From Alphaproteobacteria bacterium (GTDB lineage: Bacteria > Pseudomonadota > Alphaproteobacteria > Elsterales > Elsteraceae): DNA of 44,498 nt. Under the pieces are notes generated by a model. That model was given only the letters and a program-made list of their open reading frames with translations, ran no database searches and was not told the DNA's origin. Shown here one piece after another: positions 1 to 44,498 of this stretch; position 1 is the first letter of the stretch, and the number at the start of each line of letters is the position of its first letter. Both the position numbers and the translations under genes were made by a program. The DNA lies in contig JAAFIC010000016.1 in the NCBI GenBank assembly GCA_013298565.1, positions 1-44,498 on the forward strand, in the 5' to 3' direction.

Positions 1-474
1 AAATCGCGTGCTGCCGCCTATGGTATCAAGCAAACTGTGTTGGAAAAACGCGATATCCACGTGCATGTTCCCGAAGGGGCGACGCCTAAAGACGGCCCGT
101 CTGCCGGGATTGCCATGGTCACGTCCATCGTTTCGGTGCTCACTGGCATCCCCATCCGCAAGGATGTGGCGATGACGGGCGAAGTTACCCTGCGCGGGCG
201 CGTTCTGCCCATTGGCGGGTTGAAGGAAAAGCTGCTTGCGGCCTTGCGGGGAGGGCTTAAGATCGTGCTGATCCCCCAAGATAACGCCAAGGATCTGGCC
301 GAAATTCCTGATAATGTAAAGAAGGGGTTGGAGATCATTCCCGTCGCAACGGTAGAACAAGTTTTGGAACGTGCCCTCGTAAGAGCTCCTATTCCGCTGC
401 CTGCCGAAGAGGAGCTGCCGGCGACGCCACCCAAAGCAGATGCACCCGTCGCCTCTGGCATGATCGCCCATTAA
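1..474 (+). CDS. lon: ATP-dependent Lon protease, C-terminal proteolytic domain (5' end outside window)
   Basis: The reading frame is open from base 1, so only the last 157 residues are present; the AAA+ and substrate-binding parts lie outside. The proteolytic domain is recognisable. GPSAGIAM contains the catalytic serine (codon 100-102), and [10 protein letters not shown] contains the catalytic lysine (codon 223-225), the Ser-Lys dyad of S16 peptidases. The tail after the conserved domain is Pro/Ala-rich and looks unstructured. Lon degrades misfolded and regulatory proteins in the cytoplasm. The following HU gene is the usual neighbour in alphaproteobacteria, and HU is a known Lon substrate in E. 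coli. The gene ends in TAA with no clear terminator behind it. Confidence 0.97.
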
Positions 475-580
475 GCCTTTTAGGGAACGCCTCTTGATAT
501 TTGTCACAGAACGCGTTTGCAAAATGCCTCTATCAGCGCGTTTTGCTCACTTTCACAGGGCTTTCGCTGCGTTCCCCCCA

Positions 581-610
581 TTGACGGATTGTAAGAACGC
601 AGTCTAAAGT
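581..610 (+). promoter_or_regulatory. Sigma-70-type promoter for the HU gene
   Basis: TTGACG (581-586), an 18-base spacer and TAAAGT (605-610) resemble -35 and -10 boxes. Transcription would begin near 617, about 75 bases before the HU start. It lies in the 218-base lon-HU gap, which otherwise shows no gene. This is read from the sequence alone. Confidence 0.5.
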
Positions 611-692
611 CCGCCAATGATTTGCCTTAATCCTGGGTCGCTACGTCGGTGGCTTAGGACAATATCGAACCGTCCTGATGAGGGGGCTCAAC

Positions 693-968
693 GTGAATAA
701 AAACGATCTCGTCGCTTCGGTCGCAGAAGCTACTGGTTTGTCTAAACAAGATGCCGCGAAAGCGATCGACGCCGTGTTCGATGCTATTACGGGTGCCCTG
801 AAGGATGGGGACGAAGTTCGCTTGGTTGGTTTCGGTACCTTTGCTGTGTCCGAACGGGCAGCAAGCGAAGGCCGTAATCCGCGCACAGGTGAAAAAATCC
901 AAATTTCGGCCTCTAAACAGCCGAAGTTCAAAGCCGGTAAAGGGCTGCGCGACGCCGTTAACGAATAG
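693..968 (+). CDS. hup: Histone-like DNA-binding protein HU
   Basis: A 91-residue protein, the standard length for HU. It carries the hallmark DNA-binding arm motif [12 protein letters not shown], and its start, [12 protein letters not shown], is typical of the family. I chose the GTG at 693 rather than an ATG 15 bases upstream because GAGGGGG (680-686) is well spaced for the GTG and the resulting N-terminus matches family members; the ATG would add MRGLN and place the Shine-Dalgarno inside the coding region. HU is a dimeric nucleoid protein that bends and compacts DNA. It sits alone between lon and tRNA-Val and is followed by a strong hairpin. Confidence 0.95.
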
Positions 969-990
969 GCTGCGCTTTCCGCACGATAGT

Positions 991-1016
991 AAGGGCTACC
1001 CAATGGGTAGCCCTTG
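991..1016 (+). terminator. Hairpin terminator after the HU gene
   Basis: Bases 991-1001 pair perfectly with 1005-1015, giving an 11-bp stem with a 3-base AAT loop. The T-tract behind it is poor, so termination efficiency is uncertain. Its right arm overlaps the candidate -35 box of the downstream tRNA-Val. Confidence 0.65.
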
Positions 1017-1043
1017 ACTGTTTAGGGCGGAATTGAGTATTCG
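1014..1043 (+). promoter_or_regulatory. Possible tRNA-Val promoter
   Basis: TTGACT (1014-1019), 18 bases and TATTCG (1038-1043). The -35 is good and the -10 is weak. The site is about 30 bases before the mature tRNA end and partly inside the HU terminator stem. Confidence 0.35.
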
Positions 1044-1073
1044 ACTTAAGTAATCTCGCGGCATAGCTGCGAC

Positions 1074-1148
1074 GGGCGGTTAGCTCAGCGGCAGAGCGTC
1101 TCGTTTACACCGAGAGGGTCGGGGGTTCAATCCCCTCACCGCCCACCA
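1074..1148 (+). tRNA. tRNA-Val (anticodon UAC)
   Basis: A 75-base cloverleaf with an encoded CCA end (1146-1148). The acceptor arm GGGCGGT pairs with ACCGCCC, and the discriminator is A1145. The anticodon stem TCTCG/CGAGA encloses loop TTTACAC, putting TAC at 1106-1108, which reads valine GUA/GUG codons. The T-arm GGGGGTTCAATCCCC is standard. A terminator follows at 1181. Confidence 0.95.
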
Positions 1149-1180
1149 TTATCTCAGTCACATGAGATCAGACTTGAACG

Positions 1181-1211
1181 CCCCGGCTTTTCGCTGGGGT
1201 TTTCGTTTTTT
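1181..1211 (+). terminator. Rho-independent terminator after tRNA-Val
   Basis: CCCCGGC (1181-1187) pairs with GCTGGGG (1193-1199), one G-T pair, over a 5-base loop. T-rich stretches follow (TTTT at 1200-1203 and T6 at 1206-1211). This is a classical intrinsic terminator. Confidence 0.8.
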
Positions 1212-1303
1212 CAGCAAATACGTCCCTGCTTGTGAGGGCGCCCGTTCTGGATTTTATCTAAAAAAACTTATCCAGGGATGCTGCAAGTTTCAAGTTTGAG
1301 CGC

Positions 1304-1332
1304 TTGACAGGGTTCGTTATGGATCGTATCAA
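1304..1332 (+). promoter_or_regulatory. Strong sigma-70-type promoter for the tRNA-Asp pair
   Basis: A perfect TTGACA (1304-1309), an optimal 17-base spacer and TATCAA (1327-1332), placed 20 bases before the first tRNA-Asp. The strength and position fit a stable-RNA promoter driving both tRNA-Asp copies. Confidence 0.75.
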
Positions 1333-1351
1333 CCGCTCCACTTGTTGCGTT

Positions 1352-1428
<77 letters not shown>

Positions 1429-1457
1429 TTCAACAAGTCCCCTAAAGGTAACACTGT

Positions 1458-1534
<77 letters not shown>

Positions 1535-1543
1535 TCAAAAAAA

Positions 1544-1570
1544 CCGCTGCCCACTGGGCGGCGGTTTTTT
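1544..1570 (+). terminator. Rho-independent terminator closing the tRNA-Asp unit
   Basis: CCGCTGCCC (1544-1552) pairs with GGGCGGCGG (1556-1564), with one T-G pair and a 3-base loop. Six Ts follow (1565-1570) and an A-tract precedes it. It separates the tRNAs from the nuo operon. Confidence 0.88.
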
Positions 1571-1734
1571 GTTATCTGCCAATCTTTTGCCGTGCCCTAT
1601 GAAACCTAAGAGGGAATGCCGCTTTTTTGCCGCATTCGCTCTACGAGGGCTTTTCATGGGCGGGAGCCATGCCTATAGTAGCGCCGTCGCCTCCCGCAGT
1701 GCGGGCAAGCCGAGCCGATGGTTTGGATATTGCC

Positions 1735-1763
1735 TTGCGTCCTGTTCCGAAGGGGGGTATAGC
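1735..1763 (+). promoter_or_regulatory. Candidate promoter of the nuo operon
   Basis: TTGCGT (1735-1740), a 17-base spacer and TATAGC (1758-1763). Transcription would start near 1770, about 30 bases before nuoA and at the left edge of a perfect 7-bp hairpin (1768-1784). The -35 is weak. The rest of the 1571-1798 gap holds one further imperfect hairpin (about 1613-1636) and no gene. Confidence 0.45.
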
Positions 1764-1767
1764 CGCG

Positions 1768-1790
1768 CCGTTCCTTGGGAACGGAAGGGG
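1768..1790 (+). promoter_or_regulatory. Hairpin overlapping the nuoA ribosome binding site
   Basis: CCGTTCC (1768-1774) pairs perfectly with GGAACGG (1778-1784) across a TTG loop. The right arm runs directly into the Shine-Dalgarno GGAAGGGG (1783-1790) of nuoA. It could stabilise the 5' end of the operon message or limit access to the ribosome site. Confidence 0.45.
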
Positions 1791-1798
1791 TCTGTAAG

Positions 1799-2164
1799 AT
1801 GAATGCACTGCTCGCCGAATATTTACCCATCATGGTGTTCTTGGGCATCGCCATTGGTATCACGCTTGTGATGCTGGTCGCCTCGCGCCTTGTTGCGGCA
1901 CAAAACCCGGACCCTGAAAAAGTGTCCGCCTATGAGTGCGGCTTTGAAGCGTTCGACGATGCGCGCAGTAAGTTCGACGTGCGCTTTTATCTCGTCGCCA
2001 TCCTCTTCATCATTTTCGATCTTGAAGTGGCTTTTCTGTTCCCCTGGGCTATTTCCCTGAAAGACATTGGTCTTTACGGCTTTTGGTCGATGATGTCCTT
2101 CTTGGGCATTCTCACCGTTGGCTTCATTTATGAATGGAAGAAGGGGGCTTTGGAATGGGAATGA
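1799..2164 (+). CDS. nuoA: NADH-quinone oxidoreductase subunit A
   Basis: A 121-residue membrane subunit with three transmembrane segments (about residues 10-32, 62-84 and 92-112). It has the conserved YECGFE loop (45-50) and the acidic [11 protein letters not shown] segment in helix 2. The ATG at 1799 is preferred over an in-frame ATG 24 bases earlier because GGAAGGGG lies just in front and the length fits the family. NuoA is part of the membrane arm near the quinone site of complex I. It is the first gene of the complete nuo operon, and its TGA overlaps the start region of nuoB. Confidence 0.97.
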
Positions 2165-2709
2165 TGGTTCCACAATCCAAGCAACAGATTGATGTTCTGG
2201 CGCCGGGCGCTGATCAGGATGTGCTGCTGGGCAATGTCACCCACGAGCTTGATGATAAAGGCTTCGTCGTCGCGCAGTTCGATAAGCTGGTGGCCTGGGC
2301 GCGCACAGGCTCGCTGTGGCCGATGACCTTTGGTCTTGCCTGTTGTGCGGTTGAGATGATTCACACGGGCTGTAGCCGTTACGATCTGGACCGCTTCGGC
2401 ATCGTCTTCCGTCCCAGCCCGCGCCAGTCCGACGTGATGATCGTGGCCGGCACGCTGACCAACAAAATGGCCCCCGCCTTACGCAAAGTTTACGACCAGA
2501 TGGCAGAACCGCGCTGGGTGATCTCGATGGGTTCTTGCGCCAATGGCGGCGGGTACTACCATTATTCCTATTCTGTGGTGCGCGGCTGTGATCGCATCGT
2601 TCCGGTCGATATCTACGTTCCGGGCTGCCCACCGACGGCAGAGGCTTTGCTTTATGGTATTCTGCAATTGCAGAAAAAGATTAAGCGGACGCGCAGTTTC
2701 GTTCGTTAA
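2155..2709 (+). CDS. nuoB: NADH-quinone oxidoreductase subunit B
   Basis: A 184-residue subunit that holds the terminal [4Fe-4S] cluster N2, the electron donor to quinone. The four ligands are visible: the adjacent C63-C64 (GLACCAVEM), C128 (GSCANGGG) and C158 (VPGCPP). Several ATGs are clustered. I chose 2155 because AAGGGGG (2141-2147) sits 7 bases before it; 2134 would place the Shine-Dalgarno inside the gene, and 2161 would form an ATGA overlap with nuoA and is the main alternative. The protein sits at the junction of the peripheral and membrane arms. Confidence 0.96.
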
Positions 2710-2785
2710 GCCTTTGTTCTGGCGCGGATAATCTGCTGCCGGGGCCAATAAATGAAGCGCAAAGCTCTCATACGGATGGGTTTGA

Positions 2786-3403
2786 ATGGTCGAGACACTA
2801 GAACAGTTAGGTGCCCACGCAGTACAACACTGCGGCGTTGCCGTTAGCGCGGCCGATCTGTCCGGCGGTGAGTTGACGTTGAGCACGACGCCGGAAGGGC
2901 TTCTAGGCCTTCTCGCGTTTTTGCGCGACGATCCCGCGTGCCTGTTTAAGTCCTGCGTTGATATTTGCGGCGTGGATTTCCCGGAGCGGGAGTTGCGCTT
3001 CGATGTGGTCTATCACCTGCTTAGCTTGAAGACGAACCGGCGTGTGCGCGTGCGCTTGGCCGTGGATGACGCAACGGCGGTTCCCTCCGCAACCGGCCTA
3101 TGGCCCTCTGCCGGATGGTACGAGCGCGAAGCCTGGGACATGTTTGGCGTGTTTTTCGCGGGTCATCCCGACTTGCGCCGCATTCTGACCGATTACGGCT
3201 TTGAGGGGCATCCCCTTCGCAAGGATTTCCCGCTCACGGGCTATGTCGAGTTGCGTTATGACGAAGAGCAAAAGCGCGTTGTGTATGAGCCGGTAAAGCT
3301 GACGCAGGATTTCCGTAGCTTCGACTTCTTGTCGCCGTGGGAAGGGATGACGCCGACGCGCCCCTTACTGCCGGGCGACGAGAAGGCCACGCAGAACGGT
3401 TAG
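2786..3403 (+). CDS. nuoC: NADH-quinone oxidoreductase subunit C (30 kDa)
   Basis: A 205-residue soluble peripheral-arm subunit without cofactors. The family signature is present around residues 110-150: [20 protein letters not shown] followed by [16 protein letters not shown]. NuoC and NuoD are separate here, as in most alphaproteobacteria and mitochondria, not fused as in E. coli. A 76-base gap separates it from nuoB, the longest inside the early operon, and nothing recognisable lies there. The ribosome site in front is weak. Confidence 0.96.
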
Positions 3404-3415
3404 GGGGATCGGGGC

Positions 3416-4594
3416 ATGGCTGACGTTAAGATTGAAAATTATACCATGAACTTCGGGCCGCAGCATCCTGCGGCCCACGGTGTGCTGCGGCTCGTTCTGG
3501 AAATGGATGGCGAAGTTGTTGAACGCGCCGATCCGCATATCGGTCTGTTGCATCGCGGCACCGAAAAGCTGATCGAGTATAAGACTTACACTCAGGCGCT
3601 GCCCTATTTCGACCGGCTCGATTACGTCGCGCCGATGAACCAAGAACATGCGTTTGCGCTGGCGACCGAAAAGCTGTTGGGCATCGAAATTCCCAAGCGC
3701 GCCCAATATATCCGCGTGCTGTTCAACGAAATTGGCCGTATTGGCAGCCATCTGCTGAACCTCACCACCTATGCGCTCGATGTGGGCGCGCTGACTCCGA
3801 TCCTCTGGGCATTCGAGGAACGGGAAAAGGTTATGGAGTTCTACGAGCGGGCCTGCGGCGCGCGCTTGCACGCGAATTATTTCCGTGTCGGCGGGGTCCA
3901 TCAGGATATTCCTGCCGGATTGTTGGATGATGTTGGCGCGTGGTTCGATCATATGCCCGCGCTGCTGGATGATATCGAAGGTTTGCTGACCAACAATCGT
4001 ATTTTCAAGCAACGCACGGTCGATATCGGCGTCATCACGGCGGACGAATGTTATGCCTGGGGCATGACGGGGCCAGTGTTGCGCGCGTCGGGCGTTCCGT
4101 GGGATTTGCGGAAAAGCCAGCCTTATGAAGTCTATAGCGAGTTGGATTTCGATATTCCCATCGGTAAGAACGGCGATTGCTATGATCGCTATCTGGTCCG
4201 TATCGAGGAAATGAAACAGTCTCTCCGCCTCATTAAACAGTGCATCACCCGCATCCCCGATGGCCCGGTGATGACGACCGACGGTAAGATTGCGCCGCCC
4301 AGCCGGGGCGCGATGAAGCAATCAATGGAAGCCCTTATCCATCACTTCAAACTCTACACCGAAGGTTATCACGTTCCCGCCGGGCAAACCTACACGGCGG
4401 TTGAAGCGCCGAAGGGCGAGTTTGGGGTGTATCTCATCGCCGACGGCACGAATAAGCCCTACCGCTGTAAAATTCGCGCGCCGGGCTTCGCGTTCCTTCA
4501 GGCGATGGATTTCCTCTCTAAAGGGCACATGCTGGCCGATGCAGTTGCAATTATCGGCTCGCTCGATATCGTTTTTGGTGAGATTGATCGATGA
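3416..4594 (+). CDS. nuoD: NADH-quinone oxidoreductase subunit D (49 kDa)
   Basis: A 392-residue subunit related to the large subunit of NiFe hydrogenases; with NuoB it forms the quinone pocket. It opens with [22 protein letters not shown], carrying the conserved GPQHPAAHG loop, and contains [20 protein letters not shown] and the C-terminal DIVFGEIDR, all family hallmarks. It is followed by nuoE with an ATGA start-stop overlap, indicating coupled translation. Confidence 0.97.
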
Positions 4595-5220
4595 GCAGCG
4601 CTTCTCTTCCCGCCCACGGGCACGCGCCGACCGAGTTCAGCTTTTCGGCTGAAAACCAAGCGACTGCGAAAAAGCTGATTGCGAAATATCCGTCAGGCCG
4701 CGAAGCCAGTGCGGTTATTCCGCTGTTAGACTTGGCTCAGCGCCAAGCCGGAGGTTGGCTGCCGCGCGTGGCGATGGATCACGTTGCCAAAGTGCTCGAT
4801 ATGCCACCGATGCGCGTTTACGAGGTCGCCAGCTTCTACACGATGTTCAACCTGAAGCCGGTTGGGGTGCATTTCGTGCAGGTCTGCACGACGACGCCCT
4901 GCTGGTTGCGCGGCTCAGACCAAGTGGTTCACGCCTGCAAAAAGGAACTCGGTATTGATCTCGGGGAAACTACCGCAGACGGCCAGTTCACACTGATCGA
5001 AGTGGAGTGCCTTGGTGCCTGCGTGAACGCGCCGATGGTGCAGATTAACGATGATTTCTACGAAGACCTTGATGAGGCCAGTACGGTCAAAGTGCTGCAA
5101 GCCTTGAAGGCTGGGCAGAAGCCCGCGACCGGGCCTCAGAATGGCCGTATCCGCGCGGCCCCGCTTGGGGGCCTGACATCGCTGACCGATCTTCCCACCG
5201 GTAAGAAGGAGCCTTCGTAA
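4591..5220 (+). CDS. nuoE: NADH-quinone oxidoreductase subunit E (24 kDa)
   Basis: A 209-residue thioredoxin-fold subunit binding the [2Fe-2S] cluster N1a. The ligands are C99 and C104 (CTTTPC) and C140 and C144 (CLGAC). The last 35 residues are Pro/Gly/Lys-rich and extend past the fold, as in other alphaproteobacterial members. It overlaps nuoD by 4 bases, and its TAA shares a base with the nuoF ATG (TAATG). Confidence 0.97.
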
Positions 5221-6506
5221 TGTTGCGCGACCAGGACCGGATTTTCACCAATCTCTACGGTACCCAAGATTTTGGCCTCGCGGGCGCGCAAGCGCGCGGC
5301 GATTGGGATAACACCAAGGCGTTGCTCGAAAAAGGCCGCGAGTGGATCATCGACGAAACCAAAAAGTCTGGCCTGCGCGGGCGCGGCGGGGCGGGTTTCT
5401 CGACGGGCATGAAATGGTCGTTTATGCCGAAGGCTTCGGATCGTCCGCACTATCTCGTCGTTAATGCCGATGAAGGCGAGCCGGGTACGTGCAAAGACCG
5501 CGAAATCATGCGTCACGATCCGCATAAGCTGATCGAAGGTTGCCTGATTGCGTCTTTCGCCATCGGGGCCAAGGCTTGCTATATTTATATTCGTGGCGAG
5601 TTTTGGCTTGAGGGGAATAACCTTGAGCGCGCCATCGACGAAGCCTATGCCGCAGGCTTGGTTGGTAAGAATGCTTGCGGGTCGGGCTGGGATTTCGAGA
5701 TCTACGTCCATCGCGGCGCTGGGGCTTATATCTGCGGTGAAGAAACCGCACTGATCGAGTCGCTGGAAGGCCGCAAGGGCCAACCGCGCTTGAAGCCGCC
5801 GTTTCCGGCAGGCGCGGGCCTCTATGGTCTGCCGACAACGGTGAATAACGTCGAATCTATCGCCGTAGTGCCAACGATCTTGCGGCGCGGCGCAGAATGG
5901 TTCGCGGGTCTTGGCCGTCCCAATAATACCGGCACGAAACTCTTCTGCATCTCTGGGCACGTGAATAACCCGTGTACAGTGGAGGAGGAGATGGGGATTC
6001 CGTTAAAAGACCTCCTCGACAAGCATTGCGGCGGCGTGCGCGGCGGCTGGGATAATCTGCTGGCCGTCATCCCTGGTGGCTCCTCGGTTCCGGTATTGCC
6101 TAAGTCGATTTGCGATACCGTATTGATGGATTTCGATAGTTTGCGCGCTGAACGCTCGGGCCTTGGCACGGCGGCGGTGATCGTGATGGATCAATCCACA
6201 GACATCGTGAAGGCCATTGCGCGCTTATCGAAATTCTACATGCATGAAAGCTGTGGCCAGTGCACGCCGTGCCGCGAAGGCACGGGTTGGATGTGGCGCG
6301 TGATGGAACGGATGGTCAAAGGCCAGGCCGACATCGGTGAAATAGATATGCTTGAGGAAGTTAGCCGTCAGATCGAAGGTCATACGATCTGCGCGCTCGG
6401 GGATGCCGCTGCCTGGCCGGTTCAGGGGCTTATCCGCCATTTCCGCCCGGAAATGGAACGGCGCATTCTGGAGCGTAAAAGCGTTCCGGCACAGGCAGCG
6501 GAATAA
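5220..6506 (+). CDS. nuoF: NADH-quinone oxidoreductase subunit F (51 kDa, NADH- and FMN-binding)
   Basis: A 428-residue electron-input subunit. The FMN/NADH-binding loops are visible as [13 protein letters not shown] (about 54-66) and [13 protein letters not shown] (82-94), with [13 protein letters not shown] for the nucleotide. Cluster N3 ligands are C345, C348 and C351 (CGQCTPC) plus C391 (HTICALGD). It oxidises NADH and passes electrons from FMN into the iron-sulfur chain. Translation is coupled to nuoE by a one-base stop/start overlap. Confidence 0.98.
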
Positions 6507-6521
6507 GGGGCGGGGTGGGCT

Positions 6522-8600
6522 ATGCCAAAACTAACAGTTGACGGCATCGAGGTCGAAGTCCCTGCGGGCGCGACCGTGATGCAGGCTTGCGAAGCCGCAG
6601 GCAAAGAAATTCCGCGCTTCTGTTACCACGAGCGCCTGTCCATTGCGGGTAACTGCCGCATGTGCCTTGTGGAGATGGAAAAGGCTCCGAAGCCTATTGC
6701 CTCCTGCGCCATGCCCGCCACCGACAATATGGTTATCAAAACCGATACGCCGGTGGTGCAAAAGGCGCGCAAAGGGGTGATGGAGTTTCTGCTCATCAAT
6801 CACCCGCTCGATTGCCCGATTTGCGATCAGGGCGGCGAGTGCGATTTGCAAGATCAAGCCATGGCCTATGGCCGTGATGGCTCGCGCTTCCATGAAAACA
6901 AGCGCGCGGTGCCGGATAAGAACTTTGGCCCGTTGATCAAGACGTTCATGAACCGCTGCATTCACTGCACGCGCTGCGTCCGGTTTATCTCCGAAGTTGC
7001 GGGCGCGCCGGATTTGGGCGCAACAGGGCGCGGCGAGCATATGGAAATCGGCACCTTCATCGAGAAGGCGGTTAGCTCGGAACTGTCGGGCAATATCATT
7101 GATCTTTGCCCCGTCGGTGCGCTTACCTCGAAGCCCTACGCCTATGCTGCCCGGTCTTGGGAACTGCGGAAGACTGAATCGGTCGATGTGCTGGATGCCG
7201 TCGGCGCGAACATTCGGGTTGATGTACGGGGCGGCGAAGTGATGCGCGTATTGCCGCGCCTGAATGAAGATATCAATGAAGAGTGGCTGGCCGATAAATC
7301 GCGCTATTCCGTTGATGGCCTTAAAAAGCGCCGCCTGGATAAGCCTTACGTTCGCAAGAACGGCAAACTGGTGGCTGTTGAATGGCCAGAAGCCTTGGGC
7401 GCGGTCGCGCATAAGCTGACGCAAACCGCGCCGCATAAGATTGCGGCGCTGGCGGGCGATCTGGTCGATGCTGAAAGTACTTTTGCGCTAAAACAGCTTT
7501 TCACCAGCTTGGGCGTAACCAGCTTCGACTGCCGCATTGATGGTGCGGCGATTGGCGGCGGCGCGCGGGCGGGTTATCTGTTCAACACTAGCATCGCTGG
7601 GATCGAACAGGCGGACGTAGTGTTGTTGATCGGCAGTAACCCGCGTTGGGAAGCGCCGCTGCTGAATGCACGCCTGCGGAAGCGCTACTTAACGGGCGCG
7701 CTTACGGTGGCGTCGGTTGGCCCGCAGGTCGATCTGACTTATGGTGTTGAAGACCTAGGCAATGATCCGCAGGTGCTGGACTCGCTGCTAGAAGGCACGC
7801 ACCCGTTCGCCGAAGTGCTGCGCGGTGCGAAGAACCCGATGGTTATTGTCGGAATGGGCGCGCTAACGCGGGCTGATGGCGGCGCTAATCTGGCGGCGGC
7901 ACGCGGTATTGCCGAAGCCTACGGCATGATCAGCGATGGCTGGAACGGTTTCAACGTGCTGAATACGGCAGCGGGCCGGGTAGGGGCCTTGGACCTCGAC
8001 TTCCTGCCGCAACCGGGTGGGCGCAATCTTGCAGGCATTCTGGCCGGGGCCGCGTCGGGCGACGTGGAGATTGTGTTCCTGCTCGGGGCAGATCTCGCGG
8101 ATACGAGCGCGCTAAAAAATGCTTTCGTGATCTACCAGGGCCATCATGGCGATAGCGGCGCCGCCGTTGCCGACGTGATCCTGCCGGGCGCCGCCTACAC
8201 CGAGAAGGATGGCACTTACGTTAATCTCGAGGGCCGCGCACAGCGGGCGCAGCGGGCAACTTTCCCAGTGGGCGATGCGCGCGACGATTGGAAGATTTTG
8301 CGGGCGCTCTCGGCCCTCATCGGCAAGACTTTGCCGTTCGATAACTTGGGCGAATTGCGGGCGCTGTTAGCGCAAACCGCCCCGAGCTTCGCTGCCGTGG
8401 GGCAGGTGACGCAAGCCGCCTGGGGGCCGTTTGGGGCCGCAGGCGCGCTTTCGACCGCGCCTTACGCTTACGCGATTTCTGATTACTACCGAACCGATCC
8501 GATTAGCCGCGCGTCCGAGACGATGGCGAAATGCTCGGCTCTGTTCGTACAGGGGCGTCAGCCCGATGATCTGCTGGAACGGGTTGGAACCTATGGTTGA
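6522..8600 (+). CDS. nuoG: NADH-quinone oxidoreductase subunit G (75 kDa)
   Basis: A 692-residue subunit. The N-terminal [2Fe-2S] domain has C34, C45, C48 and C62. A [4Fe-4S] site follows with His94, C98, C101 and C107, then another with C146, C149, C152 and C196 (DLCPVGAL). The rest is the molybdopterin-oxidoreductase-like fold that is structural in complex I. The extra N7 cluster motif found in some bacteria (CxxCxxxC further on) is not seen. GGGGCGGGGTGG supplies the ribosome site. The end overlaps the nuoH start by 8 bases. Confidence 0.97.
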
Positions 8601-9606
8601 TTTCTGGCAAGATTATGCGCTTCCGGGGGCGATTATCGTCGCTAAGATTGTCGCGATTATCATTCCGCTGCTGATTGCAGTGGCCTATCTGACCTATGCC
8701 GAACGTAAGGTTTTGGCGGTCATGCAGCTTCGACGGGGTCCGAACGTGGTGGGGCCGTTCGGTCTGCTCCAGCCGCTCGCGGATGGCTTGAAGCTGTTTA
8801 TGAAGGAAACGATCGTTCCGGCAGGGGCGAGCCGTGCTCTGTTCATTATGGCCCCGATGTTGACCTTCATTCTGGCCATGCTCGCCTGGGCGGTTATCCC
8901 AGTTGATGCCGGCTGGGTGCTGTCGGATATCAACGTCGGCGTATTGTATCTTTTCGCGATTTCGTCGCTCGGGGTGTATGGCATCATCATCGCGGGGTGG
9001 GCGTCCAACTCCAAATATGCCTTCCTTGGCGCGTTGCGCTCGGCGGCGCAGATGGTGTCGTATGAAGTCTCCATTGGTCTCGTGATTATCACCGTGCTGT
9101 TGTGCGTCGGTTCGTTGAACTTATCCCGGATCGTAGAAGCGCAAAAGACAGTGTGGTTCGTTATTCCGCTGCTACCGATGTTCGTGATTTACTTTATCTC
9201 GGCCCTGGCAGAAACGAATCGCTCGCCATTCGATTTGCCGGAGGGCGAGTCGGAGTTGGTTGGGGGCTATTTCACCGAATATTCGTCGATGACCTTCGCG
9301 CTCTTCTTCCTCGGTGAATATGCCAATATGATTCTGATGTCGGCGATGGGGGCAATCCTGTTCCTCGGGGGGTGGTTGCCACCGTTTGACATTGCACCGT
9401 TCAACTGGGTGCCGGGGCCGATTTGGTTTGCCTTGAAAATTTGCTTCGTGCTGTTCGGGTTCTTGTGGGTTCGCGCCACCTTCCCGCGCTTCCGGTACGA
9501 TCAACTTATGCGGTTGGGCTGGAAGGTTTTTCTTCCCTTCTCGCTGTTCTATGTGGTCCTAGTCGCCGGGGTGCTGGTGGCGTTCGATTGGTTGCCGACG
9601 CCATGA
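8593..9606 (+). CDS. nuoH: NADH-quinone oxidoreductase subunit H
   Basis: A 337-residue multi-spanning membrane subunit (about eight helices) that forms part of the quinone entry tunnel. Signatures are [19 protein letters not shown] (about 34-52) and [20 protein letters not shown], whose acidic loop faces the quinone site. The frame is open further upstream, but the ATG at 8593 gives the family-type start MVDFWQDY and a short 8-base overlap with nuoG. An upstream start would lie deep inside nuoG and is not supported. Confidence 0.96.
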
Positions 9607-9644
9607 GCGTAGGCACTCGCGTTTAGGAAGGGAGTGATCCGATC

Positions 9645-10133
9645 ATGGCATCCTTAAGCGCAACCGCGCGGAGCTTCTTGCTCTGGGAACTGCTGGCTGG
9701 CATGAAGCTGACCTTTAGTTATATGTTCAAAAAGAAAGCAACGCTGAACTACCCCTACGAAAAGGGCTTCATCAGCCCGCGTTTCCGGGGGGAGCACGTG
9801 CTGCGCCGCTATGCGAATGGCGAAGAGCGTTGCATTGCCTGTAAGCTGTGTGAGGCGATTTGCCCAGCCCAAGCGATCACGATTGAATCCGAACCGCGCG
9901 AGGACGGCAGCCGCCGCACCACGCGCTACGACATTGATATGACTAAGTGCATCTACTGCGGCCTTTGCCAAGAAGCCTGCCCGGTCGATGCGATTGTGGA
10001 GGGGCCGAACTTCGAGTTCGCTACCGAAACGCGCGAAGAGCTTTTCTACAATAAAGCGAAATTGCTCGCGAACGGGGATCGTTGGGAGGTAGAAATTGCC
10101 GCCAATATCGCCGCCGACGCGCCCTATCGGTGA
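9645..10133 (+). CDS. nuoI: NADH-quinone oxidoreductase subunit I (two [4Fe-4S] clusters)
   Basis: A 162-residue 8Fe ferredoxin-type subunit carrying clusters N6a and N6b. It has two CxxCxxCxxxCP motifs: C63, C66, C69, C73 and C102, C105, C108, C112. An N-terminal amphipathic helix (about residues 8-28) anchors it on the membrane arm. AGGAAGGGAG precedes the ATG. It links the NuoG clusters with N2 in NuoB. Confidence 0.97.
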
Positions 10134-10142
10134 GAACCCGTT

Positions 10143-10757
10143 ATGATCCTTCAAACGCTTTCCTTCTATCTTTTCGCCTCGATCTGCGTAGCCTCGGGCG
10201 TGATGGTGATTTCATCGCGGAACCCGGTTCACGCGGTGCTGTATCTCATCCTGGCTTTCTTCAACGCGGCAGGATTGTTTGTGCTGATGGGGGCAGAGTT
10301 TTTGGCGATGCTGCTCGTCATCGTTTATGTCGGCGCGGTCGCAGTGTTGTTCCTGTTTGTGGTGATGATGCTCGACATCAACTTCACGGAATTGCGTCAA
10401 GGCTTTTTGCAGTATTTGCCCATTGGCGCGCTGGTGGGCTTCATTCTGCTGGTGGAACTGCTGCTGGTGTTGGGTTCCTGGGCGGTGTCGCCGGATGCGG
10501 GGGCGGCGTTGGTCGCAACAAACGCCACCGTTGGGGGCACGACCAATAGCCACGCGCTGGGGCGGCTCATTTACACGCATTATGCATTTCTGTTCCAATG
10601 CGCGGGCCTGATACTGTTGATTGCAATGATCGGCGCGATTGTGCTGACCTTGCGCGAGCGGGTAGGGGTTAAGCGCCAAAACGTAGGCCGCCAAGTCGCC
10701 CGCCGCCGTGAAGATTCGGTGGTGGTCGTGCAAGTCGATTCGGGGAAGGGAATTTAA
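10143..10757 (+). CDS. nuoJ: NADH-quinone oxidoreductase subunit J
   Basis: A 204-residue membrane subunit with about five helices. It shows the conserved first part [20 protein letters not shown] and the helix-3 segment [19 protein letters not shown], whose pi-bulge is implicated in coupling. The last 35 residues are a charged soluble tail ([18 protein letters not shown]). It starts 9 bases after nuoI and ends just before nuoK. Confidence 0.95.
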
Positions 10758-10758
10758 C

Positions 10759-11067
10759 ATGGTCATCGGTCTCGATCATTTTCTTACCGTTGCGGCCATT
10801 CTGTTCACGCTGGGGATTTTCGGTATTTTCCTTAATCGGAAGAACGTCATCGTTATTCTTATGTCAGTTGAGCTGATGTTGCTGGCGGTGAACATTAACC
10901 TCGTCGCTTTTTCCACCCATTTGCAGGACCTTGTTGGGCAGGTGTTTGCTCTGTTCATCCTTACCGTTGCGGCGGCAGAAGCCGCTATCGGTCTTGCAAT
11001 CCTGGTCGTCTATTTCCGTAATCGCGGCACGATTGCGGTTGAAGACATCAACATGATGAAGGGTTGA
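10759..11067 (+). CDS. nuoK: NADH-quinone oxidoreductase subunit K
   Basis: A 102-residue MrpC-like subunit with three helices and the two membrane glutamates used in proton transfer, E38 (MSVELM) and E74 (AAAEAA). The ATG at 10759 lies one base after the nuoJ stop and gives the standard family length. A longer frame starting at 10708 would run through the end of nuoJ and is rejected. The GGGGAAGGG Shine-Dalgarno is inside the nuoJ tail. Confidence 0.96.
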
Positions 11068-11074
11068 TCCCGCG

Positions 11075-13063
11075 ATGTATGCCGCCATCGTTTTTCTGCC
11101 GCTGATTGCGGCGATTTTGGCCGGGTTCGGCGGTCGCGTCCTTGGGGATCGCGGCGCGCAGTTCGTGACCACGGTTGCCGTTTTTATCGCGGCTATCCTC
11201 TCGTGGGTCAGCTTCATCGGCATCGCGTCTGGGGGGGCAGGCCAAACGGTCGAACTGCTGCGCTGGATTGATGTGGGGTCGCTCGATGTGTCGTGGGCCT
11301 TACGCATTGATAGCCTGTCGGCCACAATGCTGATTGTCGTTACGACGGTCTCCGCCTGCGTCCATCTCTATTCAATCGGATACATGTCCGAAGATCCGGC
11401 CAAGCCGCGGTTTATGGCTTATCTTAGCCTGTTTACCTTCTTCATGCTGATGCTGGTGACGGCGGATAATCTGGTACAGATGTTCTTTGGTTGGGAAGGC
11501 GTTGGTCTTGCGTCTTATCTACTGATCGGCTTTTGGTATAAAAAGCCCTCGGCCAATGCTGCCGCGATTAAAGCCTTCGTGGTTAATCGCGTCGGTGATT
11601 TCGGTTACGCCTTGGGGATCTTCGGGATTTTCATGCTGTTCGATAGCGTTAGCTTCGATGCAATTTTCCGTGCCGCGCCAGGGGTTAAGGACGCGACCTT
11701 CGTGTTTTTAGGCATGGAAGTTCACGCGCTCACCTGCATCTGTTTGCTGCTGTTCGTCGGTGCAATGGGCAAGTCTGCACAGCTTGGTCTGCACACGTGG
11801 CTGCCCGACGCGATGGAAGGCCCGACGCCTGTATCGGCGCTGATCCATGCCGCGACGATGGTCACGGCGGGTGTCTTCATGGTCTGCCGCATGTCACCGC
11901 TGTTTGAATTCGCGCCGACGGCCTTAACGGTGGTGACGATTGTAGGGGCAAGCACGGCCTTCTTTGCCGCCACGGTCGGCCTGACCCAGACCGACATTAA
12001 GCGCGTGATCGCTTATTCCACTTGCTCGCAGCTTGGCTACATGTTCTTCGCCGTGGGTGTGTCCGCCTATGGCGCGGCAATGTTCCACTTAATGACGCAC
12101 GCCTTCTTCAAAGCGCTGCTATTCTTAGGTGCAGGCTCGGTAATTCATGCAATGCACCATGAGCAAGACATGCGAAAGATGGGCGGGTTGGCGAAGCACA
12201 TTAAAATTACCTATGCCTTAATGTGGATTGGTACGCTGGCCTTGGTTGGAATTCCGCCGTTTGCCGGGTTCTTCTCCAAAGATATTGTGCTTGAATCGGC
12301 CTATGCGGTCGGCACGCAGGCAGGCTATTACGCCTTCATTCTCGGCTCGATTGCGGCCTTCATGACCGCCTTTTATTCTGGGCGTTTGACGTTCATGACG
12401 TTCCACGGCAAGCCGCGTTGGGGTGCTGATGAACATGCAGCGCATGGTCACGATGACCACGCCCATAACGATCATCACGGCCACGGCCATGCCCACACGC
12501 CGCACGAATCGCCACTGGTCATGCTGGTGCCGCTGTTTGTGCTGGCTTTGGGGGCCGTGGTATCGGGCTGGCTTGGTTATAATATCTTTGTCGGCGAAGG
12601 CCGGGAGCATTTCTGGGGCGAGGCACTCTCGACCGCGTCAGGTAAAGATACCCTGGAACTCGCCCACCACGTACCGCTGTGGGTGAAGCTGCTCCCCTTG
12701 GTCATGGGCGTTTCAGGGCTTGGGCTGTCGTGGCTGTTCTACGTTAAGTCCCCGCATTTGCCGGGTCAGGTGGCAACATCGTTTCGGGGCCTCTACCAGT
12801 TCTCTTTGAACAAATGGTTCTTCGATGAACTCTACGATCTGATCTTCGTACGCCCCGCGCTGTGGCTGGGTCGGGTACTGTGGAAGCGCGGGGACGGCAC
12901 GATTATCGACGGGTTCGGCCCGAACGGCGTGGCCTGGGTCACGGTGTTTCTGTCGCGGCGGGCCTCTGCGGTACAGTCGGGGTTTCTCTATCACTATGCT
13001 TTTGCCATGCTGATCGGCCTTGTGGCCCTCGTTAGCTGGTACCTCTTTTCGCGGAACGGGTGA
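11075..13063 (+). CDS. nuoL: NADH-quinone oxidoreductase subunit L (antiporter-like proton channel)
   Basis: A 662-residue distal membrane subunit of the Mrp antiporter-like family. It has the [20 protein letters not shown] segment, with the key glutamate of helix 5, and the [24 protein letters not shown] signature with its proton-path lysine upstream. The long C-terminal lateral helix that spans the membrane arm is expected in the last 150 residues. A strongly His/Asp-rich loop lies at about residues 448-478 (eleven or more histidines). It sits 7 bases after nuoK. Confidence 0.97.
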
Positions 13064-13066
13064 TCC

Positions 13067-14599
13067 ATGACCGGGCTACCGCTACTTTCGCTCGTTACCT
13101 TCCTGCCGCTGGCAGGGGTGGTGCTGGTGTTCTTGCTCCGGGGCGATGAGGCACGGGTAGCAACGCAATCACGTTGGATTGCACTGCTAACGTCACTCTT
13201 CGTTTTCGTTTTATCGCTGCTGCTGTGGGTGAACTTCGACACTAGCAACCCCGGCTTTCAGTTTGTAGAAAAGCTAAACTGGCTGCCGGGAACGGGCGTG
13301 AGCTATCATGCCGGGATTGATGGAATTTCGCTCTTCTTCGTCCTGCTCTCCACGCTGCTGACGCCGATTTGCATTCTCTCTAGTTGGGAAGCCGTCGAGA
13401 AGCGCGTGAAGGAATATATGATTGCCTTCTTGGTCCTGGAGACCTTGATGGTGGGCATGTTCGCAGCCCTCGATCTCATCACCTTCTACATCTTCTTTGA
13501 AGGCGTGCTGATCCCGATGTTTATCATCATCGGGGTGTGGGGCGGTCAACGCCGGGTGTATGCGGCCTTCAAGCTATTCCTTTATACGCTGTCAGGCTCG
13601 GTGCTAATGCTGGTCGCGATCCTGGTGATGTATTGGGATGCCGGAACGAGCGATATCGTTTCGCTGTTGCAACACTCATTCCCAGTAGGGATGCAGACTT
13701 GGCTGTGGTTGGCTTTCTTCGCATCCTTCGCCGTGAAGGTGCCGATGTGGCCGGTTCATACTTGGCTGCCCGATGCTCACGTAGAAGCGCCCACCGCAGG
13801 CTCGGTGATCCTCGCAGGTGTGTTGCTGAAGATGGGCGGCTACGGCTTCCTGCGCTTCTCCATCCCTATGTTCCCGCAGGCTACCGAGTTCTTCCAGCCG
13901 CTGATCTTCGTGCTCTCCGCGATTGCGGTGGTCTATACCTCGCTTGTAGCCCTGGCGCAGGAAGATATGAAGAAGCTGATCGCTTACAGCTCGGTCGCGC
14001 ACATGGGCTTCGTGACGATTGGTTTGTTCGCACTTAATCAGCAGGGTATTCAGGGCGCAGTGTTCCAGATGTTGAGCCACGGCATTGTGTCGGGCGCACT
14101 CTTCCTGTGCGTTGGTGTGGTTTATGATCGGTTGCATACGCGCGAGATTTCGCGCTATGGCGGCTTGGCCGAAAATATGCCACGCTATGCTCTTGTCTTC
14201 CTGTTCTTCACCTTCGCAACCATCGGGTTGCCGGGCACAAGCGGATTTGTGGGCGAGTTCACTGTGCTGGTTGGGGCCTATATGGCGAGTACCTGGGTGG
14301 CGTTCTTTGCCAGCACGGGCCTCATCTTGGGTGCGGCCTATTCGCTGTGGCTCTATCGCCGAGTGGTTTTCGGCAAGCTCGAAAAGGCCGATTTGAAGCT
14401 CATGCCGGACCTGTCCGCCCGCGAGATTGCCACCTTTGCCCCGCTTGTTATTCTGGCCTTGTGGATGGGGGTCTATCCCGCCTCCTTCATGGACCCGATG
14501 GCGGGGTCGATTGAGCTACTGGTGAAAAACTATAAAGCCGCACTGGCTGCTGTCGAGCCGATCTCGTTGACCGGCACACTGCTGGCTTGGGTACAGTAA
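13067..14599 (+). CDS. nuoM: NADH-quinone oxidoreductase subunit M (antiporter-like proton channel)
   Basis: A 510-residue antiporter-like subunit with about 14 helices. Signatures are [20 protein letters not shown], containing the helix-5 glutamate, and [29 protein letters not shown] with the conserved lysine and histidine of the proton path. It lies between NuoL and NuoN in the membrane arm. Only 3 bases separate it from nuoL and 7 from nuoN, so the operon stays tightly packed. Confidence 0.97.
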
Positions 14600-14606
14600 G
14601 GGGGGC

Positions 14607-16073
14607 ATGGTGGATTCGTTAAATAGCGCCTTCGGGAAAGCCGAGTTGGCAACAATCATCCCCGAACTGTTTTTGGCCGTGGCGGCTATGGTGTTGCTCT
14701 TGACCGGGGCCTTCATCGGCGAGAAGCGCGCGGTGCGGGCCACGACGATTGGCGCGCTCTTTGCCTTCGCCGTCACTGCCGTTTTTGTAGTGATGATGCC
14801 CTATGGCGATAGTGGCCGCGTGGCATTCAACAGCCTCGTTCACGTCAGCGCCTTCACAGCCTTTCTCAAGGTCTTGATTTTGCTGGGTTCGGCCTTGGCC
14901 TTGGTCCTGTCTATCGACTTCTTCGAGAGGGAGAAGATAGCCCGGTTCGAGTACCCTGTGCTTGTGGTGCTGGCGACGGTCGGCATGTTGGTGATGGTAA
15001 GTGCCTATGATTTGATGACCCTTTACATGGGTCTCGAAATGCAATCGCTGGCGCTCTACGTCATTGCTGCTATCCATCGTGACAATGCTAAATCGACCGA
15101 AGCCGGGCTAAAGTATTTCGTGCTTGGCGCCCTGTCGTCGGGGATGTTGCTATACGGGATTTCGCTAGTCTATGGGTTTGCAGGCAGCACTAATTTTACC
15201 ATGCTGGCCCCGCAACTGACCGATAATCCGGAAGCGGGCGTGGTTATCGGCCTTGTGTTCGTGATTGCCGCGCTGGCCTTCAAAATCTCTGCCGTGCCGT
15301 TCCACATGTGGACGCCGGATGTGTACGAAGGCGCGCCGACACCGGTGGCCAGCTTTTTTGCTGCCGCGCCAAAAGTGGCCGCGATGGGCCTGCTGGTGCA
15401 GGTTCTCACTGGGCCGTTCGGCGGCATGGTTGGGCAGTGGCAACAGATAATCGTGTTCGTGTCGATCGCCTCTATGGTGTTCGGCGCGGTCGCTGCGATT
15501 AATCAGCGCAATATCAAGCGCCTAATGGCCTATAGCTCTATCGGCCATATGGGGTTCGCCCTGGTTGGGTTGGCCGCTGCTAATGCCGATGGGCTGACCG
15601 GCGTGTTGGTGTACCTTGCTATTTACGTGGTGATGGGCCTTGGAACTTTCGCCTGTATTATCGCCATGCGCGTGAATGGCAAGGCGGTTGAGCAGATTGA
15701 TGATCTCGCCGGTCTGTCGCGCACGCAGCCTCTGGTGGCGCTGGCGCTTGGGATGTTTATGTTCTCGATGGCAGGCATTCCGCCGCTCGCCGGTTTCTTC
15801 TCCAAGTTCTATGTGTTCCGCGCGGCGGTTCAGGCCGATCTCTACGCACTGGCAATCATTGGGGTTTTGGCGAGCGTTGTTGGCGCTTTCTATTATCTGC
15901 GCGTGATTAAGGTGATGTACTTTGATCAACCCGCAGCGCGCTTTGATGGCATGACGCCGGGCGTAGCCCTGGTTGCGGGCAGCACCTGCTTGGTGACAAT
16001 GCTGTTTTGGATTTATCCGGCCTCGATCATCACTGTTGCTACCCGCGTTTCGGCGCTCGTGATCGGGGGTTAA
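14607..16073 (+). CDS. nuoN: NADH-quinone oxidoreductase subunit N (antiporter-like proton channel)
   Basis: A 488-residue third antiporter-like subunit. It has the LYMGLEMQSLALYV segment with the helix-5 glutamate and AVPFHMWTPDVYEGAPTPV, the NuoN form of the proton-path signature. The GGGGGG ribosome site is 4 bases before the ATG. It is the last complex I gene, so the operon contains all 14 subunits in canonical order with no inserted reading frames. Its TAA is one base before the proposed CTG start of birA. Confidence 0.97.
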   Translation: MVDSLNSAFGKAELATIIPELFLAVAAMVLLLTGAFIGEKRAVRATTIGALFAFAVTAVFVVMMPYGDSGRVAFNSLVHVSAFTAFLKVLILLGSALALVLSIDFFEREKIARFEYPVLVVLATVGMLVMVSAYDLMTLYMGLEMQSLALYVIAAIHRDNAKSTEAGLKYFVLGALSSGMLLYGISLVYGFAGSTNFTMLAPQLTDNPEAGVVIGLVFVIAALAFKISAVPFHMWTPDVYEGAPTPVASFFAAAPKVAAMGLLVQVLTGPFGGMVGQWQQIIVFVSIASMVFGAVAAINQRNIKRLMAYSSIGHMGFALVGLAAANADGLTGVLVYLAIYVVMGLGTFACIIAMRVNGKAVEQIDDLAGLSRTQPLVALALGMFMFSMAGIPPLAGFFSKFYVFRAAVQADLYALAIIGVLASVVGAFYYLRVIKVMYFDQPAARFDGMTPGVALVAGSTCLVTMLFWIYPASIITVATRVSALVIGG

Positions 16074-16074
16074 T

Positions 16075-16812
16075 CTGTCAGGCTTAACCCTGCCGCCTGG
16101 CTGGCGGCTGCAAGACTTTGAGAGCGTCGCCAGCACGATGGAGTTGGCGACGCAATCGCTTTTAGACGGCGCGGGCGAGGGTCTCGTGATCCGAGCGCGG
16201 CAGCAAGTTTCGGGCCGGGGCAGGCAGGGGCGGGCGTGGCGCAGCCCTATCGGCAATCTCTATCTTTCGGTTTTGATTGATCCGGCGGCGACGCTAGCGC
16301 AAACGGCGCAGCTTTCCTTCGTTGCCGGGCTGGCCGTGTGGCGGGCCGTATCCGATCTTGCGCCGGGGGCGGGGCTTCGGCTGAAATGGCCGAACGATCT
16401 CTTACTCGATGGGGCCAAGCTGGCAGGCCTTCTGCTGGAAGTGCCTTACGTCGGCCGGCAGGCTGTCTTGGGCCTCGGCCTCAACTTGTGCGTAGCGCCA
16501 ACCGATACGCCCTATCCAGCCACCAGCCTGCCGCCGCGCGCGACCGGGCCTGTTGATTGCGATGAGGCGACGGAAGCCGTGCTCTTGCGGCTCTCGGAAA
16601 CCTTGGGCCAGTGGCGCCGCGATGGGTTTGCAGCAATCCGGGCAGACTGGCAGGCGGCAGCCCATCCTATCGGCACGCCCTTAACGGTGCGAATTACGCC
16701 AGAAACCCCGCTCACCGGCATCTTCGACGGCCTGGGGAGCGACGGTCAGTTACGCCTTAAAACCCCCGACGGAATTCGACAGATTCCGGCCGGCGACGTT
16801 GTTCTGGCTTAG
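16075..16812 (+). CDS. birA: Biotin--[acetyl-CoA carboxylase] ligase (BirA, non-repressor type)
   Basis: A monofunctional biotin protein ligase of about 245 residues, without the N-terminal helix-turn-helix of E. coli BirA. Motifs are the biotin-binding loop GRGRQGRAW (about 46-54) and KWPNDLLLDGAKLAGLLLE (from about 104) with the catalytic lysines. The only ATG near the front (16138) falls within the conserved active-site STM motif and would remove the first strand. In this frame there is no ATG, GTG or TTG between the upstream stop (16060-16062) and 16138. A CTG at 16075 has GGGGG at 16065-16069 in ideal spacing and gives a family-like N-terminus (LPPGWRLQDFESVASTM), so I call CTG as start. 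nuoN-birA-coaX-rnj is a common alphaproteobacterial order. Confidence 0.9.
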   Translation: MSGLTLPPGWRLQDFESVASTMELATQSLLDGAGEGLVIRARQQVSGRGRQGRAWRSPIGNLYLSVLIDPAATLAQTAQLSFVAGLAVWRAVSDLAPGAGLRLKWPNDLLLDGAKLAGLLLEVPYVGRQAVLGLGLNLCVAPTDTPYPATSLPPRATGPVDCDEATEAVLLRLSETLGQWRRDGFAAIRADWQAAAHPIGTPLTVRITPETPLTGIFDGLGSDGQLRLKTPDGIRQIPAGDVVLA

Positions 16813-16821
16813 GAAACCGCT

Positions 16822-17598
16822 ATGCTGCTCGCCATTGATGCCGGGAACACCAATACCGAATTCGCGCTAATCGACGGCGCGGACCTGCGGAACTCCTGGC
16901 GCATTTCCACCGATCCGCGCCGCACCGCCGATGAATATGCCGTGTGGCTAACGCAACTGATGGCGCTCGATGGGGTGGCGCGGGAGAGCGTGACCGCCAG
17001 CATTATCGCGACTGTCGTGCCGGAAGCGCTATTCAACCTCACCAGCCTGTGCCGGAAATATTTCAACGGCCCACCAATGGTCGTGGGTGATCCTGCGGTG
17101 AAAATGACTATTCGTGCCGTCATCGACCGACCGGAAGATGTCGGGGCCGACCGGCTGGTAACGGCCCTTGCCGCCCGCGATTTGTACGGCTGCCCTTTGA
17201 TTGTGGTGGATTTTGGCACGGCCACGACGTTTGATGTGATTGATGCCGATGGAAACTTTGCCGGCGGCGTGATTGCGCCGGGGATCAATCTGTCACTCCA
17301 AGCGCTTTATATGGCCGCCGCTAAACTGCCGCGCGTCGCCATTCGCCCAACCCCCACGGTTATCGCGCGCAGCACCGTTTCGGCAATGCAGTCTGGCGTA
17401 TTCTGGGGGTATATTGGTATGATCGAGGGCCTGGTTACGCGGATGCGTGCCGAGCTTGGCCAAAACATTCCCGTTGTTGCAACAGGCGGTTTAGCCCCTA
17501 TGTTTGCAGGCGCGACGGACCATATAACCCATATTGACCGTGATCTTATCATGCGCGGCCTTGTCACACTCTATCAGCACAATCGTTTGGAATCATGA
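16822..17598 (+). CDS. coaX: Type III pantothenate kinase
   Basis: A 258-residue ASKHA-fold kinase that phosphorylates pantothenate in the first step of coenzyme A synthesis. It opens with LLAIDAGNTNTEFALID (phosphate-binding loop with Asp6), followed by VGADRLVTALAA and DFGTATTFDVID with FAGGVIAPG, all diagnostic for CoaX. This isozyme is not feedback-inhibited by CoA, unlike type I CoaA. It starts 9 bases after birA and overlaps rnj by ATGA. Confidence 0.96.
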   Translation: MLLAIDAGNTNTEFALIDGADLRNSWRISTDPRRTADEYAVWLTQLMALDGVARESVTASIIATVVPEALFNLTSLCRKYFNGPPMVVGDPAVKMTIRAVIDRPEDVGADRLVTALAARDLYGCPLIVVDFGTATTFDVIDADGNFAGGVIAPGINLSLQALYMAAAKLPRVAIRPTPTVIARSTVSAMQSGVFWGYIGMIEGLVTRMRAELGQNIPVVATGGLAPMFAGATDHITHIDRDLIMRGLVTLYQHNRLES

Positions 17599-19289
17599 TC
17601 GACGGCACCCCCCTCCACACCGCTATCGCCGCCCGTGGCGAGCTTCTTTTCCTTCCCCTCGGGGGCGCGGGGGAAATCGGGATGAACCTTAATCTCTTTG
17701 GCTATAACGGCCAGTGGGTAATGGTTGATCTCGGCGTAACCTTTGGCGACGACAGTCAACCGTCTATCGACGTGATCATGCCCGATCCCGTGTTTATCGC
17801 CGAACGGCGCGATGCGTTGCTTGGGATTGTGCTCACCCACGCCCATGAGGATCATCTAGGCGCGGTGCCCTATCTGTGGCGTCGCCTGGGTGGCCCGCCG
17901 ATTTATTGCACGCCGTTTACCGCCAGCGTGCTGCGGAAAAAGCTGCCCGAGCACGGGCTTTCTCGCGAAGTGGTCATCCACGAAGTGCCGCTGTCGGGCG
18001 AGTTCACGCTGGGCGCGTTCCGCTTTCAGATGATTACACTCACCCATTCGATTCCCGAACCGAACGCACTGGCGATCCACACGCCAGTCGGCACGGTGCT
18101 GCATACGGGCGATTGGAAGTTCGATCCCGAACCGTTGATTGGTGACGTGACGGACTTTGATGCACTGCAAAAACTGGGCGATAAGGGCATCTTGGCGCTG
18201 ATTGGCGATTCAACCAATGTGTTCAAATCGGGCGAAGCCGGGTCGGAAGCCGCAGTGCGGGAAAGCCTGACGGAGCTTATCGGTCAGTTCAACAACCGTG
18301 TCGCGGTTGCTTGCTTTGCCTCGAACGTCGCGCGGTTGGAAAGTATTGTTGTGGCAGCCGCTGCCAATAAGCGCCGCGTAGCGCTAGTGGGGCGCTCCTT
18401 GCATAAGATGGTGGAGAGCGCGCGCGAAAACGGCTATCTCAAATCCATGCCCGCGCTGATTTCGGAAGACGAGGTGGGGTATTTGCCTGCCGAGGAAGTT
18501 CTGCTGCTCTGCACGGGCAGCCAGGGCGAACAGCGCGCGGCCTTAGCGCGGATCGCCTCCAACGATCATCCGCACGTGACCTTGGAAGAGGGCGACGCGG
18601 TGATTTTTTCCTCGCGCATTATTCCTGGAAACGAAAAGTCCATCGGGCGTCTGCACGATAAGTTGATCCGCCAGGGCATCGAAGTCGTCACCGAAAAGGA
18701 TCACTTTATTCATGTCTCCGGCCACCCGGCGCGGGATGAATTGTCGCGGATGTACGCCATCACGCGCCCAAAAATCGCCGTGCCGGTTCATGGTGAAGTG
18801 CGGCATTTGCATGAACATGCCGAGCTTGCCCGCGAGTGTCAGGTGCCGATTGCAATCGTCGTCGAAAACGGTGATGTGCTGCGCCTTGCCCCTGGCGAGC
18901 CGATGATTTTGGATAAAGTGCCAACGGGGCGCCTCGCGGTTGATGGCAACCGGTTAGTACCTTTGGGGGGGACGGAGCTTAAGCAGCGCCTGCGCCTCAC
19001 CTTCAACGGCCTCGCAGTCGCAACCCTCGTGCTCGATAAACGCGGCAAGCTGCAAGCCGATCCGGTGCTCACCTTGCACGGTTTGGTTGATGCCGAACAG
19101 AAAGAGGCGCAAATCCTGATCGATAAAACGCTGGATGCGATTGAAGATGTCGCCGATACTTTTGCCGCTGGGGGGCGTGGTGCCGATGATACGGCCTTGC
19201 GCGATGCCGTTCGGGCAGCAGTGCGCCGCACAATCCATCACGCCATTGGCCTAAAGCCGGTAACAGAGGTTCATCTCGTCCGCTTATAA
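17595..19289 (+). CDS. rnj: Ribonuclease J
   Basis: A 564-residue metallo-beta-lactamase/beta-CASP nuclease for mRNA decay and rRNA maturation, with 5'-3' exonuclease and endonuclease activity in the family. The zinc site motif HAHEDH is at residues 82-87 within LTHAHEDHLGAVPYLW. Further metal ligands include the later histidines in LTHSIPEPNALAI and HVSGHPARDEL, and the beta-CASP domain carries FASNVARLE. The C-terminal 100 residues form the small dimerising domain. It overlaps coaX by 4 bases. Confidence 0.96.
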   Translation: MIDGTPLHTAIAARGELLFLPLGGAGEIGMNLNLFGYNGQWVMVDLGVTFGDDSQPSIDVIMPDPVFIAERRDALLGIVLTHAHEDHLGAVPYLWRRLGGPPIYCTPFTASVLRKKLPEHGLSREVVIHEVPLSGEFTLGAFRFQMITLTHSIPEPNALAIHTPVGTVLHTGDWKFDPEPLIGDVTDFDALQKLGDKGILALIGDSTNVFKSGEAGSEAAVRESLTELIGQFNNRVAVACFASNVARLESIVVAAAANKRRVALVGRSLHKMVESARENGYLKSMPALISEDEVGYLPAEEVLLLCTGSQGEQRAALARIASNDHPHVTLEEGDAVIFSSRIIPGNEKSIGRLHDKLIRQGIEVVTEKDHFIHVSGHPARDELSRMYAITRPKIAVPVHGEVRHLHEHAELARECQVPIAIVVENGDVLRLAPGEPMILDKVPTGRLAVDGNRLVPLGGTELKQRLRLTFNGLAVATLVLDKRGKLQADPVLTLHGLVDAEQKEAQILIDKTLDAIEDVADTFAAGGRGADDTALRDAVRAAVRRTIHHAIGLKPVTEVHLVRL

Positions 19290-19319
19290 GATGAGAGCGC
19301 ATCTTGGGGAGACGGGGCG

Positions 19320-19733
19320 ATGATCGGGCGCTTAAACCATGTGGCTATTGTTGTGCCAGATTTGGCGGCGGCGAGCGCGTTGTATCGTAACGCGCTCGGG
19401 GCGATTGTCTCGGACCCCGTTGATGTTCCCGCCCACGGGGTAACAACAGTGTTCGTGCTGCTGCCGAATACCAAGATCGAACTGTTGCACCCCTTTGGGG
19501 AAAACTCCCCGATTGCCGGGTTTTTGGCGAAGAACCCCTCGGGCGGGATGCACCACGTCTGCTACGAGGTGAGCGATATTCGCGCCGCCCGCGATCATCT
19601 GTTGGCCGAAGGGGCGCGGGTTTTGGGCGATGGCGAACCCAAAATTGGCGCGCACGGCCTACCGGTGCTCTTTCTGCATCCGAAAGATTTTTGCGGGACA
19701 CTGGTAGAACTGGAAGAGGTTGCGGCGCTATGA
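19320..19733 (+). CDS. mce: Methylmalonyl-CoA epimerase
   Basis: A 137-residue vicinal-oxygen-chelate-fold protein, the normal epimerase length. Likely metal ligands are His7 (LNHVAIVVPD), His79 (MHHVCYEV) and Glu130 (GTLVELEEV). It interconverts (R)- and (S)-methylmalonyl-CoA in propionyl-CoA or ethylmalonyl-CoA metabolism. GGGGAGACGGGG in front is the ribosome site. A small 6-bp hairpin (19288-19305) lies in the gap behind rnj. It overlaps the DUF1467 gene by ATGA. Confidence 0.93.
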   Translation: MIGRLNHVAIVVPDLAAASALYRNALGAIVSDPVDVPAHGVTTVFVLLPNTKIELLHPFGENSPIAGFLAKNPSGGMHHVCYEVSDIRAARDHLLAEGARVLGDGEPKIGAHGLPVLFLHPKDFCGTLVELEEVAAL

Positions 19734-19987
19734 ATTGGGTTTCTGGAATCGTCGTCTATACGATCACTTGGTGGGTCGTGCTGTTTGCTGTTCTGCCGTG
19801 GCGCGTGACCACGACAGATAAAATGAAACAAGGCAACATGGCGGGAGCGCCAGATAATCCGCATCTTCTTTATAAGGGGGTATGGACAACAATTATTGCC
19901 ACGGTTGTTTTTATGGGCATCTATGCAGTGGTCGCGTCCGATCTGATTTCGTTTCAGGATATGACCGATCAGATAGGGCGATATTAG
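19730..19987 (+). CDS. DUF1467 family small membrane protein
   Basis: An 85-residue protein with two predicted membrane helices (about residues 5-24 and 52-72) separated by a short polar loop (TTTDKMKQGNMAGAPDNPHL). It matches the DUF1467 family, which in alphaproteobacteria is regularly found just behind mce; no function is known to me. The ATG overlaps the mce stop (ATGA), so it is translationally coupled. It ends the long plus-strand run that began at nuoA. Confidence 0.85.
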   Translation: MNWVSGIVVYTITWWVVLFAVLPWRVTTTDKMKQGNMAGAPDNPHLLYKGVWTTIIATVVFMGIYAVVASDLISFQDMTDQIGRY

Positions 19988-20032
19988 GGCTGCAAACGAC
20001 AAATCGTGCGCGGCTCCAGAGGCTATTACCGA

Positions 20033-20068
20033 AGGGCGCAGGGTTCGCGCTGAGGGTGAACCCGCCCT
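20033..20068. terminator. Hairpin between the convergent DUF1467 and coiled-coil genes
   Basis: The outer stem AGGGC (20033-20037) pairs with GCCCT (20064-20068), and the inner stem GGGTTC (20041-20046) pairs with GAACCC (20058-20063), with a small internal bulge. It sits in the 94-base gap between the convergent genes. No T-tract follows on either strand, so any terminator role is uncertain. Confidence 0.35.
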
Positions 20069-20081
20069 CAAGAATCACATG

Positions 20082-20660
20082 TTAGCGCCGCACGCCAGAC
20101 ATTTGGGCAATGACACCGCGTAAATAATCAACTTCCTGCTGCAACCGACCAATCTGAGCGGAGGCGACTTGGATTGCGTAGGATTGACCTTCCAAATCCT
20201 TTGAGAGCCGCTTTACGACGCTTGGATCAATGGCTTCTGCAATATCTTCGGGCGGCGCGTCGGCACTTGCAGCGGTTCCATCACCATTAGGGTCCGTGTC
20301 TGGTGTGGCGGGCGGGGTTTCAGCGGCGGCTTTGAGCTTGGCCGCCTGTACCTGTACTTTTTGGGCCGTGGTGAGAAGCTGAAGATGGGTGGCTTTCAGT
20401 TGGGCTTTCCGTGCCTCCAGGTCTTTTTCGCTGGTCCGCAGCAATTGTTCCCGCTGTGCGAGATCCCGTTGCAGACTTTTGCGATACTCTACCTGCTGTT
20501 CGATAGCGGAGGCGGCTGCCCGCTCCCGCGTCCCGGCATCGCCCGCGCCTCCGCCTGTGCCCGTCCCTCCAATCGTCGGAACAGCCTGCTGGGCCAAGGT
20601 CGCGGGGGACAGGCCAAGAACCGCCAGAACGGCGAGAGCGGAAAGTGAGGTTCGGTGCAT
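20082..20660 (-). CDS. Exported coiled-coil protein of unknown function
   Basis: A 192-residue protein with a clear signal peptide (MHRTSLSALAVLAVLGLSPA, cleavage likely after about residue 23). A Gly/Thr-rich linker follows, then a long heptad-like charged helix (about 44-112), an acidic Pro/Asp-rich linker, and a second helical segment (about 145-187) with QIGRLQQEVDYLRGVI. I do not recognise a family. AAGGAAG precedes the ATG. It lies 36 bases behind the ATPase gene, on the same strand and likely in the same transcript. Confidence 0.8.
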   Translation of the reverse strand: MHRTSLSALAVLAVLGLSPATLAQQAVPTIGGTGTGGGAGDAGTRERAAASAIEQQVEYRKSLQRDLAQREQLLRTSEKDLEARKAQLKATHLQLLTTAQKVQVQAAKLKAAAETPPATPDTDPNGDGTAASADAPPEDIAEAIDPSVVKRLSKDLEGQSYAIQVASAQIGRLQQEVDYLRGVIAQMSGVRR

Positions 20661-20696
20661 AGAGCGCGCTTCCTTAGATCTATCTGGTCTTTAGGA

Positions 20697-21560
20697 TCAC
20701 GCAACCAGCGCGAAGCCAAGATCCAGCCGACGCCCGCCATTGCGGTGACGGATACGGTCAGCCATGGCCGATGTTACCAGTAAACCCCGCCCACTGGGCA
20801 GGCCAAAAGTATCATTGATATCAGCCGTAGCAGGATGCCCCCGGCGCGATTTATCGAACCCATTGCCCTCGTCCACCACTTCGAGTGTCAACCAGCCCGC
20901 ATTTATTCGAGCAAAAATGCACACAGAGCGGTTGGCAAAACTATCGTCGTGCAGGCGGCGATCAAGATGATTGGCATAATCGGCGTAAGCCTCGCTGCTG
21001 GAGCGCAAGAGTTTGTTAGTCTCTAGGTTGCCATGAAGCAGCGCATTTGCCAGCGCCTCCGACAGCGCAACTTCAATCCGCCAGATTAGCGCTTCATTAC
21101 ACAGGCCGCACGCCGCCAAACTGGCCGCAAGTGCCGCCGCAGGCTCCACCCGATAGGCAGTCGCCGTCGAAAGGCACAGGCCCACGAACGTGCCACGCCG
21201 CGCCGCTAAGCGAGCGAAACTCGCGAGTTGATCCGGCGCAAGCCCCGCTTCAAAACAAAATGCTGGAAGTTCTTTTAGCGCCGCTGCCAGCCGGGCTTCG
21301 CTGATCCAATTCCCCATTACTCGAATACGCCGACGGCTACCGCTCCCCAACCCCGACCGGGGGAGGGCAGGAGCATCATCCCCCATCATCTCGGCAATCG
21401 GACCGGCATCTACCCGAACATCCCCGAAGCTCTCCAGAGACAGCGCCTCCAGAGCTTCGCGCGATAGCCCGTCCGCAACCAGACTCAGCGATGAGAGTGG
21501 GGACAGCGACACAGCGCCTCCGTAGTGATCAGACAGTGTGGGCCGCACTTCGACAGCCAC
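20697..21560 (-). CDS. ATP-binding anti-sigma-factor-like protein (HATPase fold) with N-terminal extension
   Basis: A 287-residue protein. The C-terminal half (about 150-285) is a GHKL ATPase of the RsbW/SpoIIAB type: N-box SEALANALLHGN (E168, N172, N178), G1 box VVDEGNGFD (229-236) and G2 box GRGLLVTSAMAD (257-268). In this family such proteins bind or phosphorylate STAS antagonists. The first 150 residues match no domain I recognise. The start is a GTG (21560), 41 bases after the STAS gene. Its neighbours are a STAS protein in front and an exported coiled-coil behind. No PP2C phosphatase or sigma factor is present in the window. Confidence 0.85.
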   Translation of the reverse strand: MAVEVRPTLSDHYGGAVSLSPLSSLSLVADGLSREALEALSLESFGDVRVDAGPIAEMMGDDAPALPRSGLGSGSRRRIRVMGNWISEARLAAALKELPAFCFEAGLAPDQLASFARLAARRGTFVGLCLSTATAYRVEPAAALAASLAACGLCNEALIWRIEVALSEALANALLHGNLETNKLLRSSSEAYADYANHLDRRLHDDSFANRSVCIFARINAGWLTLEVVDEGNGFDKSRRGHPATADINDTFGLPSGRGLLVTSAMADRIRHRNGGRRLDLGFALVA

Positions 21561-21601
21561 TTGTCCACAAACAAGGTCACGAAAACCGAGTTATCGCGCC
21601 C

Positions 21602-21907
21602 TTAAGACTGGATAGTAAATATCTTATCAAACTTTGCAACTTCAAGCATTCGGCGCACGTTTTCTGGCGGACGCTGCAAAACAACGGCGGCATTGAAAAC
21701 TTGCGCCTTTTGCTTGGCGATTAGCAGCATACCAAGACCAGCGGAATCGATGAACTCGACACCGCTTAAGTCAAACTCATAGGAGCCAACCTTGTTCTTT
21801 AAGAGTTCATCCAGGAATTCTTTGTATTCCCGATGAAACTTAAAGGTCAGGCGACCTGTGATTTTAATTTTAGCGCTATTATCTCTGGTATCGACTGTAT
21901 ATTGCAT
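21602..21907 (-). CDS. STAS-domain anti-sigma factor antagonist-like protein
   Basis: A 101-residue single STAS domain. DSAGLG (54-59) contains Ser55, the residue phosphorylated by partner kinases in SpoIIAA/RsbV proteins. In partner switching the unphosphorylated STAS protein binds the anti-sigma kinase; the adjacent HATPase gene is the obvious partner. The sequence is Lys/Phe-rich and more AT-rich than the nuo genes. A 7-base inverted repeat around a candidate promoter lies upstream (21938-21970). Confidence 0.9.
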   Translation of the reverse strand: MQYTVDTRDNSAKIKITGRLTFKFHREYKEFLDELLKNKVGSYEFDLSGVEFIDSAGLGMLLIAKQKAQVFNAAVVLQRPPENVRRMLEVAKFDKIFTIQS

Positions 21908-21937
21908 CGGGTCCTCGAATGAGCCGTATCCCTAGCA

Positions 21938-21970
21938 AGTTGTACCCTGCGCCTTAGCTTAGATACAACT
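21938..21970 (-). promoter_or_regulatory. Inverted repeat coinciding with a candidate promoter of the STAS operon
   Basis: AGTTGTA (21938-21944) and TACAACT (21964-21970) are perfect inverted copies separated by 19 bases. On the minus strand they coincide with a -35-like TTGTAT and a -10-like TACAAC at an 18-base spacing, about 30 bases before the STAS start. A repressor binding here would block the promoter. This is pattern evidence only. Confidence 0.35.
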
Positions 21971-22050
21971 GCCCCAGGATGTTGTGCGCTTTTTCGCCTC
22001 AGAAGGCAACCAAACTTAGCAAGCGCCCACAACTTAAGGCAAAACAGCCC

Positions 22051-22626
22051 TTAACTGCTAGCAGAATCAGCCTCTTCCGGCAGTTTATAGCGAGTCATCA
22101 GCGGCGTTTGCAGCAGAGCAAACACAAGAACCACGGGAATAAAGCCGAAAGTCTTGAGGGCAACCCATTGATCGGTCGTGAGGATTCGCCAAGCAATCTC
22201 GTTCATCCCGGCGAGAAAAACAAAAAATGCCGCCCAACGCCAAGTAAGTAACGTCCAGCCTTGTTCGGTCAACGCTAGCATCGGTCCGAAGGCAACGCGC
22301 AACGGTTGACGCCCCAACAAGCGCCCCCCCACGAGCAGCGCCGCGAATAGGCCGTAAATAAGCGTTGGCTTGATCTTGATGAAAACCTCGCTTTCCAGCC
22401 ACAAGGTCAGCCCACCAAAAACGCTGATAAACACAACATTCACCAGCGGCATAATGGGAACGCGGCGCTCAAGCCACCACAGCAGCCCAAAACTCACCGA
22501 CGATGCCACCATCAACACAGCGGTCGCCGTATAGAGATCGCTACGGCCATAGACGATGAAAAACAGCAGCAGCGGGCCGAAATCCAGAAGGAGTTTCAGC
22601 AGGGGGGACGGCGGTTTTGCGGTCAT
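22051..22626 (-). CDS. yciB: Septation/cell-envelope membrane protein YciB (IspZ family)
   Basis: A 191-residue inner-membrane protein with five to six helices. Family motifs are LLDFGPLLLFFIVYGR near the N-terminus, KIKPTLIYGLFAALLVGG in the middle, and AGMNEIAWRI followed by WVALKTFGFIPV. The YciB/IspZ family is linked to septation and envelope homeostasis. I prefer the ATG at 22626; an in-frame GTG 9 bases upstream (22635) is an alternative with the same Shine-Dalgarno region (AAGAGTGAG). The gene is monocistronic or leads into the STAS genes, 143 bases away. Confidence 0.9.
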   Translation of the reverse strand: MTAKPPSPLLKLLLDFGPLLLFFIVYGRSDLYTATAVLMVASSVSFGLLWWLERRVPIMPLVNVVFISVFGGLTLWLESEVFIKIKPTLIYGLFAALLVGGRLLGRQPLRVAFGPMLALTEQGWTLLTWRWAAFFVFLAGMNEIAWRILTTDQWVALKTFGFIPVVLVFALLQTPLMTRYKLPEEADSASS

Positions 22627-22798
22627 GATTCTCACTCTTACTCAATTATCAACCCTGGCAAAGACTCGAATTCCCGCACCGCATCCCGCCAGGTGATTGC
22701 TGCATATAACACCGACGCTTTCATGCCGTTAGGTTTATCGTTCACTCGAACCGCTCACACGATAATAAGCCTGCCTCAGTAACCGCTTAGGCTGTGCA

Positions 22799-24277
22799 TT
22801 AGGCGCAAAAACACTCTTTGATCTGGGCTTCAGTGACGTTGCTGCCACACAGCACAGTCGCTACCCGGCGGTTTTTGAATAACTCTGCGTGTGCAATGAT
22901 TGCAGCGACACCAACAGCGCCAGCGGGTTCAAGCTGCAAGCCTGCTTGCTGATGCACAAGGCGCATGGCTGAAATGATATGCTCATCATCAATCAGTAGA
23001 ACATCGTCCACGATGTCATACATGTCTTCCACTGCCTCGGGGATCGGTACACGCACCGCGATACCGTCTGCAATCGTATCAGCGCTCTCGGGCGTGACGA
23101 TAATTCTGTTCCGCCAAGATTTTTCCATTGAGTCTGCGCCGCGCGCGCACACACCAAGCACGCGCGTTGCGGGCGAGGCCGCTTTAATCCAGCGTGCCAT
23201 ACCGGTAAGCATTGCACCATTACCCAGCGGAATTATCACATCATCAAACACATCACCATTTGACAGTAACTCAACTGCTATTGTTCCATGCCCTTCACTG
23301 ATCTCGGGTTCCAGCCCGTCTTCTACCATCCAACCGCCAATCTGCTTGGCATAAGCTTTCGCGCAATCTTTCGCCGCGTCAAAATCAATACCTTCTAGCC
23401 TCACTTCAGCCCCCAGGGCTTTCATTCGGGCCACCTTGAGCGGGTTAGCATGGAGAGAGGCGTAAATCACGATGGGCATTCCGAATGAGCGACACGCATA
23501 GGCCATCGCTTGCCCCCAGTTTCCTGCACTTGCACACACGAGGGTCCGCGTATCGCCGCGCCTCCGCATCTCGCTCACAAAAAAGCTCGCCCCGCGCCCC
23601 TTAAAGCTGCGAATGGGGTTGGTGAAATCAAGTTTTATCGTTAGCTCACACCCTAAAGACTCAGACAAAGGCTCACAATTGTATTGCGCGGAGTGCAAAA
23701 ATTCAGGCGGGATAACACTCGCACTAAACGCTATTTGGTCGAGCGAGAGGCGATGTTTAGCCCGTGAGGCCCCCACAAGCTGTGCGTGCTCAACGATAGG
23801 GCGGATGGCATCACTGCCCACGGCACGTTCGTTCATCAAGATGCCGTTCAAGTGATCCATCTCATGCTGCACCAACTCAGACAAGTCTTCGGGCAGTCTT
23901 TCCCACAGGCGCTCGCGGCCTGTCTCGTCGAGATAGCGCAGGCTGATGCTGCTATGCCGACGCACGCGCACAACGCAATCCGGCACGCTTAGGCAATCGT
24001 CCCAAACATCAAACATCGCCTCGCTGCGCCAAGTAATCTCCGGGTTGATTATAGTAAAAGGCGTAGCGCCAAGGTTCATAACAATCACGCACTTGGCAAT
24101 GCCTACTTGCGGTGCCGCCATCGCGCGGCCAAAGCCGTTTTTCGCCCGGAAGTCTGCAAGGGTAGCATGCAGAGACGCTAGTTGTTCTGCCAACTCGACA
24201 TCGGGGAAGACAACAGGGCTGCTCGCAACTGTGAGTGCAGGATGTCCGTGCGTCAGAATGGATAAGACATGGCTCAT
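22799..24277 (-). CDS. Fusion of a divergent peptide deformylase and a PLP-dependent threonine/serine dehydratase-like enzyme
   Basis: One uninterrupted 492-residue frame with two catalytic domains. Residues 1-165 are a peptide deformylase: motif I GRAMAAPQVG (50-59, second glycine replaced by alanine), motif II DDCLS (93-97, normally EGCLS, metal-binding Cys95 kept) and motif III HEMDH (138-142, both His ligands and catalytic Glu139 kept). Residues from about 178 to 492 are a complete fold-type II PLP enzyme: SFKGRGA with the PLP lysine K226, ASAGNWGQ (249-256), a phosphate-binding loop LGNGAMLTG (351-359) and a C-terminal LCGSN (476-480). The linker carries the usual start of a dehydratase (LDQIAFSASVIPPEFLHS). 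Both active sites look competent; the substrate is unknown. The gene is more AT-rich than its neighbours, stands alone between guaA and yciB, and has its own promoter candidate. Confidence 0.9.
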   Translation of the reverse strand: MSHVLSILTHGHPALTVASSPVVFPDVELAEQLASLHATLADFRAKNGFGRAMAAPQVGIAKCVIVMNLGATPFTIINPEITWRSEAMFDVWDDCLSVPDCVVRVRRHSSISLRYLDETGRERLWERLPEDLSELVQHEMDHLNGILMNERAVGSDAIRPIVEHAQLVGASRAKHRLSLDQIAFSASVIPPEFLHSAQYNCEPLSESLGCELTIKLDFTNPIRSFKGRGASFFVSEMRRRGDTRTLVCASAGNWGQAMAYACRSFGMPIVIYASLHANPLKVARMKALGAEVRLEGIDFDAAKDCAKAYAKQIGGWMVEDGLEPEISEGHGTIAVELLSNGDVFDDVIIPLGNGAMLTGMARWIKAASPATRVLGVCARGADSMEKSWRNRIIVTPESADTIADGIAVRVPIPEAVEDMYDIVDDVLLIDDEHIISAMRLVHQQAGLQLEPAGAVGVAAIIAHAELFKNRRVATVLCGSNVTEAQIKECFCA

Positions 24278-24372
24278 AGGTTCATTCTTTCGTAAGGTTT
24301 AGAATCAAGCATCAAGAGTCTTGCGAAACAGCACTGCATTCTACCGACGATAGCCGGATAAAATCCGCGAGC

Positions 24373-24401
24373 GATTTAAGCAGAGAGTTAGATACGGTCA
24401 A
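24373..24401 (-). promoter_or_regulatory. Candidate promoter of the deformylase-PLP fusion gene
   Basis: On the minus strand, TTGACC (24401-24396), 17 bases and TAAATC (24378-24373). Transcription would start near 24367, leaving a leader of about 90 bases. It lies directly behind the guaA stop, so the fusion gene can be expressed separately from the gua cluster. Confidence 0.5.
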
Positions 24402-24411
24402 TGACTATCCC

Positions 24412-25980
24412 TCACTCCCACTCAATCGTGCCGGGCGGCTTTGAGGTGATATCGTAACTAACCCGGTTAATCCCCGGAACTTCATTGATAATCCGCGTTG
24501 CGACCCGGCCAAGGAAATCGTGCGGGAAGGGGAAATAGTCGGCGGTCATCCCATCGGTGGAGGTGACGGCGCGCAAGGCGCAGGCATAGTCGTAGGTGCG
24601 CGCATCGCCCATCACGCCGACCGTTCGCACCGGCAGCAGCACGACGAACGCCTGCCAAATTTGATCGTAGAACCCGGCTTTGCGGATTTCATCGAGATAG
24701 ACGGCATCGGCGGCACGCAAGATATCGAGCTTGTCACGAGTGATTTCTGAACCCGGCAGGCGAATGGCCAGCCCCGGCCCTGGGAAGGGGTGACGGCCCA
24801 CAAGGCTATCGGGCAGCCCCAACTCGCGGCCCAGCACGCGCACTTCGTCCTTGAATAAATCGCGCAAGGGTTCAACGAGCTTTAGGTTCATCCGTTCCGG
24901 CAAACCGCCGACATTATGGTGCGATTTGATCGTGACGGACGGGCCGCCCGTGAAGCTGACGCTTTCGATTACGTCCGGGTAGAGGGTGCCTTGCGCCAAG
25001 AACGTCGCGCCGCCAACCTTGCGGGCTTCTTCCTCGAACACATCAATGAAGAGCTTGCCGATGGTCTTGCGCTTTAGTTCAGGGTCGGTCTTCCCAGCTA
25101 ACTCGCCCAAGAACAGCGCGCTCGCGTCGCGATGCACCAGCGGGATATTATAATGGTCGCGGAAGAGGGTCACGACTTGCTCGGCCTCGCCTGTCCGCAG
25201 CAAGCCGTGATCGACGAAAACGCAGGTGAGTTGATCGCCAATCGCGGCATGAATCAGCACAGCGGCAACCGAACTATCAACCCCGCCGGACAAGCCACAA
25301 ATCACCTTCTCGGTGCCCACTTGGGCGCGGATACGCGCGATCATCATTTCGCGGAAACCCGCCATCGTCCAGGCCCCCTGGCATCCGGCGATGTTGCGGA
25401 CGAAGCGGCGCAGCAGGTGTGCGCCATCGGGCGTGTGCATCACTTCCGGGTGAAACTGCACGGCATAGATACGGCGCACTTCATCGGCAATAGCGGCGAA
25501 GGGGGCGTTTTCCGAAGTGGCGACTACGTGGAAGCCGGGGGGTAGGGCCGTTACCCGGTCGCCGTGGCTCATCCACACTGGGTAGCTTTGGCCAACAGTC
25601 CACAGGCCCTCGAATAAGGCGCAAGCCCCAGTAACGGTGATTTCAGCGCGGCCAAACTCCCGATGTAGCCCCCCTTCAACCTTACCGCCAAGCTGCGCGC
25701 AGATTGTTTGCTCCCCGTAACAAATACCGAGGATTGGCACATTCTGCTGATACACCCACTCCGGCGCGCGCGGGGTGTGTGCCAACGTGACCGAGGCCGG
25801 ACCGCCCGACAGAATAATCCCCTTCGGGGCAAAGGCCGCCAGCCGGGCCGGATCGGTATTGAACGGCATAACCTCGCAATACACCCCGGCTTCGCGGACG
25901 CGGCGGGCGATCAACTGCGTTACCTGACTGCCGAAATCGAGAATCAGGATGTTTTCGGCCTGCACGTTGGAATCGGTCAT
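24412..25980 (-). CDS. guaA: GMP synthase (glutamine-hydrolysing)
   Basis: A 522-residue protein. The N-terminal class I glutamine amidotransferase has its nucleophile C87 (GICYGEQ) and triad partners H177 and E179 (QFHPEV). The ATP-pyrophosphatase P-loop SGGVDSS is at 231-237, and the C-terminal dimerisation domain ends in KPPGTIEWE, as in the family. It converts XMP to GMP. The ATG at 25980 gives the normal length; the frame is open 198 bases further, but that part runs over the 3' end of the GNAT gene and has no homology signal. It is the last gene of the guaB cluster. Confidence 0.97.
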
Positions 25981-26018
25981 CGGAAAACTCACTCTCTTAG
26001 GTCTTTGCAATCTTGGTT

Positions 26019-26582
26019 TTAGCGTTGGCAGGCCGCGCGAAGCGCCGCAAGGTCCGCCCAAATCATGCGGTGAGTTTCGACCAGGATGCCGCCAAAAGGT
26101 TCCGTGATCGTCTCGGTAATCGCGCCGCCGAGCGCTTGATAGAACCCGAGCGCGCGGGCATTCTTCGCCATCACCCAAAGCCAGAGGGACGGGCGGAGAT
26201 CGGGCAGGCTTTGCGCGTGCTCTAAGGTCTTTAGCAATAGCTGCCGCCCCAATCCTTTGCCGCGCCCCTCGGGGTCGATATGCAGATTATCAACAAAGAG
26301 GCCGGGGTAGTTTCCGTAAGGATCGGAGGTTTTGCTGGTCTCATTACACCAAACGGCAATAAAGCCCGCCAACCGGTCGCCCGCTTCTGCCAAAAGCACA
26401 AAATCATCGTCTTGGGCTTTAGGCAGTGTCGTTGCCCAATAAGCCTGCCGTTCTTGGAGAAGCGGGCCATCGAGATAGGCATCGGGCAGCAGGCCGCGAT
26501 AGGCAGTGCGCCACGAGCGGGTGTGTAGATCGGCAATGCGGGTGGCATCTTCGGGCTTGGCTTGGCGAAACAGCAGCGTCAC
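26019..26582 (-). CDS. GNAT-family N-acetyltransferase (copy 1)
   Basis: A 187-residue GCN5-type acetyltransferase. The acetyl-CoA-binding motif is [17 protein letters not shown] (about 100-116), and the later ALGFYQALG helix is typical. It starts at a GTG (26582) three bases after the previous stop, with GGGGGAA in front. Its first 45 residues ([22 protein letters not shown]) closely parallel the next gene, so the two are tandem paralogues. The substrate is unknown. It is embedded between rsmB and guaA on the same strand. Confidence 0.9.
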
Positions 26583-26585
26583 GGC

Positions 26586-27167
26586 CTATTCCCCCAACGG
26601 TACGATAGTAGGCCATTCATAGGCGATTTCCGGCAGCCAAACGCCGCTAAAATTATGCGCTTCCCGATCAATCAGCCTGCCGCCGATATGCTCGTAAAAG
26701 GCGCGGGCCTTCAGATTATCCTCCAGCGCCCACAGCAGCAGCGACGTGCGGCGCTGCTTCAGCAGGGACCGCGCCGTCTGCCGCACCAACGCCCGCCCTA
26801 AGCCGTGGCCGTGCCAGGCTGTATCGACATACAGCGCATAGATTTCAGCGTCGTGGGTCCAGCTAGAGCCACGCACGGGGCCATAGGCGCTAAAGCCGAT
26901 CACGCGCCCTGCGGTGTCCACTGCCAGCCAAGGGTGTCCATCGTCGCCAAAGCCGCCGCGACTACTAAGCATTCGCCGCCACAACGTGCGATGATCCTCC
27001 AGCAGGGGGCCATCCAACACGCTATCGGGCATAAGGCCGCGAAACGAGTCGCGCCAACCATCGGTTTGCACTCTGGCAATCGCACCGAAATCATCCTTAC
27101 GCGCCCGGCGCAAGCTCCAGGCTTCGGTAGCGACGGCGGGGATGGGATGATGATGGGCGCGGCTCAA
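26586..27167 (-). CDS. GNAT-family N-acetyltransferase (copy 2, TTG start)
   Basis: A 193-residue acetyltransferase with the CoA-binding motif LYVDTAWHGHGLGRALV (about 119-135) and ARAFYEHIGG. No ATG or GTG precedes the conserved core. A TTG at 27167 has GAGGAAAG 8 bases in front, overlapping the end of rsmB, and is the likely start, 4 bases after the rsmB stop. GWRDSFRGLMPDSVLDGPLL aligns with the equivalent part of copy 1. The N-terminus is His-rich (SRAHHHP). Substrate unknown. Confidence 0.88.
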   Translation of the reverse strand: MSRAHHHPIPAVATEAWSLRRARKDDFGAIARVQTDGWRDSFRGLMPDSVLDGPLLEDHRTLWRRMLSSRGGFGDDGHPWLAVDTAGRVIGFSAYGPVRGSSWTHDAEIYALYVDTAWHGHGLGRALVRQTARSLLKQRRTSLLLWALEDNLKARAFYEHIGGRLIDREAHNFSGVWLPEIAYEWPTIVPLGE

Positions 27168-27171
27168 CAGG

Positions 27172-28536
27172 TTAGCTTTCCTCGGGGGCCACGCCTGCGC
27201 TGCTACGCTCCATTACGGCGGTGAAGAAACCATCCGTGCCGTGGCGATGAGGCGTTAAGCGCAAATAGGGGCCGGGGGCCGGGCAGGGAGTGGTAACGCG
27301 CTCTGCCCAAATCTCCGTTACCGGCTTTACGGTAAACTCCGGGTGGGTTGCGAGAAACGCTGCAACCGAGCCTTCGTTTTCTTCCGGCAACAGCGAGCAG
27401 GTGGCATAAATTAAGCGCCCGCCCGGCTTGACCAGCTTGGCGGCGGCATCGAGAATCTCGCGCTGCTTTACGGTGAGTTCGGCCACATCGGCGGGGCCAA
27501 TGCGCCATTTCATATCCGGGTTGCGCCGCCACGTGCCAGTGCCGGAGCAGGGGGCATCGACGAGCACTCGGTCGAACTTCCCAACCTGCCGTTTGAACCA
27601 ACCCGCGTTCTCGGCCCCCAACGCGCGGCGCTCGACATTGTGAACCCCCGCCCGGCGCAGGCGGGTTACGGCGCGCTCCAGACGCTTTTCCGAAATATCG
27701 GAGGCGATCAGGCGGCCCTTATTGTTCATATCGGCAGCCAGTGCCAAGGTTTTACCGCCCGCGCCCGCGCAATAATCCAGCACCCATTGGCCGGGTTTGG
27801 CATCGGCAAGCAACGCCACCAATTGCGAGCCTTCATCTTGGATTTCGACCAAGCCTTCCTTAAAGGCGGGCAGAGTGCCAAGCGCCGGACGGCCAAAAAC
27901 ACGAATGGCCAGCGGCGACCATTCTCCGGCCTCAACCTTCAACCCTTCAAACTGCAGCCGCGCCATAATCGACTCGCGGGTGCCGTGCAGTTGATTGATG
28001 CGGAGATCGAGCAAGGCCGGGCTATTGAGGGCCGCAAGCTCGGCCTCATCATTCCCGAAAAGTTCCAGCAGCGGCGCTTCCGACCACGGCGGAATTTCCA
28101 TTCTCACCCACAACGGCATAGCGGGATGATCGAGCGGTAGCGGTTCTTTTGAGTCGCCTCGCAGCTCAACGATTTTCTCAACCAACGTGCGCTCGGCGCG
28201 CGACAGCGCGTGCGGGCGGTGCTCTTCCCCATCGAAGTTCTTTTGAAACTGTTCGGGAATCCAATTATCGGACAGCAAGAGATCGACGACAAACAAATGC
28301 CGCACCGACGCGCCTCCAGCTTCGGGCGGGCGCTCCAACAGGCCGTTCACCCACCATTCCAGCCGCGCCAAGCGGCGCAGCATGGCATAGAAGCGCTCTG
28401 AAATCGCCGTTCGGTCTTTAGAGCCGATGTAACGGCGGTCGCGGAAATAGCGGGAGGCGGCGGCATCGGCCACTCCGCCTTGGCTAATGTTTTCCAGAAG
28501 TTCGTAAGCGGCTTGTAGGCGGGCAACGGGAGTCAT
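27172..28536 (-). CDS. rsmB: RsmB-family 16S rRNA (cytosine-C5) methyltransferase
   Basis: A 454-residue Nol1/Nop2/Sun-family m5C methyltransferase. The SAM motif is DYCAGAGGKT (254-263), and the two conserved cysteines are C330 (DAPCSGTG) and C380 (YATCSLLPEENE), the latter acting as the nucleophile. The N-terminal part (residues 1-170) is partly like the NusB-type RNA-binding domain but degenerate. RsmB modifies C967 in E. coli 16S rRNA; the exact target here is inferred. It lies 5 bases behind guaB, so the two are likely translationally coupled. Confidence 0.88.
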   Translation of the reverse strand: MTPVARLQAAYELLENISQGGVADAAASRYFRDRRYIGSKDRTAISERFYAMLRRLARLEWWVNGLLERPPEAGGASVRHLFVVDLLLSDNWIPEQFQKNFDGEEHRPHALSRAERTLVEKIVELRGDSKEPLPLDHPAMPLWVRMEIPPWSEAPLLELFGNDEAELAALNSPALLDLRINQLHGTRESIMARLQFEGLKVEAGEWSPLAIRVFGRPALGTLPAFKEGLVEIQDEGSQLVALLADAKPGQWVLDYCAGAGGKTLALAADMNNKGRLIASDISEKRLERAVTRLRRAGVHNVERRALGAENAGWFKRQVGKFDRVLVDAPCSGTGTWRRNPDMKWRIGPADVAELTVKQREILDAAAKLVKPGGRLIYATCSLLPEENEGSVAAFLATHPEFTVKPVTEIWAERVTTPCPAPGPYLRLTPHRHGTDGFFTAVMERSSAGVAPEES

Positions 28537-28541
28537 ACGGT

Positions 28542-30376
<1,835 letters not shown>

Positions 30377-32374
30377 ATGACCCTGTTCGATAAAATTTCG
30401 CTGAATCATAAGATCGGCTTAATTGTGTCAGTTTTGTTTGTCCCAATCATTTACCTTGCCTATTTGCTCGTTGCGGCAAATATGGTTCAAATCAGGTTTG
30501 GTCAGGCCGAAATTGTAGGAACTGAATATTTGCGCCCAGTCCAGCGCGCTCTCATCGCAACTTTGGTGCAAAGCCGGGGCGGTGCCCCTGTGCAGGCTAA
30601 TCTGGCCGATGCTTTGGCGAAGATCGAAGCGACGCTCGGAAATTCTTCCGGGGTGGACCTGCAAAGTGCCGATGTGTCCAAAGTCGCTGTAGCGGCGTTG
30701 CGCGAGGCATCAACGAAACGTGATCGGGCTTCGGCATTGGCGGCGATGGCGGCTTTGCGCGATTTAACAGTGCGGGTGGGCGATCATTCCAATCTTATTC
30801 TCGATCCTGACCTCGACAGCTATTACACGATGGACGTGGTGCTGCTGCGCCTTCCCGATTTAGTCTCTCGCGTTGCCGATCTCGAAGGCTCTTTGCGCGC
30901 CGGAGCGCAAGGCACGCTGACAGCGGCAGAACAGGCCGATATTCTAGTCGCCAAGGGTGCAATGCAGGCAACACTCGAAGGAACTGCAGCATCGGTCTCG
31001 TTAGGTTATCGTGGTAATGATAGCGGAGATTTGAAACGCTGGATTGACAAGGATATGCAAGCGTTGCTCGCGGCGGGCGAGAAAATGATTAAAGCGGCAG
31101 AAGCTCAGGCGACTGGCCAAGGCGCAGCCTCGCTCGTTCCGCTGGCCGAGGCGATGGAAACTACTTTGAGCCGGGGTTACGACGTTTCTTCTAAAGCCCT
31201 AGAAAATCTACTGCTAACTCGCATTGATGGTTTCTTTAGCGCGATGATTCTCAGCCTTGCGCTGGTTGGTGCGGTTGTGCTTATGGCAGTAACGCTGGCG
31301 CTGATTATTGGCCGCTCGGTTAGCCGCCCCTTGTTGAGCTTGACAGGGCAGATGGAAAATCTTGTCACGGGTAGCACGGATGTTCAAATCCAATACCAAG
31401 AGCGCGCCGACGAAGTTGGGAAGATTGCCAATGCTGTCGAGTTTTTCCGTCAAGCTCTTATCGAGCGCGGACGCCTTGAGGCCGAGCAACATGCTCGGCT
31501 GGCTGCTGATCTTGCGATTGCGGAAGGCCGGGTCCAGGCGGTTAGCGAGTTCCGCCAGGAATTAGAGCGCATCATCATTACCGTCACCCAAGCTGTCGGC
31601 AGAATGCGCCATAGCTCCACCGAGCTTTCCGGCGTCGTCACTGCCACCAATCAAAGCTGTGTGGCGATGGCAACCTCGTCGGACCAGACGTTGCAAACCG
31701 TTCAAATGATGGCGGCGGCAACCGATGAACTTTCTGGCTCCATTAGCGAGATCGGTCGCCAAGTGGAGAGCAGTACAAGCATTTCGCGCATCGCTGCCGC
31801 CGAGGTGCAATCCGCCGATAAAACTTTGCGTGATCTCGAAAATGCGACCGCTCAGATTGGCGACATCGTTACGCTGATTCAGGCGATTGCAGCGCAGACT
31901 AATTTGTTGGCACTTAATGCGACTATCGAAGCCGCAAGAGCTGGCGAGGCCGGTAAGGGTTTCGCGGTGGTCGCGACGGAAGTAAAGAACCTCGCAACTC
32001 AAACGGCGGGCGCGACGGAAGACATTCAAAAGTCGGTTGAGTCGATGCGGACGCTAACCAATACCGCCAGTCGCACGATGATTTCAGTGCGTGATCGCGT
32101 TCTGGAAAGCGATATGCGAATGTCGTCTGTCGCGGCTGCCGTCGAGCAACAAACCGCTGCTACCCGCGATATTGCCCGCAATATATCGTACGCTGCAGAA
32201 GGGGCTACGGTCATCTCGGAAGCTATCAGCACTGTAACGTCTGCCTCTGGCAATGCTGCGCACGCTGCAAACGGTACGCTCGATCTATCTTCGGCCCTGG
32301 AAACCAGCACTCACAACCTCGGTGGTGCCCTAGATCGATTCACCAAGCGCCTTGCTTCGATTGGCGCAGCATAA
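30377..32374 (+). CDS. Methyl-accepting chemotaxis protein
   Basis: A 665-residue transmembrane receptor. TM1 is at about 12-34, followed by a helical periplasmic sensing domain (about 35-285) containing the [11 protein letters not shown] segment common in such receptors, TM2 at about 288-313 and a HAMP domain (315-370). A long signalling coiled coil has the hairpin tip [20 protein letters not shown] (about 508-527) that binds CheW/CheA. No C-terminal pentapeptide for CheR is seen. The ligand is unknown. No che genes lie in the window, so it acts with a pathway encoded elsewhere. Confidence 0.96.
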
Positions 32375-32382
32375 ATAAGGGA

Positions 32383-32405
32383 GGGGGGGAGACACTTGCC
32401 CCCCC
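32383..32405. terminator. G7/C7 hairpin between convergent receptor and rlmE genes
   Basis: Seven Gs (32383-32389) can pair with seven Cs (32399-32405) over a 9-base loop. It lies in the 38-base gap between two convergent stops, where a bidirectional terminator would be expected. No T-tract on either side, so the call is tentative. Confidence 0.4.
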
Positions 32406-32412
32406 GTTATGT

Positions 32413-33126
32413 TCACACTCTGCGAAAGCCCGTAGCGACCACGTACATTTCGCTTGAATCTGCCCGCGATGCCGCTGGTTTAGCGTGCCGGACAACGGCG
32501 AAATGCTTCTTAAGCGGGTCAAGCAACTCTTTTTCCGAACCGCCTTGGAAGACTTTGGCGACAAACGCTCCGCCCGGCTCCAGCACTTCTAGGGCAAAAT
32601 GCAGGGCGGTTTCGGCAAGACCGATGACGCGCAGATGGTCTGTCTTGGTGTGCCCTGTAGTGGGTGCCGCCATGTCGCTCATCACCAGATCGGCCCCGCC
32701 GCCTAAGACTGCGCGCAGTTGATCGGGTGCCGCTGGATCGAGAAAATCGGCTTGCAGCAGGCTTGCCCCCGGAATCGGGTCCATCGCGAGAATATCGAGT
32801 CCAACAACGCAGCCCTTGCCTTGTTCGGAGCCAACACGGGCGACCGCCACTTGCGTCCAGCCGCCAGGGGCCGCGCCAAGATCGACAACCCGCTTACCCG
32901 GCCCGAGCAGGTTATATTTTTCGTCCAACTGGACGAGTTTGAAGGCGGCGCGGGAGCGGTAGCCCAAGCGCTTAGCTTCGACAACGTAAGGATCATTCAA
33001 CTGGCGTTGCAGCCAAAGCGTTGAGGATAACGAGCGCTTGTGCGCGGTTTTTACCCGCACTGATTTTTGCCGCCGTCCGCCGCCGCCGTTGCCGCTACTG
33101 CCGTCACCGCTACCCCGTTGGGTCAT
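32413..33126 (-). CDS. rlmE: 23S rRNA (uridine-2'-O-)-methyltransferase
   Basis: A 237-residue FtsJ/RrmJ-type enzyme that methylates the 2'-OH of a uridine in the A-loop of 23S rRNA (U2552 in E. coli). The SAM motif is [10 protein letters not shown] (81-90), and the catalytic tetrad K63-D151-K191-E226 is complete. The N-terminal 30 residues are Gly/Arg/Lys-rich and probably RNA-binding. It starts 10 bases behind the Ppx/GppA gene on the same strand; this pairing is common in alphaproteobacteria. Confidence 0.95.
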
Positions 33127-33136
33127 CTCGTCACGC

Positions 33137-34270
33137 TCACTTCTCTTCGGGCTGCTCCGGCGCCAACTGCGGCGCGGGAACCCCCATCAAACCAAATAAA
33201 ATGCCTTCCCGCACGCCGCGATCACCGATGCGTAAGGAACGGATGGGCCATAATACCCGCATCGCATCAATAATCGCGCAGCCCGCGATCACCAAATCAG
33301 ACCGCGCCCGCCCGATGCAGGGGTGGGAGAGCCGCGCCTCTTCCCCCATTTTGCGAATGCGGGACGAAACAGCCGCAAGCTCTTCGATACTAAGACAAAT
33401 ACCATCCACGCGCGCCCGATCATAGCGCGGCAGGTCCAGATGAATCCCGGCAAGCGTCGTTACCGTGCCCGACGCGCCGAGCATCTGCACACCGCCCGCC
33501 TGAATCGCTTGGGAAATCCCGTAACGTCGATCAAACGCCAGCAGTTTTTCGGCGAATACGGCATTCATACGCGGATAGCCGCTATCGGCTCGGCCCGCGT
33601 CGCCGTGCGCTTCGGCAAGATTGACCACGCCGAGAGGGATAGAAATCCAGCCCAGCACTAACGGCGGCTGGCCTGGACGCACAGCAAGCCACGTGAGTTC
33701 GGTCGAGCCGCCGCCGATGTCGAACATCAAAGCGCGTGGCACGTCGGGATCAAGCAACGCCGCGCAACCCGCCAGCGCCAGCAACGCCTCTTCTTGCGGG
33801 GCAATTGTTTCGAGGTAAAGCCCCAACTCGTCGGCTACACGCGCAAGAAACACGCCGCCGTTTTCGGCACGGCGGCAGGCCTCCGTCGCGACAATGCGGG
33901 AAAATCGGGGGCGATAGCGGCGCAGCTTTCGCACGCACACCGCAAGCGCCGACATTGTGCGCTCCATCGCCACGTCCGACAAACGGCCCGTCATCGCCAA
34001 TCCTTCGCCTAAACGAACAATGCGGGAAAAGGCATCGACGATCTCTAGTGTCGGCGGTTCTCCCCCGGCGCGGTCAGGCATTGCTGCCGTTGTCGTCCCA
34101 GGCGCAAAGCTTCTATACCCATCCCGGCGACGCGCGATGAGCAGGCGGCAGTTATTCGTTCCAAGGTCCAAAGCCGCATAGAGTGGTTGGGACAGGTGCG
34201 AGTTGGAAGATCGCAAATCCTGCCCGTCGGGACTAACAGCGGCAGTCCTCAGCGCAAAACCCATATTCAT
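33137..34270 (-). CDS. Ppx/GppA family phosphatase
   Basis: A 377-residue ASKHA-fold phosphatase acting on polyphosphate or pppGpp in the family. Key parts are [14 protein letters not shown] (about 33-46), the [13 protein letters not shown] phosphate loop, and [11 protein letters not shown] in the second half. It lacks the C-terminal HD-like extension of full-length Ppx, so it is the short type. The start is uncertain: MNM at 34270 or the ATG at 34264, and the first 30 residues are not conserved-looking. It is divergent from yicC across about 90 bases. Confidence 0.9.
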
Positions 34271-34359
34271 TCATACTATATAGCGTGCTGATCCGCATTC
34301 CGCCACGGTTCGCATGTTGTCGATTGAGGCAGGGCAGGGAGCCGATTATAAGAGGGGTT

Positions 34360-35301
34360 ATGAGAGACGTTTCGCCCCCAACCTTAACCGCCTCCGCCGC
34401 TCCCGTTTTCAGCATGACCGGCTATGCCCGGCTGGCGGCGGTGGGATGCCCGACACAGGCCCAGACCGCCACTTGGGAAATCCGCGCGGTGAACGGGCGC
34501 GGGCTGGATATTCGCTTCCGGCTACCCCATTGGCTTGATCGGCTGGAACCTGCCTTGCGGACGCGCCTAAAAGCCTGCCAGCGCGGTACGATCACTGTAT
34601 CGCTTGATCTGCGTGGCACGGCGCGAGACACCAGCCTTACCATCAACCGCCCGCTGATCGAAGAAATCATCGGACTGCAACAGTCTTTAGGGGCTTTAGT
34701 CGATCAAACACCGCTGCGGCTGACTGATCTCTTGAGCGTGCGCGGTGTTATCGAAAGTCCCGCTCAGGCCGACGGCGGCTCGCAGAATGAACCTGATCCT
34801 GCGGAAGATGCGGCTTTGCTGGATTTACTCGCGCGCACCGTGGTGCAGTTTCTCGCGTCGCGCCGAGCGGAGGGGGCCAAACTCAGCGAAATTCTGTACG
34901 GCCAAATCGCCGTTATTGCCGAAACGACCGCCAAAGCGCGCAGCGCGGCTGAAGCGCAAACCCACGGCGTTGCCGAACGGTTGCACACGCGCCTCGCCCC
35001 GCTGTTGGGCAACACGCCGCCAGTTCCGCCCGAACGTCTCGCCCAAGAAATCGCGCTCCTCGCCCAGAAATGTGACCCTTCGGAAGAGATGGATAGGCTC
35101 GACGCGCATTGCGCCGCTGCCCTATCGTTACTGACCGAAGGCGGCGCGATTGGTCGCAAGCTGGATTTCTTGGCCCAAGAGTTCAATCGCGAAGCCAATA
35201 CCCTCATGTCCAAAGCGGCAGACCTATCGGTCACGCAAACGGGACTTGCGCTGAAAACAATAATCGAACAGTTCCGTGAACAAGTTCAAAACGTCGAGTG
35301 A
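34360..35301 (+). CDS. yicC: YicC/YloC family endoribonuclease
   Basis: A 313-residue protein. It has the N-terminal YicC signature SMTGYARL (about 18-25) and EIRAVNGRGLDIRFRLP, and the C-terminal DUF1732 region EEMDRLDAH...GRKLDFLAQEFNREANTLMSKA. Members have been described as endoribonucleases affecting small-RNA stability. I chose the ATG at 34360 with AAGAGGGG 2-3 bases in front; a GTG 75 bases upstream is open but lacks family similarity. gmk follows, with the next ATG 10 bases after the stop. Confidence 0.92.
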   Translation: MRDVSPPTLTASAAPVFSMTGYARLAAVGCPTQAQTATWEIRAVNGRGLDIRFRLPHWLDRLEPALRTRLKACQRGTITVSLDLRGTARDTSLTINRPLIEEIIGLQQSLGALVDQTPLRLTDLLSVRGVIESPAQADGGSQNEPDPAEDAALLDLLARTVVQFLASRRAEGAKLSEILYGQIAVIAETTAKARSAAEAQTHGVAERLHTRLAPLLGNTPPVPPERLAQEIALLAQKCDPSEEMDRLDAHCAAALSLLTEGGAIGRKLDFLAQEFNREANTLMSKAADLSVTQTGLALKTIIEQFREQVQNVE

Positions 35302-35311
35302 TGATACGCCG

Positions 35312-35974
35312 ATGATGCAGGCTCCCCAAACCATTGAGCGCCGCCGCCGGGGCTTGATGCTCATTCTGTCCTCGCCTTCAGGGGCTGGGAAAACCACCCT
35401 GTCGCGGTTGCTGCTGGAGAATATGCCCCAGCTTCAAATGTCGGTATCCGTCACCACGCGGCCACGCCGCCCGTCGGAAATCTCGGGCCGGGACTATCAT
35501 TTCATCGACCTTGAGGAGTTTGATAGGCTCGCCGCCAGCGATGATTTGCTGGAACACGCCGAAGTATACGGCAATTTCTACGGCACACCGAAAACGCCCG
35601 TGATGAAGGCGCTGGGGCACGGGATGGACGTGCTGTTCGATATCGACTGGCAAGGCACACAGCAGATGATGCGGAAAGCCCGGCCCGATCTCGTTACCAT
35701 TTTCATCTTGCCGCCGTCGATGGCGGAGTTAGAGCGGCGCTTACGCACGCGCGCGCAAGACTCAGCCGACGTTGTGGCGCGTCGCATGGCCAAAGCCCAC
35801 GACGATGTATCGCACTGGCGCGAGTATGATTATGTGCTGGTCAATGACGATATTGAAGCAAGTCTTATGAGCGTGCGCGCGATTCTGATGGCCGAACGGC
35901 TTAAACGCGACCGCCAAACTAGCCTGCCGGAGTTCGTGTCGGCGCTTCAGACTGAACGGCCCCCGAGCGATTAG
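35312..35974 (+). CDS. gmk: Guanylate kinase
   Basis: A 220-residue kinase converting GMP to GDP with ATP. The P-loop is SSPSGAGKTTLSR (20-32), and the GMP-binding segment VTTRPRRPSEISGRDYHF is complete, as is the DIDWQGTQQM segment of the core. Start choice: ATG at 35312 or 35315 gives a usual length. A GTG at 35276 lies inside yicC and would add 12 residues. yicC-gmk is a conserved pair. Together with guaB and guaA in this window it supplies guanine nucleotides. Confidence 0.95.
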   Translation: MMQAPQTIERRRRGLMLILSSPSGAGKTTLSRLLLENMPQLQMSVSVTTRPRRPSEISGRDYHFIDLEEFDRLAASDDLLEHAEVYGNFYGTPKTPVMKALGHGMDVLFDIDWQGTQQMMRKARPDLVTIFILPPSMAELERRLRTRAQDSADVVARRMAKAHDDVSHWREYDYVLVNDDIEASLMSVRAILMAERLKRDRQTSLPEFVSALQTERPPSD

Positions 35975-35988
35975 AGCATTTTCTCTAA
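35971..35988. terminator. Palindrome spanning the stop codons of gmk and the photolyase-like gene
   Basis: TTAGAG (35971-35976) pairs perfectly with CTCTAA (35983-35988) over loop CATTTT. The gmk TAG (35972-35974) and the convergent TAG (35985-35987 on the minus strand) sit in opposite arms. It could form a weak bidirectional terminator; there is no T-tract. Confidence 0.35.
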
Positions 35989-37205
35989 ACCGGCAGGCCG
36001 AGTTCGCGCAGAATTTTAGGAATCTTCTCCCGAAACGGGAAAAAACCCTTGGTGGCAAACGGCCAACTCAGCGCATCCCACGGGCGCTGGAGGCGGCGGA
36101 GGGGAACCCCCGCTGCGGCCAATCCATCTAACGCCGTTGCGGTTGGGCCGATAGGGGCAACCGGAGTTACGATTTGCGCCGCGCCCGATATCGCCAAGGT
36201 TTCGGGAAGCGCGGCCTGCGCCACGACACCCCAGGCTTGCCTGCCGCTGTGTTGCCAACGCCCGAGCGAATCGTGCAAAGCCCCAACAACAAAGTCCCGC
36301 ACCGGAGCAGACGGGTTCTGAGTTGCGACGCGCGGGCTGGCAAGCGCCACCGCGCCGACGATAGCCAGATTTGAGGGCAGTAGGGACTGCCAGCTTTCCC
36401 AGGCTAAATCCTCCTCATGAAGCAGCAGCAGTGTCGGCTTTTGTGGGTCGAGTGCGATCGGAAGGGCCGGGACGGGTAGGGCCGAGAGCGGGGGCGCTAG
36501 GGTTTCAGCAACCGGAAAGCCTGTTGGCGCAAACGCCTCGGTGGGGGCGAAACGGCCTTGGGTGAACCGCCGGATATTCTCGGGGTCAGCGATATACTGT
36601 TTTCCGCGCGTTTGCAGCCCGGCAACCCAGCGCCAGGAGAGAGTGTTTGCGGCGCAATCGCCATCCAACAGATGCCGCAAAAAGAAGTCCGCGCCCGCTT
36701 GCCAGGGGAGTTTGAGCGTAAAAACCCACAGGCTCGCGAACCACATGCGAGCATGATTGTGCAGATAGCCGGTTTGCACCAACTCCCGCGCCCAGGCATC
36801 GAAACATCGGATGCCGGTGTTCCCTGCTTCTGCCGCCGCCACGCTCTCCCGAAAAGCGGAGTCGTCGGCCTTACGAGCGTTGAGCAGGCGCACATCTTCT
36901 TCATACTGAAGCCAGACTATTGGATGGTTGTTAAGCCAGCCTTTCCAATAGGTTCTCCAGAATACTTCAGACACGAATGAATTGGCGGACCCAAGGCTAT
37001 GGCGCGTCAGCAGCGCCTCGATCACCTCTTGCTCGGTGATGAGCCGATGGCGCAGGTAGGGGGATAGACGCGAGACAAAGCCTGGTTGATCCGGGCCGAG
37101 ATCAGTGTTTCTGCCATCGCTATAAGCGCGGCCCATGGCGGGTAAAAACGCCGCCAGTTTGGCCACGCCCGCCGCCCGCGAGGGTTTAAGATCGAATATT
37201 GTCAT
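35985..37205 (-). CDS. Photolyase/cryptochrome-related FAD-binding protein, FAD domain first
   Basis: A 406-residue protein. Residues about 35-235 match the FAD-binding helical domain of DNA photolyases: FVSRLSPYLRHRLIT (43-57), SEVFWRTYWKGWL (79-91), FDAWARELVQTGYLHNHARMW (from 135) and LLDGDCAANTLSWRWVAG (179-196). The usual N-terminal antenna domain is absent. Instead, residues 255-406 look like an alpha/beta domain ending in PFATKGFFPFREKI, which resembles the end of a photolyase antenna domain. The order therefore appears reversed; this is inference from reading the sequence. The ATG at 37205 lies 20 bases behind rsmA. The repair activity and antenna chromophore are unknown. Confidence 0.8.
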   Translation of the reverse strand: MTIFDLKPSRAAGVAKLAAFLPAMGRAYSDGRNTDLGPDQPGFVSRLSPYLRHRLITEQEVIEALLTRHSLGSANSFVSEVFWRTYWKGWLNNHPIVWLQYEEDVRLLNARKADDSAFRESVAAAEAGNTGIRCFDAWARELVQTGYLHNHARMWFASLWVFTLKLPWQAGADFFLRHLLDGDCAANTLSWRWVAGLQTRGKQYIADPENIRRFTQGRFAPTEAFAPTGFPVAETLAPPLSALPVPALPIALDPQKPTLLLLHEEDLAWESWQSLLPSNLAIVGAVALASPRVATQNPSAPVRDFVVGALHDSLGRWQHSGRQAWGVVAQAALPETLAISGAAQIVTPVAPIGPTATALDGLAAAGVPLRRLQRPWDALSWPFATKGFFPFREKIPKILRELGLPV

Positions 37206-37224
37206 GGGAGCAGAATTAGGCCAT

Positions 37225-38124
37225 TTAACCCGCGCGGCCAGTCTCTTTTTCAGCGCGCGCGACACCAGGACCAATCTGAGCGCAGAGGGCGAGGGACAGC
37301 CGCGAAAACTCCGCCACGCTGAGTTCTTCCGCCCGAGCGGTTGGCTCGATCTGCGCGTCTGACAGTAGGGCCGTGGTATCGGCACCCAGGCTTTTCAGCG
37401 AGGCGCGCAGCATTTTGCGGCGTTGCCCAAAAGCCGCCGCCGTTACCTGTTCAAGCCGCAACACCGAACCGCAATCGGGCCGATCCTGGCGGGGAAGCAT
37501 CTGGACGATGCTAGAGACCACTTTCGGCGGCGGGGTGAAGGCTTCGGGCGGAATATCGAACAACACGCCGCTTTGCGCGAAATAGCCGCTGATGACGGAT
37601 AGGCGACCGTAAGCCTCATCGCCTGGCGCGGCTGTAAGCCGATCCGCCACTTCCTTTTGAAACATCAGCGTGAGCGATTCATACTGATCAATAGCGCGCA
37701 GCCACGCTATGACCAGCGGTGTGCCGACGTTATAAGGCAGATTGGCGATAATTCGGTACGGCGCGGGGCCGAGAGTCGTGGGGTCAAGCCCCAGCGCATC
37801 AGCCTCGATCACGGTCAGGCGTCCTGCGGCAAGCTCCACCAGGGTTGCGAGGGCTGCCACCATGCGCCGATCTTTCTCAATCGCCACCACATGCCCCGCG
37901 CCTTCCAGCAGCAGCGCACGGGTAAGCCCACCGGGGCCTGGGCCGACTTCGATCACAGTTCCAAGCTCAAGCGGCCCGCCCGCGCGGGCAATACGGCGGG
38001 TGAGGTTGAGATCGAACAGAAAATGTTGACCGAAGCGTTTATCCGCCGTTAGCCCTGCCGCTGCCACCGTAACACGTAGCGCGGGCAGCCGCTCGACGGC
38101 GGCGATAATCGGATCGTCGATCAC
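37225..38124 (-). CDS. rsmA: 16S rRNA (adenine1518-N6/adenine1519-N6)-dimethyltransferase
   Basis: A 299-residue KsgA enzyme that dimethylates two adjacent adenines in helix 45 of 16S rRNA. FGQHFL (31-36), the SAM motif EVGPGPGGLT (59-68), the acidic E83 and D109, and the catalytic NLPYN (128-132) are all present. The start is a GTG at 38124, two bases after the surA stop, so the genes are coupled. In most alphaproteobacteria pdxA separates surA and rsmA; here it is missing. Confidence 0.96.
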   Translation of the reverse strand: MIDDPIIAAVERLPALRVTVAAAGLTADKRFGQHFLFDLNLTRRIARAGGPLELGTVIEVGPGPGGLTRALLLEGAGHVVAIEKDRRMVAALATLVELAAGRLTVIEADALGLDPTTLGPAPYRIIANLPYNVGTPLVIAWLRAIDQYESLTLMFQKEVADRLTAAPGDEAYGRLSVISGYFAQSGVLFDIPPEAFTPPPKVVSSIVQMLPRQDRPDCGSVLRLEQVTAAAFGQRRKMLRASLKSLGADTTALLSDAQIEPTARAEELSVAEFSRLSLALCAQIGPGVARAEKETGRAG

Positions 38125-38126
38125 GG

Positions 38127-39092
38127 TCAGATGCGAATGTCGATGGTGGCGGCTTGGCGCAAGTCGCGCAAACTCCGGCGGCCTTCGGCCTCCAGCCGCT
38201 CGCCCAACAGGCGCTGCCGGGCTTCATCGCGCGTTGGCAAGCTGGTCGCGGCGCGCTTTTCGCGGAGCAATAAGAGATGCAGCCCCGAAACCGTGCGAAC
38301 GGGTTGGCTCACCTGCCCTGGTTGCAGGGCTTCTAGGGCTGTGAGCAGGGCCGGATCTATCTGCCCCGTCCGCACCCAACCGAGATCCCCGCCAGTCGTG
38401 GCCGAAGCGGAGTTGGAATACTGCTGGGCCACTGCCGAGAAGCGGGCACCACCGGCCAATTGGCGCGTGATTTCATCGACCAACCGCTGTGCTGCCGCAT
38501 CCCCGCCTGCCGAATCGAAGGACAGAAAAATATCCGCCGCCAGATATTCCGGCTGGCCTTGGGAAGTTTTGCCTTCGGCAATCACCTGATCGACCTCATC
38601 ATCTGAAATCGGGCGGAACGCGCGTACTTTCTGGCGGCTGAGAATATCCCAGCCCAAGCGCGCGCGAATCTGGTCCATCAGCGTATCGGCACGCAGGCCA
38701 GCCCGCTCGATGTCTTTCAACACAGAGCCTTTGGGGCGATTGTTGGAGGCTTCGAGCGCTTCAACATAGCCCTTTATTTCATCATCCTGAACAATGATGC
38801 CCCGGCGCTTGGCCTCTTGAGTCATCAGCTTTTCATCAATCATCGTGCGAAGCATGATCGGGAACAGCCGATTGCGGCTTTCGTCCGTCACCTGTTGACC
38901 CAAGCCGATCAGAATTTGAAAATCTGTGCGCTGGAGAATGTCGTAGATCGAAATAATCTCGTCATTCACCACAGCAGCAATGCGAAGCATTTCTTGCGCC
39001 TGAGCCGGTTTCGGCTGAACCCCGTGCTCAAGGCTGAGAGGGGCGACCGTTAGCAGCGCGGCCATAAGAGAGGATGTCACCAAGCGGGCCAT
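38127..39092 (-). CDS. surA: Periplasmic chaperone/peptidyl-prolyl isomerase SurA
   Basis: A 321-residue exported protein. The signal peptide MARLVTSSLMAALLTVAPLS ends near PAQA-QE (residues 30-34). The SurA N-terminal chaperone domain follows (IAAVVNDEIISIYDIL...), then one PpiC-type parvulin domain (roughly 165-270) ending with VRTVSGLHLLLL. I chose ATG 39092 because AAGGAA (39111-39106) is better spaced to it than to ATG 39104, which it directly abuts. The protein assists outer-membrane protein folding. It is divergent from pepA. Confidence 0.9.
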   Translation of the reverse strand: MARLVTSSLMAALLTVAPLSLEHGVQPKPAQAQEMLRIAAVVNDEIISIYDILQRTDFQILIGLGQQVTDESRNRLFPIMLRTMIDEKLMTQEAKRRGIIVQDDEIKGYVEALEASNNRPKGSVLKDIERAGLRADTLMDQIRARLGWDILSRQKVRAFRPISDDEVDQVIAEGKTSQGQPEYLAADIFLSFDSAGGDAAAQRLVDEITRQLAGGARFSAVAQQYSNSASATTGGDLGWVRTGQIDPALLTALEALQPGQVSQPVRTVSGLHLLLLREKRAATSLPTRDEARQRLLGERLEAEGRRSLRDLRQAATIDIRI

Positions 39093-39194
39093 AGCGCCGA
39101 CCATTTCCTTAACCAGAATTTCTGAGCGGACCTTGCCCCATTCTGGCCCCAGCGGCAAGAGACGCTGCACACGCGCCCGCGCTTTCGGCACCGA

Positions 39195-39223
39195 TTGGCA
39201 AGTAGGCTTCGGGCGGATAAGGT
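39195..39223 (+). promoter_or_regulatory. Candidate pepA promoter
   Basis: TTGGCA (39195-39200), 17 bases and TAAGGT (39218-39223) on the plus strand, in the 204-base divergent surA/pepA gap. The -35 is good and the -10 weak. Transcription would begin near 39230, just before a hairpin with a T-tract. Confidence 0.4.
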
Positions 39224-39232
39224 GACGGAAAG

Positions 39233-39260
39233 GGCAGGGATGACCTGCCGGAGATTTTTT
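39233..39260 (+). terminator. Terminator-like hairpin in the pepA leader
   Basis: GGCAGG (39233-39238) pairs perfectly with CCTGCC (39244-39249) over loop GATGA; GGAGA and six Ts (39255-39260) follow. No plus-strand gene lies upstream, so it would act inside the pepA leader, 37 bases before the ATG, possibly as an attenuator. The T-tract is 5 bases off the stem, which weakens the call. Confidence 0.4.
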
Positions 39261-39296
39261 GCCGTTAGGCTTTTGCAGTTGGAAAGACCCACCCCC

Positions 39297-40784
39297 ATGA
39301 AAATGTCGTTTAGCGATCTGGACCTAGCCAAAAAAGGCACCTTGGTCGTGACCGTTGCCGAAGATCGCGCCCTGCTCGCCAGTGCCGCCCAGGTGGATGC
39401 GCTCACGCAAGGCGCGGTAGCGCGCGCGATGGCCGCCAGCCGCTTTACTGGCAAATTCGGCCAGACGTTAGAACTTTTGGCCCCCGTTGGTCTCGAGGCG
39501 AGCCGGGTTCTGCTTCTTGGGTTGGGTAAGCTCGCCGAATTGACCGATGCCAAAGCGGAAAGCCTGGGGGCCACGGCCTATGCCGCCGTCTCGGGCCAGC
39601 CGGAAACCCATCTGGCCGTCGCGCTCGATCCGCTGACGGGCGATCTCAGCACGGCCACCTTCGCCGCCCGCCTCGCTCACGGGGCGCATTTGCGCGCCTA
39701 CCGCTTCGATAAATATCTGACCAAGCAAAAGGCCGAAGATAAGCCTTCCTTGGAAAAAATCACGGTTCTGTTGGCCGACCATAGCGCCGCCAAAAAAGCC
39801 TATGCCGATTTCGATAAGCTCGCCGATGGCGTTATCTACGCCCGCGATCTCGTGACCGAACCCGGCAATGTGCTTAACCCGGAAACTTATGCCGACCGGC
39901 TGAAGGATTTGGAAAAAGCCGGGCTTGAGATCGACGTTCTAACCCTGAAAGACCTGAAAAAGCTGGGTATGGGCGCGCTGATTGGCGTTGGCCAAGGCTC
40001 CAAGTCGGAGTCCCGCGTTGTCGTTATGTGCTGGAACGGCGGGAAAGATGGCGCAGCCCCGGTGGCGTTCGTGGGTAAGGGCGTAACCTTCGATAGCGGT
40101 GGCCTGTCGCTGAAGAGCGCCAAGGGCATGGAAGACATGAAGTGGGACATGGGCGGCTCGGCAGCCGTCGTCGGCACGCTGCTGGCGCTTGCAGGCCGTA
40201 AGGCGAAGGTTAATGCCGTTGGCATTGTTGGCCTTGTCGAAAACATGCCCTCGGCCAATGCCCAGCGCCCCGGCGATGTGGTTACCAGCATGAGCGGCCA
40301 GACCATCGAAGTGCTGAATACCGACGCCGAAGGCCGTTTGGTGCTGGCCGATATTCTTTGGTACACGCAAGACCGCTTCAAGCCCGTCGCCATGATTAAT
40401 CTTGCCACCTTGACCGGCGCGATCATCACCGCCCTGGGCCATGAGCACGCCGGGCTGTTCGCCAATAACGACGCGCTGGCCGACGCCATTCTGACCGCAG
40501 GCAAAGATACGGGCGAAACCCTATGGCGCATGCCGCTCGGCGAAGCCTATGACAGTCTTCTGAAATCCCCCATCGCCGACATGAAGAATATCGGCGACGG
40601 CGGCGCGGGCAGCACAGTGGCCGCTGTGTTCTTGCAACGCTTCGTGAATGAGGTGCCGTGGGCGCATCTCGACATCGCGGGCGTGGCTTGGGCGAATAAG
40701 GACAAGGGCGTGGTGCCGAAAGGCGCTTCCGGCTGGGGCGTGCGCTTGCTCGACCAGTTAGTGAAAACCCACTACGAAGCCTAA
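39297..40784 (+). CDS. pepA: Leucyl aminopeptidase (M17 family)
   Basis: A 495-residue dizinc aminopeptidase releasing N-terminal residues from peptides. The active-site residues correspond to E. coli PepA with an offset of nine: K261 and D266 (VGKGVTFDSGG), D284 (MKWDMGG), D343, E345 and R347 (NTDAEGRL). An N-terminal macro-like domain covers about residues 1-165. The ATG at 39297 is preferred; an in-frame start inside the leader (39195) would translate through the hairpin. holC follows 15 bases later, a conserved pair. Confidence 0.96.
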   Translation: MKMSFSDLDLAKKGTLVVTVAEDRALLASAAQVDALTQGAVARAMAASRFTGKFGQTLELLAPVGLEASRVLLLGLGKLAELTDAKAESLGATAYAAVSGQPETHLAVALDPLTGDLSTATFAARLAHGAHLRAYRFDKYLTKQKAEDKPSLEKITVLLADHSAAKKAYADFDKLADGVIYARDLVTEPGNVLNPETYADRLKDLEKAGLEIDVLTLKDLKKLGMGALIGVGQGSKSESRVVVMCWNGGKDGAAPVAFVGKGVTFDSGGLSLKSAKGMEDMKWDMGGSAAVVGTLLALAGRKAKVNAVGIVGLVENMPSANAQRPGDVVTSMSGQTIEVLNTDAEGRLVLADILWYTQDRFKPVAMINLATLTGAIITALGHEHAGLFANNDALADAILTAGKDTGETLWRMPLGEAYDSLLKSPIADMKNIGDGGAGSTVAAVFLQRFVNEVPWAHLDIAGVAWANKDKGVVPKGASGWGVRLLDQLVKTHYEA

Positions 40785-40799
40785 GGGTTTTTAGCCGCT

Positions 40800-41273
40800 A
40801 TGACCGACTGGAGCTTCTACCACCTCACGCGCGCATCGCTGGAGGAGGCTTTGCCGAAGCTGCTGGAGCGCGTGATAGCGGCGAATCTGCGAGCGGTTGT
40901 GCTGTGCGGGTCGGAAGAACGGGTGGAGGCGCTGAACGCCCACCTCTGGACCTACGATCCCGCCAGCTTCCTCCCCCACGGCACCGTGAAAGAGGGCATG
41001 GCAACGCGCCAACCCATCTGGCTCACCGCTGTGGACGAAAACCCGAACAGCGCAACCGTGGCGCTATTAACCGAAGGCGTAAGCCTAGCCAATCCAGGCG
41101 CTTACGCCCGTATCCTCGACATCTTCAATGGCCGCGACGAACTCGCAGTGGCCGCCGCGCGCCTGCGCTATAAAGAGGCGAAGACGGCGGGGCATTGGTT
41201 GAAGTATTATCAGCAGAGCGACCGGGGGTGGACGCTCGCGCATGAGGCGAAGCCGGCGGAGACATCGGCTTAA
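40800..41273 (+). CDS. holC: DNA polymerase III chi subunit
   Basis: A 157-residue HolC protein. Family features are WSFYHLTRASLEEALPKLLERV at the N-terminus, GSEERVEALNAHLWTYDPASFLPHG, and ARILDIFNGRDELAVAAARLRYK followed by GHWLKYYQQ. It links the clamp loader to SSB at the replication fork. It forms a pair with pepA. Its TAA overlaps the stop codon of the convergent toxin gene within a shared TTAA. Confidence 0.95.
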   Translation: MTDWSFYHLTRASLEEALPKLLERVIAANLRAVVLCGSEERVEALNAHLWTYDPASFLPHGTVKEGMATRQPIWLTAVDENPNSATVALLTEGVSLANPGAYARILDIFNGRDELAVAAARLRYKEAKTAGHWLKYYQQSDRGWTLAHEAKPAETSA

Positions 41274-41611
41274 TCGGCGAGACCGACGAAGACTGCAATA
41301 GATCGGTTGATGCGGATCATCTCGCTGTCTTCGAGCTTACCGATGCGTTTCCCGAGCTTGGATCGGCTCACTGTTGTGATCTTATCGATCATGATCTGCG
41401 ATGGCTTTTCGAGACCGTTTTCCGTCGATGGTACAATAGGAATTCGGAATATCTCAGCGTCGGTCAGGTTGCTGGTGAAACCGCAGAACGTCACCGATTC
41501 GCCGCTGAAAGTATCACTTTGAACGATGACGATGGGGCGAGGCTTTCCCGCGTAGTCCTTTCCTCCGGCAACTGTCCAGACTTCTCCACGCTTGGGTGAG
41601 ATATCCGTCAT
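41270..41611 (-). CDS. MazF/PemK-type toxin endoribonuclease
   Basis: A 113-residue protein. KRGEVWTVAGGKDYAGKPRPIVIVQSD near the N-terminus is the MazF/PemK signature. The later part (PSQIMIDKITTVSRSKLGKRIGKL) matches the conserved MazF end. Toxins of this family cut mRNA at short sequence motifs. The start is ATG 41611, overlapping the antitoxin gene by ATGA; an ORF start 15 bases earlier (MERYR) lies inside the antitoxin gene. The frame is intact. Confidence 0.92.
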   Translation of the reverse strand: MTDISPKRGEVWTVAGGKDYAGKPRPIVIVQSDTFSGESVTFCGFTSNLTDAEIFRIPIVPSTENGLEKPSQIMIDKITTVSRSKLGKRIGKLEDSEMIRINRSIAVFVGLAD

Positions 41612-41868
41612 TCGGTATCGTTCCATTCGTCATCGAATAAGGAGTCGATGAAGGCCAGATCGTCCTTTTCCTGCGGACTATTTGCCACGGCAAGACATTG
41701 CCGCCGGGCTTCCTCCTTGAAGCTCTCGGATCGTGTGTCGGGAACCCATATTTGGAGCGGGCGCATTCCCTGCGCGCGCATCCTGTCCCGGTAGGCTTGC
41801 ACCTTGTCTCGAGAGGGGCTGGCAGCCTTTCCCTTTCCAGGTCCGCCTCGAGACTTTCCGACTTGCAC
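41608..41868 (-). CDS. MazE-family antitoxin (DUF3018 type)
   Basis: An 86-residue basic-then-acidic protein. The segment VQAYRDRMRAQGMRPLQIWVPDTRSESFKEEARRQ (residues about 23-57) is typical of DUF3018 MazE-like antitoxins. The basic Gly/Lys-rich N-terminus probably contacts DNA, and the acidic tail (DDLAFIDSLFDDEWNDTE) would bind the toxin. GTG start at 41868 with GAAGAGG 7 bases in front. Antitoxins of this family usually repress their own operon. Confidence 0.88.
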   Translation of the reverse strand: MQVGKSRGGPGKGKAASPSRDKVQAYRDRMRAQGMRPLQIWVPDTRSESFKEEARRQCLAVANSPQEKDDLAFIDSLFDDEWNDTE

Positions 41869-41903
41869 GATAGGGCCTCTTCATGGCGTGACATGTAACC
41901 TTG

Positions 41904-41932
41904 AGTATGGGTTTTTAAGGAAACAAATGCAA
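41904..41932 (-). promoter_or_regulatory. Candidate toxin-antitoxin promoter
   Basis: On the minus strand, TTGCAT (41932-41927), 17 bases and CATACT (41909-41904), 36 bases before the antitoxin GTG. The 9-base sequence CATACTCAA covers the -10 (41909-41901) and recurs directly upstream at 41956-41948; it could be an operator for the antitoxin. Confidence 0.4.
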
Positions 41933-41967
41933 TCGCTCGGGTTATGATTGAGTATGCGGCTGAAGCC

Positions 41968-44085
41968 TCACCCCGCCCGCAAAAACCGCGCTGCTGCATC
42001 GCGCTCGAACAAGTATAGCAGAATCCGCATCGCCTTACCGCGTTCGGAAACCAAATCCGGGTCTTTCCCCAACAGGTTCAGCGCATCCGTCCGCGCCGTC
42101 AGCAGCAGTTCTTCCTGTTGGATCGGATCACAGAGCTTGAACCCCGGCAACCCGCTTTGCTTGGTGCCCAGCACTTCGCCGGAGCCGCGCAGGCGCAAGT
42201 CTTCTTCGGCGATGCGGAAGCCGTCTTCGCTCTCGCGCAGGATTTTCAGGCGGGCGCGGGCGACCTCCCCCAAGGGGGCCTGATAGAGCAGCAGGCAGGT
42301 GGAACGCTCTCCCCCACGCCCAACGCGGCCCCGCAACTGGTGGAGTTGGGCGAGGCCGTAGCGTTCGGCGTGCTCGATCACCATAATAGTCGCCTCCGGC
42401 ACATTGATGCCGACTTCGATGACGGTGGTAGCGACTAGAATTTTGAGATCGCCGCGCGCAAACGCCCCGATAGCCGCGTCTTTCTCCGCTGCCTTCAAGC
42501 GCCCATGCACGAGGCCGACGATTCCCGGCCCGAAAACCTGTTCCAGCGCCGCCGCGCGTTCAGTGGTTGCCGCCAGATCGACCAGTTCCGACTCCTCGAC
42601 CAGCGGGCAGACCCAATAAACCCGCGCGTTGCTTTGGATAGCCCTGCCAACGGCGTAAACAACCTCCTCCAGCCGCTCCAGGGGCAGGGCGCGCGTATCA
42701 ATGGGTTTGCGGCCAGGGGGTTTTTCCAGCAGCCGCGAGACATCGAGATCACCGTAGGCGGTGAGGGCGAGACTGCGCGGAATCGGCGTTGCTGTCATCA
42801 CCAGCACGTCAACGCCCCGGCCCTTACTGGCAAGGGCTAAACGCTGATGCACGCCGAAGCGGTGTTGTTCGTCAATCACGGCGACGGCTAAATCTTGAAA
42901 CACAACATCTTCTTGAAACACAGCGTGGGTGCCAATCAGAAGATCAATTTCCCCCGCTGCCAGCCGCGCCAGCAGCGCTTCGCGTGGTTTGCCCTTATCT
43001 CGGCCCGTCAGGATCGCCACCCGTAGCCCTACGGCGTCGGCCAGCGGCCCGATGGTTTCGGCGTGCTGGCGCGCAAGAATTTCCGTCGGGGCCATCAGCG
43101 CCCCTTGTGCGCCCTCTTCGATCGCCACGGCCAGAGTGAGCAGCGCCACCACGGTTTTGCCGCTGCCAACATCGCCCTGAAGCAGGCGCAACATGCGCTT
43201 GTCCGACGCGAGATCGGCATCAATTTCCGCCAGCGCCTGTTCCTGGCTATTGGTGAGGGAGAAGGGCAGGGCCGCCCGCAACGCCGCCCGCAATATGCCG
43301 CCATTCTGCGCCGCTGCCGCCAGCGCCCGGCCCGTCAGGCGCTTATGATGCTCGCGTAATAGGAGAAGCGCCATTTGATTGGCGAGGATTTCATCATAGG
43401 CCAAGCGCTGCCGGGCGGGATTGTCGGGTGCAAGATCGGCTTCGGACTGCGGGTGATGCAGGGCGCGCACAGCATCCGCCCACACCGGCCAGCCGCGCGC
43501 TTTCACCAGCGGCGGATCGGCCCATTCCGGCAGGTCCATCACGCGCGACAAGGCCGCCTCCACCAGGGCTGCAAGCACCTTGGGCGTAATTCCTGCCGTC
43601 ATCGGGTAGATCGGTTGCGGCTCGGTCGCGCGGGTGAAACTCTCTAACCCGCCCACGAAATCTGGGTGCGCCATTTGTTTTTCGACGCCGAAGGCTTCGA
43701 TTTTTCCAGCAATTACCCGCTCTTCACCCAAAGGCAGCAGCTTTGCGATATAGTCGCCCTTGGCATGGAAGAAGATCAAATGCAAAAAACCGCTCGCATC
43801 GCGCACCCGCACCCGCCAGGGGTGGCGGGGGCTGTCTGGCGCGCGGTGATCTTCTACCGTTACTCGCAGGGCCGCGCTCTCGCCCGGCACTGCGTCGGCA
43901 ATCGAGTCGCGCGGACGATGCTCCGACAGGCCGACCGGGCGGTGCCACAGCAGATCGACGACCGAGTTCAACCCCAGCTTCGCCAACAGCTTTGCCCGCG
44001 CCGGCCCAACCTTGGGCAGCGCTTCCAATGCAGCGAACAGCGGGAAGAGAATTTCGGGGCGCAAACCGGGTATCCTATCTTTCAC
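41968..44085 (-). CDS. recG: ATP-dependent DNA helicase RecG
   Basis: A 705-residue superfamily 2 helicase that remodels stalled forks and Holliday junctions. An N-terminal wedge/OB domain covers about residues 1-165. Walker A is GDVGSGKT (304-311) and the DEAH-type box is DEQH (405-408). Motif VI is in QLRGRVGRGGERS. The annotated start is a GTG at 44085 without a clear ribosome site. A TTG at 44064 would give the LRPEILFPLF start often seen in RecG and is a fair alternative. It is divergent from sdhE. Confidence 0.95.
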   Translation of the reverse strand: MKDRIPGLRPEILFPLFAALEALPKVGPARAKLLAKLGLNSVVDLLWHRPVGLSEHRPRDSIADAVPGESAALRVTVEDHRAPDSPRHPWRVRVRDASGFLHLIFFHAKGDYIAKLLPLGEERVIAGKIEAFGVEKQMAHPDFVGGLESFTRATEPQPIYPMTAGITPKVLAALVEAALSRVMDLPEWADPPLVKARGWPVWADAVRALHHPQSEADLAPDNPARQRLAYDEILANQMALLLLREHHKRLTGRALAAAAQNGGILRAALRAALPFSLTNSQEQALAEIDADLASDKRMLRLLQGDVGSGKTVVALLTLAVAIEEGAQGALMAPTEILARQHAETIGPLADAVGLRVAILTGRDKGKPREALLARLAAGEIDLLIGTHAVFQEDVVFQDLAVAVIDEQHRFGVHQRLALASKGRGVDVLVMTATPIPRSLALTAYGDLDVSRLLEKPPGRKPIDTRALPLERLEEVVYAVGRAIQSNARVYWVCPLVEESELVDLAATTERAAALEQVFGPGIVGLVHGRLKAAEKDAAIGAFARGDLKILVATTVIEVGINVPEATIMVIEHAERYGLAQLHQLRGRVGRGGERSTCLLLYQAPLGEVARARLKILRESEDGFRIAEEDLRLRGSGEVLGTKQSGLPGFKLCDPIQQEELLLTARTDALNLLGKDPDLVSERGKAMRILLYLFERDAAARFLRAG

Positions 44086-44156
44086 CGCTGACAGGCGGTG
44101 GGGAGCGGTCTATATCCATCCCCGATTTCGGACAAGCACGAACCAACGAGGCTCCA

Positions 44157-44435
44157 GTGACCGAAAAGTTAAACACGACCGAAGACCTAACCCTGCGCCG
44201 CAAACGCATTCTGTTTCAAGCCCGGCACCGGGGGACGAAAGAGGCCGATTTGCTGATTGGCCGCTTCGTGGAAGCCCATCTTGCCGGGTTCGATGTGCTC
44301 GATCTCGACGCGCTGGAAGCCGTTATGGCGGAACAAGATCTCGATTTGGTCGCCTGGATTATCGGCGGCCTCACCCCGCCGCCCGCTGCAAATACCCCTA
44401 TGCTCGCCCGCATTATCGCCTACCATACGGCCTAA
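44157..44435 (+). CDS. sdhE: FAD assembly factor SdhE (DUF339)
   Basis: A 92-residue protein. RRKRILFQARHRGTKEADLL (about 14-33) contains the RGxxE motif needed for covalent flavinylation of the succinate dehydrogenase subunit. The GTG at 44157 has ACGAGG 6 bases in front and gives the usual length; the open frame extends far upstream as a shadow of recG and is rejected. recG-sdhE-mfd is a conserved alphaproteobacterial arrangement. Confidence 0.9.
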   Translation: MTEKLNTTEDLTLRRKRILFQARHRGTKEADLLIGRFVEAHLAGFDVLDLDALEAVMAEQDLDLVAWIIGGLTPPPAANTPMLARIIAYHTA

Positions 44436-44452
44436 CCTCGACTGGATGCCCG

Positions 44453-44498
44453 ATGAGCCTCGCTAAAACTCCCGCTTGGTACGCTGCCCCCGGCAGGC
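44453..44498 (+). CDS. Start of a gene, probably transcription-repair coupling factor (3' part outside window)
   Basis: Only 15 complete codons are in the window (MSLAKTPAWYAAPGR). The call rests on its position directly behind sdhE, where mfd is usual, and on the APGR near the start, as in some Mfd proteins. The identity is an inference. Confidence 0.4.
   Translation, partial: MSLAKTPAWYAAPGR

Follow-up and report, generated by a model that had tools for sequence, protein, structure and literature searches.

A peptide-deformylase-fold domain fused to a PLP-dependent dehydratase-like enzyme, a candidate for the breakdown of N-formyl amino acids

A single chain of 492 amino acids, encoded in an alphaproteobacterial genome, joins a peptide-deformylase-fold domain to a fold-type II PLP-dependent enzyme. 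The gene lies in a stretch of 44,498 nucleotides (contig JAAFIC010000016.1 of assembly GCA_013298565.1), here called the window. The fusion recurs in other genomes, both of its active sites are conserved, its deformylase half belongs to a distinct clade with a remodelled cleft, and relatives of that half are found in amino-acid operons. It is a real fusion, with both catalytic centres kept, and of sufficient age for its copies to have drifted apart to 54% identity.

We propose that the protein is a bifunctional catabolic enzyme, which would perform two steps in one chain. The amino-terminal half would be a metal-dependent hydrolase of the deformylase fold, re-tooled so that its substrate, in place of N-formyl-methionine peptides, would be a free N-formyl amino acid; from this it would release formate and the amino acid. 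The carboxy-terminal half, a putative PLP-dependent L-amino-acid ammonia-lyase of the threonine/serine dehydratase family, would then eliminate the beta substituent (OH or SH), yielding a 2-oxo acid and ammonia. To this general scheme, in which a free N-formyl amino acid is deformylated and ammonia is then eliminated, we assign a probability of about 60%. The likeliest substrates would be N-formyl threonine, serine or cysteine, or a close analogue; that the amino acid is threonine, serine or cysteine proper is a more tentative proposal, with the odds somewhat against it.

The fusion gene, its recurrence and its history

The gene occupies 22799..24277 on the minus strand as a single frame of 492 codons, from an ATG start to a TAA stop, and the plus strand across 22799-24277 contains many stops. 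Pfam places PF01327 at residues 5-153 (107.2 bits, cut-off 22.8) and PF00291 at residues 201-478 (234.5 bits, cut-off 35); with E values up to 1, families beyond these two were not found. This agrees with the first-pass annotation, which had read one 492-codon frame as a deformylase followed by a fold-type II PLP enzyme. The motifs it quoted are present on the minus strand: GRAMAAPQVG (residues 50-59), DDCLS (93-97) and HEMDH (138-142) in the deformylase half, and SFKGRGA with Lys226, ASAGNWGQ (249-256), LGNGAMLTG (351-359) and LCGSN (476-480) in the PLP half. The features of the gene are the following.

22799..24277, minus strand: whole gene, 492 amino acids, open reading frame from ATG to TAA
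23813..24277, minus strand: peptide-deformylase-fold half, residues 1-155 (PF01327 at 5-153; structure confidently predicted)
24107..24130, minus strand: deformylase motif I, residues 50-57, GRAMAAPQ (alignment and E. coli mapping)
23987..24004, minus strand: deformylase motif II, residues 92-97, WDDCLS (alignment and E. coli mapping)
23852..23866, minus strand: deformylase motif III, residues 138-142, HEMDH (alignment and E. coli mapping)
23876..23878, minus strand: Glu134, subfamily-specific, at the substrate-pocket position of E. coli Ile128 (residue mapping)
23723..23812, minus strand: inter-domain linker, residues 156-185, of fixed length in the aligned fusions (alignment)
22802..23722, minus strand: fold-type II PLP-dependent half, residues 186-492 (PF00291 at 201-478; Foldseek)
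23600..23602, minus strand: Lys226, predicted PLP Schiff-base lysine, in SFKGRG (invariant in the aligned fusions)

The AlphaFold2 model of the full chain, calculated from 28 sequences, has a mean pLDDT of 94.5 and a pTM of 0.93, and supersedes an earlier run with eight sequences (pLDDT 74). Both catalytic regions lie within confident stretches. A collapsed active site, which would have spoken against a bifunctional enzyme, is refuted as far as the model goes, both domains being predicted as confidently folded.

The window gene has guaA and an ispA-type gene as neighbours: it lies downstream of the first, at a distance of about 135 bp, and upstream of the second. No catabolic neighbours were seen around it, which counts against the catabolic reading. 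Elsewhere in the window, two tRNA-Asp (gtc) genes are arranged in tandem (1352-1428 and 1458-1534), adjoining a tRNA-Val gene. The source assembly (3.02 Mb, 97% complete) contains three further deformylase-type genes besides the fusion. It also encodes other PLP enzymes from the superfamily of the PLP half, including one that shares 47% identity with it. A deformylase-like paralogue in this genome (L007, G000:C94:40306-40800) has EGSLS for EGCLS and HEIDQ for HExDH; with metal ligands lost from these motifs, it is probably catalytically dead or re-purposed. L125 of another genome groups with it.

The deformylase-PLP fusion is present in eight further Alpha-, Beta- and Gammaproteobacterial genomes, with 54-77% identity to the window protein. 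A GTDB genome scan revealed it in Polaromonas, Rubrivivax, Dyella mobilis, Luteimonas saliphila and one Burkholderiaceae strain, and whole-genome searches also in G758, G1253 and G1362. The same join in eight further genomes rules out an assembly chimera, the error joining two genes that the first-pass annotation had named as a possible refutation. Seven of the eight align end to end with the window protein at 54-76% identity, most of them in the range of only 54-65%, and with a gap-free linker. Gln57, Cys95, His138, Glu139, His142 and Lys226 are invariant over the aligned fusions. In all fusion pairs pN/pS is below 1 in both halves, a qualitative result, with synonymous sites often saturated.

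The fusion is rare, a handful having been found among 60 relatives and sets of 401, 300, 398 and 399 further genomes. A pattern search of viral contigs did not find it, and the full fusion was not found in plasmid and phage collections either; a single plasmid locus (H25) reached 80% query coverage, but at 27% identity and with annotations of a PLP enzyme and an aminotransferase. The Rubrivivax fusion lies in a 923-codon frame (L014), for which a triple fusion was considered and ruled out; the upstream 434 codons match no family. In the Luteimonas saliphila fusion (L016, 6001-7434), a segment of about 33 residues, located after motif II and before motif III, is out of register while the length is unchanged, as if there were two compensating frameshifts, from sequence error or damage.

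In a tree of the PLP half, all fusions fall into one clade, together with a split pair and two PLP-only proteins (L018 and L019). The split pair is from an alphaproteobacterium of the same family as the window (G008), where the deformylase gene follows the PLP gene by 4 bp (L020/L076), a gene order that is the reverse of the domain order in the fusion. L018 and L019 are nested inside the fusion clade, showing that the PLP half can be retained without a deformylase of the subfamily. Compared with the Polaromonas fusion (L013, 5419-7464), the Comamonadaceae protein L018 (5941-6999) has no deformylase part; the two loci have flanking genes and a divergent Lrp/AsnC-type regulator in common, and the comparison suggests domain loss in the Comamonadaceae genome. 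PLP-only relatives often have such a divergent regulator. The simplest history would be a single fusion, followed by loss of the deformylase in some Comamonadaceae and by one split with reversal of the order. Because support within the fusion clade is moderate, the split pair could instead be close to the ancestral state. Horizontal transfer of the fusion gene would also fit, since the Polaromonas fusion is 77% identical to the alphaproteobacterial window protein and the PLP half of the window gene has a lower GC content at third positions (0.55) than neighbouring genes (0.64-0.70).

The deformylase-fold half

A deformylase tree was calculated from 18 subfamily members, fused and free-standing, and 27 housekeeping or paralogous deformylases; the 18 form one clade with a support of 100/100. 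Residues were mapped on the E. coli deformylase for numbering. The metal ligands Cys90, His132 and His136, the catalytic Glu133 and the oxyanion Gln50 (E. coli numbering) are kept in all 18 subfamily members and correspond to Cys95, His138, His142, Glu139 and Gln57 of the window protein. Around these residues the cleft has changed. Glu88-Gly89 is replaced by Asp-Asp (EGC to DDC) in 18/18 members; the housekeeping enzymes have Glu88 in 27/27 and Gly89 in 26/27. Ile44 has become Arg in 16/18 subfamily members and Ile128 has become Glu in 17/18, against 0/27 housekeeping enzymes in either case, and Cys129 is Leu throughout (18/18). In motif I of the window protein, Arg51 and Ala52 take the places of Ile44 and Gly45. 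Arg97 (E. coli numbering) is also lost in the subfamily; in the Vibrio deformylase, Arg97 and Leu125 contact inhibitors and the pocket (PMC12690207).

The three deformylase motifs of the first-pass annotation are thus all present, but the first two are non-canonical: GRAMAAPQ and DDCLS stand in place of GxGxAAxQ and EGCxS, and depart from the updated forms of these motifs as well (PMC12690207). For this reason the half is not filed as a canonical peptide deformylase. The score of the NCBIfam equivalog TIGR00079, 83.8 bits, lies below its cut-off of 103.95. Fold, Cys/His/His ligands, catalytic Glu and oxyanion Gln are shared with bacterial Def (PF01327, EC 3.5.1.88), from which the fusion differs by its deviant motifs I and II, by Arg51, Asp94 and Glu134 in the cleft, by its separate clade and by the attached PLP enzyme. 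Every fusion genome checked also has its own housekeeping deformylase, which leaves the fused copy free for another job. A housekeeping role was considered and is ruled out by the phylogeny, the motifs and the other deformylase genes in the genome.

From these changes we infer a hydrolase that is still active, but on a different substrate of greater polarity. A free alpha-carboxylate could be bound by Arg51 of the window protein, the conserved Arg that stands where the E. coli enzyme has Ile44. With the peptide-binding cleft remade, a free N-formyl amino acid seems a more probable substrate than a peptide; of the "N-formyl amino acid or small peptide" originally suggested, the second part has thus lost ground. 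The proposed reaction, removal of formate from a free N-formyl amino acid, would resemble that of the N-formylglutamate deformylase HutG and other N-formyl amino acid hydrolases. The fold of those enzymes is different from that of the deformylase half, and the Pfam search with E up to 1 did not place the 492-residue protein in the HutG family.

The PLP-dependent half and the neighbourhoods of sister deformylases

Among the top 50 Foldseek matches, the closest folds of the PLP half are TdcB (TM 0.93) and IlvA; all 50 are PLP enzymes because this half is the larger part of the protein. With TdcB, the catalytic domain of IlvA and serine racemase/dehydratase it shares the fold, the Schiff-base lysine and the SAGN loop, with Ala for the racemase Ser. 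Identity to TdcB is about 25%, with the variants GNWGQ, PLGNGA and LCGSN. The half scores far below every NCBIfam equivalog cut-off listed: TIGR01127, the best for the IlvA/TdcB type, gives 201 bits (cut-off 378.75) and the TdcB model 146 (453). The models for the hydroxyectoine dehydratase EutB and the beta-hydroxyaspartate dehydratase BhcB, also PF00291 lyases in catabolic clusters, give 165 (413) and 144 (550), respectively.

The carboxylate loop SAGN contains Ala251, at a position that we take to be that of the racemising Ser84 of serine racemase. This replacement favours an ammonia-lyase acting on L-amino acids over a racemase. Elimination of the dehydratase type requires a leaving group at C-beta, and methionine has none, so N-formyl-methionine, one of the substrates first put forward, fits poorly. 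Threonine-, serine- or cysteine-like products of the deformylase half are more plausible than methionine.

A class IV aminotransferase or PLP dehydratase is encoded within 1.5 kb of the deformylase gene at 7/14 subfamily loci, against 0/26 housekeeping loci, although the 14 loci are partly related and 7/14 overstates their independence. In Paraburkholderia, a run of genes encodes an Lrp regulator, a substrate-binding protein, the deformylase, a class IV aminotransferase, a glycine C-acetyltransferase-type enzyme and an ArgE-like deacylase; Ancylobacter has the same set plus an amino-acid ABC transporter. At L086 the deformylase is clustered with a class IV aminotransferase, a transporter and ArgE, at L084 and L085 it adjoins a class IV aminotransferase, and in Shinella it follows a branched-chain amino-acid transporter. 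The order in G1606 (L138, 3713-8308) is aminotransferase, deformylase, kbl and tdh, with a divergent Lrp gene. Both kbl and tdh score above an NCBIfam equivalog cut-off, and by these assignments the deformylase gene is inside a threonine-breakdown cluster; this neighbourhood points to threonine-like chemistry.

A second natural fusion was observed in Burkholderia cenocepacia (L090, 6875-8368, plus strand), where a subfamily deformylase and a class IV aminotransferase are read in one frame; by similarity, B. arboris NZ_CP101525 has this fusion too. In Paraburkholderia (L087), the corresponding two genes are separate and overlap by 4 bp. L083 and L137 have the deformylase together with a 3-hydroxyisobutyrate-dehydrogenase-like gene and a TIM-barrel gene. 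In the Bacteroidota genome G1672 (L140, 4210-6605), a subfamily deformylase gene is divergent from the urocanate hydratase gene hutU. The pathway of hutU runs through formimino- or N-formylglutamate, and the G1672 deformylase might stand in for N-formylglutamate deformylase. Near the Bacteroidota members L028 and L139 a PLP enzyme was not found.

That the deformylase half frees an amino acid for deamination by the PLP half, as first suggested, gains support from the conserved active sites, from the split-gene version and from the Lrp-regulated sister operons with their class IV aminotransferases.

Alternative roles and significance

The same enzyme might serve in repair or detoxification. It would then clear N-formylcysteine, along with N-formyl-serine and N-formyl-threonine, derived from oxidised formaldehyde adducts (thioproline-type rings), and go on to desulfurise or deaminate the product. 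Fold-type II dehydratases are able to act on cysteine-like substrates, which would suit such a role. N-formylcysteine arises from formaldehyde and cysteine via timonacic (thioproline); its bacterial conversion has been cited and the enzyme of its turnover called "hypothetical" (PMC9814826). However, the neighbours scanned at the fusion loci included no gene of the proline-dehydrogenase-like or formaldehyde-oxidation type, and the strongest operon signal of the sister deformylases is the threonine pathway with general amino-acid uptake. Detoxification of N-formylcysteine is an attractive special case to which the neighbourhoods do not point, and we consider it unlikely.

An accessory polypeptide deformylase, such as an inhibitor-tolerant copy, might have been fused by chance to a metabolic enzyme, the two activities being unrelated. 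The separate clade, DDC for EGC and the Arg and Glu in the substrate pocket make this improbable, as do the recurrent ties to amino-acid PLP enzymes with two distinct folds. A carboxy-terminal fusion also displaces the usual ribosome-binding tail of deformylases. In favour of such a copy, position 97 is non-Arg in the subfamily, as in tolerant enzymes, and accessory deformylases are common, some with reduced susceptibility to actinonin (PMC12690207).

One half might act only as a scaffold or regulatory module; the deformylase-fold domain, for instance, might bind an N-formyl ligand and regulate the PLP enzyme. PLP-only orthologues exist, and the family is known to acquire modules, biosynthetic threonine dehydratases bearing a carboxy-terminal ACT regulatory domain. 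Nevertheless, no metal ligand or catalytic residue varies in either half among aligned fusions that have mostly diverged to 54-65% identity with the window protein, and a non-catalytic half is accordingly doubtful at best.

A link to the mimosine or TRIS pathways was also considered and dropped: the TRIS deformylase is PurU, and the aminotransferase neighbourhoods resemble amino-acid clusters. A biosynthetic enzyme, contributing for example a 2-oxo acid or dehydroamino acid to a specialised metabolite, is very improbable; its rare, patchy distribution across classes suggests horizontal spread, as might be expected of such a gene, but the neighbours scanned at the fusion loci gave no sign of a biosynthetic gene cluster, and the regulators and transporters near relatives are of a catabolic kind.

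A limited literature search yielded no description of a deformylase paired with a PLP enzyme and nothing on N-formylthreonine. Where the text of a 2025 survey of accessory deformylases mentions fusions, def-fmt is the only one (PMC12690207). Like the present protein, that Exiguobacterium fusion has a deformylase-fold domain joined to another enzyme (PMC12690207), but it combines two enzymes of translation formylation, whereas here the partner is a PLP enzyme of the amino-acid type. Both domain families are known; what looks new is the way they are paired, along with the metabolic role proposed here.

More broadly, the deformylase fold may have been recruited from translation into a clade of N-formyl amino acid hydrolases and fused to two unrelated PLP enzymes, one of the threonine-dehydratase type and one a class IV aminotransferase. 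These would form undescribed pathways of N-formyl amino acid breakdown (for example from formaldehyde adducts), with hand-over between the active sites when fused; we put this forward tentatively, at somewhat less than even odds. The usual view of peptide deformylase is that of a drug target which serves in translation, with additional copies mostly interpreted as spares or as resistance genes. If the proposal is true, some annotated deformylases would be metabolic enzymes, and the clade would offer a candidate enzyme for the turnover of N-formyl amino acids, such as N-formylcysteine, for which the enzyme has been called hypothetical (PMC9814826).
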